Assembly: GCA_000442125.1 (NCBI GenBank)
Contig: KE546981.1
Location: 806,001 to 870,000, forward strand
Source: Opeltia flavorubescens
Taxonomy: Eukaryota > Ascomycota > Lecanoromycetes > Teloschistales > Teloschistaceae
Length of the DNA: 64,000 bases
Direction: 5' to 3'
In this document: in pieces, positions 1 through 64,000 of the stretch
Position numbering within the stretch: the first letter of the stretch is position 1
How the letters are laid out: the number at the start of each line of letters is the position of its first letter
The notes under the pieces: generated by a model
The model's database searches: none
What the model was told of the DNA's origin: nothing
What the model saw: the letters and a program-made list of their open reading frames with translations, nothing else
Position numbers and translations under genes: made by a program

Positions 1-535
1 ACCGTATCCCCTATTCTGCATGAAACTCCAACCAAACGGCGGATTTGAATGGACGGCTCCCTTTCATCCTGACAAGCCAATTCCCTGGCTCGATGCGGAG
101 CATGATGTTGGCCCCGCTGTGTTACAAATATTCAAAGACGGGCTTCAGAAGTGGTCTGGGCACAGGTTAACCATCCCACGCCCTCTTTCCCTCTTTGCTT
201 CTTTTCCTCACTGACTGCTACACAGGATCGGCCTTGCCTACCAATTATTGACCCCTCGCCAAGTCTGTGCAGCTTTCGCTCGAGGGTTGCAACGACCATG
301 CTCCTACAAACGAGGCCCGATCACGGTTGACGTTCCCATTCCCAGCGGCTACCGCTCACAACTGGAAGGCATTGAGATCTTGTTCGGCAAACATGAGGCA
401 CCATATTTTGGACCCGATATCGAAGCGCCTAGCGAAGCTTTCGCACTATGGGAAGGCTATCGTGGCATGGAAGAATATGCGAGAGAGGTATTCCCGTTGG
501 AAGAGGCGGCGAATGGATTGACATGGATGAATTGA
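1..535 (+). CDS. NmrA-like family protein, 3' end only
   Basis: This is the C-terminal part of an NmrA-like NAD(P)-binding (atypical short-chain dehydrogenase) protein; the N-terminal Rossmann part lies outside the window. Two exons are read: start of window to 165 and 226-535, joined by a 60-bp GT-AG intron (166-225, cacag acceptor), giving ...WSGHR then IGLAYQLLTPRQVCAAFARG. The segment PYFGPDIEAPSEAFALWEGY and the terminal YAREVFPLEEAANGLTWMN are in the style of NmrA-like C-termini. Members of the family act as redox-sensing regulators or as reductases; nothing in the visible fragment decides which. Frame 2 is open from the first base, so the gene is truncated by the window edge and not by a mutation. 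Confidence 0.75.
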
Positions 536-1831
536 TGAATTCCGGTGTATAAGATCCGCGTGAAAATGGCGAAGTCAGCAATTACTGGTGGTAGACGGGG
601 TCTGGTGCGAAAACGGCATCAAAATCATACGGTCGAAGGTAGGGTGCGTAGACTTAGACCGATCTCTTCTTGGCTTGCTATTCTTCTTAGGTATTATCTA
701 CAAAAGGATTCTTCAAACTTTTTGGTGCTCTTCTAAGCTTTTCCAAGCCTGCTTGCTTGCATCTCTTTCGGACATATCTCCTTCCTACCTTGCTGCATCC
801 TTTACTGCAAATGGTGTGTTGCGTAACCCATTCCGTTACAAACATCAACTTTTACGTAATAGTAATTCATTGATATGACTCAAGCGCGACACAACGGTCC
901 TCTATACGATCCGCGGAGAGATTTTCTTCCTCCTCGCACCTTTGAGTAGCTAGCGCCACTACATCATCCATTATAGCGAGGGTAATCTAATTAGTAGAGT
1001 AAGATATGATTCTGCAAGTCATATTAGGCTGAAAAGATTGCTCATTATCTAGCTAGTCGGCATTTCTTGCAGTGGAGATCTTCGGTGTTGATCTCCCACC
1101 AGACCCCGTCTTATTTTTCTTTGTTTCGCCCGGTTCCGTGGTTGTCTTATTGTAGATTCTGTCTACTTCATATTTTGAAATTATGCAATACCTGTTTTGT
1201 GTTTGTGGTTGTGCTTTATTTGTTTCTCGTACACAAATGTGGAGAGATGTAGAAGATTTCATGTCCCCGCAATGGTAGATAGCGATGGGCGCTCAATCCT
1301 TTCCTTCTCCCTTCTCGCTTTTGGTTCGAGATGGTTTTTTATGCCTCGTTCGTTCTCCCGGTTAGAGTAGGATTTTTATGCCGATTGCTTGATATGAAGA
1401 ATTGATGCGTGTTGCTTTAGGGTCCTGTTTGTACGCTAGGTTCAAGAACGGGACTTTGGATGTTGGAGTATGAACAGCGGCTTCGTCTTGACAGATTAGA
1501 GCATTTATATCGTTTTTTGGCAGGCTAAGAAGGAATGATGGTGTACGTAGGTATAAGGTAATTGATCATAATGCAGTGGGCTGATGGACTACCTTCAAAT
1601 TTAAATGGAAGACAAGCAAGTGATACAAGAGATCGAAAGTATGGAAGAAAATAATTATTACCGTATGACATTACGACTGGGGTATCTGAGCTACGTCGCG
1701 GATGTCTGAATATCAGAATTAAGGTAGGAGGCAAGAATACGAGACATTATTCAATACCGAACCCGGCCACACTCCTCCACCCTGCCAGAGGCCTTTCCCG
1801 AAGCCCCCATACCAAAAAACAAACCTGCCAA
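536..1831. other. intergenic, no gene seen
   Basis: About 1.3 kb between the NmrA-like gene and the convergent HET-related gene. Only short, unconvincing reading frames are present. It probably holds the two 3' untranslated regions. No repeat or RNA gene was recognised. Confidence 0.6.
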
Positions 1832-4297
1832 TTAACCCATCGTCTTCCTTCCCTCACCCCCTAACCTCATCCTGTTATCTCCCAACCCTACCTTCACCCA
1901 ACTCAGCCCCTTGGCCTGATTCAGCGTCACCGAATCCATCCTCAAAACCGTCTCCTTGTAAAGACAGTTGTCACTCCTCTCATAATGGCATAGTACCGCC
2001 CTCAGCATACCGCCCTCCCTTCCACAAACCAGCGCCACGCTCGGCGGTCTCCTCGCCGAAAAAACACTCACTGTCAAACTGCCCGTGTCCACAAGCGTGA
2101 AGAGGCGATGCCCTTCTGCTAATTTGGGTCTCGGATACGTCGGCGAAGGGTCTGAAATCCATTTTGGTTCAACGCCAATACGTTCGTTAGGGTCTCTCTC
2201 GCAGAAGGGGGTAGAAGAAGGATCATAGGTGAGACGGCCTTCGTTATTGCCGAAGATGAGCGTTTCAAGGTCGGCGGCGGGGAGGACGCCTTCGAAGCCG
2301 ACAAGCCAAGGCGCGGATTGCATAACTCTGCCTCCGTATAGGCGGCGCACCGCACTAGGGGCACCGAGGGAGAGCAAGAAGGCGGCGATGATGGCGACGC
2401 ACCCGAGGAAAATGAGACCAACGTCGTTGCTCCAGTCTTCGCTGCCGTAAAAATTGTTTGCAACTTTGGGGTCGTCCGAATTGGCTTTGTTATTGTAGTC
2501 CCACGCGTATTTGATGATGAGGCCGAGACCAAGAGCGGACCATGTTGCGCCGGAGCGGAGGATAATTTCGGCAACGAATTTCCGGAACCCGTACGAGCGT
2601 TTGTATTTCATCTGAGGGAAGGCTTTCCATCGGATGGAGACGCCTCGGCAAGAGTCGAGAATGAGGGTTTGATCTTGGTAGCCGACACCAGCAACCTGAC
2701 AAAGAGGTTCGATGTCCCAGAGCTGAGTGTGGTATTGGTCGGGCTCGGTAAGGGCAAGGAAGAGATTGCTTTTGCAGCCTGTGTCTTGGCGGGGGAACAT
2801 GCAAACCATGCGTTCAATAAGGCGGTCGCTGTCGTTAGCAAGAGAAAGTTTGGCGAGGGCTTGGAAGAGGCTGTCGGAGCGATCGAGATCAATGCGGTAG
2901 TGGAGGAGACCCATCAGGGCGTATGCAATGTCGCCGTTGGAGAATGAACCATTCTGACGGCGGCTAGAGAGAGCCTCGAGGGCTATTGTGAAGAGCTCAA
3001 GCCGGCCGAGTGTTAGGACATTGGAGTAGTGCTCTGCAAGAAGGCGGGTAGGTTGATGGTCGCCATCTAAAGCGTCGCCGTCATCCCAGACGTGGTCGGC
3101 CATTCCGAGTTTGCTGACAGTCACGGTCTCGTTAGGGGAGCAGAACTTGATCTCTTGCTTACGAGCAAGCAGAGCCTCGGGCAAAGTCCACATACGGGCA
3201 CCCCATCCAAGTTTCTTCTGGCGTGACAAGTCCGGAAGCAGGACGAAGATATGCTCAGCGCCACGAATGACATCGCACATTCGGTGAACGTCTGCCGTGT
3301 GAAGGTCTTCTTCATCATCTGGTGCGCAGCAGCGGAAATCAACCCAGTAGGCTTCCAAGCCTGCTTCCAGAGTCTGCTCTTGAGCGAGTCGATCGACGGT
3401 TTGTTGAGCGTCACTCGCTACATCCTTGGTGACAGTGGCAGAGGGTCGGAAGGGGAAGTGCATGGCTGTGAAGCTGATGAACGCATATGGGACGCGTGAA
3501 GTGTCCGACGTGAGCTCCCATTGACCATTCCTCAAGACCATCAAAAGACGTGGTCGTAAAAGTCGAACCTTGGTTGTCAGATTTGAGGCTTTCTCACCCG
3601 ATTTGATACTGCCATTCATGGCGTTGCATTCAGTCCCTGGTCTAGCATCCAGTCGGTTCCTGGCATGTTTTGGATAGTCCCAGCTGTAGTTGGGAAATTC
3701 CGTGTAGGACTCATCGAATTCTGCTTCGTCCCACACTTTTTCCAACGGCAGCGAGAGCAGAACCATGATGGCCGGTACTACGACAATGACACGAAGCCAT
3801 TTAAGGCAGAAGTTGCTGTCTTGAAGAGCCCATTCGGCAATCTTGAGTACGGTAGGGACTTTACCCGACAGCTTGACTCGTCTCCAATCTCCAGCCGGTT
3901 GATTTTTCACAACATCCGGTGTAGCTTGAACTAACAGAGGTCTGGGATGAGACTCGGAAGGGCTGATGTACTGCAGGACATCCTTCTTCTGGATAGTCAC
4001 GCGGCCAAAGATATCACGGTGCCGGTACTCCGTCTCATTATCAGTGATGGGGAAGCCCTGAAAATCCTTCTCGATGTAGTCCCGCTTTGGTCGACGGTAC
4101 CAGTAACCAGCATCGTAGTATCTCTTACCGTTGAATGGGTCTTTGTTCCTTCGCCAAAAAGCCCATTTGGGGTTTCCCACTCGTGTCGTGGGCGCGATGA
4201 TGGCGTGCTCAGGTCGGTCGGAAACCGGGGAAGTGGACATTGGTTTCTCCTGATAAGCAACAGTTTTGGAAAGAGAGTTGATACTATCTGCTCCCAT
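1832..4297 (-). CDS. HET-related integral membrane protein
   Basis: Single open frame of 821 codons from the methionine at 4297 (MGADSINSLS). The frame stays open to 4429, but the extra 44 residues are hydrophobic and less protein-like, so 4297 is preferred. One transmembrane segment lies near residues 165-185 (WLRVIVVVPAIMVLLSLPL) and two near 582-596 and 621-643. Between them the protein resembles a diverged heterokaryon-incompatibility (HET) domain: AYWVDFRCCAP near 316 corresponds to the usual WIDxLCINQ, and GARMWTLPEALLARKQ near 367 to the RVWTLQE motif. HET-domain proteins take part in non-self recognition, but membrane-anchored relatives like this have no established role. It is followed downstream by a converging gene and preceded by YIH1 on the same strand. 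Confidence 0.8.
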   Translation of the reverse strand: MGADSINSLSKTVAYQEKPMSTSPVSDRPEHAIIAPTTRVGNPKWAFWRRNKDPFNGKRYYDAGYWYRRPKRDYIEKDFQGFPITDNETEYRHRDIFGRVTIQKKDVLQYISPSESHPRPLLVQATPDVVKNQPAGDWRRVKLSGKVPTVLKIAEWALQDSNFCLKWLRVIVVVPAIMVLLSLPLEKVWDEAEFDESYTEFPNYSWDYPKHARNRLDARPGTECNAMNGSIKSGEKASNLTTKVRLLRPRLLMVLRNGQWELTSDTSRVPYAFISFTAMHFPFRPSATVTKDVASDAQQTVDRLAQEQTLEAGLEAYWVDFRCCAPDDEEDLHTADVHRMCDVIRGAEHIFVLLPDLSRQKKLGWGARMWTLPEALLARKQEIKFCSPNETVTVSKLGMADHVWDDGDALDGDHQPTRLLAEHYSNVLTLGRLELFTIALEALSSRRQNGSFSNGDIAYALMGLLHYRIDLDRSDSLFQALAKLSLANDSDRLIERMVCMFPRQDTGCKSNLFLALTEPDQYHTQLWDIEPLCQVAGVGYQDQTLILDSCRGVSIRWKAFPQMKYKRSYGFRKFVAEIILRSGATWSALGLGLIIKYAWDYNNKANSDDPKVANNFYGSEDWSNDVGLIFLGCVAIIAAFLLSLGAPSAVRRLYGGRVMQSAPWLVGFEGVLPAADLETLIFGNNEGRLTYDPSSTPFCERDPNERIGVEPKWISDPSPTYPRPKLAEGHRLFTLVDTGSLTVSVFSARRPPSVALVCGREGGMLRAVLCHYERSDNCLYKETVLRMDSVTLNQAKGLSWVKVGLGDNRMRLGGEGRKTMG

Positions 4298-5320
4298 CTT
4301 GTCGGACGAGTGAAAGAAACAGCGAGCGGCACCAGGAATAGAGAAGAATAGAAGAAAAGAGAAATACACTGGTAAATAATCGAGTGGGCATAAGGCACCT
4401 GAAAAGTTGGGGATGGGACGCCTGAACAATTTCTGTAGTCTTTCAGGCTACACTTTCAAATTCTACCAGTACCTCGAAAGGCTCGAATGCGCCCGACGCG
4501 TGGCACATCCGAGGCGAGAACCATTCATCTTTGGTGTCCGTAGGGATCTTTGGGGGCCATTGGGGTCCATTTTGTCTTCAGCCCCAAGTGATTGCCGTCT
4601 CTACCGCGAGCTAGGAACAGGCTAAGATCTTTTCTGCCGCGTTTTGGTAAGGCCATTCTTCCTGAGGTCCAATCATCAACGACTGACATGGAAAAAGATC
4701 AAGGTCAACAAGTGCCGAAATAAGAGATGCAACCAAGAGTCATAACCGAATAAAGTGACAGGGTGATGGCCCGAGATGACTCGGATGCAGCCCCTGCTAG
4801 TTTTGTCGCACCACGGCTCGTTTGATGAAGAGGAGCATTAAACTTTGCCCTACCATCCATAGCTGGTAACGGTCACAGAATTTGTGGGGTCGTGTGTGTG
4901 TTGTTCATGAGGCTTCATTATCTGGATTCTTCGACTCAACTTCCAGATCGTGCAGAGTTCGATCTCGAAAAGCTATCATCAATGCTCCTGTTCCCTGCCC
5001 TTCTCGCATATACACGTTATACTCCACCTATTGCTTTGAGCTGGCCAATGATTTATCTCCGGTCTCGTGGCCTCGCCTGGGGCGTATATATCATGCGCAT
5101 CCTGTAGCTGGCTTCTGCGCAATGGCTGGGCTATGGCCATCGTCACTTGTACACCCTTGAGGTAGTAGGTATGCTCCTTGTAAGCAATAGCGCACAATTG
5201 TCCAAACCCTTGTGTCATGACAAAGGCTTTATAATCGTGTAATGTATACGCATTCGGATTGTTCGCCAGTTTCGTGGTGATTCAAATACGCGGTATAGGG
5301 TGATCCGTGCTGTTGATATC
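4298..5320. other. intergenic, no gene seen
   Basis: About 1 kb containing the promoter side of the HET-related gene and the 3' flank of YIH1. Several short frames occur on both strands, none with family-like sequence. Confidence 0.55.
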
Positions 5321-6163
5321 TTATGAGCCTTTTGTAAACCCCCCGGCAACGAGAGCTTCCCGTGCCACTGCATTGATGATACCAAATCTTGCTGGGCCAA
5401 GTTTCACACCTCCATACCATCGACTGACCACTACGAGTACATTCCAGACATCCATCATCTGCAGTAATTTGAGGAGGCGGCTTCCTGCGGCTGATTCTCC
5501 GTCATCATCACAGTCTTGATAGACCACCTCTTTTCCATTGGAGTTTGACCGTATCCTGTATGCGCTGATATTGTGGGTCGCCCTACTGACATGCTTGTCC
5601 GCCAGGAGATGCGCGATGGCGGATTGAACCTGATTGGAAGAACTAACATGACATACTCTTGCAACGAAGACAGACTTCTTCTCGGTCGCCGTAGATGATA
5701 ATACCCATTGCGGTGGTGGTTCCAGCGTCTCACTCGAGGCAGGGGCAGCTATCTCCTTTCTTCCAACGCAGGGATCATCGTCGTCCTCTGTTCGTCGAGG
5801 GTCCTCTTCAGGTTCTGTCGTGTGCCCGTATGGCTTCAATTCAATCGACTGCTCTAGCTCTTGCAGGAGATCGAAAAGGCAGACTTGCCCTGGTGTAAAG
5901 ACTTTAAGCGTCAAGTCCCTAGCTGCGAGTAGAACACGGTTACCCAACCCTTTGTGGGATGTCGATCCAACGCTTTCGACCGCAGTGATGTCAGGTTTGA
6001 CATCGGGGTATTGAATTGGAATCGATAAGCGTAGAGTTACATGGTGTGAAGGAATAGCTAAGAGATAACTGTGAGGTGCTGTAGGGCTAGAAGCCTCCCG
6101 AAGTGTGTCCTCGCCATAGATAGAATTGATGGCTTCGATTTCATTGTCAAGTTCCTCGCTCAT
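5321..6163 (-). CDS. YIH1: YIH1/IMPACT family protein (RWD plus UPF0029 domain)
   Basis: A 280-aa intronless protein. Residues about 1-105 form an RWD domain (ELDNEIEAINSIYGEDTLR is the typical RWD opening). A linker rich in acidic residues follows, then an IMPACT/UPF0029 domain near 165-275 with KKSVFVARVCHVSSSNQVQ, AYRI and the hallmark VSRWYGGVKLGPARFGII. In yeast and mammals this protein competes with Gcn2 for binding to Gcn1 and so dampens eIF2-alpha phosphorylation during amino acid starvation; it also binds actin. The frame starts at 6184 (MRKPAHAM), but the second methionine (MSEELDN, 6163) matches family N-termini better and is chosen. The length agrees with yeast Yih1 (about 258 aa). 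Confidence 0.92.
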   Translation of the reverse strand: MSEELDNEIEAINSIYGEDTLREASSPTAPHSYLLAIPSHHVTLRLSIPIQYPDVKPDITAVESVGSTSHKGLGNRVLLAARDLTLKVFTPGQVCLFDLLQELEQSIELKPYGHTTEPEEDPRRTEDDDDPCVGRKEIAAPASSETLEPPPQWVLSSTATEKKSVFVARVCHVSSSNQVQSAIAHLLADKHVSRATHNISAYRIRSNSNGKEVVYQDCDDDGESAAGSRLLKLLQMMDVWNVLVVVSRWYGGVKLGPARFGIINAVAREALVAGGFTKGS

Positions 6164-6582
6164 AGCATGTGCTGGTTTCCGCACGAATGCAACTTCTCAG
6201 CGTGGGTCATCATCGTGGTTGTTTTTGCTGCGGTGTCAGATCATGTCGGTAACTTGAAAGTAACGCAGCCGATATGAGCAGCATAAGCACACTAGGTGCC
6301 TCTACTTGGTCAGCGGGTCAATTGAATGGGTTATTTTCTCGGTCATCATCGCACAGAGAATTGTGTGGCCTACGATATTGCGCATTGAGGGTGGGGAATC
6401 ACGCTAGTTATCGGATTGGGATCGATCTATAGCGAGGACGAAAATCCATCCTCGCAGGATGTTTTTGTCACACCAGTGCTATATATCCCGTCTATTTGGT
6501 CCATCATGTCATCATTATCAGACAATTATGCTGTGATCCACCATCATAGAGTCATGTTCACGTTCAACTAAGCCTGTCCCAG
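6164..6582. other. intergenic, YIH1 promoter side
   Basis: About 420 bp between the YIH1 start and the 3' end of the aminotransferase gene on the same strand. Nothing distinctive was seen. Confidence 0.5.
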
Positions 6583-8403
6583 TTAACACATGTGCATCGC
6601 TAACATGCGCTGCTCAACATCTTCCGCCATATCTTCGTCAATATCCTCGACTTTCTTCTTAGCCCAAAAGCTTCGACACCCTTCAACAAATCGATGGCTC
6701 ATCCCGGGTACATCTGTCTCGTCCACAGCTGCAAAGCAGATCCTGAAGTAGGAGAACGACTTCTCTTGCCGGATCTCTTCGGTCGCTGCAAACAAGGAGC
6801 CTGGGCCTACAAGTACCAGGTACTTCGGGGTGGTCAGATGGATCCATAGCCCACGACTTAATTTGTCGTGGCTGGTCTTCTTCCAAAGCGGATGGGTCTC
6901 GAAGTTCAACTTGATCCAGATGAACATTCCACCGAGGGGCCAAGCGAAGTCGAACATCGGGACTGCGTCAATCACACTCCAGTCTTGGCTCATACTCTGA
7001 CGTCTACCGGTTTTGACCAGCTGCTTGCCTTCGTCGAAGATCCCGCACATGATCTGCATTCGGCGTTCATAGTTGCCTCGCAAACCTTCTAGCCAGCGGA
7101 CCCAGCCATCAATCTTCCAGCCCAGACCATCTTTGCCCCCACCTCGTCCATGGGGATTGTGGGGACCCATGATTAGTTCCGCAACCATTGACTGGACAAA
7201 CCCGGAAGGCTGTTGTGTCGAACATTCGGTGATCCGCAAGAGCCTTTCGCAAAAAGCCGGTTGCGTGGTGATCCAGCCAAGACGACAACCAGGAGCAACG
7301 GTCTTGGAGAACGTGTCCAAACGCACAACCCGGCCGTCTGTGTCGACAGAGAGATAGGATGGCACGAGTGAGTCAAGGAACGCATACCCTGACGATTTGG
7401 GGGCATTGAAATTAAGCGATCTCTGCGGAGATGCACATGATGAGGATTCGCAATGGGTGGTCATCGCCCTTGCGTATGCCGAAGGATATTGCAGATACCA
7501 GTATGGGTCGTCTTCAATGATAATGACATCGTATCTGGAGCAAAGTGCGTATATCTCCTTCCGGCGTTCCAGGCTTAAGATACCCGAAGTTGGATTCTGA
7601 CCGACAGTGACAGTGTACATCAGATGCGGCCTTTTCCCCTTACTCTCATCCCATCTTTCGAGAACATCTGCAAGACCGCCTTCCCCACTGGCTCGCATTC
7701 CCTCGTTGTCTACCTTGACGGGAACAACATTCAATCCTCGTGGTTTAGCTGTCTGGACTGCATTCATATAACAGAATTCCTCGACGAGCATGCCTTGTCG
7801 ACCTTCAACCGCATCTCTCCCTGCAACCCATTCATTGCTGAAGGCTTCGATACTTTTGGAGAACCCATCGGTGTTACCACATGTCAATATTATTTCTGGG
7901 CCATCGGCGTATGGCACGTTTGGATGCATATGCTCCCTTGACAGTTGCCGCAGAAAGGAGTACAAAGGGGGATAGCCTTGCGCAGTGCCATACTGCAGAG
8001 CGCTTTTGAGGTCAATCTTTCGAAGGAGGTCGGCATTGCCCGAAGTCTTCGGAACCACGACTTGGGATGTTGTAAGATCATCGGACGCCGGAGATATAGA
8101 GGAACTTTCAGCGGGCGGATCAACTGGTTGATTTGGAGTCGGCTTGAAGCGGTTTGAGAGCGCGGCAGCGCCCTCAAGAGTATCGAATGGGAAATAGTTG
8201 TGATTTGGCAGACCTCAAACAGAATATCAGCAGCGGAAAACCAAGAATGATGACAGGCACCAACCACCAGCAAGGTTTCCTATGTTCGGAATGCGAAAGT
8301 ACTTGTAGAAGTCCTTGACGGCGCTGGAACCTCTGTTCTTGGTAACGTGGGAGAAATGGTGGGACAGGTCCAACGGTTCCCGTTGTCCCGTGGAATGAGC
8401 CAT
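6583..8403 (-). CDS. PLP-dependent aromatic aminotransferase (Aro8-like, fold type I)
   Basis: Two exons: 8403-8265 and 8213-6583, separated by a 51-bp intron (8264-8214). The junction restores LAGGLPNHNYFPFD, the classic Aro8/KAT-II opening. The product is 589 aa. Fold-type-I aminotransferase features are clear: IIIEDDPYWYLQYP with the PLP-contacting Asp near residue 281, and RLDTFSKTVAPGCRLGWIT with the Schiff-base Lys near residue 350. Family members transaminate aromatic amino acids, kynurenine or 2-aminoadipate in the cytosol; the substrate cannot be read from sequence. There is a low-complexity insertion (THCESSSCASPQRS) before the catalytic Lys. The gene is head-to-head with the LCCL gene across about 500 bp. 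Confidence 0.9.
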
Positions 8404-8904
8404 GATGAATGGTGGTTACCACGTGCTCAACGGTCACTCTTTAAAGAGACTTGAATTGAGTAACAATGGTTTGAAATCAGTGAATGTTTCTATCTGAATG
8501 GCATTTACATTTGCTCCTTGCCCAAGGTACCATTGTGCTATCTCTTGATTACTGATAGTGATGATATGTATTCCCAATTTGGTCCTAGCCTGGGTTCCCG
8601 ATCAATCGCCTTATTGGTGCACCGACAAGGGACTCCACAGGGGACCACGCGGGCTGAGCTGACTACTTCGGCGAATCTAGGATAAACCGACCGTTGGTTA
8701 TATTTTGGATGGATTCGTGCCTTCGACTTACCCGGAAGCCATCGGCTCCGCATCCTATCCTATTGTATCATCATCCTTTTCATTTGTTGTTGCCCTGACG
8801 ATCATGTTGAATTCACACCGAGATGTGCGCAGATCTCTTTGCGATGACTCTTAGGTCATAAGCTGATGACCTTCAGCCCCTAAGCTCCTGTTGGGCACTC
8901 GAAC
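8404..8904. promoter_or_regulatory. shared divergent promoter region
   Basis: About 500 bp between the start codons of the aminotransferase (-) and the LCCL gene (+). It must carry both promoters. No operator or TATA element stands out. Confidence 0.5.
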
Positions 8905-10886
8905 ATGGCATCGAAGCCAAATCACCTGGAAGACAACACGGAGCGCAATGCGCCGTCACGCTGGGAACAAGACGGAGGCCCTGAGCCTTCGACGAGTGGC
9001 AGTTCCACCCTAGACGTTCGCTCTCGAGCTTCATCAGATCTTGGAGATGGCAGTGGATCTCATGGACCTATACCCGTATGGTTGCGCGAGTCGTCCAAAT
9101 CCTTCCATTGGAATTGGGTTCCTTACCGACTTCGTCAATTCGCAAGAGCAGTTGCTGCTTGGACCAAAGGCCCTGATCCACCACGGATCCAGAAGATAAC
9201 GCCCTTCTTTCCATCATTACAAGAGGCGCCGGTCAGACTAGTGGCGAGATACTTCCCCGGAAAGTTGCAGAAGGCTGGTCTGTTGGGAATTTTTCTTTTC
9301 TGCTGGTTATTGACCTTTTCGCTGGTCCTACACCATTCAGCGGCTGCCGGAAATATCAAAGGTTATGGCAGGCCACAACCAGTATGGTGCGGAGCGAGTT
9401 ACTGGTGAGTGATCAAATGGTGTAGTATCTTCTAGCTTACACTAAGTCTACTAGGTCTGGAGGAAACAGCTGCGGTCTTAACGGGAACAGATGTCGCCCA
9501 TTCAATAATGCGATCCAAGCCTTCAGATGCCCTGCTAACTGCAAAGCGACGCATGTCCTCAATCCGCACGCCGTGGGAACCCAAGAGATCAATTACAAGC
9601 CTTTCGTCATAGGCGGACCTCAGGGAAATTATTCTGACGCTTCTCCATCCGAGTACGTATATCGCGCCGATTCTTTCGTTTGCCAAGCAGCCATTCATGC
9701 CGGCTTCGTCAACAATCAACGAGGTGGATGTGGTGTCGTAAAGCTCGCAGGCGAGCACAGCAATTTCACCGGCACCAAGCGAAACGGTATCCAGAGTATC
9801 GCCTTCGATGCTTCTTTCCCCAAGTCCTTCACCTTCGTTTCCGGTCTGTCATCAAACTGCATCAAAGACCTCCGCTGGCCGCTCCTAGCTGTCACTGTCA
9901 TCTTTACCACCATTCTCTCCGTCTGCACCGCATCCCCGGCCGTCTTCTTTCCCTGCGTATTCACTATGCTCTTCTTCCATGTAGGCCTCGTCTCCGACCC
10001 TCCTACAAATACCGATTACGCTTCCCTCTCATCCCTCATCATTGGCCGTTTCCTTCCCGCCGCTTTCGTAGCAGCAGTTTTCTACCGTTACAGCGTCAAG
10101 TATCAACAGGAAAACCTGAACGCCTACATCGAGCGAACGATTCTCTGGCTTGGTGGCGCATGGGTTGGCTCGTTGAATAATTACACCTTCGACTTCATCC
10201 CCATCCAACGACTGACACCTTCCGATCTCCGCGCCCAACCTGGCGCCCGCCTTGCCCTCGTCATCGTCGTCCTTACTCTCTTTGCAATCGCTCTCGGCCA
10301 AGTGTGGTATCTCCGCCTCGAGGGCCGCCTCCCACGCTACCTCGGCATTTACGCCATCTTCGTCTCCTTCCTGATCTTCTGCGTCATTATCCCTACCCTC
10401 AACCTCCGCATCCATCACTACTTCCTCGCTCTTCTCCTCCTCCCTGGCACAAGGGTACAAACCAGACCTAGCCTTCTCTATCAAGGCATCCTGGTTGGTC
10501 TTTTCATCAACGGCACCGCGCGATGGGGTTTTGATTCTATTCTTCAGACTACATCCGAGCTCCGTGGTCCTGATGGTCCCTTGCACTCTTCTCTGCCAAA
10601 CATCACCTCTGTCATCCCCACTGTTTCGAATATCACTTTCTCGTGGGCTCTTCCTCCATTGAAGAAGGGATATGATGGCATCTCGGTGCTGGTCAATGAT
10701 GTGGAAAGGTTCAGATGGTATCGTGGAGAAGGGGAGCCTGAAAAGACGTTCTTCAGGAGTGAGGAGACGGAGCGGGAGTATTTCCGTTTTGCATATATGA
10801 GAGGGAGCGGCGCAGCGGATTTCACGAAGGCAGGCGTATGGGAGGTGGATGGCGGGTGGAGGGAGATGGAGAAGGGGAGTAGTTGA
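8905..10886 (+). CDS. LCCL-domain multispan membrane protein
   Basis: Two exons, 8905-9404 and 9455-10886, with a 50-bp intron (gtgagt...ctag); the product is 643 aa. The N-terminal ~130 residues are Ser- and charge-rich and probably cytosolic. A first transmembrane helix follows near residues 133-152 (GLLGIFLFCWLLTFSLVLHH). The LCCL domain comes next: the intron splits its start (YWSGGNSCGLNGNRC), then FRCPANC, YVYRADSFVCQAAIHAGFV and GGCGVVKLAG. The C-terminal half has about seven further hydrophobic helices. Fungal LCCL proteins of this architecture are conserved in Pezizomycotina but of unknown function; LCCL domains elsewhere are extracellular and may bind lipid or lipopolysaccharide. 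Confidence 0.9.
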
Positions 10887-11588
10887 AGGGATGTTTGAGG
10901 TGTAAATATAAGATCAATAGCAATCTATACGTTTGGAAAGAACCTTGTAATCTTACCTTTGTTGCTGCTTTATGCCAGGCTGGCTTCTGTTCTTCCCCCA
11001 TGACAATTCCTAGACGCTATGAGTAGTACCTGGCTTTTTTCATTATTCTAAATGCAGATTTAGGGTCTCCATGCCAGTCACAATAATCACCACAGTCTGT
11101 TGTACGGCCATGTTGCTAAGCATTATATCTACGTTACATTTAACGTCCGCCGTTTATATTTTAAGGGGACAGTAGACACATATTTCACAGCAGACACACA
11201 AATAATCTCAAACTCATTCGAAATTTGATTTCACCTATGAACGTTTTTTCACTATCCTTATTTATCCATAATCAGCATGAACGTATCCCCATCCTTCATG
11301 CCACCATCCACCATCAACCAGAAAAAGATAAAAAACATTAAAATGAATGTCGCTCGCTCGCTTATTCGCTCGCTGAAGCCGCCGCAAATGAAGGTACAAG
11401 ATATTGGGGGTATCTCCTGAATACAAAAGTTTGCAAAATAAGTATTAATGAGTGTGTGTAGGATAGTGTGAACTCTGTGAAATCTTTCTCGCTCCGCGTT
11501 TCATCATAATCATCCAAATTTTAACGCCAAATATTCTGAAGGGAAAAAAAAGGCAATCCGTATCTCAATGGAAGGGAAAAGAAGTTGT
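10887..11588. other. intergenic, AT-rich, convergent 3' ends
   Basis: About 700 bp between two converging genes. It is visibly AT-rich with a short degenerate TCGC-type microsatellite near 11350-11375. No gene was seen. Confidence 0.5.
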
Positions 11589-12749
11589 CTAAGCAGCAAT
11601 ATCGAATGGACAGGGCGGTAGCACGAGGCTTTCCTCCCTCTCGTTCGCGCCACGCGCGATCATTTTGGGTTTCTTTGTGATCTGCCGCTCGGGCTGGTAT
11701 GTAGTTTGCTGGAACATTGTTTGCTGCTGCCGTTCTTGTTGAGGGACGTACGATGCAGCCGAGGACGAAGAGAGTGAGGAGATGGAGGCGTGATGAACAA
11801 CGCCTTTCTTCGCAATACTCCAAGTGCGGTTCAAGCCTTTGCCGATGGAGGTGTTGTTGACGATGGTGAAAGGGTTGCTGTTGTTGCGTTTACGGGTGGT
11901 CTGAGAAGAGTATGGTTGGCGGGGATTAGATGTGGAGGGGGAATAGGGCTCATAGTCGCGCTCGTCGGACGGGAAGTGGTATTCACGGCCGTCGTCTGCG
12001 GAGTTGACTTGTTCTTCCTCGACTGGGAGCCAGCTTTCTGGTGCGGAGGAGACGGGAGTCAGGAATCGATGCACACGCTCTTCTTTCAGGCGTTTGGTAG
12101 CAACAACATTGATTTGTTTGCGGGCGATCTCGGCTGCTTTTGCCAGGGGTACGCTGGCTTCAGTGGACTCGTTCGGGATTGAGGGTTTGTTCTGGGCGGT
12201 CTTGGTGGGGATCGGGGTGCGACTCGCGGATTGTTTGTTTAGGGTGGAGGAGGGAGCGACAGGTTGCTTAATGGCGCGTCTACGCTTTTGCATAGGGGCG
12301 AGATTGGTAATGTCGATGAGTCTGGGGCGATTGTAGGCAACAATCGGCATGGCCACGGCGATTTCAATTTTTGCGTCGAGGTCAGCTTCGGCTTCGTTGG
12401 ATTCGTTGGAGAGGTCACTGGTAGCTTCCTCGGCTGCAAGAACACGTGCTGAGGATTTGTGCTTAAGCTCTTCGGAATGAGTGCTTTCAGCATCACTGCT
12501 GTCTGGGCTGGGTGATGGTTCCTCCTCGCTAGACATGTATCGATCATGGAGGTCAGACTTGGAGTAGGTATTGATTTTGAAACCGTGACGAGCCATCTTG
12601 TTGTGCAGTCCAGCAGATGGGAAATCCATTTCTTTCTGAGGCTTCTCGTAGTCTTCATGCACAACCCAGATATGTTCTTGAGCAGCACTATCGGTGCTGC
12701 TTCTGGGAGTGTCTGAGAGCATGTGCTGGTGACGAGTGAGGACAGGCAT
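11589..12749 (-). CDS. uncharacterised low-complexity protein
   Basis: A 386-aa single-exon frame beginning MPVLTRHQHML at 12749; the frame extends to 12806 but this methionine is the first plausible one. I do not recognise a domain. The protein is polar and probably largely disordered: acidic Ser-rich stretches (SSEEEPSPSPDSSDAESTHS), a basic patch (MQKRRRAIKQP), KRLKEERVHRFLTP, and a C-terminal region with RQQQTMFQQTTYQPERQITKKPK. The composition and basic clusters suggest a nuclear protein, but this is inference. It appears coding because the frame is long and codon use is even, with no competing long frame. Confidence 0.7.
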   Translation of the reverse strand: MPVLTRHQHMLSDTPRSSTDSAAQEHIWVVHEDYEKPQKEMDFPSAGLHNKMARHGFKINTYSKSDLHDRYMSSEEEPSPSPDSSDAESTHSEELKHKSSARVLAAEEATSDLSNESNEAEADLDAKIEIAVAMPIVAYNRPRLIDITNLAPMQKRRRAIKQPVAPSSTLNKQSASRTPIPTKTAQNKPSIPNESTEASVPLAKAAEIARKQINVVATKRLKEERVHRFLTPVSSAPESWLPVEEEQVNSADDGREYHFPSDERDYEPYSPSTSNPRQPYSSQTTRKRNNSNPFTIVNNTSIGKGLNRTWSIAKKGVVHHASISSLSSSSAASYVPQQERQQQTMFQQTTYQPERQITKKPKMIARGANEREESLVLPPCPFDIAA

Positions 12750-14540
12750 AATGAATAATTGCAAGTGGTGATCTTGGCATATGAAACAGTAAGAGGATGT
12801 TAACAATTGACGGTAAGCAGTGCGCTTGCCGAGATCAATGTCGCTTTATTCAAAATTGCCAATTCTAAGAAATTGGGATGGAAAGATTATTGTCCTTCAC
12901 AGCCAAGTGAAGGTACAATACAAAAGTTGAATGAAGCACGTCAGAGCAGACAATCAAGCATGACTGTACAGACGATGCAACAGGGCAAAAAAAAGAAGAG
13001 CCGAAAAACCTCGGAGTCTTATTGCAAACTGCTCTGCGCCGTAAGCAACCATGCACACCACTTTGTCAACCAGTCCGCACTAAACGATCATCCCAAAGAC
13101 ATGCAAACGCGGCGTAGATCACGAGTCGGCATTGAGATTGAGCATGAGCAGCAAGCATGAAGAGACTACGACGCACAAGGAATAAGCAAGCTCACCATTC
13201 ACCTACCCATTCCTCTATCGTACCGCGCTCGCCACTAAGCACGCATATAGAGCAGGCAAATGGCATGAATGCCAATGGGTGCAATTTGCGAGGTGGGTGC
13301 TTGCTTGCTCGAACTACTTTCGCTTGATATGCGATGGGGTACATGCGGTTTCCCAGCATCGTGGTCTGCTGTGAGGTGCGGGTTTCAGGATGGAAGAGCA
13401 CGGCACCAATGAACCAACAGGGAACAGCTTCGAAGAGCTAAGAGCAATTGGTCTGGCACGAGGCTGTCATTCCCACTACGAGCATCAACTAGCCATCCGC
13501 CGGCCCCAGCTATTGCTGCGCATCTACAGAAGAGAGTCAAAAAATACCCGACTACCTTTTCGACCCCCAGACGGCAACATCACATGCGAGGCATAGGCTG
13601 CCATTCGCGGAGATTGCACTGGTCCTTGGATGCCGTCTCGTCGTCGACTACCATCGTGGTGTACTGATTGCACGGAGGAACAGCCTATTTTCGGAGCCCA
13701 CCTGATGGTCAGAACAAACATCTGCTCCCCGCCTTGATGATGGCATAAAATGTTGGAGGCTGTCGATCGATTCCTCCTTCTGGGCGAAGAAACAACCCGA
13801 GCGGCCATTCCGTGCCTCTAGCACCACTTGTTTCAACTCTTGCCAGATCTCGGACGGAGACCACATCGAGCCGGTCTCTGACACACATGAGTGCGTGCAG
13901 CGATCATCCCGTCTTATTCTCGACGCTATGATGCCATCGGGGTTGGTCTGCACTCTATTCTATCGGGCTTCTCTACAACCTGCCTCGTTGCTTACCGCCT
14001 TTCGTATGCTTACTTCTACAAGAATATTCTGGTGATGTTCTCGAGGCAGGAGGACACCATCGCCAGATTGACGCTTTCTGCATATTAACCCAACATTCAT
14101 CAGTTGCCTCTTCCAAGTCAGGAAAATGCAACAGTCCACTGACTCTGCCGGGAATATCCGGTCTTCGCCGCTCAGTCATGAATGCAGCCGAATGGCGGAA
14201 CGGCTGGGGTGCATAAGCTTAACGGGAACAGGAGAATTTACTGGACGCAAACAATAAGTTCATGATTCGCATGATTGTGAACCGTCCCTGCCTCTTCTTT
14301 ATGCGTCTCTCGCATTGAACTCCTTGCTGCACCGCATGCGCCTATTGTGCAACAAGCGCTCTTGCATTTGTTCTCTGTTGCGCATCTTCAGCGCGGACGG
14401 CAAGATCCCTCGAGTGTACTACCGACTATCAGCATGTATTGCTATCCAGCATAGACACGGCTTATCGTCGTAGTGGTAAGCGGTGAGGGTGAACGACCTC
14501 AGCTTATCCCGCCTCTGTAGCTTGTCGGATATATCTCTAG
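12750..14540. other. gene-poor stretch with protein-like fragments
   Basis: There is no long open frame. Short segments on both strands read like protein, for example WSPSEIWQELKQVVLEARNG (-, near 13850) and RIELLAAPHAPIVQQALLHL (+, near 14320-14380). They do not join into one convincing gene. They may be exons of an intron-rich gene feeding the 14541-15132 model, or debris of decayed genes. Confidence 0.35.
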
Positions 14541-15132
14541 GGCATCCCACGTGGAGGCCATCAACTGTGGAGCAGTCTCGGAGCATTCTCTACGAATCCA
14601 TCGCTGGAGGCCTCTCTTCTGGATGGTCGGGAAATAAGCTGCTTGGATGATTTTGTCAAGCCAGAGCTTCCACTATTTTCCAGGCTCCCCGTCGGTTGCT
14701 GTCGCTACGATGATTCGGTCGATCTCTGCCTGAGATGGCTCCAACGATGCCCTGTGGTAAGGCTCTTGTCGATCATCCAGTCGATACTGGGCGATTCAAG
14801 ATAAAGCTTACGGTCAAAATGTGATCGTTACTTAAGCACACAATCGCTCCTTCAAGCAAAGGTATGGTGGTCAGCAGACTCTTCGACTCACCATCCGGAT
14901 CGAACTGCTAGAAAGGGCAAGAGAGAGGTTCGATATTGGAGAAGCATCTTGGCTTGACCGTGCTGAATCGATCTCGAGGGAGTCACCGAGTCGACTTCTA
15001 GCTTTCCTGAATGCCTTCAAGCATTGGCTGAGGTGGGTTACGAACCAGCCAATCCCTTTCAGACCATGGGATTCGGTAAAAACATTCGAACTCGTGCAAG
15101 ATCCGAACACATTCCTCCAAATTAAGGGTTGA
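14541..15132 (+). CDS. candidate two-exon coding fragment, unknown protein
   Basis: Two segments read as a coherent protein: 14541-14756 (after a ctctag acceptor) and 14878-15132 ending in TGA, joined in phase 0 across a 121-bp intron (gtaagg...cagcag). The product has 155 readable residues, including LEASLLDGREISCLDDFVKP, VDLCLRWLQRCPV, IELLERARERFDIGEASWLD and a terminal VQDPNTFLQIKG. The 5' end is not resolved; an upstream segment near 14290-14460 may be another exon. I recognise no family. It may be the 3' end of an intron-rich gene or a decaying one. Support is internal consistency only. Confidence 0.35.
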
Positions 15133-15509
15133 CGTAAAAGAATATCAAGGCAAGTGCTGTTCTCATGTTGATAGTGTTCTTGCTTGCTTATTTTTTTCTC
15201 TGCAAACACCTGTTGACTTGGATCAGCCTTTCCTCTGACCTGGTGCGTTCATCCATGTATTGCTAGATAGTTGCCGCTCTTTGCCCCATCGTCTATAAGC
15301 AAGCGCAATCGCTATCGACCATGTCAATGCTTCTTCGGATGTCGGTAAGAGGTGTCGGAAAATATTGTTCCGCCTAGCGAACCGCAAGTACCCTGGAAGG
15401 TGGTCTTTTTCTGCGTTCATCCATCTATCGCACGGTCATTGCAACCTGTTGGCTCTCCGATTTTTGCAATGAGTGTGGACCACCCGGAAAATCCTGCCTC
15501 GTAAAACTA

Positions 15510-16076
15510 TCAGCCTTGCGGCTCAGCGTCCGGCTGCAACATTACCGTGGCGCTGATCAGGATCTCAAGGACATCCGCATATCGCCGAGGTCGGAATATT
15601 ACTCTGGACCGTCTGTGCCATGTCTTCAGTGGTCGTGCACACCTCGTCAATGCCAGAGCCTTATCCAAGGCTAGAGTCGCTATTTTTACGGCCATAGTGT
15701 TTCCCAGGAGTAGCACCAACCGTGTGATTAACGCATTCGCATTGACCTCCACCTGAAGGATCATCCTAGACTCAGAAGACGAAGTCACGCCAAAGGGAAT
15801 TTTCAGCTCGCTTCGGGAAAAGACCAAAGCTTGTTCGAGTTTTGCCCGGCACTGTCAACCAGGATCCCGCTGAGTGAGCCTTGCAAGCTCGACAGACATA
15901 CGGCTTCTTGTACAACCAAGCGCCTGCTCAATAGGCCTCATAATAAGTTGAATCTTTTTAAGAAGAGGAGGTGACACAACTGAACCACCATAGCCTGGTT
16001 GCTTACCAGCATGGAAGACTCCGGTTCCTAAAAATCCTAGGGTGTCATTCTGACCTTCCCTCGCTCCACATATCAT
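15510..16076 (-). pseudogene. possible degraded reading frame with one in-frame stop
   Basis: On the minus strand a frame opens at 16076 (MICGAREGQNDTLGFLG), meets one TGA at 15857-15855, then continues in the same frame to 15510 (RMILQVEVNANALITRLVLL). The two halves together give about 188 sense codons with a single stop. The sequence has protein-like amphipathic stretches but no recognised domain, and plus-strand frames here are also fairly open. It could be a pseudogene, an unusual intron, or chance. Confidence 0.25.
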
Positions 16077-16278
16077 GGCCTTAAGATAATCCAGTAGGTA
16101 TCATCTCTTTCATCTAGTCTCAATGTGCATGTACTGGCCACTAGCTCAACTTCATTGGTGCTGAATTATTCTAGTGTGTTCCTGCATTTCATCTGAATTT
16201 CTTAACGGCGTGCGCTCGGACAGTATCCTGGGCTGCATTTACCATGCATGCAACTCGACCGTTATTTCACTACTGTGT

Positions 16279-16470
16279 AATCCCCGTTTTCAACCGTGCG
16301 CCGGGTGCCCCTTGCTTAAAAGTCAAAAGGGGAATTACGGAGCCATATCGAGCTTTGGCCTGGGAGAATGGTTGAGTAAATGTTGTGCTATCAACCGTGC
16401 GCCGTAAGCTTCCCCGTTGAAAAGTCAAACGGGGAATTGCGGGACAATAATGAGCTTTGGCTTTTGAGGA
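16279..16470. repeat. two-copy imperfect direct repeat, each with a hairpin
   Basis: Two copies of a ~75-bp unit start near 16290 and 16391 (offset 101 bp). Both contain CAACCGTGCGCC, then a hairpin, then GAGCTTTGGC. Copy 1 has CCCCTT...AAGGGG and copy 2 has CCCCGTT...AACGGGG around a shared AAAAGTCA loop. The stem bases differ between copies but pairing is kept. Confidence 0.6.
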
Positions 16471-17718
16471 CGAATGCACAGGAACTGTGCTATCACACTC
16501 TCTGGCGGCTAGATTGGTGGCCTGGAGGGCAGATAGAGGGATTTGTCTTCCAGCTCTTTGTGGGGTTATTTACCGGCAAAGATTACATGTCTAGAACACA
16601 CCTTTGAGTTGATTCACTTCGCCCAAAGCCCCTAGCAGTAGTCTGTCCGAGAAAAGATCTGATTATTTCTGCATCCGTTTTGCGTACATTGTTCTATGCT
16701 GCGTGATAAATTCGCCGTGTACCAATTTTTCCCTAAACCACCGTACCAAGACTATTTTCGTCGAATCGTCCCCCTAACAGTACTAGACTATACGTCTCGT
16801 TTTCGGTGAGGATACTTTCCTCGATCCACAACTGGTTGTCTCATCCACGGGAATACATTCTTGCCTCTTTCCTCATAAGATGCACGCGCCTTTACGATCT
16901 CCTTTATCTACTCGAAGACTCGTTTTCAGCTTTGACCATATCTCTTCTTCCGTTGCTGAACTACGTAGAGGGAAAAGGAAAGGGAGGCTCGCATATTTAC
17001 GTACTTGTCGTACAAGGCATCAATTACGAAACTTGCTCCATTCCAATCCCATCCCATATTTACTATATGCTGGAACTACAATCATCGTCATCCATCTCCA
17101 CAATGACGGTCAAGGATATAACAGCAGCAAAAACTATTTCAAAAGCATTTTGATCTTTCAATAATTTTTTTCCATATCTATTCTATCTGATCTCTATCAA
17201 ATACATCGACGGTAAAAAAAAACACGATTCAAGATTTTGTTATTGTACAGATCTCCATCCCGAAATTTTACTTTTTCTTTGTCTCTTCCCGTTAAAACCA
17301 AACAACTGTACACCCGCCATATGAGCAAAGCTTATGCCGCCAGTATCTGATTTTCGACGAGAAAATGTAGTCTCTTTTCTCCTTCCTGTGATCCTATCTA
17401 GCCCGTTTCTTTTCGATTTATGTACAGGAAAAGTTTCTGGAGCGTTCGCCCCCCAGGAACAGATAGCCCTGAAGGGGAATGGGAAGAGCGCGTATACGGG
17501 CGAGGAGAAGGCGTAGCTTTGGCTTCTAAAATGCGAAAAATGTAAGAAGTTTCGGCCAGGACCGTGGAGAACTATGTTGTGAAACCGAATTTTTGACTTG
17601 ATTTTGGAGACTTTTGTCTGAGATTGCTGAAACACGAGGATCTCTCCAACTTCACATGTATTACTTTCTCTTTACCCCTATGGACCAGCCCCGAGCACAC
17701 TCCATCATCTCGCACCCT

Positions 17719-18974
17719 TCAAGCCCTCTTCGTCCTCGTGATCCTCGTCGTGGCGCCCCCGTTCATAGCAGACCCGTTATGTTGCGCAACACCATTCTCC
17801 TTCCCCACCACACCACCCACATGAATCGCCTCTTCCACCATGGGCACCTCCAATTTACTCATATCCCTCGCGGCCTTCTTGCCCATCTCGCTGACGCTTC
17901 TCTTCCTGCCCTTTGCCGTCGCGCTCTTCTTGTAGGTGGCGAAGTAGAAGGAGATGAAGAGGAGGAGGTAGGAGGACAGGATTCCGATGCCGGCGAATGC
18001 GGCGAATTCTTCGCCAGCGCACCGGCCGAAGGTGGGGAGGGAGGGGAAGTAGGTGGAGGAGAAGTAGGTGTAGGAAGCGAAATAGACGAAGCCTGGTGGG
18101 AGAGATATTAGTTCACGGACGAGGAGGAGGAAGCGGGGTTGAGAGAAGGTGACAATTTGGACCTACCTAGATCGATGATGAATTGAACGATCTGTAATCT
18201 TGTGATCCATTCTTTCCACCAGATGCGGACGCCACGGGCTGATTGGAAGTAGTACCAGTACATGACGACGTGGACGAGGAGGTTCAGGGTGATGGGGACC
18301 CAGGAGACGGCTGTGAGACCGATGAGTTGGGTGTAACAAAGCAGAGCAGTGGCTCCATGGTGATATGTATGTAGGAAGGCTGGGATCGTAGTCAGCACAG
18401 TAGAAAAACCTTGGTGGCGAAGATGCGCCTACTCAATGGTTTTTTCTTGAGTACAAGGAAGACAGTATCGACTAATTCAAGGTATTTGGTAAGGTAGTTC
18501 ATCTTGGGTTCAATTAGAAAGAGGAGCGTTATAGGCGAAGAGAAGAAGAAGACAAACATAATACAGTACAACGAGCTGTCTCGTCCAGCCTCCCCTATGG
18601 TCACAGATGGCAAAGAAAACTCCCCTCCTCCACACGGTCGGTACCAATTGCTCGATGAACAGTACCAGCATTATCGCGCTTGCGATTGTGAGACCCAAAT
18701 TGTGCATCATGAATAAGGCGTTCAATTTCAAAGGTTTTCTGTTCTTCATGAACTCTCTTCCTCCAAGGACGACGACGTAGTATGTGATCAGCATCGTCGC
18801 TGTGGCTTTGATGGTTGAGAGAGGTGTTTGGCCAGGAACGAAGTAGAAGGCTGAGGGTGAATAACCCATCACTTTGGTGTAGGCTTGCTCGAAGATGGGC
18901 CATAGCTCGACGCCGAACGGTGTGTCGAGTGTGGGAATGGGAAACGGTACGGACTTGAGGACGTCGGAGGACAT
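17719..18974 (-). CDS. ELO-family fatty acid elongase (3-ketoacyl-CoA synthase)
   Basis: Four exons: 18974-18558, 18502-18433, 18379-18167 and 18092-17719 (introns of 55, 53 and 74 bp, all GT-AG). The product is 357 aa, the normal size for fungal elongases. The splices restore the diagnostic stretch [20 protein letters not shown], then [19 protein letters not shown] with the catalytic HxxHH box, then [13 protein letters not shown]. There are about seven transmembrane helices and a basic C-terminal tail ([21 protein letters not shown]) as expected for ER retention. The enzyme condenses malonyl-CoA with acyl-CoA in the ER membrane during very-long-chain or polyunsaturated fatty acid synthesis. 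Which yeast paralogue (ELO1/2/3) it corresponds to is not decidable here. Confidence 0.95.
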
Positions 18975-19674
18975 GGTGAATTGCTGATACACCCGTAGAG
19001 AGGAAAATCGCAACCGTAGATGCGTATTTGGGAATTCAATGGGAATTCAACGTGTTCGGCAGACTCAATGATGAGGGCCGCGTAATGGCGCCAGTCTGTG
19101 GTTATGAGATTGTTCCAAGTGTGGGGCTTTTAAGAGGATAAAGGAATGACAAGAAACGAAGAGGTTCTGGAACCTGATCAGTGGCACATTGCCTTTGTTT
19201 TGAAGGTGTGACGATGTTTGTTGGGGATCCAAAGGAAAGGAGGTTTGCTATTTCTCAACCTTTTCTGCACCTCTAAAATTTGAAGGTTCAGCTGATCGCT
19301 GATTCGTCGACGCGGCTGAGCGGGCTCTAATTGAGTAATTAAATCCGTCGCGTTGTCAAAGAGTCAAATCATCAACCTCTCGTAACCTCGGCACCTTCTT
19401 CACATGACGGTAGATATCAGTCTGTCGCCTCTTCATGCTTCTACTGGACCGGTTATCAGTTTTAAGGGCAGCGGTGGTCTGGGGTAAAGTTTCTATACGC
19501 CCCCAAACCTATTTCCCATACTATGATCGAGGCTAGATGGGGTTTGTCTTAAGTACTCGTGTTCAATGACTCCCTAAGTCTATTTACTGTGTGTCTATCA
19601 TGCAGTATACCAGACAATAGCCTCCAGCACCTATGCATGCTATGTGGCTTACCAGTAGCAATCCATAAGAAGCA
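18975..19674. other. intergenic, elongase promoter side
   Basis: About 700 bp containing the elongase promoter and the 3' flank of the BCS1-like gene on the same strand. No further feature was seen. Confidence 0.5.
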
Positions 19675-21738
19675 TCAATCGTCGTAATCTGAATTGTCGT
19701 CAGAGGTTTCACCGGAAACATCCTCCTCCTCCTCTCCACCCGCATCATTATCATTAGAATCATCATCTACTTCATCGTCGACACCGTTATTCGCCTCGTT
19801 GTCAGAATCTGCCCTACACCATTTACAATCACAGAAGTCATCCAGATCTGCACCAACATATTTACTAGTCCCACTGTTACCGCCATTCTCACCCTCTTTA
19901 GATCTTTTGCTTACCTGACCGGACCCCATCTTCTCCTTTTTGTGTTTTGCCGCGAGCGTTTGGTCTCGCCACACTGCTACTTCTTGCAAAGCCCTCTCCG
20001 GCGCGTTTTTCCTCATAAGTAAAAATCCTTGGATCTCGGCTGGGGTAAAGGTTTCTTCTGGTAGCAGCAGAGCGAATTCTGCCGCAATATCTGGAAGTTC
20101 CATGGGTTCGCTCGTGCTTGGTTCCTCATTACCGCTGACACCGCTACTGCTGCTGTGCCTCGGGGAGTCGGGTGGAGTGAGCACCGATGATCCTGCAGGC
20201 TTGAGGATAGTCTTGTGGTCTGAATTAGCTTTGCGATGGCGGAGATGCATGATGCCCTTGTCAGCAACGGCAACTGGCTTAGCAGCGATAGACTTGTCAG
20301 GCATTTGAACTTCGGCATCTGGTGAATACATTCGAATGAAAAGCTCGTTCATCTGAGCCCGTGTCGCCTTGGTAAACGATATTTTCATGTCTATTCTTCC
20401 AGGTCGGATCAGTGCTTCGTCCAACTTTTCCGGGAAATTGGTCGTCATAAGCAGAACGCGACCTTCGTGCGAGGCTACTCCATCGATCGCATTCAGTAGC
20501 CCGGATAGCGAGATCCCTTGCACCTCTTTCCCTTTCGTACCCTTTTCTTGAGATGCTTTGATCGCCTTTGAGATCTCAATTCCCAGCTTGGCTGCTTCGC
20601 TAGTTTCCTTCGGATCCTCGGTCGTAGTCGGTTCGTCACGCTTGACCAATCCTGCAGCGTCAATATCTTCCAGCAAAACCACACAACGGCGAGGCAGACT
20701 GGTGAACATAACTCCCAGGTCTTCTTCAGTGAGCGTTGGATCTACCAAAGAAATGCAGTAGATGTCCAAGCCGAAGACACCAGCGATAGCCCATGCTAGT
20801 GAACTTTTGCCCGTACCTGGCGGACCAGCGAGCAGGTAACCTCGTCGATACGGGATACCTCTGTTGGCGTACCATGTCGCAGTCTTTGGGTTTAGGTATT
20901 CGTTGATGTCTTCCAGCACCCGATTCTTCTGTTCATGGTCCAAGACCACTGTTTCAATTGGTCGGCTTGGTCTCGAAGCAACCCGGTTCCAGACATTGCG
21001 GCCCCGACCGCGCATTTCTTTGGGCGCTGGCCGTCTGACGACGGTGCATGATTTCTCCTTGTCAAGGTAGTGATTACGAGCCTCGTTAATCAATGCTTTG
21101 ATTGGCTGGGTGGATCGTCCAATACAGGTCAATATGATGTACTCATCATCCCTCATAACGCTCCCCCCGCCCCAACTTGAGCCCATTACTGATTTTTGCG
21201 AGCGTTCGAATTGAAAGTACCGGCCGTTATGCCAAAAACGATGAGCGCCGAAGTATGGCTGGAACGTTGGAGGCACTTTAGCGTCCCAGTTGCTGAAGTT
21301 AAGGAGCTGGCCCGAGGTAACGATTTGATTGATTTCACCTCCGGTGAGCGAGTCCCACGCGTTCTCACGACCAGTTTTGGCCATCAAGGTGCGAGACTTT
21401 GTAGATATCTTTTGCTCTGCAACCCAGCCCATGACATGGTCAAAGATATCATCGTCGCATTCGATACAGATGAAGCTGGTAAAGTACTCTGTAAAGTAAA
21501 GGTAGGCATGGCGCCCGACGAATTTGAAGCCGGTGAACAGGCCAAAGATAAGTAAGCTCACTGATACGACAATCGATATATCGAAGCCGAATACATCCCG
21601 AATAAATTTGGAAATGATGGGATAACCTGGTACGAAAGCGTCCAGAATGTTCGAAGGGAGTTGGGTGAAACTGACGGTAGCGTTGTCACTGGGTACATCA
21701 GCTTTCCCTAGGACTTGGAAAGCGTTGTTGAATGACAT
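19675..21738 (-). CDS. BCS1-like mitochondrial AAA ATPase
   Basis: A 687-aa single-exon protein. A transmembrane helix near residues 54-72 is followed by a BCS1_N domain (about 80-260). Then comes the AAA module: RGYLLAGPPGTGKSSLAWAI with Walker A at about 305-312, CVVLLEDIDAAG with Walker B at about 353-360, and the arginine-finger region LIRPGRIDMKISF. A charged insertion (about 365-400) separates Walker B from GISLSGLLNAIDGVASHEGR. The C-terminus is very acidic (repeated Asp/Glu/Ser/Asn) and carries a CDCKWC cysteine cluster. Yeast Bcs1 translocates the Rieske protein in complex III assembly. Fungi have many BCS1 paralogues, some linked to incompatibility, and this longer acidic-tailed form is probably one of those and not the orthologue. 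Confidence 0.92.
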   Translation of the reverse strand: MSFNNAFQVLGKADVPSDNATVSFTQLPSNILDAFVPGYPIISKFIRDVFGFDISIVVSVSLLIFGLFTGFKFVGRHAYLYFTEYFTSFICIECDDDIFDHVMGWVAEQKISTKSRTLMAKTGRENAWDSLTGGEINQIVTSGQLLNFSNWDAKVPPTFQPYFGAHRFWHNGRYFQFERSQKSVMGSSWGGGSVMRDDEYIILTCIGRSTQPIKALINEARNHYLDKEKSCTVVRRPAPKEMRGRGRNVWNRVASRPSRPIETVVLDHEQKNRVLEDINEYLNPKTATWYANRGIPYRRGYLLAGPPGTGKSSLAWAIAGVFGLDIYCISLVDPTLTEEDLGVMFTSLPRRCVVLLEDIDAAGLVKRDEPTTTEDPKETSEAAKLGIEISKAIKASQEKGTKGKEVQGISLSGLLNAIDGVASHEGRVLLMTTNFPEKLDEALIRPGRIDMKISFTKATRAQMNELFIRMYSPDAEVQMPDKSIAAKPVAVADKGIMHLRHRKANSDHKTILKPAGSSVLTPPDSPRHSSSSGVSGNEEPSTSEPMELPDIAAEFALLLPEETFTPAEIQGFLLMRKNAPERALQEVAVWRDQTLAAKHKKEKMGSGQVSKRSKEGENGGNSGTSKYVGADLDDFCDCKWCRADSDNEANNGVDDEVDDDSNDNDAGGEEEEDVSGETSDDNSDYDD

Positions 21739-22848
21739 GACGAGGTTGGAAATGAGTAGGACGGACAGGATTTCGAGCAGGAGGAATGATGAACTCTGAT
21801 CAATGGATGTAGTTCTGAGTCGTCGTCATTCGGAAATGGACAGGTCCTTGAAAGGATTTGGATTACTTATAAGCCCGTCGTCACGAGACGCCTGAGGCTG
21901 TCGACGAATAGGAATATGAAGAGGCTTGTGTAACGAGATGAAGAGCCCGTTACACTCAATTAGTAAAGTTTCGAAGTCGGCCTTGTACCTCAGGGCCGAA
22001 CGATTGGATTGGCTCCGGTAGCAAACTACACTTAAGAAAATAAACAAACAAAACTGATGGAGACGCCCCTCGTGGAATAAAAGATGGGGAGGAACTGTCG
22101 AAAAGATTGCTAGTAGTGATGGAAGTAGCGTTGTTCACAGTGACTCATATATCTCAACAAGAGTAGGCAGTGTTACTTACAGCAAATTCACATGTTGCAC
22201 TTCACTGGATATTACGTATGAAGTCAGCTGAAAAAAAGGACAAGGCTCCTATGCGCTATGAACAGGCAGCAAAAAGCACGCAAGCAAGTGTGGAGAAAAT
22301 TTAGATCATCCAGGGTCTCCCAGCTCGCTTCTACTTCTACGATGTACAGCGTGTGATGCGGGTAATGCAACCACTGGCTGAGTGACGATGCTTCGTGTGG
22401 AGAAAACGCAGTCAGCCTCACCAGCCTCGGGAACGAGGCCTCGTTTTGGGGTAAAACAGAAAGCGCCACTGTGGCGGTGTGCGAATGACTCGCTTTCTTC
22501 AGCTGGAACTGTACCGAAGCTCCGACCACCACAGAGAAGCGCCACTATCCTTAGGCATATCCATGGTAGCAGCCTGGAGAGTCAATCGCAACGTATCTAC
22601 TGATAACGGCTTCAAAACGATCCTATGCTGAGATATTCCAGCCATTGGAGACAAAAAGCTGATCGCTTCGTTAAACTTCAATTTGAACCTTTCCCAATAC
22701 TTCCAGCGCGGAGTCTCATGATTTGAGAATGTATACGCGAGAGCTAAGACCCAACTCTTCCGCTCTTGCCTCCGTCAATGACAGCAGAATAAAAAACGTG
22801 GGTCTACCTCAAGGCCCCGAAAAACCGTCTCCCATAAAATAAGTCCCA
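21739..22848. other. intergenic, no gene seen
   Basis: About 1.1 kb upstream of the BCS1-like gene. Only short frames on both strands, none protein-like. Confidence 0.5.
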
Positions 22849-23319
22849 TCACTGCAAACCAATCCACTCATCCTCCTTCTTTACCCCTCTGCCTTTCTCT
22901 TTCGATCTCTTAATTATCTTCTTTGCTTGCACAAAGACGATGTAAATCAATCCGCCGCAGACCATAATCGAACATATAATACCAATAACTATCCCGACCT
23001 TCGTCGATAGATCCAAGCCAGCAGAAGACTGTATACCATCTGGATCTGCACTATTCCACTCGTCGTACTTCGGGACGGTATAGTTCGAATCTGAGTTGAT
23101 CAATTCCGTACCTCGAATACCCAGGATCTTCATGCTGGAACTGCTGGTGACTGTGAAGGCCGTGAGTGGTGATATATGCTGGTGGGTGACGGGATGGTGG
23201 TAGTGGAGGATTGTTGTAGGGTTGGCGTAGAGAGGTGAATGATAGGGACGAAGATAAGTTGGGTTGCAGGGGCTAATAAAGTCGATTACGGAAGCAAGGG
23301 GTGCGATATAACTCTGCAT
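22849..23319 (-). CDS. small single-pass membrane protein, unknown
   Basis: A 156-aa open frame with one clear transmembrane helix near residues 108-130 (VGIVIGIICSIMVCGGLIYI) followed by a basic stop-transfer segment (QAKKIIKRSKEKGRGVKKED). This topology suggests an N-out, C-in single-pass protein with a short cytosolic tail. The first ~60 residues are His/Pro/Tyr-rich and may be upstream sequence; an internal methionine (MKILGIRG, near residue 63) is an alternative start. No family was recognised. Confidence 0.5.
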   Translation of the reverse strand: MQSYIAPLASVIDFISPCNPTYLRPYHSPLYANPTTILHYHHPVTHQHISPLTAFTVTSSSSMKILGIRGTELINSDSNYTVPKYDEWNSADPDGIQSSAGLDLSTKVGIVIGIICSIMVCGGLIYIVFVQAKKIIKRSKEKGRGVKKEDEWIGLQ

Positions 23320-24054
23320 TCCTTGCCAAGAACAATGCTCTCAAGACTCGATTCATGTGTTCCTTAAATATGATGGACGTTGTGCTTGACCATTGCCCGA
23401 AAAGCCTCGGAATTTGGAAAAGCTAGAATTCGGACCAAGTAAGGTATCATAGTTAGGTTCATCGAGCTGCTACTTGAATTCCTTCAATATACTATCGCCA
23501 ATTTCAACTGATCATTGACTATCCCGGTTGCCCTGATTGCTAGGATTGGAGCAGAGTACGAGGACGAATGGCCAAGGCCTTTCCGAACCCGATATTGAGA
23601 AATGTTTAAGTGTAAAATGAACCCCATGAAAGATAGAAACAACATGTCTCTTACATCCGGACGAGTGGCCTGAGAGCCAAAACACAAGAGGAACTCAACA
23701 CAACTCGAACATGCGGTCTGGTACTTCATGCTAGCATCGCACGCTAGGAATGAAACGCAACATACTATCACGACTTTGATCTACATTGACCTTTCAAAAT
23801 TTTCGACGTCAGGAGGAACGCAGCCCGCAATTTGGATGCACTAACCAGCACTGGTATGAACTTACAAATCTCGGTTTACACACGATGGTCTATTGTTATC
23901 TGAGGCCACCATCGGGTGATATCGGGCGGTAAAGATTCTGGAACGATGCGTGGAAGAGAGGCCTTCGCTCTAGCGGGCAGTGAAAAAGAGTCGGCACATA
24001 GTGAGCAGAGCCTACGCTATGAGTATCGATGATTCGGGCAATGAGATACTGCTG
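23320..24054. other. intergenic, no gene seen
   Basis: About 735 bp between two minus-strand genes, with only short frames. Confidence 0.5.
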
Positions 24055-25275
24055 TTAACCGGTGGGTTCCAAGTACCGCTGTACCCAAGCGATTGTTCCA
24101 TTTATTGGATCCAGTATGGCCGCAAAGTGAGTCTCCTCATTCGTGATGGGGTATTTGCCTATCCAGCTTTTGAGCTTTCTGGTCGTGATAGTATTATTCT
24201 TAGCAGCAGCGCGTGCCCAGAGTCCAGTGAGTTTGTCTTGGCGATCTGTGCTTTCTTCAACAAGCATATCCATACCAGTGGCTTTCAAGGCATCATCAGC
24301 TGTACCACTTTGAGCGTCATTCGACGTCCTCTCGGAATCTTGAACCTGATCATGGTTACAAGCCATGATGAAATCGTTCGAACATCTTACACATGCAGTC
24401 TTATGATCCTTTTCCATAGTAACAGCCCCGACTCCGTCACAGAAGATCAGATACGATGCAGTGGTTTTCATGGACGGTACGCTCTTGGCAACCTGTTCCA
24501 AAGATGTCCCGGGACATTCAACATTGTTGAGTGGGCGCTTCGAAGGGAGGATGCATTGCCGAAGTATCGAAGCTATAGGAGGCTGAAACCCTAAGAGAAC
24601 AAGTATGTGATGAGAATAGTAGCGAAGGTTGGAAAACCTGCTACTGATGATGTGATTTGGACGGAAGTTTAGAGAAACACTAAGTCCCTTTCTTACACCA
24701 GTCAAAACTCCCACGAAGCCCACATAGGATATAGTGGAAGCGATGACTGATCCTCCCGGACTCTCCACGAAATCGAGGCAAACGACGACTTTCCGCAAAG
24801 GATCCATACCCCAATCCAAAGTTCGAAAATGAAGCATTTTGGGTGTCTCCTTTCCGTCTTTGATTTTGATTCCACCACTGGTACATCCCATGAAGAGGTC
24901 GAGCAGGACATTAAAGGAGACCAAGAGATACATTTCAATCCCCGTGACTTCGTGTATGCCTCGAATTTCTTCGGTCTCTTCATTGCTATACAGACGTCGT
25001 AAGAAGATGCGAGCGAATCTCTGAATATTTTCAACAGATATCCGTGGCAGCATATTGCGAACTAAATCGTCAAAGAGAGTAGGTAACTCTGAGATTTCCT
25101 CTTTGAAATCACTGGCAACCTGCTTGAATCTTTCCGAGGGCGGAAGGGAAAGATCAATCGTATACTTTGGCGGCTGTAGATCTTCGCGATTGTTGAAGGA
25201 ATTCGCTCTTGCTCGAAGTGACATATGGTGGCCTACAGCTATTGGGCTTTGGTCCCAGTATTCTACTGAATCCAT
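24055..25275 (-). CDS. acid ceramidase / N-acylethanolamine amidase-like hydrolase
   Basis: A 406-aa single-exon protein of the acid ceramidase-like (NAAA/ASAH1) Ntn-hydrolase family. An N-terminal region (YTIDLSLPPSERFKQVASDF) matches the family pro-segment. The predicted nucleophile is Cys131 in DLFMGCTSGG, where family members self-cleave before the Cys to expose it as the N-terminus of the beta chain. Further family-like segments are HFRTLDWGMDPLRKVVVCLD (the RTLDW-type motif) and FVGVLTGVRKGLSVSLNFRP. The enzymes hydrolyse the amide bond of ceramides or N-acylethanolamines. No signal peptide is evident, so lysosomal or secreted placement, as in animals, is not supported here. The substrate is unknown. 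Confidence 0.85.
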   Translation of the reverse strand: MDSVEYWDQSPIAVGHHMSLRARANSFNNREDLQPPKYTIDLSLPPSERFKQVASDFKEEISELPTLFDDLVRNMLPRISVENIQRFARIFLRRLYSNEETEEIRGIHEVTGIEMYLLVSFNVLLDLFMGCTSGGIKIKDGKETPKMLHFRTLDWGMDPLRKVVVCLDFVESPGGSVIASTISYVGFVGVLTGVRKGLSVSLNFRPNHIISSRFSNLRYYSHHILVLLGFQPPIASILRQCILPSKRPLNNVECPGTSLEQVAKSVPSMKTTASYLIFCDGVGAVTMEKDHKTACVRCSNDFIMACNHDQVQDSERTSNDAQSGTADDALKATGMDMLVEESTDRQDKLTGLWARAAAKNNTITTRKLKSWIGKYPITNEETHFAAILDPINGTIAWVQRYLEPTG

Positions 25276-26134
25276 GACGGCTCGTCTGTCATTAATCAGT
25301 CAAAGGCTTGCTATCCCTAACTTTTCTCAGATCGGAACATGTTCTGGGCCTTTTATGGCTGATGGCCCTTTAGAAATGGATGGGAAAGTCCATTACCGGT
25401 AGACACCCCAAATTTTTGGAGGCTGCTGGCGGCAAGGCAGCAAAGTAACTCATTCCATTTGATTCCGCCACGAGCTTTGAAATGCAGCCAACCAGACAGC
25501 ATTGGTTTGTCAGGATCGGGATTGAAATTTTAGCAGAATGTAGATATGCTCGCCTCCGCGCTTACGTACTCGTAAGCGTTTACCGGGCCAATCCGACTGC
25601 TTTACCATCGGATTTTTTTGATTAACAACAGTCCATTCTTGGACTTCAGGAAACATCTAGTTGAAGAATCTTGTGGGATTATCCTTATGTTTCAATCATC
25701 GCTTTTGACCGCATGCTTTCCGTGAATAGTTCCCTCAGGACAAATCAAAACCCTCTCCAAACCCCCACNTCTTAGGATGCCTGTCTATTTGAAGTCTGCT
25801 CGAGATTCCCTTGATCGCTGACACCTCTTTCACCAGACAGCTTCGCTACAAAGCTTGTCGACGTCTAATCTGCACGACAGATTCTCAAACGTTGGATTAC
25901 TATGATGTCGAGAATTCGGTTGATGGAATGTTGATTGCGCCGAGAGATGCAGCGTGAAGGGAGTTCCGGAGGTGAATGAGTACCACGAGACCTTCAAGGT
26001 TACATCATTTTCAGCCTTTCAATGACATATGTAATCCTCTTTTTCTGCCAAACGGCCGGTACGGCTTTCTGTCTTTCAAACAATCATAACCTTGAACACT
26101 TGTGATCTGAATATTCGTTATCTGGACGTCCATC
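25276..26134. other. intergenic, divergent promoters
   Basis: About 860 bp between diverging genes. It contains one ambiguous base (N at 25769). No gene was recognised. Confidence 0.5.
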
Positions 26135-27084
26135 ATGTGTTGGCCCTTTGTGGATGTTGTGCTTGAGGACCCTCCCAAAGAACCACCGAAAGAGTATACG
26201 ATGGTCTCTGATAAGTTGAACCTGGTTGGGGTGAGTCAGCAATTTTCTGTTGCTAATCTTCCGACCACTCTGTTCACCCTTTGATCACTTTCGTCTACGT
26301 CATCCCAATACTTTTCCATGGATTCCTCGATTCCTCCACGACGCGTTCCCTTGTTGTGATTCCTCTACAAGCCCGTACAGACAGATCTCAATCAGCTTGA
26401 GATGTCGTTTTACTACAACTACACTGGGCAGTATCCTGGCACTGTGAACGTTAATCGGCCGAACCAGGTATTGCCGGCCAAACCAGAAGAACCAGTCAAC
26501 CCTTGGCTTGCTTCACCACCAAGCGCAGAGGCTCCGACTGAGACAGCGCCTCATGACGCGAACAACCCTTTCGTCTATTATCCTCGCTATACTCAACACT
26601 GGACTGCAACTGCCCAGCCAGCAGAACCAGCCAATCCGTGGCTTGCTTCTCCACCATCGGCAGTGAAGGCTAGCACACCTCATGCACACACTATTTTTAG
26701 CGTCCTGTTTACCACAGTGAGCTGAATGCTGACTTGATCACATGCGTATAGCCTGTCCAACCCGCTCAACCGGCATCGACGTATCGAATGCAAGCACCTC
26801 TCTATTACGCTGGCCATCCTCAGCCTGAACCCACACGGATCTGGTACGGACCTACCAAAGCTGAAGTCGACGCACAGAACGCTGCTCTTGCACATACTGT
26901 TGGTGCATCTAAACCTATGGAATTGGTACCAGTCAGTCCAACGGCTGGCCAGCAATTTTACTGTCGCGAGCTTGATGGCGCTTACACCTTGCGTACCATG
27001 ACCGACATCGAAACTTCTTGTCAGCCCGGATCATGGCACAGAGCCTCATCTGGCTATCCTTATTTCATCCGCAAGGCTGCTTGA
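26135..27084 (+). CDS. proline-rich protein with internal NPWLASPPSA repeat, unknown
   Basis: A three-exon model: 26135-26230 (MCWPFVDVVLEDPPKEPPKE, ending at a gtgagt donor), 26381-26716 and 26752-27084 (intron 26717-26751 is gtgagc...tatag, phase 0); 254 aa. The first exon is inferred from its protein-like sequence and good donor. A shorter model would start at 26402 (MSFYYNYTGQYPG). The middle contains two copies of a 10-residue unit, NPWLASPPSA, near residues 69 and 112. The C-terminal ~60 residues (FYCRELDGAYTLRTMTDIET, CQPGSW, GYPYFIRKAA) are more ordered and look like a conserved domain of unknown function. No signal peptide or membrane helix. Confidence 0.65.
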
Positions 27085-27727
27085 TGGTGTATGGTCTAAT
27101 CTCCCTTAGCAATTGAAGGCTGTCTACTAATGACACTAGTCTCACCATCCTTTTGATCTACGTCTTGTGAACAACAGCATCTCTACTCTCTACGATGACA
27201 CTTTGATGATTAGTGACGAAGGATTGGAATCACGGCATTGATAGATGATGCTCTTTGAACTGTCTTCTCTGCTGAAGATTTTCTTTGCTGGCGGGTAGAA
27301 GTCTGCAATTTTTGGGAATGCACGCAGCTTCTACCGGTAGACCGTCCAGGAGCTTGACTAGCATATCTAGTTTGACATCAAACTAGGAACTTCAATTCTA
27401 CTTGTGCAGTCTGGGATATGTGTAATTTGGGTGATGCGTAGTCGTCGTTTATAAAATTCAAACGTCAACGTCATTGGAGAATCGCGACTGCGAGGCGCTC
27501 CAGACTCCGACGTCATTTTTCGACGTGATTTCGACTCCCCGTCGTTCCTCGCACAATTCAATTGCAAAACTTGGTCCCAGTGCTCGCACAGTAAGTGTTC
27601 TGGACTATGACTGAAATAGCCTTTTCGCTTACGAATTGCAGAAGCAAGTCTCTCGATCTTACACAGTCCTGTGTCGCCAGCAGTTTTACCCCCCCTTCCG
27701 AAAGTCTTACCTCCCTCTGTCACAACC
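27085..27727. other. intergenic, no gene seen
   Basis: About 640 bp between two plus-strand genes. It holds the promoter of the UPF0047 gene. Confidence 0.5.
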
Positions 27728-28316
27728 ATGCCCGGCACAACCTACACACAGCATCCACTTGTCCTTCCATCTTATCCACGCGGCTCCCACCTCATCACCT
27801 CAGACATCACAAGCCAACTTTCCGAGCCGTTGAAGGGCGTCAAGGCCGGCCTGCTACACCTCTTTCTGCAGCATACGAGCTGTGCGCTGAGTCTGAATGA
27901 GAACTGGGACAGTGATGTTCGGAAAGACATGAGCGATAGTCTGGACAAGATTGTGGTGGAGGATAAAGGTGCGTCAATGGCAATGGCAGGCGGAGCAGAA
28001 TCGGGTCACAGAAAACAGAGACATTGAGAGCACGAAGGTTTTGCTGACTTGTCTCAGCTGGTAAGGGTATCTACAGACATGACGCTGAAGGAAGCGATGA
28101 TATGCCTGTATGAGCTTCCTTGTGTCATAACATCGATTCTGCAACTAACAGCTGCAGGCGCATATCAAATCGTCCTTGATCGGAGCGAGCGTGTCAATTC
28201 CTATCACGAATGGCAAGCTAGCTTTAGGCACGTGGCAGGGTATTTGGTTCTTGGAGTTCAGAGACGGAAAGCATAGGAGAAAGGTCTTCGCAACCGTCCA
28301 AGGAGAAACTATTTAA
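27728..28316 (+). CDS. UPF0047 / YjbQ family protein
   Basis: Three exons: 27728-27968, a 50-bp micro-exon 28058-28107, and 28158-28316; the product is 149 aa. The joins rebuild the full family signature: LHLFLQHTSCALSLNENWDS, then the micro-exon-encoded YRHDAEGSDDMPAHIKSSLI, then LALGTWQGIWFLEFRDGKHR. The conserved His and Glu residues of YjbQ proteins are present. Some bacterial members have thiamine phosphate synthase-like side activity, but the physiological role in fungi is unknown. The length is normal for the family (about 140 aa). The micro-exon makes this gene easy to mis-annotate as two fragments. Confidence 0.92.
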
Positions 28317-29414
28317 CCGACACCGGTGTCTACTACTGTCTGCTTTCCTATCTCTATACTTGACCGCAGGCGTATCGAGGTCTTGATTGGACAGGTGCCC
28401 GTTTATCAATCCATTGCTATTGCTACCTGGTAAGTCGGCAGCTCATTTGCCTTCACGAAGGTTCGTCTTTCTGCCTTCCACACTGCCGTCTGAACTGCGT
28501 TTACGTCGACCGCTAAATCGCCACCCCACGATGCGAGCGATATCTCTTGGATCCTGGAAGAATCTCGTTGGTTAACACCTGGTCACTTCATAGAGCTTGG
28601 TGCGGAAGTATTGGCGGAACATTCTGTCGCCTTGGATTGTCCCACCATATACTCTATCTGCAATAACCAACTAGCCTGTACCGAAAGGTGAAAAGAAAAC
28701 GAGGCGTTCGAACACTCCGAGCAAATGTTGTTTCAAGTCTTAAACTTGGTACTTGACAGCCAATTGATAGCCCATAGCAAGTCCCTCTGTTCGCCTCCAC
28801 TTCTCTTCTCGGGGGTGTTGTACAAGCTATTGATGGTGCTTCAAGAACCTTGCGATGCGAGAGAGCGATTCGGAATCAACGTCAGAGCATCTGGTGATAT
28901 TGTCGTTTTCAATGGTCCTGGTATCTGCCATATGTTGGAGGCGCTGTGATCTTGCGAGAATATCTTGCGAGAATATCTATTGGTATCTCGACAATGCTGT
29001 GAGTCCACAAAGGAATCTCATCGTTGTTGGTGGAGCTTGGTCCAGTCTGCTGCATCAACTTGTCAGTGAAACCATCGATGTAATGGTTACCAAGATCTCC
29101 ATTAGGGGATTGCACCGGTTGATTGATCCAGTGCCCACCTTAATTCGGGTGAATAGCGATCCCAAGGAAGAGCCAAGCATAATGGGAAGCAAAGTATGCT
29201 GCACAGCTAAAGTAATAATAGGTATGAAAATGCAATCCATTTTGAAAAGTGCAATTCTTCTTTAGCTTTAGCTTTTCTCACATTGTTGTTATATCGCTAT
29301 CCGTCTTTAAGCAAATCTGCGTTCACAATATTGCCATATTCCTCATCTTGGACCCTTTCAAGCATTTCTAAGCATCTCAGGGCTCAATTTGGAAATATGT
29401 TCTTACCAGCCAGA
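28317..29414. other. intergenic between UPF0047 and METTL25-like genes
   Basis: About 1.1 kb. A minus-strand protein-like frame with one stop is listed separately; the remainder shows no gene. Confidence 0.45.
28909..29277 (-). pseudogene. possible broken small gene (one in-frame TAA)
   Basis: On the minus strand a frame is open from about 29277 to 28909 except for a single TAA at 29142-29140. It reads FHTYYYFSCAAYFASHYAWL before the stop and GGHWINQPVQSPNGDLGNHY after it, ending in PPTYGRYQDH. A CAA-to-TAA transition would explain the stop, and such changes are common under RIP, but an intron is not excluded. No family was recognised. A 13-bp direct repeat (cttgcgagaatat) occurs near 28955-28975 inside it. 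Confidence 0.25.
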
Positions 29415-31193
29415 TTACCGGATTCCCACGACGACCAGATTCCTAGGACTGATGGCATAGTCGAAGATACTCTCCACCCAACAGTCCTTCACCTCCTTCT
29501 GCTCTCGCAACCACTGCCATCTGTCCACTACAATCGCCGACTCCACCACCCCGGCACTGAATGCCATGAGACTCCAAACGATGCTGAGTTCTTTCTTCTT
29601 ATGCGCATGATCTTTCTCGTACTGCTCGATCTCCTCATCTTGTAGTTGCCCCATGCACCTGGCGACCTGCTCTGAATGCGCTGGGTCATTTTCCAATTTG
29701 GTGATTGCGGCGCGGGCATAGGCCGTAAATGACGTGTAGCACTGCTTGCGTAAGGAGCCGAGGATGATTTGCGGCCTGCCCTCAATATTACTCTGGTGAT
29801 CGCATTTACTAGCCTTATCCTCCGAATTCCTAGGTCCCGTAGCGACTCCCTTATCAACTAAGATTTTCTGGAACAAGGCTCTGTAAAAGTGACGTGTGAA
29901 GAATGAGTTGCGGTCCTTCTCTGTCCAGTTTTGCGGAGCCTGGACGGCCATCATACGCGCTGTGATGTTGAACCTTATGCCAGGACCGTGAGGGTGATCA
30001 TACTTCAGGAAGCGCTCGGACATTGGGAATCCGTGAGGATCGCAGGTTGAGGAGGTTTCTTCGAGACGGGGATTTTCGGAGCGGAGGGAAGGTTGCTGGG
30101 TCAAGGGTGGTGGAAGACATTCGGTGAGGAGATTGTAGCAACAGCCTACCAAGGCCACGGCGCGGACGGAGGGATTGAGGATGAGGGAGCGGAGGCCATG
30201 GTGAAGCAGGTTGCCACAGGAGTGGAGAGACACGACCATTAAGTTTCCATCTGAGGAAGCAGAAGATGGTAGGAGACGCCAGGAGTCGATATCAAGATTA
30301 CCATCTTGGATGACGGATTGGATGTATTCGATGTTGGCCTGTTCATCTTGTTGCTTTTCTACTTTTGTTGTAGTCAGATCATAGTTGCATGGAGGTGTCC
30401 CGGGCCCTTGAGCTTGATTAGAAGTAGACCCTGATTTTGGTAAACTACAATCCTGGTTGTTCTGACTCCGGTACTCCTTCTTGTTCCGCAAGATGACTTC
30501 CTTCCGTGCTAGCTTAGCTGTCACGTCCATACTTCGAGCGCCATCGATATTGAGTGGCTTGCTCTCGATTGCGATGATCTTCTTCGTATAGGGCGGGCTG
30601 GCGAGTGCCCTTCCAAGGTAGTTCTGACCTGAACCAAAGTCAACGAAGTGGCTTATTTGACAAGAGTAGTCGAGGCACAGTTCAGTGGAGAGATCATCCA
30701 CATATTTGGCCAGATTTGAAACCTCGTGTATCTTCTTGGGTTTCATGCCCACAGCTACATGCTTTGGCAAGACATTTTGTGACAATGATAGATTCTCTAT
30801 TCTAGCAGACTTGACACCGCGGTCCAAACTATGTAAGCGAATTTGTCTGATGTATTCTAATAAGCTCTTGGGCGGGATTAATCTACTACATCCCGTAGAA
30901 ACTTCATCTTCAGCACCTAGGCGTACATCGTACGTATCAGGCAATGACAAATCCTTTCTCATCAAGAGATCGAGAACCTCAGGAATCTCAACGAGATCGA
31001 AAAACTGCCGCCAGTCTTCAGGGATCAGTGTAGTAAACAGATCGGGATCTTGCGTAAGAAATTCGAGAATGTGCACACCGCCACATAATTCCTGGAAAAT
31101 TCGAGAAGACGTAACGAAGGAGAGCAAAGACTCAACAAAGTCATCAGGATCTGAAAATTGCAGCGGAAAGGGGAGAGATCTTGATGGAGCCAT
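29415..31193 (-). CDS. METTL25/RRNAD1-like methyltransferase-domain protein
   Basis: A 592-aa single-exon protein. The SAM-binding motif I region is present near residues 185-197 (ISHFVDFGSGQNYLGRALAS). A low-complexity linker follows, then the family's second block (NLMVVSLHSCGNLLHHGLRS, AVALVGCCYNLLTECLPPP) and a strongly conserved C-terminus: KKKELSIVWSLMAFSAGVVE, SAIVVDRWQWLRE and FDYAISPRNLVVVGIR. Animal METTL25/METTL25B proteins share this layout; METTL25B has been linked to ribosomal protein methylation, but the fungal role is not established. It is head-to-head with TLG1 over about 370 bp. Confidence 0.88.
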   Translation of the reverse strand: MAPSRSLPFPLQFSDPDDFVESLLSFVTSSRIFQELCGGVHILEFLTQDPDLFTTLIPEDWRQFFDLVEIPEVLDLLMRKDLSLPDTYDVRLGAEDEVSTGCSRLIPPKSLLEYIRQIRLHSLDRGVKSARIENLSLSQNVLPKHVAVGMKPKKIHEVSNLAKYVDDLSTELCLDYSCQISHFVDFGSGQNYLGRALASPPYTKKIIAIESKPLNIDGARSMDVTAKLARKEVILRNKKEYRSQNNQDCSLPKSGSTSNQAQGPGTPPCNYDLTTTKVEKQQDEQANIEYIQSVIQDGNLDIDSWRLLPSSASSDGNLMVVSLHSCGNLLHHGLRSLILNPSVRAVALVGCCYNLLTECLPPPLTQQPSLRSENPRLEETSSTCDPHGFPMSERFLKYDHPHGPGIRFNITARMMAVQAPQNWTEKDRNSFFTRHFYRALFQKILVDKGVATGPRNSEDKASKCDHQSNIEGRPQIILGSLRKQCYTSFTAYARAAITKLENDPAHSEQVARCMGQLQDEEIEQYEKDHAHKKKELSIVWSLMAFSAGVVESAIVVDRWQWLREQKEVKDCWVESIFDYAISPRNLVVVGIR

Positions 31194-31564
31194 GACTTCT
31201 ATAGATACATAGGTACTTAGTCAATCAAAAGAAACGATCAGCTGTACGTCTTAACAGCTGAAGGTATATTGGCTTGGCAGTCCCTGTCACCTTTAAGTCA
31301 GGCGAACTCCACAACAAACTATCACAGAATGTATAAAACAAATAATTCAAAATTTTTGATTGAATGCGCTTAAGTCAAATGCTTTTGCGTAATAATCGAG
31401 TAGTCGCGTCGATTACGATGTGTGAGTGTGTTCAATGATAAGTTGTGGAAGGGTTTGCCGAGAGCCATTTACGTGGCCTTATCTCCGAATCTCCGGCCCT
31501 CTAGACCCCACCTCTCAAGCAGGCAGCGATTCTTCCTCGCGCGCAGTTGTTTTGTTCAACCACG
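31194..31564. promoter_or_regulatory. shared divergent promoter, METTL25-like and TLG1
   Basis: About 370 bp between the start codons of two divergently transcribed housekeeping-type genes. No specific site was recognised. Confidence 0.45.
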
Positions 31565-32402
31565 ATGATGGCTTCGATGGGTCAGGATGATCCTTTTCTA
31601 GAAGCTCAAGCGTTCGTCAAAATTGTGTCCTGCTAGATATCGGCTAATGGATTCACAGAGACCTACTGTCAACCTTGAACACAACGCGTTCCCTATTCTC
31701 TTCGTTCCTCCGCATCAGATCTCTTGCCTCGTCAGCTTCCTCGCCAGAATTGACTCAAGCGCGGAGTGAGCTCGAAAGTAATCTCCATGATCTAAGCTCG
31801 GACCTACAGGATTTGGTGGACAGCGTTAAAGCCGTGGAAAGCGACCCTTTCCGCTATGGCATCGATATCGACGAGGTTGGGAGACGGCGAAGGCTCGTTG
31901 AAGAAGTTGGAGGCGAGGTTGAGGATATGCATGAGGAGCTTAAAAATGTTACCGGTGGCCAGATCAAGGCGTCCGCCAATGGATCAGCGTTACCACCCCC
32001 ATCCGCCTTCGACCCAGATGCACCGGAAGGAGATGATTACGAAGCTTTTGAGCAGCAGAGACAGGTCGAGATCATGCAAGAGCAGGACGAGGCCTTGGAT
32101 GGAGTCTTCAAGACAGTTGGCAACCTACGACAGCAAGCCAAAGACATGGGTCGAGAGTTGGAGGAGCAACATGAGATGCTCGATGAGACTCAGAACCTAG
32201 CTGAGAGAGTCGGCGGTAAACTTCAGACGGGAATCAAGAAAGTCGGATGGGTAATCAAGAAGAACGAAGGTTTGTAAGCCATCATGCTGCGGTCATTCTC
32301 GTACAAAAGCTAATGGTGTTCATAGACACCGCATCAAGCTGCTGCATTGTGGTTCTCATCTTCGTGCTCATACTTCTGCTGGTTCTAGTTATCATCCTAT
32401 AA
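31565..32402 (+). CDS. TLG1: Qc-SNARE Tlg1 (syntaxin-6 family)
   Basis: Three exons: 31565-31611, 31659-32269 and 32326-32402 (introns 47 and 56 bp); 244 aa. The N-terminus MMASMGQDDPFLEAQADLLS and the region around SELESNLHDLSSDLQDLVDS match the syntaxin-6 N-terminal helical domain. The SNARE motif lies near residues 150-210 (QVEIMQEQDEALDGVFKTVG ... LEEQHEMLDETQNLAERVGG), with a glutamine zero layer. A C-terminal anchor encoded by the last small exon (CCIVVLIFVLILLLVLVIIL) ends the protein two residues later, typical of tail-anchored SNAREs. Tlg1 acts in endosome-to-TGN fusion. Missing the last exon would remove the membrane anchor. Confidence 0.93.
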
Positions 32403-33823
32403 GCGAGAAATGCAGTCTTGGCCATACGCGCCACAAATTTCGGCTTACTTTAACAAACGACGGTCAACCTCGATCGGGATCCGGTACCGACCCAACACGG
32501 ACTCTGACATACACCTCGGAAAACTGCCATACACGGGCAGTCCAGTTGGCTTGATGGAACCGAGTAATGGTAGGTCTGATCATCGGATACAGACCATCCT
32601 GCCACGCTATACAAAGCAGATGCAGTACACCAAGTTCCATGACACATGTCCCGCCCTACTTTTACAATACTCCTAACCTCTTCGACGCTGTCAAATGTGT
32701 GATGAAGCTCCCCGAGCTCAGAGAATCTTTGAGACTGCTTCCTGTTTACGTTCACACGATCACACCTAAATTTGCCTGTTTTGGGACGTACGGGACGTAT
32801 GATTCATTCCCCACCAACGACCTTCAACCTTCGGATGCCTCTCTGACATGCATTACAGGTCTTCGTCCAGCCATCGTCGGTACTTGGAGCGATTCCCGAT
32901 ATACATGCCATATCACACAGTGTATTGGTTGCGAGTGCGAGCTTGCGGATCGAACCCGAGCAGTTGGATCATCTTACTCGCTACATATGAATGACAAGAT
33001 GTCCTGTAATTGCCATGAGTCTTTCCTTGTTGTAGAGACGATTGTTATACTTGCTCAGCCTTGCTTGGTCAGATGCGAGGCTCTGATGATTAACTTTGCA
33101 AAGCATCCATTTTGATCTTCACGCAGAGGGCTTTGGGTCGCAGAAGCTGATGTTAGCAGCCACGTGCTCAACGACAATGTCATGGCAGTTCCCCGCATTA
33201 AGTTCTGGGAGTTCTGGTTCGCCCCATGTTCCAACATGCAACTAGGATGCGGCTCGATTACAAACTTTGCCAAGAAACATCGCAGGGCAAGCGCAACGGC
33301 TATAGTCTTGAGGAAACTCAACATTCGAACGTTTAATGTAACGCTTGAGACTTCGTGACTGAGCCATGCGCAGTCCCTATTGCCTCAACGGCCTTCCGAA
33401 CACCAGGTCAATTGCAAGCCACTTCTCCATGTTTACTCTGTCAATTTGTGTCAGCTTTCACGATACAGAACGAACCGAAATCGCGGACCCGTCTCCTTGC
33501 TGTGCTTCTTGTATCGATCGCTCCCACTATTGCTCTTGGCTGCTGTATTCGGTATAACCGTCTTCAAGTCAAAAGCAGTGGTTCTGAAGACAGCATCCTT
33601 CCTCTCCTTATGCATTGTCATTTGCTATACCGATGTTCTGGACTGGCCAGTATTTCCACACTCTTGGTTCAGGCCCTCGGAGATGTCTATAAAGACGACC
33701 TCCCACCTCTACTCGAGGAATTTACTCCAAACGCATTGAAGTCAAAAATAACTGGCACCGAATCCAGGCCACGAAATCGATATAAAGATTCCTCTTTCAA
33801 GACCGTACATTGTCTCATTCGAT
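32403..33823. other. intergenic, long 5' region of the secreted protein gene
   Basis: About 1.4 kb. Frames of up to 182 codons exist but are not protein-like. A TATA-like tataaag sits at 33781-33787, about 37 bp before the secreted-protein start, which would make its leader very short. Confidence 0.45.
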
Positions 33824-34576
33824 ATGTATTTCTCGGTCATCGCTCCCTTCATCCTCACGCTCAGCACAACTGCTTCGGCGCTCAACTACTATGCCTATTC
33901 TAGCTCCAACTCCTGCTCTGGTAGTTCTTTCGGTTGCACAGACAATGGGGGTGTTTGCTGCGGAAATTGGCCTGCCGCTTATGGATACTCTGTCCAATTC
34001 AATAGCCTTCCGGCTGGTGTGAGTATTTACCCATATCGTGCGCCTTGTCTAATCAATCTTTCACGCATTTCATCCTAAGTGAATCTTGATCTTCAATGCT
34101 GATGTACATAAAACTCATAGACTCAAGGTCAAGGCTATACCAATTACGGCTGCAGCTCGTACCTTTTTACCGTATATGGTCCAGGTATGGCTGCTACTTG
34201 TCTTTGTTATCCGAGGACGCCCCAAGTAACTCTTCTGCCAGGTACGCAATGCTGGAAATCTGGTGGCGGCCAACGTGCTACCAACATGAATTGGTTTCAT
34301 TCGCAAGGGCGCGTCAAGCCACGAGCTGAGCTTGCCCCTTCCAATGCGTTCGGAAAACGCGAAGAATGCTCCCCATCTTTCTTCGAATATCCCGCCGAAG
34401 ATGGGAGCTTCCGTACCATCAAGGTCAATTCTGCAGCGGAAGCGGAGACCATTGCCAATCACTTTGAGAGCGAAAATTTGACTGCTTTGGCTGGCTTCGA
34501 AGACTGTGAGTGATTCGAGGTATCGGAGCGACCTGAAAGAAAAAAGGAAACTAATGTCTATATAGATAAGGTGTGA
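33824..34576 (+). CDS. small secreted cysteine-containing protein
   Basis: Four-exon model: 33824-34018, 34121-34184, 34242-34505 and 34566-34576, all GT-AG; 177 aa ending EDYKV. If the last intron is not used, the protein ends EDCE at 34513. A signal peptide is clear (MYFSVIAPFILTLSTTASAL). The mature N-terminal half has clustered cysteines (NSCSGSSFGCTDNGGVCCGN, NYGCSS, TQCW). A Lys-Arg dibasic site (FGKREECS) follows, which Kex2 could cleave. No known domain was recognised. The size, secretion signal and cysteines resemble many apoplastic fungal proteins, including effector candidates, but that role is inference. Confidence 0.75.
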
Positions 34577-35775
34577 TCTCGGGTATCAATATAGTCTATG
34601 AAACGAACCTGGTGAAGTTGCTTAAAAAGGGTGATGAGCTCGGTGGAGTGAGAAAAGCACATGTCGATCTTGAAAAGTCCTTTTCTCCTTTATGCCCTTG
34701 ATAATTGATGTTTATACTTATGACCAATGTTGCGGCTGTATCCAAGAAATGGATATTACTCGGCTCAATGTTGTTGGCTTTGGCACATTCTTCTTCTTTT
34801 CAGATGCAGTCTTTCGCAAAGCCTTCGAAGACAGAGGAGTAATATATATATAGGCAAACTTTGATTTTGTCAATGATTTTCTCATAGTGCCGAATAACTG
34901 GGTTTCGTGTCTGTATTGGTTGTTCTTGATCAAATCCGAAGTTCACCCGGAGCTTAAACCACGAGACCACTTTTGGTAATTTCCAGCCCATGTAAGTCTG
35001 AACTGCAATCGCCAATAAACTTATTAGCAGTGTGACTCACTTGAACACAATAATGTTTCTGCATTATTCTTGACCCTACTGAATCTATGACTTTACTTGA
35101 CATGTATGCACGAGAGGTTGATACCACGATATGAAAGCATTTCCCCGCATTCAAATCTTTGACTTCATGCGAAGCTGTCAACCTTCCTTTTCGAGCCTTG
35201 TAATGTCTCCATGAAGCCTTTGATTCGTTCTAGTAAATCTGGGGATCCCATTTCTTTTCTTTTCTCGAGGTTGTCTCTATCGTAGAAGCTGTATCATAAG
35301 ACTATATTCACTTCATGATGTCTTCGCAATGTCGTGTTTGTGGTCTTGCCGGGGGTTTGCTTGGATTGGCTGGGAGTGTTGGTGGTGGAGTGCTAAGGTA
35401 CTTACTGGTATGAATGGCACGGGGACCTAGAACGAATATGCTGGAATGTTATAGCCGTAGCCGGTTCAAGTCATTCACAGTAGTCTTCTCCGGTCCTATG
35501 TGGTAGGCTAATCAAGCTCTTCTGGTAGATCGACAACACGATATATCGGATTTGAGGGGCTTTCCTTTGCTGGTTCATTACTTAGTTGTCTAATAGGTCT
35601 ATACTATTCACACTCATGAACTTGCACTTTATCTGAAGATGGAAAATTCATGAGATTCAAAATTTATCTATATACATGTATTCTAACTCGGCTGATCCAA
35701 TCATTGACCAAACCTTTCCATTCGCTACCTTCCTAGGTTTCCTATCGATCTCAACATCCCATCTCTAGTCTTCGA
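34577..35775. other. intergenic, no gene seen
   Basis: About 1.2 kb of AT-leaning sequence with short frames only. Confidence 0.5.
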
Positions 35776-36321
35776 TTATTCTCTGATGATTTGGGCTGGT
35801 CCTGCGCACGTCTGGAATCCACCGGCGATATATCTAATTGGTGGCACTGGCCTACTATTTCTTTGGTAAGTGTCCACTATGAGACTTCGAAGCTGTGGTT
35901 CAACTTCGTGCCATCGGTGGATCATATGCGTATCGAGCTGGATAGCTATGACCTTGGGATTCTTGAAGGGATCATAGCCTTCATCATCGACGTCAAGCCC
36001 TATCGTCCCATAATCAACTTGCGCACTTGGAAAAACTGGTACCGCCGAATCCAGGATTCTATGTAGAGCATCTTGTATGCTTTCGAAAATTCGATAATCC
36101 GGATCATTGGGATCGTTGAAAGAACATATGCGCGCGGAGTCGAAATGATTGGGTAAACGTGGGTTTGGATTTGGCTCGACGGGTGGACGGCTCATGTGGG
36201 ATGATTGCATGGCTAATGCAGCTGTCAATGTCGATGCAGACTGTGGTGATGAGCCTGTTCGGTGATGTTTGCTAGGAGAGGAAGGGTGGGGGGTTATATT
36301 GTCCTTCTTGTGTTGCGACAT
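35776..36321 (-). CDS. uncharacterised 181-aa protein
   Basis: A single-exon frame. The first ~55 residues are polar and disordered (MSQHKKDNITPHPSSPSKHH). The remainder is more structured (DYRIFESIQDALHRILDSAV, FKNPKVIAIQLDTHMIHRWH, EVEPQLRSLIVDTYQRNSRP). No signal peptide, membrane helix or known domain was seen. A TATAAA-type element lies about 60 bp upstream on the minus strand (near 36375-36382), supporting this start. Function unknown. Confidence 0.6.
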   Translation of the reverse strand: MSQHKKDNITPHPSSPSKHHRTGSSPQSASTLTAALAMQSSHMSRPPVEPNPNPRLPNHFDSARICSFNDPNDPDYRIFESIQDALHRILDSAVPVFPSAQVDYGTIGLDVDDEGYDPFKNPKVIAIQLDTHMIHRWHEVEPQLRSLIVDTYQRNSRPVPPIRYIAGGFQTCAGPAQIIRE

Positions 36322-37457
36322 AGTGAGAGTAGTGTTAGATCTGGACGTAAATTCAAAGGNGCTGTGAGTAGTAGAGCGTTTATAAAGGGAGAGCTGTGTC
36401 TGATTGACAGGCGAAGCCTATAGCCTCGATTAAGGTAATGCGTAAGATTGACGAGAAGAGTACACGTCAATCATAGGTTGATGAGATATATGTTGAAACT
36501 AATGACAGATAGCGATTGAAAAAGAGAGATGATTATATAGAAAGATTGAACAGCGATCCTTTGTAGCAGGGGGTCGAGCGTTTTATATAAATGAGTCACA
36601 ATTTAATTTGCTCTCTTACCCACTCTTGAAATATCCATGCACCTACTATAAAACGTGAATAATATGGAGCGTCTAATCAAAGGTATGATAGTAGTAGAAC
36701 ATTGATGGCTTTCATGAGACTTGAAGTGGTTTTGCTAGACATAGAGTGCGATGCTAGGAATCCGAAGTTGAGTCAGAGATACATGAAGAGTGCAAGCTTA
36801 TCCATGAAGCGGGATGTCGGTATAGATCTGAAGAGAAAACTGTATCATATGATCTGAATCGTTAGGATGATCATCAAATAGTGATTGAGTTTGAAAGTAT
36901 CGACCCTGGATGCCATTGTCGTGCATTGATTCATCAGTGACATACGAGACCGGATCAAAGGAAAGGTCCTATTGATCAGATTTCCTTGCCTTGAATACAT
37001 TGATGGGTGGTTCGGACCAATAAGTTGTACCACTGGGTGTAGGGAATTGCTGTGTAAAAATGATATGGAGATCTGGAACGGAGATATATACTATCTTTGC
37101 AGATCAGCAGTAGCAAAATAAGTAAGGTTTTCTGATGCCTTTAAGGCGTACTCTGTAGAATGGACACGGGTTGAAAGAAGGTCGAAGTTTCAGCTTGTAA
37201 CTTTTTCTATACTGATGCATCATTAGTTTACACTATGCGTAGGGAGGGAAAATCTACCTGTTACTCTCTTCACTCAGCCCCTTCACTCACTAAGGTATCT
37301 CCCCAAACATACTCTGGCTTCCAACCTCGCACCTTTCATTTCCGGTTTCTTTTTCCTTCGTAAACTCTCAACGGATAACTATCTGCCACTACATCGTTCC
37401 CCCTTCATCCTCACGCTCCACGGAAACTTTCTCAGAAGACGTCTTTGACTAGCAATA
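36322..37457. other. intergenic, divergent promoters
   Basis: About 1.1 kb between diverging small genes, AT-rich, with one ambiguous base (36360). A pyrimidine-rich stretch precedes the 37458 start. Confidence 0.5.
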
Positions 37458-37883
37458 ATGGCGTGCATCTACACCATCGACCTCGAACGCGCCAATCCCG
37501 TCATAAAGGCACTACCTCACCAAGACGTCATTGAGAATGAGAAACAACTTCAGCTTCAGCCTCCAACCCTCTACACCGCCCCTCGTTGCATTCAAGGAAC
37601 CTCGCTCATTATCGCTAAGCTGATCTACTTCTTCATCTTCTTCGGATTGGGCTACCTTTTGGGCTGCAGCATCTTACGCGGACTTGTTGATCTTGCACGG
37701 ATGATCAGCACCCGGGATGGGGTGGTAGGGGCAGATTCTGGTATGTGCATACCACTCTTTGGGTGGATATGTTGATCAGGCTGGATTGAAGAAGCGGTGC
37801 TGATCGGTGAGAAAGTGTTTCCACAGCTGGATCCTGCGGCGCCAAATCATCTGGATAGGGTTTGGAGTGTGACGAAGGGATAG
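37458..37883 (+). CDS. small membrane protein, unknown
   Basis: Two exons, 37458-37740 and 37780-37883, joined across a 39-bp intron (gtatgtgc...gatcag); 128 aa. Reading through the intron would instead end at 37775, but the spliced continuation is clearly protein-like: GWIEEAVLIGEKVFPQLDPA then APNHLDRVWSVTKG. One or two hydrophobic helices lie near residues 51-75 (LIIAKLIYFFIFFGLGYLLG). No family was recognised. It converges with RPL4. Confidence 0.6.
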
Positions 37884-38106
37884 TGTCGAGGCTTCAATCT
37901 GGGGCGTTGAATCGGTCTCTTGCGGTGGAGGGTTGAATTCGCAATGGATCATGAGAAGGAAAGCAAGGAGATATGGAAAAGTGCTGGCAAGGTGGAGGGG
38001 CACTTCGAGCGAGTAGAAAGCAGGAAATTATTGCTACTTCATGAAAGTTCTACCTTCAGATATGGTAACTACCTACCGTCGCTCTCCTACCACGCGCTCA
38101 CTGACC

Positions 38107-39391
38107 CTAATTCTCATTCAATACCTCTGCGAAAGACTCCGCCGCTCTCTTTGGCTTCTGATCTTCATCGAATTTCTGGCTACCTAACCCTTGCTCTTTG
38201 AAAACCTTCGCGTATGGATTCAAGCGCAAAAGCACTTGTCGGTTTCGAAGTGGATTCTTCTTCTGCACACCAGCACGCTTGGTTCTGCTCTCCCCCTTCT
38301 TGGCACGGACAACAGCCTGGACTTCAGCGCTGTTGATCAGACGTGTGATATCCGCGTTGGCGACGACGTTGGATGGCAATAGGAAATCTTTCTTGAGGGC
38401 GCTGGGAGTCGTGGTGCTTCCGTAAATAGTATCGAGTGCTGCGAACGCAGAAGAAGTCCACACAATGAAGCGGCCGAGATGTCCACCAGGTGCGAGTTGT
38501 AGGAGATTCAACGCAAAGACGCTGCTAGTTTCGACGCCAGGGATGTTTCTGAATGCCTTGACTAGGTCTTTGCCATCTTCTTCTGGATTGTAGACTATCA
38601 AGGGACCACGTCGTTGGCGGTGACGACGGCCACGGAGTTTACCCTTGCCGGCGCGTATCTTGCGGGATTTGCTCACTTTGGTAACGTCTGGGCCAGCACC
38701 GACTGCTTTAAGGAGTTCGACGGCCGCTTTGGTCTTGGTGAGAGAGAGACCTTCAGAGGAGATAACGAGGGGAACTTCGGGGACGGTGGAAATGCGATGG
38801 CCGCGGGCTTGTAGAAGAGGAGGCACAGAGGAAGCGGCTAGGGCGGAGGCTGTGGCAAAGCGCCTGTTTGATGGTCAGATCTTGAAAGCGCGAAAGGATC
38901 GGAAAAAGAAATACTTCTGCCCAAGATTGATCTTTTGATGCCATTTGCGCCAGACTTTGGTGGGTGCGAACATGCGACCGGAACGACATTGATTGCCAAA
39001 TGCAGCTTGACCAGCACGATGAGTACCTCCACCGGAGACACGGGGGATACGGGCAACGGCGCGGCCTTCAATGTTTTTCGATTAGCCAACCTTCGTTCAA
39101 TCGTGTCCTCAATGGGTCGTTGTTCCATACCAGTACCCCACGATTCGGCTGAGGTTTGGTGTCCAGCTTTCTCACTCACTGCGTATGGCTGACGCTTGTT
39201 TTTTGCCATCCCAGAGTGAACGCTCCTATGACACTCTCAGAATATCTCTAGGTTGGGTTAGACAATTTAGGAAGGACTTACTGCACGATGTCAGGGCGGA
39301 TTGGCGATCTGAAAACCGCTGGTAGCGGGTGTGTAGAACCACTTGGCGAGCCATCGGCTTTCGCGATGGTGACTGTAGGACGAGTCGTCAT
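38107..39391 (-). CDS. RPL4: 60S ribosomal protein L4 (uL4)
   Basis: Four exons: 39391-39282, 39225-39131, 39065-38915 and 38863-38107; 370 aa, the usual size for fungal uL4. The joins restore the conserved core: [75 protein letters not shown] and [18 protein letters not shown]. The C-terminal portion ([55 protein letters not shown]) is also typical. uL4 is an essential large-subunit protein whose extended loop lines the exit tunnel. As in many fungal ribosomal protein genes, the introns cluster towards the 5' end. Confidence 0.97.
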
Positions 39392-40074
39392 GTCGGCGGT
39401 GCTGTCCGGCTGTCGTTACTGGAGGTTGGGTCTTGAGGGCTCGAAAAATGTGGTGTGGACTTCCAAGCGAGCCAAGAGCTTAGGGTAATAACCCTTGATT
39501 GGCGCTTGCGCTGAATTGGGCGCTTAGCAACATGGTGTGGAACTTGTTCAAATTATAAAGGTTCATTCAGCTTGGCTTGTGATATAAACAGTGCCCAATC
39601 AAATTCTCTGACTCTCCTTAAAGTCGATCAATAAGGCGGTAATCTGCGTATTTGTAATCTGCTTTCCTTGAAACTTTGATGAGACATCAACATGTACTCT
39701 ACGCTGTGCCCAAAATGGCCGAGCTACCTTAGGTTAGCAAATGGCTTTCGATGTTGTTACCCGATACAGGATTAATGATTCAGACGCAATGTACTGTTGG
39801 CGAGTTTTTCTATTTGTCAATCTTTCTTAATTTGGAAAGCCTCATATAATCTGTTTGGGTTTCTCATGCACCTTGCCGGTGTAGCACTCCTCCTTCGCTT
39901 GTCACTTGTCTGTTCCAGCGGCTTTGTTATGCTTGTCAGAACTATATAAGTCGCTATACAAAATGAGCTCTGATACTTCTGATTTAACCGCCAAACCTCT
40001 GTCGTTCTTTAAGGGTTTGGTGGTTTATCGCAATACCCTAGCCTTCTTCTCTCTTCAATATATCGTAAGCAGGA
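39392..40074. other. intergenic, divergent promoters of RPL4 and the DUF3433 gene
   Basis: About 680 bp. A tatataag TATA-like element lies near 39943, about 130 bp upstream of the DUF3433 start. Nothing else was recognised. Confidence 0.45.
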
Positions 40075-43000
40075 ATGGAACATCCCCATCATTCCGTCGG
40101 TCGACGGTCGAAAGTTCACTCCAGTAGTGTAACGAAGCCGTCCGACCTACCAGCATGGAAACCAGCTACACTTGGTTTCCCCGTTTTGTTACCCGTGGTA
40201 GCCTTATCTGTGTCTTTCATTGCAATCTTGGAGTACTTATCCCAGACAAGTCACAAGAATGGTGGCATTGCTTTCGCGAAATCGCAATTTCCCGCAGCGA
40301 TCATGTTTGGATATCAATATCTTCCTACGATAATCGCAGTCTCCTATAGCATGCTCTGGAGTTGGATCGATCTTGATGTCAAAAGGCTGGAGCCTTGGTT
40401 TCAACTCTCCAGACCCCAAGGAGCTGACGCTGCAGACTCCTTGCTGCTTCATTATCCGTTTGATTTTGTGGCATTTGCATCATGGAAAGCTTTGCGGCGA
40501 AGGCAAGTATTCTTGATTCTAATCAATATCGCGATCTGCTAATCGTCTCACATAGACACTGGGCGGTTCTCTTTTCGGGTACCGCAATGATGTTGATATT
40601 CTGGGGTGTAACTCCTTTAGCCGGCTCGGTGTTTGTTCGATCACCCATCTCGATCGAGAAGGGTGCCACAGCAACGACAACCACTTCGTTAATGCCTCTT
40701 CGTGATCAGAGTTCCTCACTGAATACAGATTTCATGATGACTGCCTATGGAATCACGTGGCTTGGTCAAGCAATACCAGCTTGGGTGACTGCTCAAGGTG
40801 CCCTCGAACAGTTCGCAGTAGAGGGTGGACAGGACTTGGAACTTGCGAATCGGACCTGGACTGCAGAAACCACGTTATATGGGACATCTTTGCAGTGTGA
40901 GACGGCGGTCACGAGGAACAGTTCCGATGGCTTTTCTTATAGTAATAGCAAAGGATGCACAACCGGCCCAGGGGATATCAATTTGAGCCCAGATTCGCAA
41001 TTCGGCGGCCTTTATATCGGCTATTATCTTGATCAATTCTCGGACTATTCTCTGTCAGGTCTGGGCTGTCCTTCGATCGAAAATTCTCATCTCTTCCTTG
41101 CACTATGGGGACAATCATGGGATAAACATCCAGAAGCCAATGTCACGGCCTACTTTTGCAAGCCTATATATTGGACTCAAAGAGTCAGAGCGACCATGGC
41201 AATCCCCAGTATGAATGTTTCAGATATCTTACCGTTAGGAAAGAAACTGCCTCTTTTGGACGCCGACTTCAACATTACTGCATTTGAGTATATGATCGGC
41301 ACCGGTGCACAATTCGTTTCGCCAAGGGCCGATATATCAAAAACAACTGGAAATATCAATCAAGTAGCGAATTTGGCGAGACTTGGCTTCAACGGCACAA
41401 CCACCAACATGGTTGGATATGCGCTTGGTCTCAGCCGTCAGACGCCCAAAGAATTTACTGAACCTCGTAGTCTCATCTCGAGCTTTGAGAACGCCCACAA
41501 ATTACTTCACGCCCTTGCTATGAAACAGCTTATGAAGTCAAACATACGAGGTGTCGACACGCGAGCAAGTATTGTCAGCGGCAAGGCCATTGCTATTACG
41601 GTAGCGCGGCCGCTTGCAATTCTTGTGGAGGTATTTTTGGGTCTTGTTGTGGTGTTGACGCTTCTTCTTCTAGTCATTTCCCGCCTTCGCCCAAGCCAAC
41701 TTCATAAAGACCCAGCTTCGCTGACCGATATCATGAGTATGGTGGAAAATCCGGCGAGAATCGAAGTATCTGTTCCAAAGCGGTCCCGCTTGCGGCAGAC
41801 GAAGCACCGCCTGGTAAGAGGCAAGATTTTGGCGGATCACAGGTCTTCAGCATCGGATCAGACCGCCGAAGAATACAGTGCAGGTCGATTGCCTCAGAAG
41901 GTGTCTCTTGTTCGCCCATTTGAGATGAGAACAGGTGTGGCTGCAACATTCATCCTACTGCTGTCCTTTGTTATGGGAATAATCGTGGTGTTGAAAATGT
42001 ATGCAGATAAGCACCAAGGACTACCGCTCCCATCAGAGAAACCGCTGGTCAATCAAATCACCCTCAATTACGTGCCCATCGTCTTTGCTACATTCCTGGA
42101 ACCTTTTTGGCTTCTCTTGAACAGACTTCTTTGTGTCTTGCAGCCATTTGAGGAACTGCGTCAGGCCAACGCAAAAGCATCCAGATCTCTTGACCTAAGA
42201 TACACAAGCCTTCCACCACAAATGGTTTTCTGGAGAGCCTTTCGAGCTGGTCATTATACATTGAGCGCCGTGTGCATGATTGGTCTATCGGCGAATCTGC
42301 TTGCCGTAGCACTCAACGGACTCTTTGAACCGATTGTGCTTTCAACAGAAAAGCCGGTAGACCTTACAAACCGCTACAAGCCAGTCTTTAGTCATGTCAA
42401 TGACCGGAATGACCTATGGGATTACGAATACGTAGCCAAAGCGAATTTCACTAATGAAGCAGTTCTACCTCCTTGGACTGCACCACATACATATTTTGTT
42501 CCTGTTGCACTTGATGCTCAAAACGACGTGAAAGCAGTAGAAGGCTTTCGAGTAAGAACACAAGGCTTCGGGGTCCGAGCGACGTGCGAGCGGTCGCGAC
42601 TGAATGACACAGCACTCACTATTGGTCAGCAGAGGTCCTTCTTTGTTGAAAAACAGACGGTCAGTGGGAAAACTGTCTTATGCAGTGGGCTAGATACACC
42701 ACAAGGAGGTCAAAACAATTCTGATGCAGCGCTGGAAGTCTTCAAACAACTGCAACCTGTCGATTTCGCTCCAGATTCAGCGACAGCTCCAATCAATTTT
42801 GTTAAAACCAATGCAACGGATGAAGAGAGACTAGCGTGTAATTCGATCCTTGTCACTGGCTTTCTCCGAGCTAACCTCACTGTAACACGCAACGAGACAA
42901 AGACCGATAATTTGAGCACGGCCGGAGCAAAGGTCCTGAGTATTGCTTCAATGTCTTCCCTTTGGATGGAGTGCAGATCCATGCTTGTCACTGCCCCTTA

Positions 43001-43688
43001 CGAAGTTGTAGTGGATAGATCGGGCCATGTGCAATCACACAAGGCTATAGGCCCAGAATCCGAAGACACGACGTCCTTCTTCTCCGCCGGCACGACGACA
43101 GACTCCTTCCTGACCAATGCAACATCCATTCTGTCGAGTGGACAAAATACGAATTCATACTGGCATAATGATACGTTTGTGGATACATGGTTTGCATATT
43201 ATATCAAGCAACTCAGCAACTCCACCGTCTTCGTAGACCCTGCTCAGCCGGTACCCAGTTTCTCACATGTTGCGCCTTACGTGGAGGACGTCATCGCTCG
43301 GCTTTTTGCCATCGTCCTAAGCCTCAATGAGGATTGGCTTACTCAAGCTGACGCAGGTTCAAAGCAAGCTGGGACGATGCTGGTAACCACTCAGCGTGTC
43401 TTGGTCTCACGACCGATGTTCGACATCACTATCGTTTTGGTTGCGCTGAACATTGTTGTTGCTGCGGCGTACTGGATTCGGCGGCCCAGAAAGATGCTAA
43501 CCGAAATGCCGTATAGCATTGCCAGCATCTTGGCTGTGACACAAGCGAGCACGCTGATCAGCGAGGTGGAAGACGAAGAAAAATGGCGAAATGAATGGCG
43601 ATTCGGATACGGAAGATATGTGGGCACAGATGGTAAACCACACACTGGTATTGAGAGGAGACCATTTGTCATTCCTCTGGAGACCTGA
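40075..43688 (+). CDS. DUF3433 multispan membrane protein
   Basis: Two exons, 40075-40502 and 40556-43688, separated by a 53-bp intron with a GC donor (AG|GCAAGT...CTAAT...CATAG); 1186 aa. The junction gives LRRRHWAVLFSGTAMM. Two DUF3433-type modules are visible. Each combines hydrophobic helices with a PFDFVAFASWKALRRR or YTSLPPQMVFWRAFRAGHYT segment and a large, N-glycosylation-rich (NxS/T) extracytoplasmic part. The first runs to about residue 430, the second from about 490 to 1120. The protein ends in a short charged cytosolic tail with RRPFVIPLET. DUF3433 proteins are abundant in Pezizomycotina but functionally uncharacterised. There is no signal peptide beyond the first helix. Confidence 0.88.
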
Positions 43689-45905
43689 TCACATTACCTT
43701 TTGGAATTGCGGCTGCTCTTCATTATTCAGGACATGATCTCTTAATATCGATTCATGTGAAAGTGCGGAATGTAAAGAGAAGCTCAAGGCCTACGAGTGA
43801 TCGATTCCAGGCAGGATGAGCGCGTCGCGTCGATCTACCGGGTACAGCTTGAGCGTCAGGACGACAACGCTAAAAAGAGTGTTGGCGAGGCGCCAGATAA
43901 TGGAACCTGGAAATTGGGCTGAAGTCATAGATATCGATCGTGGGTTCAGTCTTGATCAGTCAGGATTTATGAGAGCTTTTGTAACTTGAAGGGGGGGTCG
44001 GATTGTGGACTTTATCAATTTTTATAGACAGCGCGTGGAAATGAACAGAGAAGCCATTTGTGGCTGCGCAGTTCAGTAACTGTTTCTGACCTCGAATCTC
44101 AGCCATTTGAAGAAGGTAGCATTCCAACATCGTTGGTTCAATCGCAGAATGATGTGTCACGTCGTTCGTTGAAATATGGCTACTTGATTTCGTGTAACAT
44201 TTCGAAACCCCACTGTAGAATGGGCGCTTACAGCTCTTTGTAAGATTCCTACAATGAAGAATCTGCGCTTACCTATCTCGTGCTCTTCTGCACACACGGC
44301 GGCGTCTTACCATCAAAATGCTCTTTTCACCACGCCCTGTTTACCACGCCCATGACGCTCGACAAGAGAGCTGCGGTGACTATTGGCCACTCAACGCTGC
44401 TACAGCCGGGGTGTTTTCCACTTTCTCACACCTCTATTAGGTAAGCACACGTTGCAAAATGACCCGAAGCTCCTACGCTATGGACCATCTTTCTTCACTT
44501 GCCGACCCAACATCGAAGCAATTCCATGAGCAAGTCGACAGGAGCACACGTTAGAAAACAGGCATGAAACACAGGGAGGATTAACGTGTCACATAGAGCC
44601 GAGATTCAATGGTCACGATGGAGTCCTAGATTCACGTGATTCTGAATGGAAAAAATGGTGTTTCAAAACAAAGAGAAGGAATGATCGCCGTTGCCAAGTA
44701 GAAGGCTGAGGCTCAAATGAATGGACGAAAAAGACTGTGATTGAGTTCATGGACTAACCTAATCAGGCTCGCCGGAACACCTTAGCTTCCGCTAGTACCT
44801 CACTAGTCATCCGAGTCCCTGAGATTCACTGGCTCATTGGCTTCTGCGACAACGACATTTATCGACTACGCGTCATTCTCTAGGCTGTTCATGGCCAGTG
44901 CTTGTTCCATTGACCAAGCTGTCTGCGTCGATCAGGTACAAGACTGCTCAGGCGGACCATCCAGAGCTCCTGTTACAATGCCTTGTTGCACTTCTTTCTG
45001 CAACTTCAGGAGCTTGTCCGGCTTACTGTTTCTACTCCTCGAGGACGTGAAGAAGACCAGCAGCCTTCCTCTGACCCATTATCGTCGTCACCTTCCGCCT
45101 TCCTAAACAGTGGCTCTACAATCGAGTCACACCCCTATGGCCGGGCCAGCCGCGCTCAGCATTCCTTGACCACTCGCACGCAAATACAAACGCGATGGAG
45201 AAATGTGCACGTGCTGGGTGGCGATTTCTGAACCAAGTCAACCAATGAGCACCACTACATCAGTCATGGTCCATTGTGATTGAAAATCATAGCCTCCTGA
45301 GTGAGAATCCACCGTTGTGAGACAAGCACTCATGGACATTTGCATTGCTTGGCCATATAAAGCTCCTGCCCGGTGGCTTTCATTCCATTGCTCACATCCA
45401 TAATCAACTGCAATTGACTCGACTATTCTTTCCTCAAGGCTGGACCTTGTTTCATTTCTATTCACCCTCAAGCTTGGAGCCGACATTCGATCACTCATTC
45501 ACTCACTCACTCAGTTCACTTTTCATAGCATTGTCACTGTTTGGCATTATTTTCCGTCGTTGTTTCAGCAGAATAGTAAGTCGCCTATTGTCCGTCCTCT
45601 TTGACTCTGCTCAATTTGATTGTCTGCTGTTGTGCGCCCTTTGACTCTTTGTTTCTCCTTTCAACATTGTTCATCGTGCACAATCCCTCAACTTCTATTG
45701 TCTCCAAGCGGCCTCCAAAGTCCATAAATACAGCTGCCGGTCCAGCTCTTCTCCCATCATCATCAGCTTCGATATCCATATCCAAAACAGACTTCAGGCA
45801 CTGCATCTATAACTTACACTATAAACTATAGATCACCCTTCAAGTCTCATCAACAAAATACCAACCTCGTCAAAAATTCGTCCGGCACGAAATACCAGCA
45901 TCATC
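43689..45905. other. long intergenic / LPMO promoter and leader
   Basis: About 2.2 kb without a supported gene. A tataaag element at 45355-45361 sits about 550 bp before the LPMO start, followed by pyrimidine-rich sequence, a short CTCA microsatellite near 45490-45515 and a gtaagt donor-like site near 45575. Together these suggest a long leader, possibly with a 5'UTR intron. Confidence 0.45.
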
Positions 45906-47219
45906 ATGCCTTCCTACATGTCTGTCCTCGCCACGGCGCTTGCACTTTTCTCGGCCACGAATGCTCATATGGTGTTGGGAACTCCAGCTCCCTATGGTAA
46001 GGCTTCATTGAACAGCAGCCCGCTCGATCCAAGTGGTTCGGACTTCCCATGCAAAGTATGTAAATTTCACTCCTTCCGCTCACTCTATGAAGAAATGCTG
46101 ACTCAAAGTTTTATGTAGCAACGCCCAGGGGTCTACGATCCAGCATTAACCAAGAATGTTATGCCTATCGGCGCAACTCAAACATTGAAGTTCATCGGTA
46201 GTGCAGTGCATGGTGGTGGATCTTGCCAGGTTTCACTTACCAAGGATCTCAAGCCAACCAAGGACTCGAAATGGATGGTTATCCACTCCATCGAAGGAGG
46301 CTGCCCTGCCAAAGCCGTAGGCAATTTGGGTGGAGATCCCAACGCCAACGTCGCCGCGACCTTTGATTACAAGATCCCTCAAGGCATCTCAGCTGGTGAA
46401 TACACTCTGGCTTGGACATGGTTCAACCGTGTAGGAAATCGGGAAATGTATATGAATTGCGCTCCTATCACCGTCACAGGAGGCTCTCAACGACGGGACC
46501 TTGACATGGTCAACAACGCTACCGAGACCTACGCAACGGATGAAATCTTCAAGCGCGACGCATCCTTTCCGGAGATGTTCATCGCCAATATTCCATCGAC
46601 CGACTGCAAATCACCCGAGGACAAGGATACTATCTTCCCAAATCCAGGCGCAAGCCTAGAAAAGGCGGGTGATGCTGCGAACTTAGCTCCGCCTCAAGGC
46701 CCTAAGTGCGGCGGAGGATCGTCTGGTGGAAGTTCAAACGCGGCACCCGCAGCTGGTGGGTCTGCATCGGGGTCTTCTGCCCCCTCAGGTAGTTCTTCCG
46801 GATCTGGTTCTTCTGGATCCGCTTCCTCTGGATCTGGTTCCTCTCCTGCCGCCCCAGCGCCTTCGCCAGCCACGACGTCAATCATAGCGATCCCTCCAGC
46901 TGGTGCCTCGCCCCCGATGGCCGCTGCTTCCAGTGTCGCATCCGCAGCCCAATCTGTCGTCTCAGCAGCTGCTTCCGTCATGTCCGCTGCCGCTCCGGCT
47001 GCTCCTGCCGCTACAGGTTCTTCATCAAGCGGTGCAGCGAGCTCATCTTCCGGATGCACCTCTGGTACCACTGTCTGTTCTCCCGATGGCAAACAGTTCG
47101 GAACCTGCGACAATGGCAAAGTAACCATGATGCCTGTCGCCGCTGGCACTTCATGCAAAAACGGGGCTATTGGCTTCGCCAAGCGCAGTGCCAAGTTCGG
47201 CAAGGCTTTCAACGCATAG
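45906..47219 (+). CDS. AA11 lytic polysaccharide monooxygenase with X278 module
   Basis: Two exons, 45906-46055 and 46119-47219 (63-bp intron, phase 0); 416 aa. A 20-residue signal peptide ends at Ala, exposing His21 as mature His1, the copper-brace histidine (SATNA|HMVLGTPAPYG). The second brace His is His81 in GSAVHGGGSCQVSL (mature 61), and the axial Tyr is Tyr161 in GNREMYMNCAPITV (mature 141). These positions agree closely with characterised AA11 enzymes. A ~150-residue Ser/Gly/Ala/Pro linker leads to a C-terminal X278-like module (CTSGTTVCSPDGKQFGTCDN, AGTSCKNGAIG) found on AA11 proteins and linked to chitin binding. AA11 enzymes oxidatively cleave chitin. The protein is secreted and probably acts in cell wall remodelling or chitin use. 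Confidence 0.95.
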
Positions 47220-47716
47220 ACTGAGGCGACTTGAGAGATCGGTTTTGGACAGATTTTCTACGCTCGTTTCTTTCACAGTATGATTTGAGGATGGGAGTAC
47301 ATAGACTTTGTTGCGAGGCATATCCCTTTTCTTTGATAGAAAGGGGTGGAGTTGTAAATAGTATGATGACTGTATTTGGTCACTTTTGCATCTTTTTCGC
47401 TTTTTTTTTCTGCGACGTGAAATTGAGGGAAATAGGTTCACAGATAGAGAATTTTCCCTATCGGGAGAGCATTTTTCAAGTGATTTCTGAGAATGGAAAT
47501 TCCTCAAAGAGGAAAGCGGGAGAAGTGGAATACTAGCAATTAATTCGCTTTTGCATACACGCATTCAGTTTACAGAGAGCTTTTATCTAAGCAAATTCAG
47601 AGTAACCTCATACCCCCAGGTAAAATACAGCCANTCTTTCCACCACCTTTCTCTTATTTGGAATTGAAGTAAATGTCGGGGGGATACTATCCCCTTCTGG
47701 ATAAATCAGCGCTTGT

Positions 47717-47858
47717 CTTAGGAGCAAGTATAAAATCGGTATAACGCTTTACATAAAACTTCACAATTTTCGGAAAGTATACATCTATTTCTTAGGAGCG
47801 AGTATTAAATTGGTATAACGCTTTACATAAAATTTCACAATTTTCGGAAAGCATAAAG
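47717..47858. repeat. 74-bp tandem duplication (two copies)
   Basis: A unit beginning CTTAGGAGCRAGTAT is repeated at 47717 and 47791. Both copies contain GGTATAACGCTTTACATAAA then TTCACAATTTTCGGAAAG. Only a few bases differ, so the duplication is recent. Confidence 0.8.
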
Positions 47859-47942
47859 CCTTCACCAAGAAGAGAAATTAAACATTAAACTACAGCCAGT
47901 CTCCCTTTTCACCACCTTTTCCCTCTGCCCAAGCCTTTTCCA

Positions 47943-48117
47943 NNNNNNNNNNNNNNNNNNNNNNNNNNNNNNNNNNNNNNNNNNNNNNNNNNNNNNNNNN
48001 NNNNNNNNNNNNNNNNNNNNNNNNNNNNNNNNNNNNNNNNNNNNNNNNNNNNNNNNNNNNNNNNNNNNNNNNNNNNNNNNNNNNNNNNNNNNNNNNNNNN
48101 NNNNNNNNNNNNNNNNN
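47943..48117. other. assembly gap (175 N) flanked by an 18-bp identity
   Basis: All bases are N. The 18 bp before the gap (47925-47942) are identical to the 18 bp after it (48118-48135): CTGCCCAAGCCTTTTCCA. Either the flanking contigs really overlap or the gap hides a tandem repeat that could not be assembled. Confidence 0.95.
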
Positions 48118-48141
48118 CTGCCCAAGCCTTTTCCACCCGCC

Positions 48142-48597
48142 TCAAGAAGGTCCGAAACGCATCTTAAACCACTCCACTACCGTTTGGCCACTCTCAAGCA
48201 CCAACCATACAGCCAAGGCAGCAGGATGCAGAAGGAAGAGATACAAGATTGCCACAACAACGCTAGCGAAATAGTTCCCGTATGGAAGAGCGCTTAAGAT
48301 TGTATGGAAGGAACTAAGATCGCTGATGATGTTACGATGAAGGGTAATGACAGCTTGCAGCACGCCGTTGAAGGTGATATCCCGATCTAGTAGCTGCCGA
48401 GGGTTGTAGAGAAGAATGTTGATCCAATCGTTCAAGGTGCTGCTGTTGATGTCTCGAAAGCAATTCGTTTGGTGGTAGACGATCATGAGGATGATGATGA
48501 GTATATTGCAGGCGATTTGTACCGGAGTCTCTTTGGGTCTCGTCCGTACCTTAGGTTCAGCCTGAACCTCAGGTATCTTTGTGTCTGATTCTGCCAT
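48142..48597 (-). CDS. small two-span membrane protein, paralogue of the 49500 gene
   Basis: A 151-aa single-exon protein starting MAESDTKIPEVQAEPK. It has one hydrophobic helix near residues 26-42 (VQIACNILIIILMIVY) and one near 109-131 (FASVVVAILYLFLLHPAALA). In between is an amphipathic region with LQAVITLHRNIISDLSSFHT. No family was recognised. The opening, the helix positions and the loop resemble the divergently transcribed gene at 49500, suggesting an inverted duplication. The gap lies 24 bp beyond its stop codon. Confidence 0.6.
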   Translation of the reverse strand: MAESDTKIPEVQAEPKVRTRPKETPVQIACNILIIILMIVYHQTNCFRDINSSTLNDWINILLYNPRQLLDRDITFNGVLQAVITLHRNIISDLSSFHTILSALPYGNYFASVVVAILYLFLLHPAALAVWLVLESGQTVVEWFKMRFGPS

Positions 48598-49499
48598 TGT
48601 GAATCTGCAGAAAGTGGATAGAAGAGTGGAGTTAATTGGGAATGGTGTCTCGAGTATAGCTGAAGTGAGAGTGATTGAGGGGTCTATGTGAGGAAAAGAA
48701 CTGTGGGAAGGGAGACCGCTTTATGACCCTCTAGACCTGGACAACCTAGGCCACTCCGTTTCCAGAGCAGTCATTTAAACGGCAAAAAAAGTGCTACTGC
48801 CCCCTGAAACCAGCCATTTTCTCGGAAATCACGGCGGTTAGTGACTGCAATGATTAGGGGCGACAGGCAAGTTTTTCGGGATATGATAATCTTTACCGCT
48901 TCCTTTTCTGGCAAAGCTAGGGTCGAATCGGCATACTTTTTACCTGAATAGCAAGCGGCGACATATAGGATCGGAGTCTATACCAAATCATCCTAGTAAA
49001 AGCGGAAATTTTTGCGGGTTATTCGGTAAATAAAGGTACGTACCCGATCAAAAGAGATTGCATTGGGGATTCCCGGCGGAGGTTTGAACCAGCCAAATCT
49101 TACCACTTACAAATCATGCCGTCAAAAGAGTCGATCCTCGCCGTTTCCCGTTAGGCAAATGGCAATTCAAATTGGAAAGCGCAGTTGGAGCGGTGTCTGA
49201 AGAGGGAGAGAAACCAGATACCTCCGTCTCCGGGGGAAGCGTCAAATCGTGCGATTGTCTCGGTAAGGCGGTGATGAGAATCGTACGACTGATGATGATG
49301 TAAATGACTGCTCTGAAGATAGAGGTAGTCTAGGTTTGTCAAATCCAACAGCGTTTATAAAAAGCGATTTCCTTCTCAGAAATCCCATTACTCTTCCACC
49401 GTCCTTGAGAACCTCTCATCACCCCATTTGTTCCAGAACCTGCTGAACTTTCCCATTCCAATCCTTATACAACTCTCGAAAAACCTGCTTAAAGTCGAA
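48598..49499. promoter_or_regulatory. shared region between two divergent paralogues
   Basis: About 900 bp. A tttataaaaag TATA-like element near 49353 lies about 147 bp before the plus-strand start. The region gives no long frame. Confidence 0.45.
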
Positions 49500-49958
49500 A
49501 TGACAGATTCGGATACCACATTGGCAGATTATGAGATGGAGCCAGGAGAAACCTTAGAGGCTCGAGCAGAGCCCGCACCAACTCTCACGGAGAGTTTAAG
49601 CTTCCCAATATTGATCCTTCTCATTTGGATGATCTTCACTATGTGCCACGAAACGACTTACGACAAAGTCACCAACACCTTCTATACCAGTATCCACTTC
49701 CTCCACCGCTGCCTGGACGCCATATACGACATCACTGAAGTCCTTACCATTACGCATGAGGCCCTCATCGAGTTTCTGACCGCCTTGCATGCAAATTTGA
49801 CCGCGGATCTGACAGGGCGACATTCTGCTGCGGTCATTGTAGCGGTAATTTACGGATCGGTCATGTTCGTTGCGGTTGTGTTGCCCCTGGCAGCTCTTGT
49901 CGTGGTCATCGAGATGGTAAATTGGGCTGTGGAAGCGGCGAAGGCGGTGCTTGTTTAG
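49500..49958 (+). CDS. small two-span membrane protein, paralogue of the 48142 gene
   Basis: A 152-aa protein starting MTDSDTTLADYEMEPGET at 49500; the frame opens at 49428, but this methionine parallels MAESDTKI of the neighbour and is preferred. Hydrophobic helices lie near residues 34-48 (SFPILILLIWMIFTMC) and 113-140 (AAVIVAVIYGSVMFVAVVLP). The loop has LIEFLTALHANLTADLTGRH, echoing TLHRNIISDLSSFH of the neighbour. No family was recognised. The two proteins probably share a fold and topology; a shared complex is speculation. Confidence 0.6.
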   Translation: MTDSDTTLADYEMEPGETLEARAEPAPTLTESLSFPILILLIWMIFTMCHETTYDKVTNTFYTSIHFLHRCLDAIYDITEVLTITHEALIEFLTALHANLTADLTGRHSAAVIVAVIYGSVMFVAVVLPLAALVVVIEMVNWAVEAAKAVLV

Positions 49959-50633
49959 CCTTCAGGGGACGTCACGGATCCCTGAGGGAGGAGGGGAGGA
50001 GTTGGGGATCCAGATGGGAGTTGGGCATGAGGAGTTCATGGGTTCAGCGTTCGAGCACGGGGTTGCGGTTTCGGTTCAGGAGCGACGAAGTTTCGACGGT
50101 TGAGTCTTGTACATTGTGTTTGAAGCGGGAGATGGCTGTCTTGAATATGTTTAATCTTTGTATCTTCGAGTAAACAATCGGTGCGAAGAAATTGAGGAGA
50201 AGAAACAACGGAAACCCAGCAGAAGGTTTAATCAAAAACTCAAATAATAGTTGAATCCCAACAAATATTTTAATGCGTAGCAGTACAAAGACTCATATGT
50301 TTCCGCAAGAAGATGCCCTTTGTCAGAAAATATCAAGTACTTCCACAAGAGGGTGGCCAGTCCTCCGGCTTCGGTAGCTGACACTCTTCAACATAAGAAC
50401 ACCCTCCGCTCCTCTGCTCCCCTGCTCCTGATCTCCTGTCCCTCAACATATTCTCATTCCCCTCGCGCTTCCAGCTTACATGCTATACGCACAAACAATC
50501 ATAAGAACTCGCGGCAAACAACAATCATAAAAACAAGTGGGTTGCTAACATCAATGCAATGCCAGGAGCGAGATCGTAGAACAACATGGCTTTTGCAATC
50601 GCCATAGTTCTCGAATCTTGCTTCTCGTTGCGC
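49959..50633. other. intergenic, convergent 3' ends
   Basis: About 675 bp between converging genes, with short frames only. Confidence 0.5.
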
Positions 50634-51356
50634 TCAAACGGAGTCAAACGGTTCCAGCTTGTATTCGTCATCGTCTTGAACTTCGCCAGAATTATCGTCC
50701 ATCAGATCAACCAGTTTGTGCATTTCCTCGGCGAGCTGTTGAATCTCCATCGCCTTTGAGACTATTCGCTCAAGGGGTTGGACCGCTCCCCCTTGTACAA
50801 TCGCCGCACTGTGGTCGACGATAAGGTCCATGGAGCGCTTGAGAAGAGCCTTGGTGTTCTCATTGATGATACGTGGTGATGGCTCATGGCGAGGCTGCGG
50901 CTGAGCTTGCTGGCCACCGGCGGCGGCAAGAGCGCGGGTAAAACTGTTGAATATGTCGATGCCAGACTGAGGTTGGTGTTGCTGGCGATCAAGAGGCTCT
51001 CGAGAACTTTGGTCTGTGATGGTATCATCGGTTGTAGAGCTAGGATCGTCGAGACCCAACATGGGCAGGACCGTGTGCTGAAGAGCTTGGCGTTAGCTAA
51101 GGATACAAGTCTAGAGGTGCTGACTTACCATGAATCTCTCCTTGATCTGCTTGTGCTGCGTACAGAGTTCGTCCGCAACAAGGTCTGCAGCGGTCTTGGA
51201 CCTTTGAGGTTTGACATCATCAAAGACCTTTCTGCGTGTGCAAAAAGGCCCCGAGTGTTTATGGGTGTTGCGATCTTGTGTCCGAGCTTTGCAGTACAGG
51301 TTGCTGGTGCTCAGTCTAAACTTTTCCTCATCGGACAGAATATTGCTGAGGACCAT
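50634..51356 (-). CDS. uncharacterised 223-aa protein
   Basis: Two exons, 51356-51129 and 51077-50634 (51-bp intron, phase 0); the junction reads KQIKERFM then HTVLPMLGLDDPSSTTDD. The N-terminal exon (MVLSNILSDEEKFRLSTSNL, with KTAADLVADELCTQHKQIKE) is charged and helical. The middle is Gln/Ser/Pro-rich. The C-terminal third is helical again (IINENTKALLKRSMDLIVDH, IVSKAMEIQQLAEEMHKLVD) and may form a short coiled coil. No known domain was recognised. Confidence 0.6.
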
Positions 51357-51983
51357 AGTGAGATGGAGGTCGATGGTTCACTTATTCTATAATAAATCGG
51401 TCTTGAGGGAAAGTGCTTCTGGTATTCTATAGTAATGCGAAGATGTTGGTCAGTTAAAGCTGGGGGTTGAGAGGTTTAAGAGGTTTGGATGGTGCATGAA
51501 GTGGTAGGAAGTCTCACGACTTTGGTAGATTGGAAATGCTCGTTTTCTTTGGTTGCTCATGGCTGCTCTGAACTATGCATCTTGCCGAGACATGTAGAAG
51601 TTGAATCCATTGACGGCTTAATCTGAAGCTTCTAGTGTTTCTTTTAATATTCTAGTTCGGTTTATCGTACCCACACCGTCTCCGACTAGTCTTCAGAACC
51701 TTTGTCATACCTGCAGACTGAACGAGCCCGATTGTCGGTACAGAGAGGATGGCTGCTAAAAATAAGTTCTCAGGAATGAATGTTTCTCGTCAAATTGCCT
51801 GTAATGTTGAGACAGCTTCAGCAAAGAACCGAGTTGCTAATCGGTGAAAGATCTATACATTACGATTAAAGCACCCGACCTCTTTGGGCAACAGTATCGA
51901 ATCGGTCTCTTGCGGCTGTCATATTTCAAAATAGAAAATCTACCGCTATCGTATTATCTTAACATCCAGATTATCTCATAAGA
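51357..51983. promoter_or_regulatory. shared divergent promoter region
   Basis: About 630 bp between the 223-aa gene (-) and the C2H2 gene (+). No specific site was recognised. Confidence 0.4.
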
Positions 51984-53514
51984 ATGTTGAAATGTCCGTT
52001 GACTAAACCCGTGACGGGAATGCCCTGCACCTCTACTTTCAGTCGGCCATACAACCTTCGTCGACATATCCTCACCCAGCATGACAGAACCACGGTGACG
52101 TTTGTAGATTGCAATCCGAACGTGCAACAAAGCGTGACATACTATCCTGTGCCTTTATCAGATCCGAGTGACGGGAGAGTTCCGTCGGCAGAAGGTCCGA
52201 TTGTGCACCCTCGACCCAAGGCGATGATGAACAGACAAGCCGAGCCAAGGGAGACACCAGGATACGAGGCCGCCCACGAGGCACCCACCATTCATCGTAC
52301 CGAGAGTCCAAGCAGCCCGATCGACGCTCGGGAGCTGGATATGTGCCAACTACCGCCTTGCCAAGATGAAGATCAAACCTCCATGGTGCGAAAACGGAAA
52401 CTCTCCTGTACAGGGTATGACAGAATTGCTTGGTCTCGGCGGGCGCCTCCGGTACCCTCCTACGACGTCAAACTGTCCTCAAAGTTCGACGGGGAAATGA
52501 AAGGATCCGAGTGGTTGTGCCCAGCGGCAAAGAAAACATTTGACCATGAGCATGTCCGTCGCCTTGCAGAGTGGGGCGTCACCCAGGGCCACTCAGGAAC
52601 CTGCATTCTCGTGCCTGAAGATTGGAGGAGCCTCGATCCTATGCAGTTAGTTGATTTGTTCGATCTGGACAACTGCCCTCTCGCGCAAGTATCACGGCTG
52701 CGATACCAGTATGCGGATCACAGTACTTCATACGTCCGAGCACGAGCATGGTTCGCTCAGTGGCCAAGGTCGGGGGCTTCGCTCGATAACCTTATGGGTA
52801 ATGGTGATTGTCAACCCGTGGATGCTTCTCACACATGCCATCACGACAGTTGCATTATCCACGTGACGCTGGAACCTGCCCATGTAAATCACGAACGGAA
52901 GGCTTGTTGCGAAGGAGCGAGGAAGCTTCGGCGAGCGAGACAAGAGGTCCCTGAATATTGCGGCATACACGACCCTCCCTGTTTGCTCCAAGTAAGTGAC
53001 CGTTCCAAATCTTTAGGCGGGACTGACCTACGAAAAGCACGCGGCGTTGACGACAAACGAGGCGTTCTGTATTCAATTCGACGTGCTCCGTTCCGCGAGA
53101 GGCATGTCACCAAACATATTCCTCCGGCCGCGAAGGCACCCGTATTCGACATTTGAGGCACAGCTACCTTGTCGATTCCCAGCCATAGCTGTGGACCCGG
53201 CTGACATAGCACCGACGAAACCAGCTTCACGAAGGAAGGACGGAAAGCCGGACCTCCTCTGCGTTTTCTGCAAAAGAATCAAGGCTTTTGATAGTATCTC
53301 GGGGTTCTGGGGGCACTTGGTAGTCAAACACGATGGTATCGATACCTCCAGGCGCTTGGATGAGATCCGGCGAACGGCGACAGAATGGCGGACGTATTGG
53401 AGAGACTATAGCGACGGAGGCAAAAGGGGTCACGTAACGCAGAAGCGTCTGGAGCAAGTCTCTGAGCCCGACTTTGGATGGGAGATAGTGCTTGGCTGGC
53501 AGCTCAGGGGATGA
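51984..53514 (+). CDS. C2H2 zinc-finger protein (two separated fingers)
   Basis: Two exons, 51984-52991 and 53038-53514, joined by a 46-bp intron (gtaagtga...ctgac...gaaaag, phase 0); 494 aa. Without splicing the frame ends at 53156 and loses the second finger. Finger 1 is at the N-terminus: CPLTKPVTGMPC then H-x4-H in FSRPYNLRRHILTQH. Finger 2 is near residue 405: CVFCKRIKAFDSISGFWGHL then VVKH. Between them is a long region without recognised domain, rich in Cys/His in places (CQPVDASHTCHHDSCIIHVT). Such proteins are usually DNA-binding regulators; the target is unknown. Confidence 0.75.
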
Positions 53515-53847
53515 AGTTAGAGAAGCATTAGAGGTACTTTTTGTTTTCTAGCAACTGCACGCTAGACTGAACGCATTAAGCGAGAATACAAATCTTGGCA
53601 CTCTACTTCAAGATTTTCCAGACCAGCACAATCAATCACGGCGCACAATGCTTCGCCTACCATAATAAATTTATCATGGCATAAGTACAGACCAATTACA
53701 ATTATTACTAAAGTCTCGAGATATCCAGTACAAATTACGAACGGCCTTCACACAAACACAAGTCGAATGCACGAGACCTTGCGGTAGCATCATAGGCTGG
53801 CTGTCTGCGCTCCGGCCATCATGTGGACTCGGGCTGAACCACAAAGT
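53515..53847. other. intergenic, convergent 3' ends
   Basis: About 330 bp. Nothing recognised. Confidence 0.5.
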
Positions 53848-56018
53848 CTACGATTCCTTCTCCCGTGTAGCATCTTCCGTATCCCTACGTCTGAAAGCTG
53901 AGTTGCGAAATCTTAATTTCTCCTCCCTAAAGCTTTTCAGTTGGTCTTCAAGATCTGCTATGCCCTCCATTAGCTCTCGAGCCTGCTGTTTGATCCATAC
54001 GGATTCGTTGTATCCATTTCCAGATCTCACAGCGGCTCCTCCATGATTAAGCTTGTCTCTTAGAGTCTGACATATCAAATAGGCTGCACTCAAATCAGCG
54101 CGAGCATTCGCGAGGAATTTAGCGGTATCCTCGAAAGCAGGTGCCTGAGCAAATTTTGGAGTCAGCAATTCCTGTTGGAGTAAACGGAAAGAGGGGACCA
54201 TCACTCGGGAAACTACTCACCATGATATCCGACCATTGGCGCCGCTGAGAGATCTGGTAGCCTTCGTAATCTTGACCTTGAATCTTTTCACGAACCCAGA
54301 GTAAAAGTTGAGTTTGCCTTGCCGCATGAAGTGCTGCATTCGATTTCTTACAATTGGATATCCGCGTTACGGCTTCATACGTGTCCGATGCAATAGAATT
54401 GAACAAGCTAAGTAAATTTCGGAGTTAGCAATTCTTCATGGAATAAGCGGAAGGAGTGAGTACATATCTCAGGACTCATAAGACATTATTTAGGGAAATC
54501 ATCGTTCGGAAAATTACTTACTCCTGAAGATCCGTAATATTATCAAGATCCACTGTCAATAGGCTCGCTATTAATTCAATATGGTCCTTCATAAGCTCGA
54601 CGGCTTTAAGGCGAGAGGATCGTTGTGAACCTTCTTGGAATGGCTCAATACCAATGGGAAGGTAAATCAGGTGATGTGTGTTGAGCCATGCCATACTCTC
54701 CAAAAGCAGTCTGTTATCTGGGTTTAGGCTGGGTGGTGGTAGCAGGCCCCTAAGCAATTTTGGGGTCAGCATTTTCTCTTGGAGTAAATAATGGAAAGAA
54801 CGAGTATATATCCCGGGACATATGAGAATAAATTACGTTAGGGAATCATCGCTCAGAAAACTACTTACCTTTCATCCTCGATCATCTGCACAATGGTTTT
54901 CGTATCAGAGATCTGAGTGTTGATAGTTATAACAACATGGTTTTGAAAGGTCTGGGAAGCTGTAATCGCCGGTAGGCATTGGTCGATAATTTTGGAAAAG
55001 ATTCCTGAGTAAGTCTCGGAGTCAGCATTTCCCAGCGGAGCAAACGAAAAGAGCAAGTACGTGTCACAGGACTCATAAGATAATCTACTCTGGGGCACCA
55101 TCGTTCGGAAAACTACTCACCTTTGAATTCTGCCTCAACGTGAGGTTCGTATTCCATCTCCGGAAGCTTTGATCGAAATGAGCGAACCTGACCTTCATAG
55201 TCGACCAGATAGTATGGAAGTCGAAACGATAGTTCCGTGTTACTGCTTTTGATGACACTCTCGAATGGATGGTTAAGATTCGCCGTTGGCCCGGAAAGCT
55301 CCTGAAGGCCAATTGTCTGGCGCTGGTCCCACGAGCTGCACACCCAATTACGTATAATTGGTAGCTTATACTCACAGAAGTTCGAGAGAAATACCGTACT
55401 CGTGACTGTATACCCAATTGCTAAAGCCTGCAGACACATCCACAAAACCAGAAACAATATAATCGGCCACCGCAGCAGATACCAGACCATCCTGAAAAGC
55501 ACGCGAAAGATGGACCAGGCATCCACAAGACCATCCCAGAGGGATTGAACGACACTGAGGACCATTCCTCCAAGGGCAGCATTGAGGACGCTGCTGGCTT
55601 GGGGCCAATTTGGCCGTGGGACTCGAACACTCAAGTAATCCATGAAGCCTGTTCTCTGTGGACGACTAGTAAGCGAAATTTCCTTTCCGATGGAGGTTGT
55701 CAGATTAGATCATACCGTAGTCCCATGTGCCTCCGACGAAGGAACATTAGGATCTGGAAAAAATGAATAGTCGGATGTTGTGCAACTCGACGGAGCAGAG
55801 GGAGACCGAGGTGCATCACGTCGAGCTTGAGGGATCCCATGCACACGCTCCAAGAGATCCCCAAGTTCGTTGATATCGCTGGCACTGCGTCTCTTTTGTT
55901 TGTTGACCATGAACTGTCCTGGGAGGTCGTCATTTTTCTTGATATGTGTGATCAAAGAGGCTTGAGCAGGCTCGTCGCTGGTTGCAGGTTGGGCAACACG
56001 ATTGGATTTCCTGCGCAT
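53848..56018 (-). CDS. uncharacterised 561-aa membrane protein with four homologous introns
   Basis: Six exons: 56018-55716, 55655-55121, 55004-54869, 54749-54522, 54407-54221 and 54144-53848; all phases are consistent and the product is 561 aa. The N-terminal ~100 residues are basic and disordered (MRRKSNRVAQPATSDEPAQA). Then comes RTGFMDYLSVRVPRPNWPQA and two hydrophobic segments near residues 125-190 (MVWYLLRWPIILFLVLWMCL). The remainder is soluble and helical, with KIIDQCLPAITASQTFQNHV, LNTHHLIYLPIGIEPFQEGS and the C-terminal coiled coil LMEGIADLEDQLKSFREEKL. I recognise no family; the layout (basic N-terminus, membrane segment, long helical tail) would suit a nuclear envelope or organelle membrane protein, which is inference. 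The last four introns are related to one another in sequence (listed separately). Confidence 0.7.
54145..54220 (-). repeat. introner-like intron copy D (76 bp, phase 0, internally deleted)
   Basis: Begins GTGAGTAGTTTCCCGAGTGA and ends with TGCTGACTCCAAAATTTGCT then CAG. It lacks about 40 bp present in the middle of A-C but keeps both splice ends and the branch region. Confidence 0.85.
54408..54521 (-). repeat. introner-like intron copy C (114 bp, phase 2)
   Basis: Begins GTAAGTAATTTTCCGAACGA, shares the internal TCTTATGAGTCCTG with copy A, and ends with TGCTAACTCCGAAATTTACT then TAG. Its branch site CTAAC differs from A, B and D by one base yet stays canonical. Confidence 0.85.
54750..54868 (-). 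repeat. introner-like intron copy B (119 bp, phase 2)
   Basis: Begins GTAAGTAGTTTTCTGAGCGA and ends with TGCTGACCCCAAAATTGCTT then AG. It aligns with copies A and C along its whole length with scattered substitutions. Confidence 0.85.
55005..55120 (-). repeat. introner-like intron copy A (116 bp, phase 1)
   Basis: A spliceosomal intron running from GTGAGTAGTTTTCCGAACGA to a 3' part with TGCTGACTCCGAGACTTACT then CAG. Its CTGAC is a canonical branch site about 18 nt from the acceptor. It shares both ends and the middle with copies B and C. Confidence 0.85.
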
Positions 56019-56518
56019 TTTGATGCAAAATTGGTACGTACAGCACACCAAGGTCAGGTACGTGGTCGATACCTCTGTATGAAAGCAGATTATGGTTCAA
56101 AATAACGCAGAGATAGACGGAAGCCTCCTATGAAAAAGACGTGCCAAAACTGGGAAATGACCAACTATTCCAAAACCGGCGGGAGACACCTGCTCGATAT
56201 GCCTTCCGTAAATCAGCGCATCATCTAGACCCAACCGGAGGCTTTGGTCCGATCAGTCTACGAAACCCTAGCCGGGAGTTCCGATCACTCTGGCCAAAGT
56301 GACGGGAATCGAGATGCAGGTATCCGAGTTCCATCAGATTTACCGGTACATCTGAGCCAAGTGGTTGCTGTATAATTTTTATACCTTTATACAGAAGTGG
56401 ATACGCACACAAATCGTTTAAGATAGCCCCAATTTACCGGATTACCCGGTCTTGCTTTTTCGCCCTACTCTCGTGTGCTAATTCTCTATTTTTTTTTGCA
56501 AGACACGGTTCAGAAAGA
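56019..56518. promoter_or_regulatory. divergent promoter region
   Basis: About 500 bp between the membrane protein gene (-) and the coiled-coil gene (+). A poly-T tract (9 T) lies near 56490, about 25 bp before the plus-strand start. Confidence 0.4.
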
Positions 56519-58303
56519 ATGGCAAACGAACAAGATCCTTTATTGGACTGGACAGAGTTCGAGAGTCCCACTATCGCCTCGGGATCTCCTTTTGACACGC
56601 CTTTCAATGCAGAACCTTCGCAAGAAACACCATCCACGCTCAATAAGGACCCGCCCAGTACGTATTATAATCAGATAACAGATACGCCAAGGCGTGTACA
56701 ATCACTGAAATTCGTCTAGAACTATGTGGGATCATTCAAAATAAAGGGGCACCCTGTTCAGCTCCAGCCAAACATGAGCTGGGCACCTGCTTAAGACCTA
56801 CTCACATTGAACGTGCCGAAGCCATCAAGAGATCGCAGGGTGAAACGAGCGCAGAGCTCACAAAAACAACGACGGACAGCGGTAAGCATCGCTAAGCCTA
56901 CGATACTCTATCTGTCATGCTCATGCGGCATTGGGTCTAGCTCCTCCCTGTCTTGCGATAGCAGGTAACAACAAACAGTGTATCTATCCTCGTTCACCAG
57001 GCTTCTTGACCTGCCAGAGGTCAGAGCACCGAGAGCAAGATGCTTTAATCTTGGCGAAGTCCTTCCCGCCCGCGGCCACAGTCGCTGAGACGGTATCACG
57101 ACCACCACCTTTGTCCCGCCAAGCCCCGCCGCCCGGGAACTTCGACAACAACGACTGGAGTCTGAAGCAGCAAAGCCCTTTGGATGGTACGACAGAAGCC
57201 GATGTCGTGCCAGGCGAAGCCAAAGATGATGGTGACGAAGGAGACCAAAAAACAGATCCCAATTTTCTGTTGACTCCGCGAATGGAGGAGGCCTTAAAGG
57301 TTGCCGAGAAGATGAGTGACATGCCAACTCGAATTGAGCACTTGGAGACTGCCATAGTGGAGTTCCGGGATCAATTCACCAATCACAATCGCCAGATAGC
57401 AACCCTCATCAAAAACCTCCCGAAAGCTCAACATTTTCAATCGCTCGACGAAGTAAAACGGGATCTCGATGGCCTCAAAGAGCGTCCCGCTTTCGATGAC
57501 GATAGTGTTACCGAGAAATTCAAGAAAATGATCATCACCGAGGCCGTCTCGGAGGAACGCTGGAAAGCGCAAGTCAAGCAATTGTCCAACGCGCAAGGTC
57601 TGTTGAGGCAAGACTTAGAGCAGAAAACGGCTGTATGGTCAGAAGCTATCGATGACCTGAAACGAGCTTCGACGGATACCGAGAAACAACCATCCCCGGC
57701 TCAGTTCGACCCAAAAACCAGAGACTTCCTGGACAAGATCCGATTATCCCACAACTCCTTTGTTGATAAAATGACGCGAATCACAGCAGATCAGACCAAT
57801 CGACTCAGCCTCCTTGAACATGCCTCCAACAACCGCAGCAATGAGGTCCAGATGAGTGCGGAGACGATCGAGGTAGAGTGTTGCGTCCTCCTGCAGTGCT
57901 CGCAAGAGTGGCTGACCATCTCACAGGCTACCGCTGTCCAGGAATTGCAGTCTGAGAACAAGAAACTGTGGGACTCAGTGCAGGCGCATGGACGCCAAAT
58001 CAACGACTTGATGGATCATGGGTCACAAAAACAAAGCACGATCCAGAAGGACATAGATGCTTTGCGGAAGGAAATCACGGCGATGCAACCTATTGTAGAG
58101 TCATACCAAGCCCTTCCGCCATCCAAACAATGGCAGGTCAAGGAGCCCGTGTCACGTAAAGCCCAGCGAGATATGCAGGTATGCTTGTACTACTTGCTTG
58201 AGCACCTTTCTCAGCTGACGGCGATATCAATTAGCATTCTAAGCTTGAGCGCCTCGTCAATGATATTGCAAAGCGCTCCGAAAGTGGCATGACCACGGAT
58301 TAA
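56519..58303 (+). CDS. coiled-coil protein, unknown function
   Basis: Five-exon model: 56519-56657, 56762-56881, 56941-57872, 57927-58178 and 58235-58303; 503 aa. The fourth intron boundary (57873-57926, 54 bp) keeps frame either way, so it could be retained. The N-terminus is acidic (MANEQDPLLDWTEFESPTIA). A Pro-rich part follows, and from about residue 190 to the end the protein is almost continuous helix with coiled-coil character (ALKVAEKMSDMPTRIEHLET, EELQSENKKLWDS-type heptads, KSTIQKDIDALRKEITAMQ-like repeats near 420). It ends in LERLVNDIAKRSES. No catalytic domain was seen. It converges with another coiled-coil gene at 58618. Confidence 0.65.
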
Positions 58304-58617
58304 AGCCGTAAAGCCCTTCGCCTTCATAGACCATTCTTGCTTGGTAGGTGAAAGAAATATCAGGATAATTTTCCAACAACTAGATTTCGCATGTAGAGAT
58401 GAGTGGTCTTCTTGTGGTGAATCAGACTGTCAGATAGAGAAGCAGAAAAGCGATCTCAGAGTATCACAGAGACTTTCTTATCATTGTGCTTTTGTGAGCA
58501 AAGGTTTAAAGCAACAGTCTAAAGCAACGGTCTATAGCGATGGCCCAAAGCAATAATCCAAAAATAACAAACAAGCGCAGCAACCCAAGTAATGATCTGA
58601 AGCAAGAAAAGCAAAGA
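58304..58617. other. short convergent intergenic stretch
   Basis: About 310 bp with direct repeats of a CAGTCTAAAGCAACGGTCTA type near 58510-58550. No gene. Confidence 0.45.
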
Positions 58618-59266
58618 TCAATTCAACGCCATATGACCATCGCAACCCTCCAAAATACCAATTACATCGACAAAATTTTCCTTCATCCGCGTCTGGAGAT
58701 CTTCTATCTCCTTTAGAAGCTCGTCTTCGGACCGGGCTAGCCGCTGCTCGCTGACTTCTCTGTTGTCGAGTTTCTGAGAGAGCTTGGCAAAAAGTTTGAA
58801 TTTCGCTTCCGTCCCCCTCCCTGAATTCAGCGAACGGGCCGACTCCTCCATACGGCTTTTCGTGACGACGCGTTGGGTCTCGTTGAAGCGCCGGGCCTGT
58901 TGGATCTCCTTCAAGTGCTCCATACAGAACCGAAGACGTTGAATATCGGCCGCTGTTACAGGGCGATCATCGAGATCATCGACTGCGGGTAGATCGTGGG
59001 CATGGCGCTGTGGAGAAGTGGACGAAGGATGGCTGGTCGTAACATCTGAGTTGTCATTCGACCTTACAGTATTAGCATGATGATTGATGGTTCTGCGTTG
59101 CAAGCCTCACCGAGAGATACTCGATGAACCCGCCTCCACCGGCGCCATATGGTCTTCCGAGGTACGTCTTCCTTGAGGATTAAGGTTCGATGAGCTATCA
59201 GGATTAGTATATCTTAGGGGTCTTCTTTGGGGTTAAATTTCCTGCTTACCTTGTGGTGGAAGACAT
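58618..59266 (-). CDS. small coiled-coil protein, unknown function
   Basis: Three exons: a 17-bp first exon 59266-59250, then 59194-59111 and 59062-58618 (introns 55 and 48 bp); 181 aa, beginning MSSTTSSSNLNPQGRRTSED. The first 70 residues are disordered and polar. The rest is a charged helix (ADIQRLRFCMEHLKEIQQAR, FKLFAKLSQKLDNREVSEQR, LLKEIEDLQTRMKENFVDVI). No known domain was seen. Being convergent with another coiled-coil gene, the two products might interact, but that is only a guess. Confidence 0.6.
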
Positions 59267-59760
59267 TCTTAAAGTGGTAATTATTGGAGTGTCTGGTTTG
59301 TTGTGTGGTAATGGTTGTATGCAGGACTTTACTGATCGTTACTCATGGGAATTACTTTGGCACATGTATATATAAATGAAGTTGGCAAGGGAGATTGGAC
59401 ATGAGCAGTGGCCATCTCAACCCACCAGAAAAAGGAGTTTTGTCTCGACTCGTCCGCATCCTTTTCCGGTCGCTGTTAGCCGTGTAGTGAAAGTCAAGAC
59501 AGAGGTGAAAAATCGTACATTTGTCTCACCTAACGGATGGCCACATTATGGACATGGGTAAAGCGGATTGGTTCTTTCACACCGACCAAAAATAGCTGAC
59601 TTTCTTTCATTGATCTTTGCATGACGTCTAGACTACCGGCAATGAGCGTATAGGTCTTGGATAATTTTACCATCCTACCACACCGATCTCGGTCAGCCAT
59701 GATTCACCCAGCAGGTCTACCAATCCCCGATAGTTGAATTACCATCAGCCGATACAATCC
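59267..59760. promoter_or_regulatory. divergent promoter region
   Basis: About 490 bp between two genes that each start with a 17-bp first exon. A tatatataaatg stretch near 59366 is TATA-like for the minus gene. Confidence 0.4.
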
Positions 59761-60265
59761 ATGTCCTTCTTTGACATGTATGTTTATCCGATCCGTCTCC
59801 TATTAAAAGAGTCTCCACCGTTGTCCGCTTCGGACGGTATCAGAACAAGGAAGATCTAAATTTGGTTCTCTTCTTTAGGATGTTTGATGTTCTAGAATCG
59901 CCGACACCTTCCATGACTTTACTCAATATCGATTTGCACGAAATAGACAAAGGAGATATTTTTGGAGTGTCTCGCCCAGCGGATCTCAAGGTGAACTACA
60001 TGTTCTAGCTTACGATATCTCATAGGGCGGTGTGTCTCATTCATCCCTATCAACAGATGGCTGTTTCTTTTATAGGTCCAACGACCCCCAACACCCCGTT
60101 CTTGAAGAAGCAGAAAAAGAGCACATCGATATTGAATACATACATACGTTCGCAAACTCCTCTGCTAAAGCACTCTTCGAGGCCAAACTCAAGCTTCTCA
60201 GTAACATCAAGGCACACCCATTCAAGTCAATTGGTTTGACCGACCGTCTGTTCTCACCTACGTAG
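59761..60265 (+). CDS. small protein of 122 aa, unknown
   Basis: Three-exon model: 59761-59777 (17 bp), 59879-59990 and 60026-60265. The product begins MSFFDMMFDVLESPTPSMTL and contains LLNIDLHEIDKGDIFGVSRP, CFFYRSNDPQHPVLEEAEKE and a C-terminal FKSIGLTDRLFSPT. The second intron would be only 35 bp, at the lower limit for fungi, so this junction is less certain. No domain, signal peptide or membrane helix was recognised. The next gene starts 140 bp downstream on the same strand. Confidence 0.5.
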
Positions 60266-60404
60266 ACACTTCGAGTAAGTCCAAGAAATAATCATGAGGA
60301 CAGAAAGTTCTAACAAATACTTCTAGCCGCTTAACCTCCCATCAAAAACCCAAAGGCTGAAAAAGACCCACAGTATCTGTTGAAGCAAATTTCCGATATC
60401 TTCA

Positions 60405-61706
60405 ATGGCCAAACAATTTTTTGGATCTCTTCTCACAGTCCCTGGCCTGTCATCGGCTCCCAAAGAAATGAATCAACCAGAGGAGTCTTTATTCCTGAGC
60501 GACGAAGATGACATTGGATCGTTGGACACCCCATCTCAATCTACGGGGTCAGAGGACGATCAAGATGATCGAATCTCTTCTATCGCCCTCCACGAAACTG
60601 ATAAGGAGCGATATCGACTCAAAAGCTTCGAGGTAGAGCATTTTGAAGGGAGTAAATACCGATCCCGATTTCTATACCTGATCCCTGTTGGATCTGCAGA
60701 TTTCGATCATACGGAATGGACGAAGCAAGCGACTTTGTGGATGAAACCTAATGTGGCAATCAATCAGAAGGATCAACCTGTCCTGGAAAATGATATTCGG
60801 ATTCCTCAATCTCTGTTCGAAGGAATCGACAGTGTTCCAAAATTCGTCAACCGGAATCTGAACCGTCACCGGCTCCGAGCTGTGACAGTCACGGTGAGAG
60901 TGTTCAACAAACAAGACAAGAATGGAGAACGACGAGTTTGCCACCGACTTATCATTAAGGGTACTCCATTCTCCCTTCATAACTGTGCACGGGCGAAGAA
61001 CCCGGAACATCAGCTCGATATCCCGCCCGGCGCAAAAGCAGAGATCCTACGGTCGGATACATTGATCAATAAGCTCCAGTATACACTCGAGAGAATTCCT
61101 GCGCTCACATTTGACACTAATCATGCTCGTCGGATGTTCATATGGTTCATCATGCTCCCTGATATCCCTGATCAAGTTCCGAAGCAACACGTTGTAACTC
61201 ACGTCCCAAGTGGGACTGGGTTGTTCAATCTGTTCATACATGGATTTGTTGTCAGATCGAGTTCAGACGCATCGGTGAATCAGCCTACGGTCTCGGGCTG
61301 GACACATGTGATGCGTGTATATCTTCCATATCTGATACCGGCGATGAGGATCGATCGCAATCACTCTGCGATCGGAGCTCGGAATATCCGAGAGGCCACT
61401 CGGACATCCCATGGGTCCGATCTGATTTCTGAGGAGCAAGGCGTACTCGCAGCACGATGCTCCCGGGCGACAGAGTATCTCTCTATCCTGCTCAATAGTT
61501 TCGAGGGCATCATCGGTCGTGAGACCGATCTGCAGACATTGATAGCCACGGTTGATTTGCATTTTATGCGGCGTGAATCCATGCTCGTCAACTACAACGC
61601 AAGGCCAAGCAGTTACGGAATATACAGGGGCTGCGCACTTTGGACAATCTCAATTAAGTGGAGAAAATGTTTTACGATGATTACACCAACCCGGTCAATC
61701 TCCTAA
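60405..61706 (+). CDS. uncharacterised 433-aa protein, 3' end possibly disrupted
   Basis: An open frame starting MAKQFFGSLLTVPGLSSAPK with an acidic Ser/Asp region (SLFLSDEDDIGSLDTPSQST) followed by a globular part (YRLKSFEVEHFEGSKYRSRF, RAVTVTVRVFNKQDKNGERR, RMFIWFIMLPDIPDQVPKQH, VLAARCSRATEYLSILLNSF). No known family was recognised. The last ~33 codons look out of frame: from about 61604 another frame reads KQLRNIQGLRTLDNLN, meets TAA at 61655-61657, and continues VEKMFYDDYTNPVNLLKP to TGA at 61712. The 5' end is also uncertain because an alternative frame upstream is protein-like. It may be a pseudogene, contain a sequence error, or have an unrecognised intron. Confidence 0.55.
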   Translation: MAKQFFGSLLTVPGLSSAPKEMNQPEESLFLSDEDDIGSLDTPSQSTGSEDDQDDRISSIALHETDKERYRLKSFEVEHFEGSKYRSRFLYLIPVGSADFDHTEWTKQATLWMKPNVAINQKDQPVLENDIRIPQSLFEGIDSVPKFVNRNLNRHRLRAVTVTVRVFNKQDKNGERRVCHRLIIKGTPFSLHNCARAKNPEHQLDIPPGAKAEILRSDTLINKLQYTLERIPALTFDTNHARRMFIWFIMLPDIPDQVPKQHVVTHVPSGTGLFNLFIHGFVVRSSSDASVNQPTVSGWTHVMRVYLPYLIPAMRIDRNHSAIGARNIREATRTSHGSDLISEEQGVLAARCSRATEYLSILLNSFEGIIGRETDLQTLIATVDLHFMRRESMLVNYNARPSSYGIYRGCALWTISIKWRKCFTMITPTRSIS

Positions 61707-61752
61707 AACCTTGATGTATTCTTGTCGATACTGATTTGGTAATAGAGCTGCG

Positions 61753-64000
61753 ATGACGGATTGCCCCGGTCTAAAACCAATCTACATAGCGTCGCCCCAC
61801 AGTCGGCGCAATCTTCCGACACTCTCGGCCATCCTGGAGAGTTACCTGGAAGGCCACAGCATCGGTGAATCCTGGCTGACTGGTAGTAAGGGAACACTTA
61901 CCATGCTACACATAAAGTGATGTTGACAATGCTGGATAGGTCGGGTCGCAGACCACGAGAATACGCGAATCGCAGCATCAGATGTAGAACTGACTTCAAA
62001 CTCCTTCTGCCAGTGTAAGAAAAGGGCACGTGCTACATGGTACCACGTCTGTGCCTCCTGTGTCTTCGTCGAAAAATGTGCGGACCTGCACCGAGCCCAA
62101 GTGGGTCACGAAACCTACTTATTATGCCATTTCTGCTTTCAACGTCTCGATCAGCTGGCTACTGATGCTGGTTCTAAAGCCAAGGAGCTTAAGAGGATAC
62201 ATGAAATCAGCTCGGCCAGACAGAAACCAACTAACCCCTTCCGAGTACAAGGGAGAAAGACGACCAGGACTACCGACGGCGGTCATCGCCTTCCATATCG
62301 GCTGTGGCTATGTCTGACCGCCGACATAAAGCAGACCCGGGCCTCACTCTCGCGAACTGAGAAGTCTTCCCTAGTCAAGGCCTTGCATCAGGAGATCTTG
62401 ACCACTTTCCCTGCTAGACAAGTTGATTTGCATGGCCGATTTTATTGGAAAGATGCATATGCCGCTGAGAAATGCTGGGACGGCGCCCGTGGTATGTCTC
62501 CTGTCTCTCAGCATTGCGTGGCTGACCGATCTTATAGATCCGGATGCTTTCTATCCAATGGCATGGAGGCCAAGATTCAATCCATTCTTCGCTTCGCCGG
62601 ACGCAATCCGACATGTCGCGTTAGACTCCCAAGGAAGGGTTGTCTGCCATGCACCGGGAAACGTCGCAATTACCTCGTTCGCATTCAACTTTTTTTGTCA
62701 GCAGTATCCCAAAGCTATCCTTCCGCTCGCCAATGTTTCCTATTTCGCGAAGTCAGTTCAAGAGCTCGAGTACGTGGCTACTGCGATACGTAACCTGGTC
62801 AATACTGCTCGTCAGTTTCCACGGAATAAGAAGGATTTCTGCTACCTTGACATAAGCCCAGCGAGGATGGTCGAGATCCACGAAGCTATGCGCACTGCCC
62901 AACCGCTTGCCAACTGTCAGGTTCGAAGACCGTTGAAGGTACAGTTGGAATCGTGGGTGGCTTCTCCGACCGGTTCTTTGGAGGTGCAAGGACCAAATTT
63001 AGCATACCGCTACCGACAACTGTACCAGATTGCAGATCTCCCACAGTACAAAGCAAGGAATATTCCCAAGCGTCTATGGCTCCGACACGGCGTCCTTTAT
63101 TTGTTCTCCGAACGGGCCCGGGTAGAACGATGGACGGAAGTTGATAACGAAGGCTTTTTCAGAAGCCGTCTTCAAACGATGACTACTCAGTGTAACCGCC
63201 GCTGGCTGCACTTGACTACGCACAATATCGATATATTGATGCAGGTATCCCTGCGGAACTTCCTGGACCAAGCGAAACAACTCGACGACGGGACCTGGGT
63301 AGTCCGGGACCAGGTCGGCTTCGAATTCTGGCCGTATTGCGGTACGCCGTGCACACCATCTCTCGGGCACCGAAGGCACGGCGAGGCGATGCACTCAGGC
63401 TACCCGGATGGAGTAGAGTACCCCGAGGATCAAACCTCCTTCGACCCGGATAAGTGCAATATCACCTACGAGACCTGGATCTGGAACGCAGAGAAATCGT
63501 CGTTCAAGAACCCCGACGAGGGCCTCGGAGCTGTCCTACTCGCTCGACACCGGAATCTTCGGAGTGGCCCAGCCGTGAGCAAATTCTGGGCGCTTCCAGC
63601 ACCGGGCGACTTACGACCAAGATTGGATTATGATACTGTAAAGTTCGGCCCTTGGTCTCCACTCTCTAATGTACCACCTACCAAAGTCCAAGATTTCCGA
63701 GCCGAAGTCGGGGCGTGGGCAACCAAGAAAAGCAGGAATTTGAACAAACAGAGCCGCAAAAGCCTTCAGAAGAACCTCGATAAGGAATTGGAAGAGATTC
63801 CAGAGCAAGAGGACGACTTGAACGAAGACGGCGAAGATGACGGGTCCATGGTCGACGACGAAACAGCCCGCTTTCATGGATTCAATGATGAGAAAGACCA
63901 CATGAACGCCTACACCAAAATAGGGCACTCGATCAAGAACCTCGTGTATCGCTATGACGAGTGGGATATACCTGGCTATCACATCCCTAGGTACAGCTCG
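61753..64000 (+). CDS. cysteine-rich zinc-binding-like protein, 3' end beyond window
   Basis: Exons 61753 to about 61882 (donor at 61883 or 61886, both in phase), 61940-62491, and 62538 to the window end with no stop. At least 713 residues are visible. It begins MTDCPGLKPIYIASPHSRRN. Exon 2 encodes a cysteine cluster in CxC-x12-CxxC-x6-C-x16-CxxC form (FCQCKKRARATWYHVCASCV ... LLCHFCFQRL) that looks like a treble-clef or B-box-like zinc module. Then come RFYWKDAYAAEKCWDGARD and PMAWRPRFNPFFASPDAIRH. The third exon is a long unbroken frame with DGTWVVRDQVGFEFWPYCGT and an acidic Lys-rich stretch (EEIPEQEDDLNEDGEDDGS). I do not recognise the family. Confidence 0.65.

Follow-up and report, generated by a model that had tools for sequence, protein, structure and literature searches.

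Probable repeated, seamless gain of introner-like introns in a single fungal gene

Introduction

How does one gene come to hold four copies of what looks like the same intron? The question is raised by a minus-strand gene at positions 53848-56018 of the window, i.e., the whole stretch of 64,000 nucleotides of DNA that was analysed here. The family to which these introns belong bears on how new introns spread in fungi, as its members have inverted ends and insert seamlessly, and a single genome contains occupied sites alongside empty ones. Two members of one gene family probably took up introns five times independently, which makes it possible to test directly how insertion sites are chosen.

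Huff and colleagues reportedly described, in 2016, introners of algae and protists that are DNA transposons. According to Gozashti et al. 2022, DNA transposons account for many introners of these groups, and ascomycete families are called outliers that have neither inverted repeats nor target duplications (PMC9860276). Introner-like elements of the Dothideomycetes (Fulvia, Dothistroma and Zymoseptoria) are described by Collemare et al. 2015 as similar canonical introns in unrelated genes, which are gained at new positions and decay to ordinary introns; two introners per gene occurred in four genes, one gene was suggested to attract them, and families of lower identity are also known in Dothistroma (PMC4457414). 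Sister stwintrons and cropped introns of the Hypoxylaceae and Xylariaceae (Xylariales) have terminal or near-terminal inverted repeats, are seamless, with no target duplication, and are functional on the coding strand (PMC8469720, PMC12403724).

The host gene and its introns

Excising the four introns together with one ordinary intron leaves a continuous frame for a protein of 561 amino acids, encoded by exons 56018-55716, 55655-55121, 55004-54869, 54749-54522, 54407-54221 and 54144-53848. The ordinary intron is the first (55656-55715, minus strand, 60 nt) and stands outside the introner family. At each of the other sites in the window gene a single excision restores the frame. A second ordinary intron at 55375-55336 was considered and rejected, as it breaks the frame. 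The protein had no Pfam match at E 0.001 and one database homologue, P0001, at 39% identity among 8000 candidates scored.

The four related introns, all on the minus strand, are A (55005-55120; 116 nt, phase 1), B (54750-54868; 119 nt, phase 2), C (54408-54521; 114 nt, phase 2), which falls in the youngest subfamily, and D (54145-54220; 76 nt, phase 0), which has an internal deletion. The initial annotation had placed all four segments exactly, and the exon lengths that it gave (136, 228 and 187 bp) and its phases (1, 2, 2 and 0) are correct given the ordinary first intron at 55715-55656. Its claim that the segments are homologous, with one copy internally deleted, agrees with both whole-length alignment and BLAST. 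A, B and C can be aligned end to end, D lacks about 40 internal bases, and a search with A within the window returned B, C and D at E 1e-5, 9e-13 and 1e-5, respectively. The 20-base 5' motif shows no mismatch in A, one each in B and C and two in D, while the 23-base 3' motif, which includes the YAG, is matched perfectly by C and D and with two mismatches by A; B is more divergent here, as a base is missing close to its end. A to D are very probably spliceosomal introns of one introner-like family.

A fifth family member, absent from the initial annotation, is a 63 nt intron at 46056-46118 on the plus strand, in a neighbouring plus-strand gene whose spliced frame runs to 443 codons in the sense direction against 63 in antisense. 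Most of its 5' half is missing, and it illustrates the decay of an introner towards an ordinary intron.

The window also points to the identity of the host. Among the best 120 of 5839 matches to a BCS1-like protein (19678-21738), the best named ones come from Blastenia, Gyalolechia, Caloplaca, Xanthoria and Teloschistes at about 69-82%, and the next named ones from other lichens, e.g., Lecanora and Stereocaulon, at about 58-62%. Blastenia crenularia and Gyalolechia ehrenbergii belong to the Teloschistaceae (Lecanoromycetes), and the host is most likely a lichen fungus of this family and not a relative of Cladosporium. A literature search found no report of introners in Teloschistaceae or lichen fungi, which is weak evidence with subscription journals and preprints largely uncovered; this seems to be a new fungal class for introner-like elements.

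Distribution of the family

The genome search that the initial annotation had proposed reveals a widespread family, with at least 46 independent copies in the 34.4-Mb assembly (23 contigs) and a further four in a RIP-like duplicate of the host gene. The figure of 46 is a lower bound, merged by hand from DNA, pattern and model searches, and leaves out a weak match (E 0.016) adjoining the copy at C5:1089762. Individual DNA and pattern searches gave, as lower bounds, 15, 12, 36, 21, 4, 25, 11, 5, 25, 12 and 36 places, where the copy at C1:1392580 was split and so counted twice in both searches with 36 places. At up to three mismatches, the 5'-end pattern matched 25 times genome-wide, the core pattern 25 times and the middle pattern 12 times; reversed-pattern controls gave no match in any of the four pattern searches, so the matches exceed chance. 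A model search of 44 fetched stretches (218,067 bases) produced 52 matches, 50 of them distinct since two places lay in overlapping loci, and each was a known copy or adjoined one on the same strand, with the exception of the fifth window copy, on the plus strand.

For most comparisons we used 36 clean copies of 76-121 nt, i.e., 39 genome places plus A to D (43) minus seven (C13:110155, C5:1089762, C19:46060, C17:767004 and three places in the RIP-like duplicate), to which copies found or fetched later were not added. Ends are unclear and the strand is unclassified at C13:110155, C19:46060 and C5:1089762, and C17:767004 is without a clean 3' end. Mean pairwise identity over the 36 clean copies is 72% and the best pair reaches 97%, which suggests an old, mostly decayed family with a small younger subfamily, to which C8:355669 and C1:420764 belong.

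Copies lie in the sense orientation of their hosts: the spliced open frame is longer in sense than in antisense for 35 of the 36 clean GT..AG copies, the exception being C9:649226 (104 against 108 codons). The copies at C12:1318060 (two), C12:874288, C11:460652 and C9:610833 stand outside this comparison, which speaks to strand; from the restored frames we infer that the copies are spliced. When eight peptides were chosen from 37 host peptides, in all eight the junction fell within a Pfam domain that stays in frame (AMP-binding, Ras, Peptidase_M19, Glyco_hydro_2, DHO_dh, SIR2, Epimerase and AMP-binding_C). Hosts are unrelated to one another and include a DHO dehydrogenase, a Ras-family GTPase, an M19 dipeptidase, a SIR2 protein and acyl-CoA ligases. 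Intron phases, taken from the longest frame, are 14/11/12 over 37 entries and by eye wrong for at least one copy (C6:1724357).

The initial annotation had proposed that CTRAC branch sites are under selection. An alignment of 19 copies shows no variation at the C, the T or the branch A, to which common descent contributes, and selection on the site is plausible rather than separately demonstrated. Conservation in the middle of the element (columns 41-75, around TCTTATGAGTCC.GAGACATGTACTCGCTCTTTC) is 0.85 against 0.77 in the flanks, a conserved core that is suggestive only, as the same value is reached by 4 of 83 circular shifts. The elements were also considered by eye as C/D-box snoRNAs, a reading that was dropped, the D-box-like CTGA being the branch site and mostly CTAA in the young subfamily, and Rfam returned no match up to E 1 for the three loci searched.

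In 9 of 37 copies (L023, L017, L036, L033, L015, L025, L041, L051 and L062) the terminal AG is directly preceded by an additional base (for example CTTCAG or CTTTAG against CTTAG). A recruited exonic AG as its source was set aside, as in four of these copies (C9:708936, C7:1479050, C11:487622 and C16:652457) host domains, at the level of profile matches, extend over the junction.

Empty sites and timing of the gains

Two neighbouring paralogues of the host gene lack all four introns. The first, C17:880117-881298, matches residues 158-555 in one frame at 48% identity, with four stops inside one match. The second, C17:891371-892477, matches residues 172-544 at 34% (about 33%) protein identity without stops, and has an introner of its own at 891273-891378, at a place that is empty in the window gene. 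The protein alignment has zero gaps at the four junctions in both paralogues and in P0001, with two-residue gaps a few residues from A and B, and paralogue DNA runs continuously across all four sites with no duplicated base. The insertions are therefore seamless as judged against paralogues whose proteins are only 48% and about 33% identical to that of the host gene, in a comparison that covers the window gene only (four of four sites, two paralogues and one database protein). Such empty sites make the evidence for gains unusually direct.

A duplicate of the window gene at C17:893023-894853 keeps A to D at the same places. Compared with the window gene it shows 450 differences, 342 of them C>T or G>A and 34 the reverse, and this RIP-like mutation fits a filamentous ascomycete. 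Since the duplicate keeps all four introners, duplication probably came after the insertions, and most simply the four gains would date between the split from the paralogues and this later duplication. The duplicate is strongly AT-enriched and RIP-like. About 5.5 kb at only 9-17% G+C lies between the two paralogues (C17:about 881500-887000).

Ends, target sites and clustering

The two ends of the consensus are imperfect inverted repeats of each other. In an end-anchored, in-register test, picked after the repeat had been seen, positions 7-27 from each end match at 13 of 21 positions in one typed consensus and at 15 of 21 in another, against a mean of 6.1 +- 2 for shuffles in which dinucleotides and splice ends are preserved (p 0.005 and 0.001, respectively); slid registers (-6 to +8) give nine matching positions at most. 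Among the 33 copies entering the repeat and pairing tests (three of the 36, under 100 nt, were left out), 31 lie above their own null mean. When the repeat is not anchored to the ends and the splice ends are excluded, only 2 of 36 copies fall below p 0.05, and the two consensuses have p 0.18 and 0.11.

As to RNA secondary structure, a check suggested in the initial annotation, RNAalifold predicted no pair over 19 aligned copies and single-copy folds are weak (mean z -0.9, below -2 in 4 of 36). Paired and unpaired columns are conserved at 0.78 and 0.77, and no covariation was found in the repeat (p 0.08). The inverted repeat may have mattered only during copying, or may be a relic.

Terminal duplications, which had also been put forward for checking, were not detected in the 36 copies, where a search for target-site duplication over many offsets gave p 0.72 (60 permutations). 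An AG precedes the donor in 3 of 36 copies against 2.3 expected, and a slight surplus of G flanks the insertion on either side (17/36 and 15/36). With the AG count near chance and the G excess weak, no clear protosplice target emerges.

Insertions are clustered in the genome, with 4 locus pairs no more than 10 kb apart (0.48 expected) and 20 no more than 100 kb apart (4.6 expected), over 41 loci (the window gene counted as one and the RIP-like duplicate left out) and under a uniform null that ignores gene density. The region C17:852-891 kb, picked post hoc, holds six independent insertions in 39 kb against 0.05 expected.

Route of spread

The explanation that we favour overall, with good though not full confidence, is that of four seamless introner gains, probably spread via intron RNA. 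The family would have entered the host gene most likely four separate times, after this gene split from its two neighbouring paralogues. These insertions would have preceded the gene duplication, the resulting copy then mutating in a RIP-like manner. Each insertion would add an intron from GT to AG with no target bases duplicated, so that splicing restores the old reading frame. Excised intron RNA, rather than a transposase, would do the spreading, either by reverse splicing, with DNA or an R-loop as the target, or through capture at a DNA break. That an RNA route of one or the other kind was taken is, on balance, slightly favoured. The initial annotation had likewise proposed that this gene was invaded several times by one introner-like family, and at least 46 copies, unrelated hosts, empty paralogue sites and the kinship of A, C and D with copies elsewhere all agree with this.

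The second of the two RNA routes, taken by itself, is a tentative proposal: repair of double-strand breaks would capture the excised inverted-repeat intron as RNA or cDNA, as proposed for Hypoxylon stwintrons, and hotspots would be break-prone genes. Seamless, motif-free sites and the six insertions in the 39 kb hotspot are consistent with it, and the extra base before the terminal AG in 9 of 37 copies could be an untidy join, although this base is common to three related copies and may there be inherited. Capture at breaks would also lead us to expect both strands equally, unless it were linked to transcription.

Doubtful, and a step less probable, is a non-autonomous, MITE-like DNA transposon whose inverted ends double as splice sites, with a transposase moving the DNA and selection retaining only sense, spliceable copies. 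The imperfect terminal inverted repeat of the consensus is what such an element would carry, and the clustering resembles local hopping, local DNA transposition explaining it as easily. However, the 36 copies show neither a target-site duplication nor a target motif, no antisense copy was recognised in the fetched stretches, and 25 of 25 matches to the 5'-end pattern (up to three mismatches) fall in intron-size copies and none in a longer element.

Returning to spread through intron RNA, a further and speculative possibility is that in this lichen lineage introns with inverted ends copy themselves as RNA, transposase-free, into a few insertion-prone neighbourhoods, where local chromatin, transcription or break history, and not target sequence, would decide the site. 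Six insertions in one 39 kb neighbourhood would, on this view, reflect local history rather than target sequence.

Relationships among copies

Precise intron loss via cDNA is known in fungi, and the four introns could accordingly be old, precisely lost from both paralogues and made alike by gene conversion. We consider this very improbable, as it needs eight precise losses plus conversion among dozens of unrelated genes, and an introner of its own persists in the paralogue at 891 kb.

The nearest relative of A is C7:1120486 (81%), with D almost equal (80%); that of B is D (83%, over the short length of D), followed by C1:1392580 (80%). C is nearest to C8:355669 (90%), and D to C1:1392580 (89%) and then to the introner that the second paralogue carries at C17:891273-891378 (86%). 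Identities among A to D are 71-83%, and many nodes in a tree of the copies are weakly supported. Because the nearest relatives of A (by a thin margin), C and D lie outside the gene, separate gains appear likelier than tandem duplication. The multiplication of one intron by tandem duplication within the gene, for which four homologous introns inside 1 kb, the closeness of B to D and the near tie of A might speak, is rejected as extremely improbable, since the protein is colinear with its paralogues, no repeated exons lie between the sites, and both C and D are clearly more similar to copies elsewhere, all in line with the earlier view that exon or gene-segment duplication is no explanation.

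Comparison with known introners

Likeness to the Dothideomycete introners, which is by description and not by sequence comparison, lies in similar GT..AG introns in many unrelated genes, exact insertion with empty sites, and sense orientation. The present family differs in its fungal class, in its approximately 46 recognised copies against hundreds, in its mean identity of 72% and in having four members in one gene. Hundreds of near-identical copies were thus not found (about 46 being a lower bound), a trait that we do not take as essential.

With the stwintrons of Hypoxylaceae and Xylariaceae the family shares an inverted repeat at its ends, seamless insertion, the lack of target duplication and probable function on the coding strand. 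Unlike these, its members are single introns and not nested, donor-split ones (no second intron is nested in a donor in the window gene), and they carry a shorter, imperfect repeat. In having inverted repeats at its ends, the family also resembles the DNA-transposon introners of algae and protists, but it has no target-site duplication and draws no splice site from one.

Two further observations concern the arrangement of copies. Five copy pairs on five contigs are spaced 22.05-24.06 kb apart (C5:1067709/1089762, C12:874288/896664, C3:782544/804999, C1:1392580/1415703 and C11:460652/484710), a regularity that was seen post hoc and is unexplained. A second gene region with two introners lies at C12:1318060 and 1318238, the two copies being 63 bases apart.
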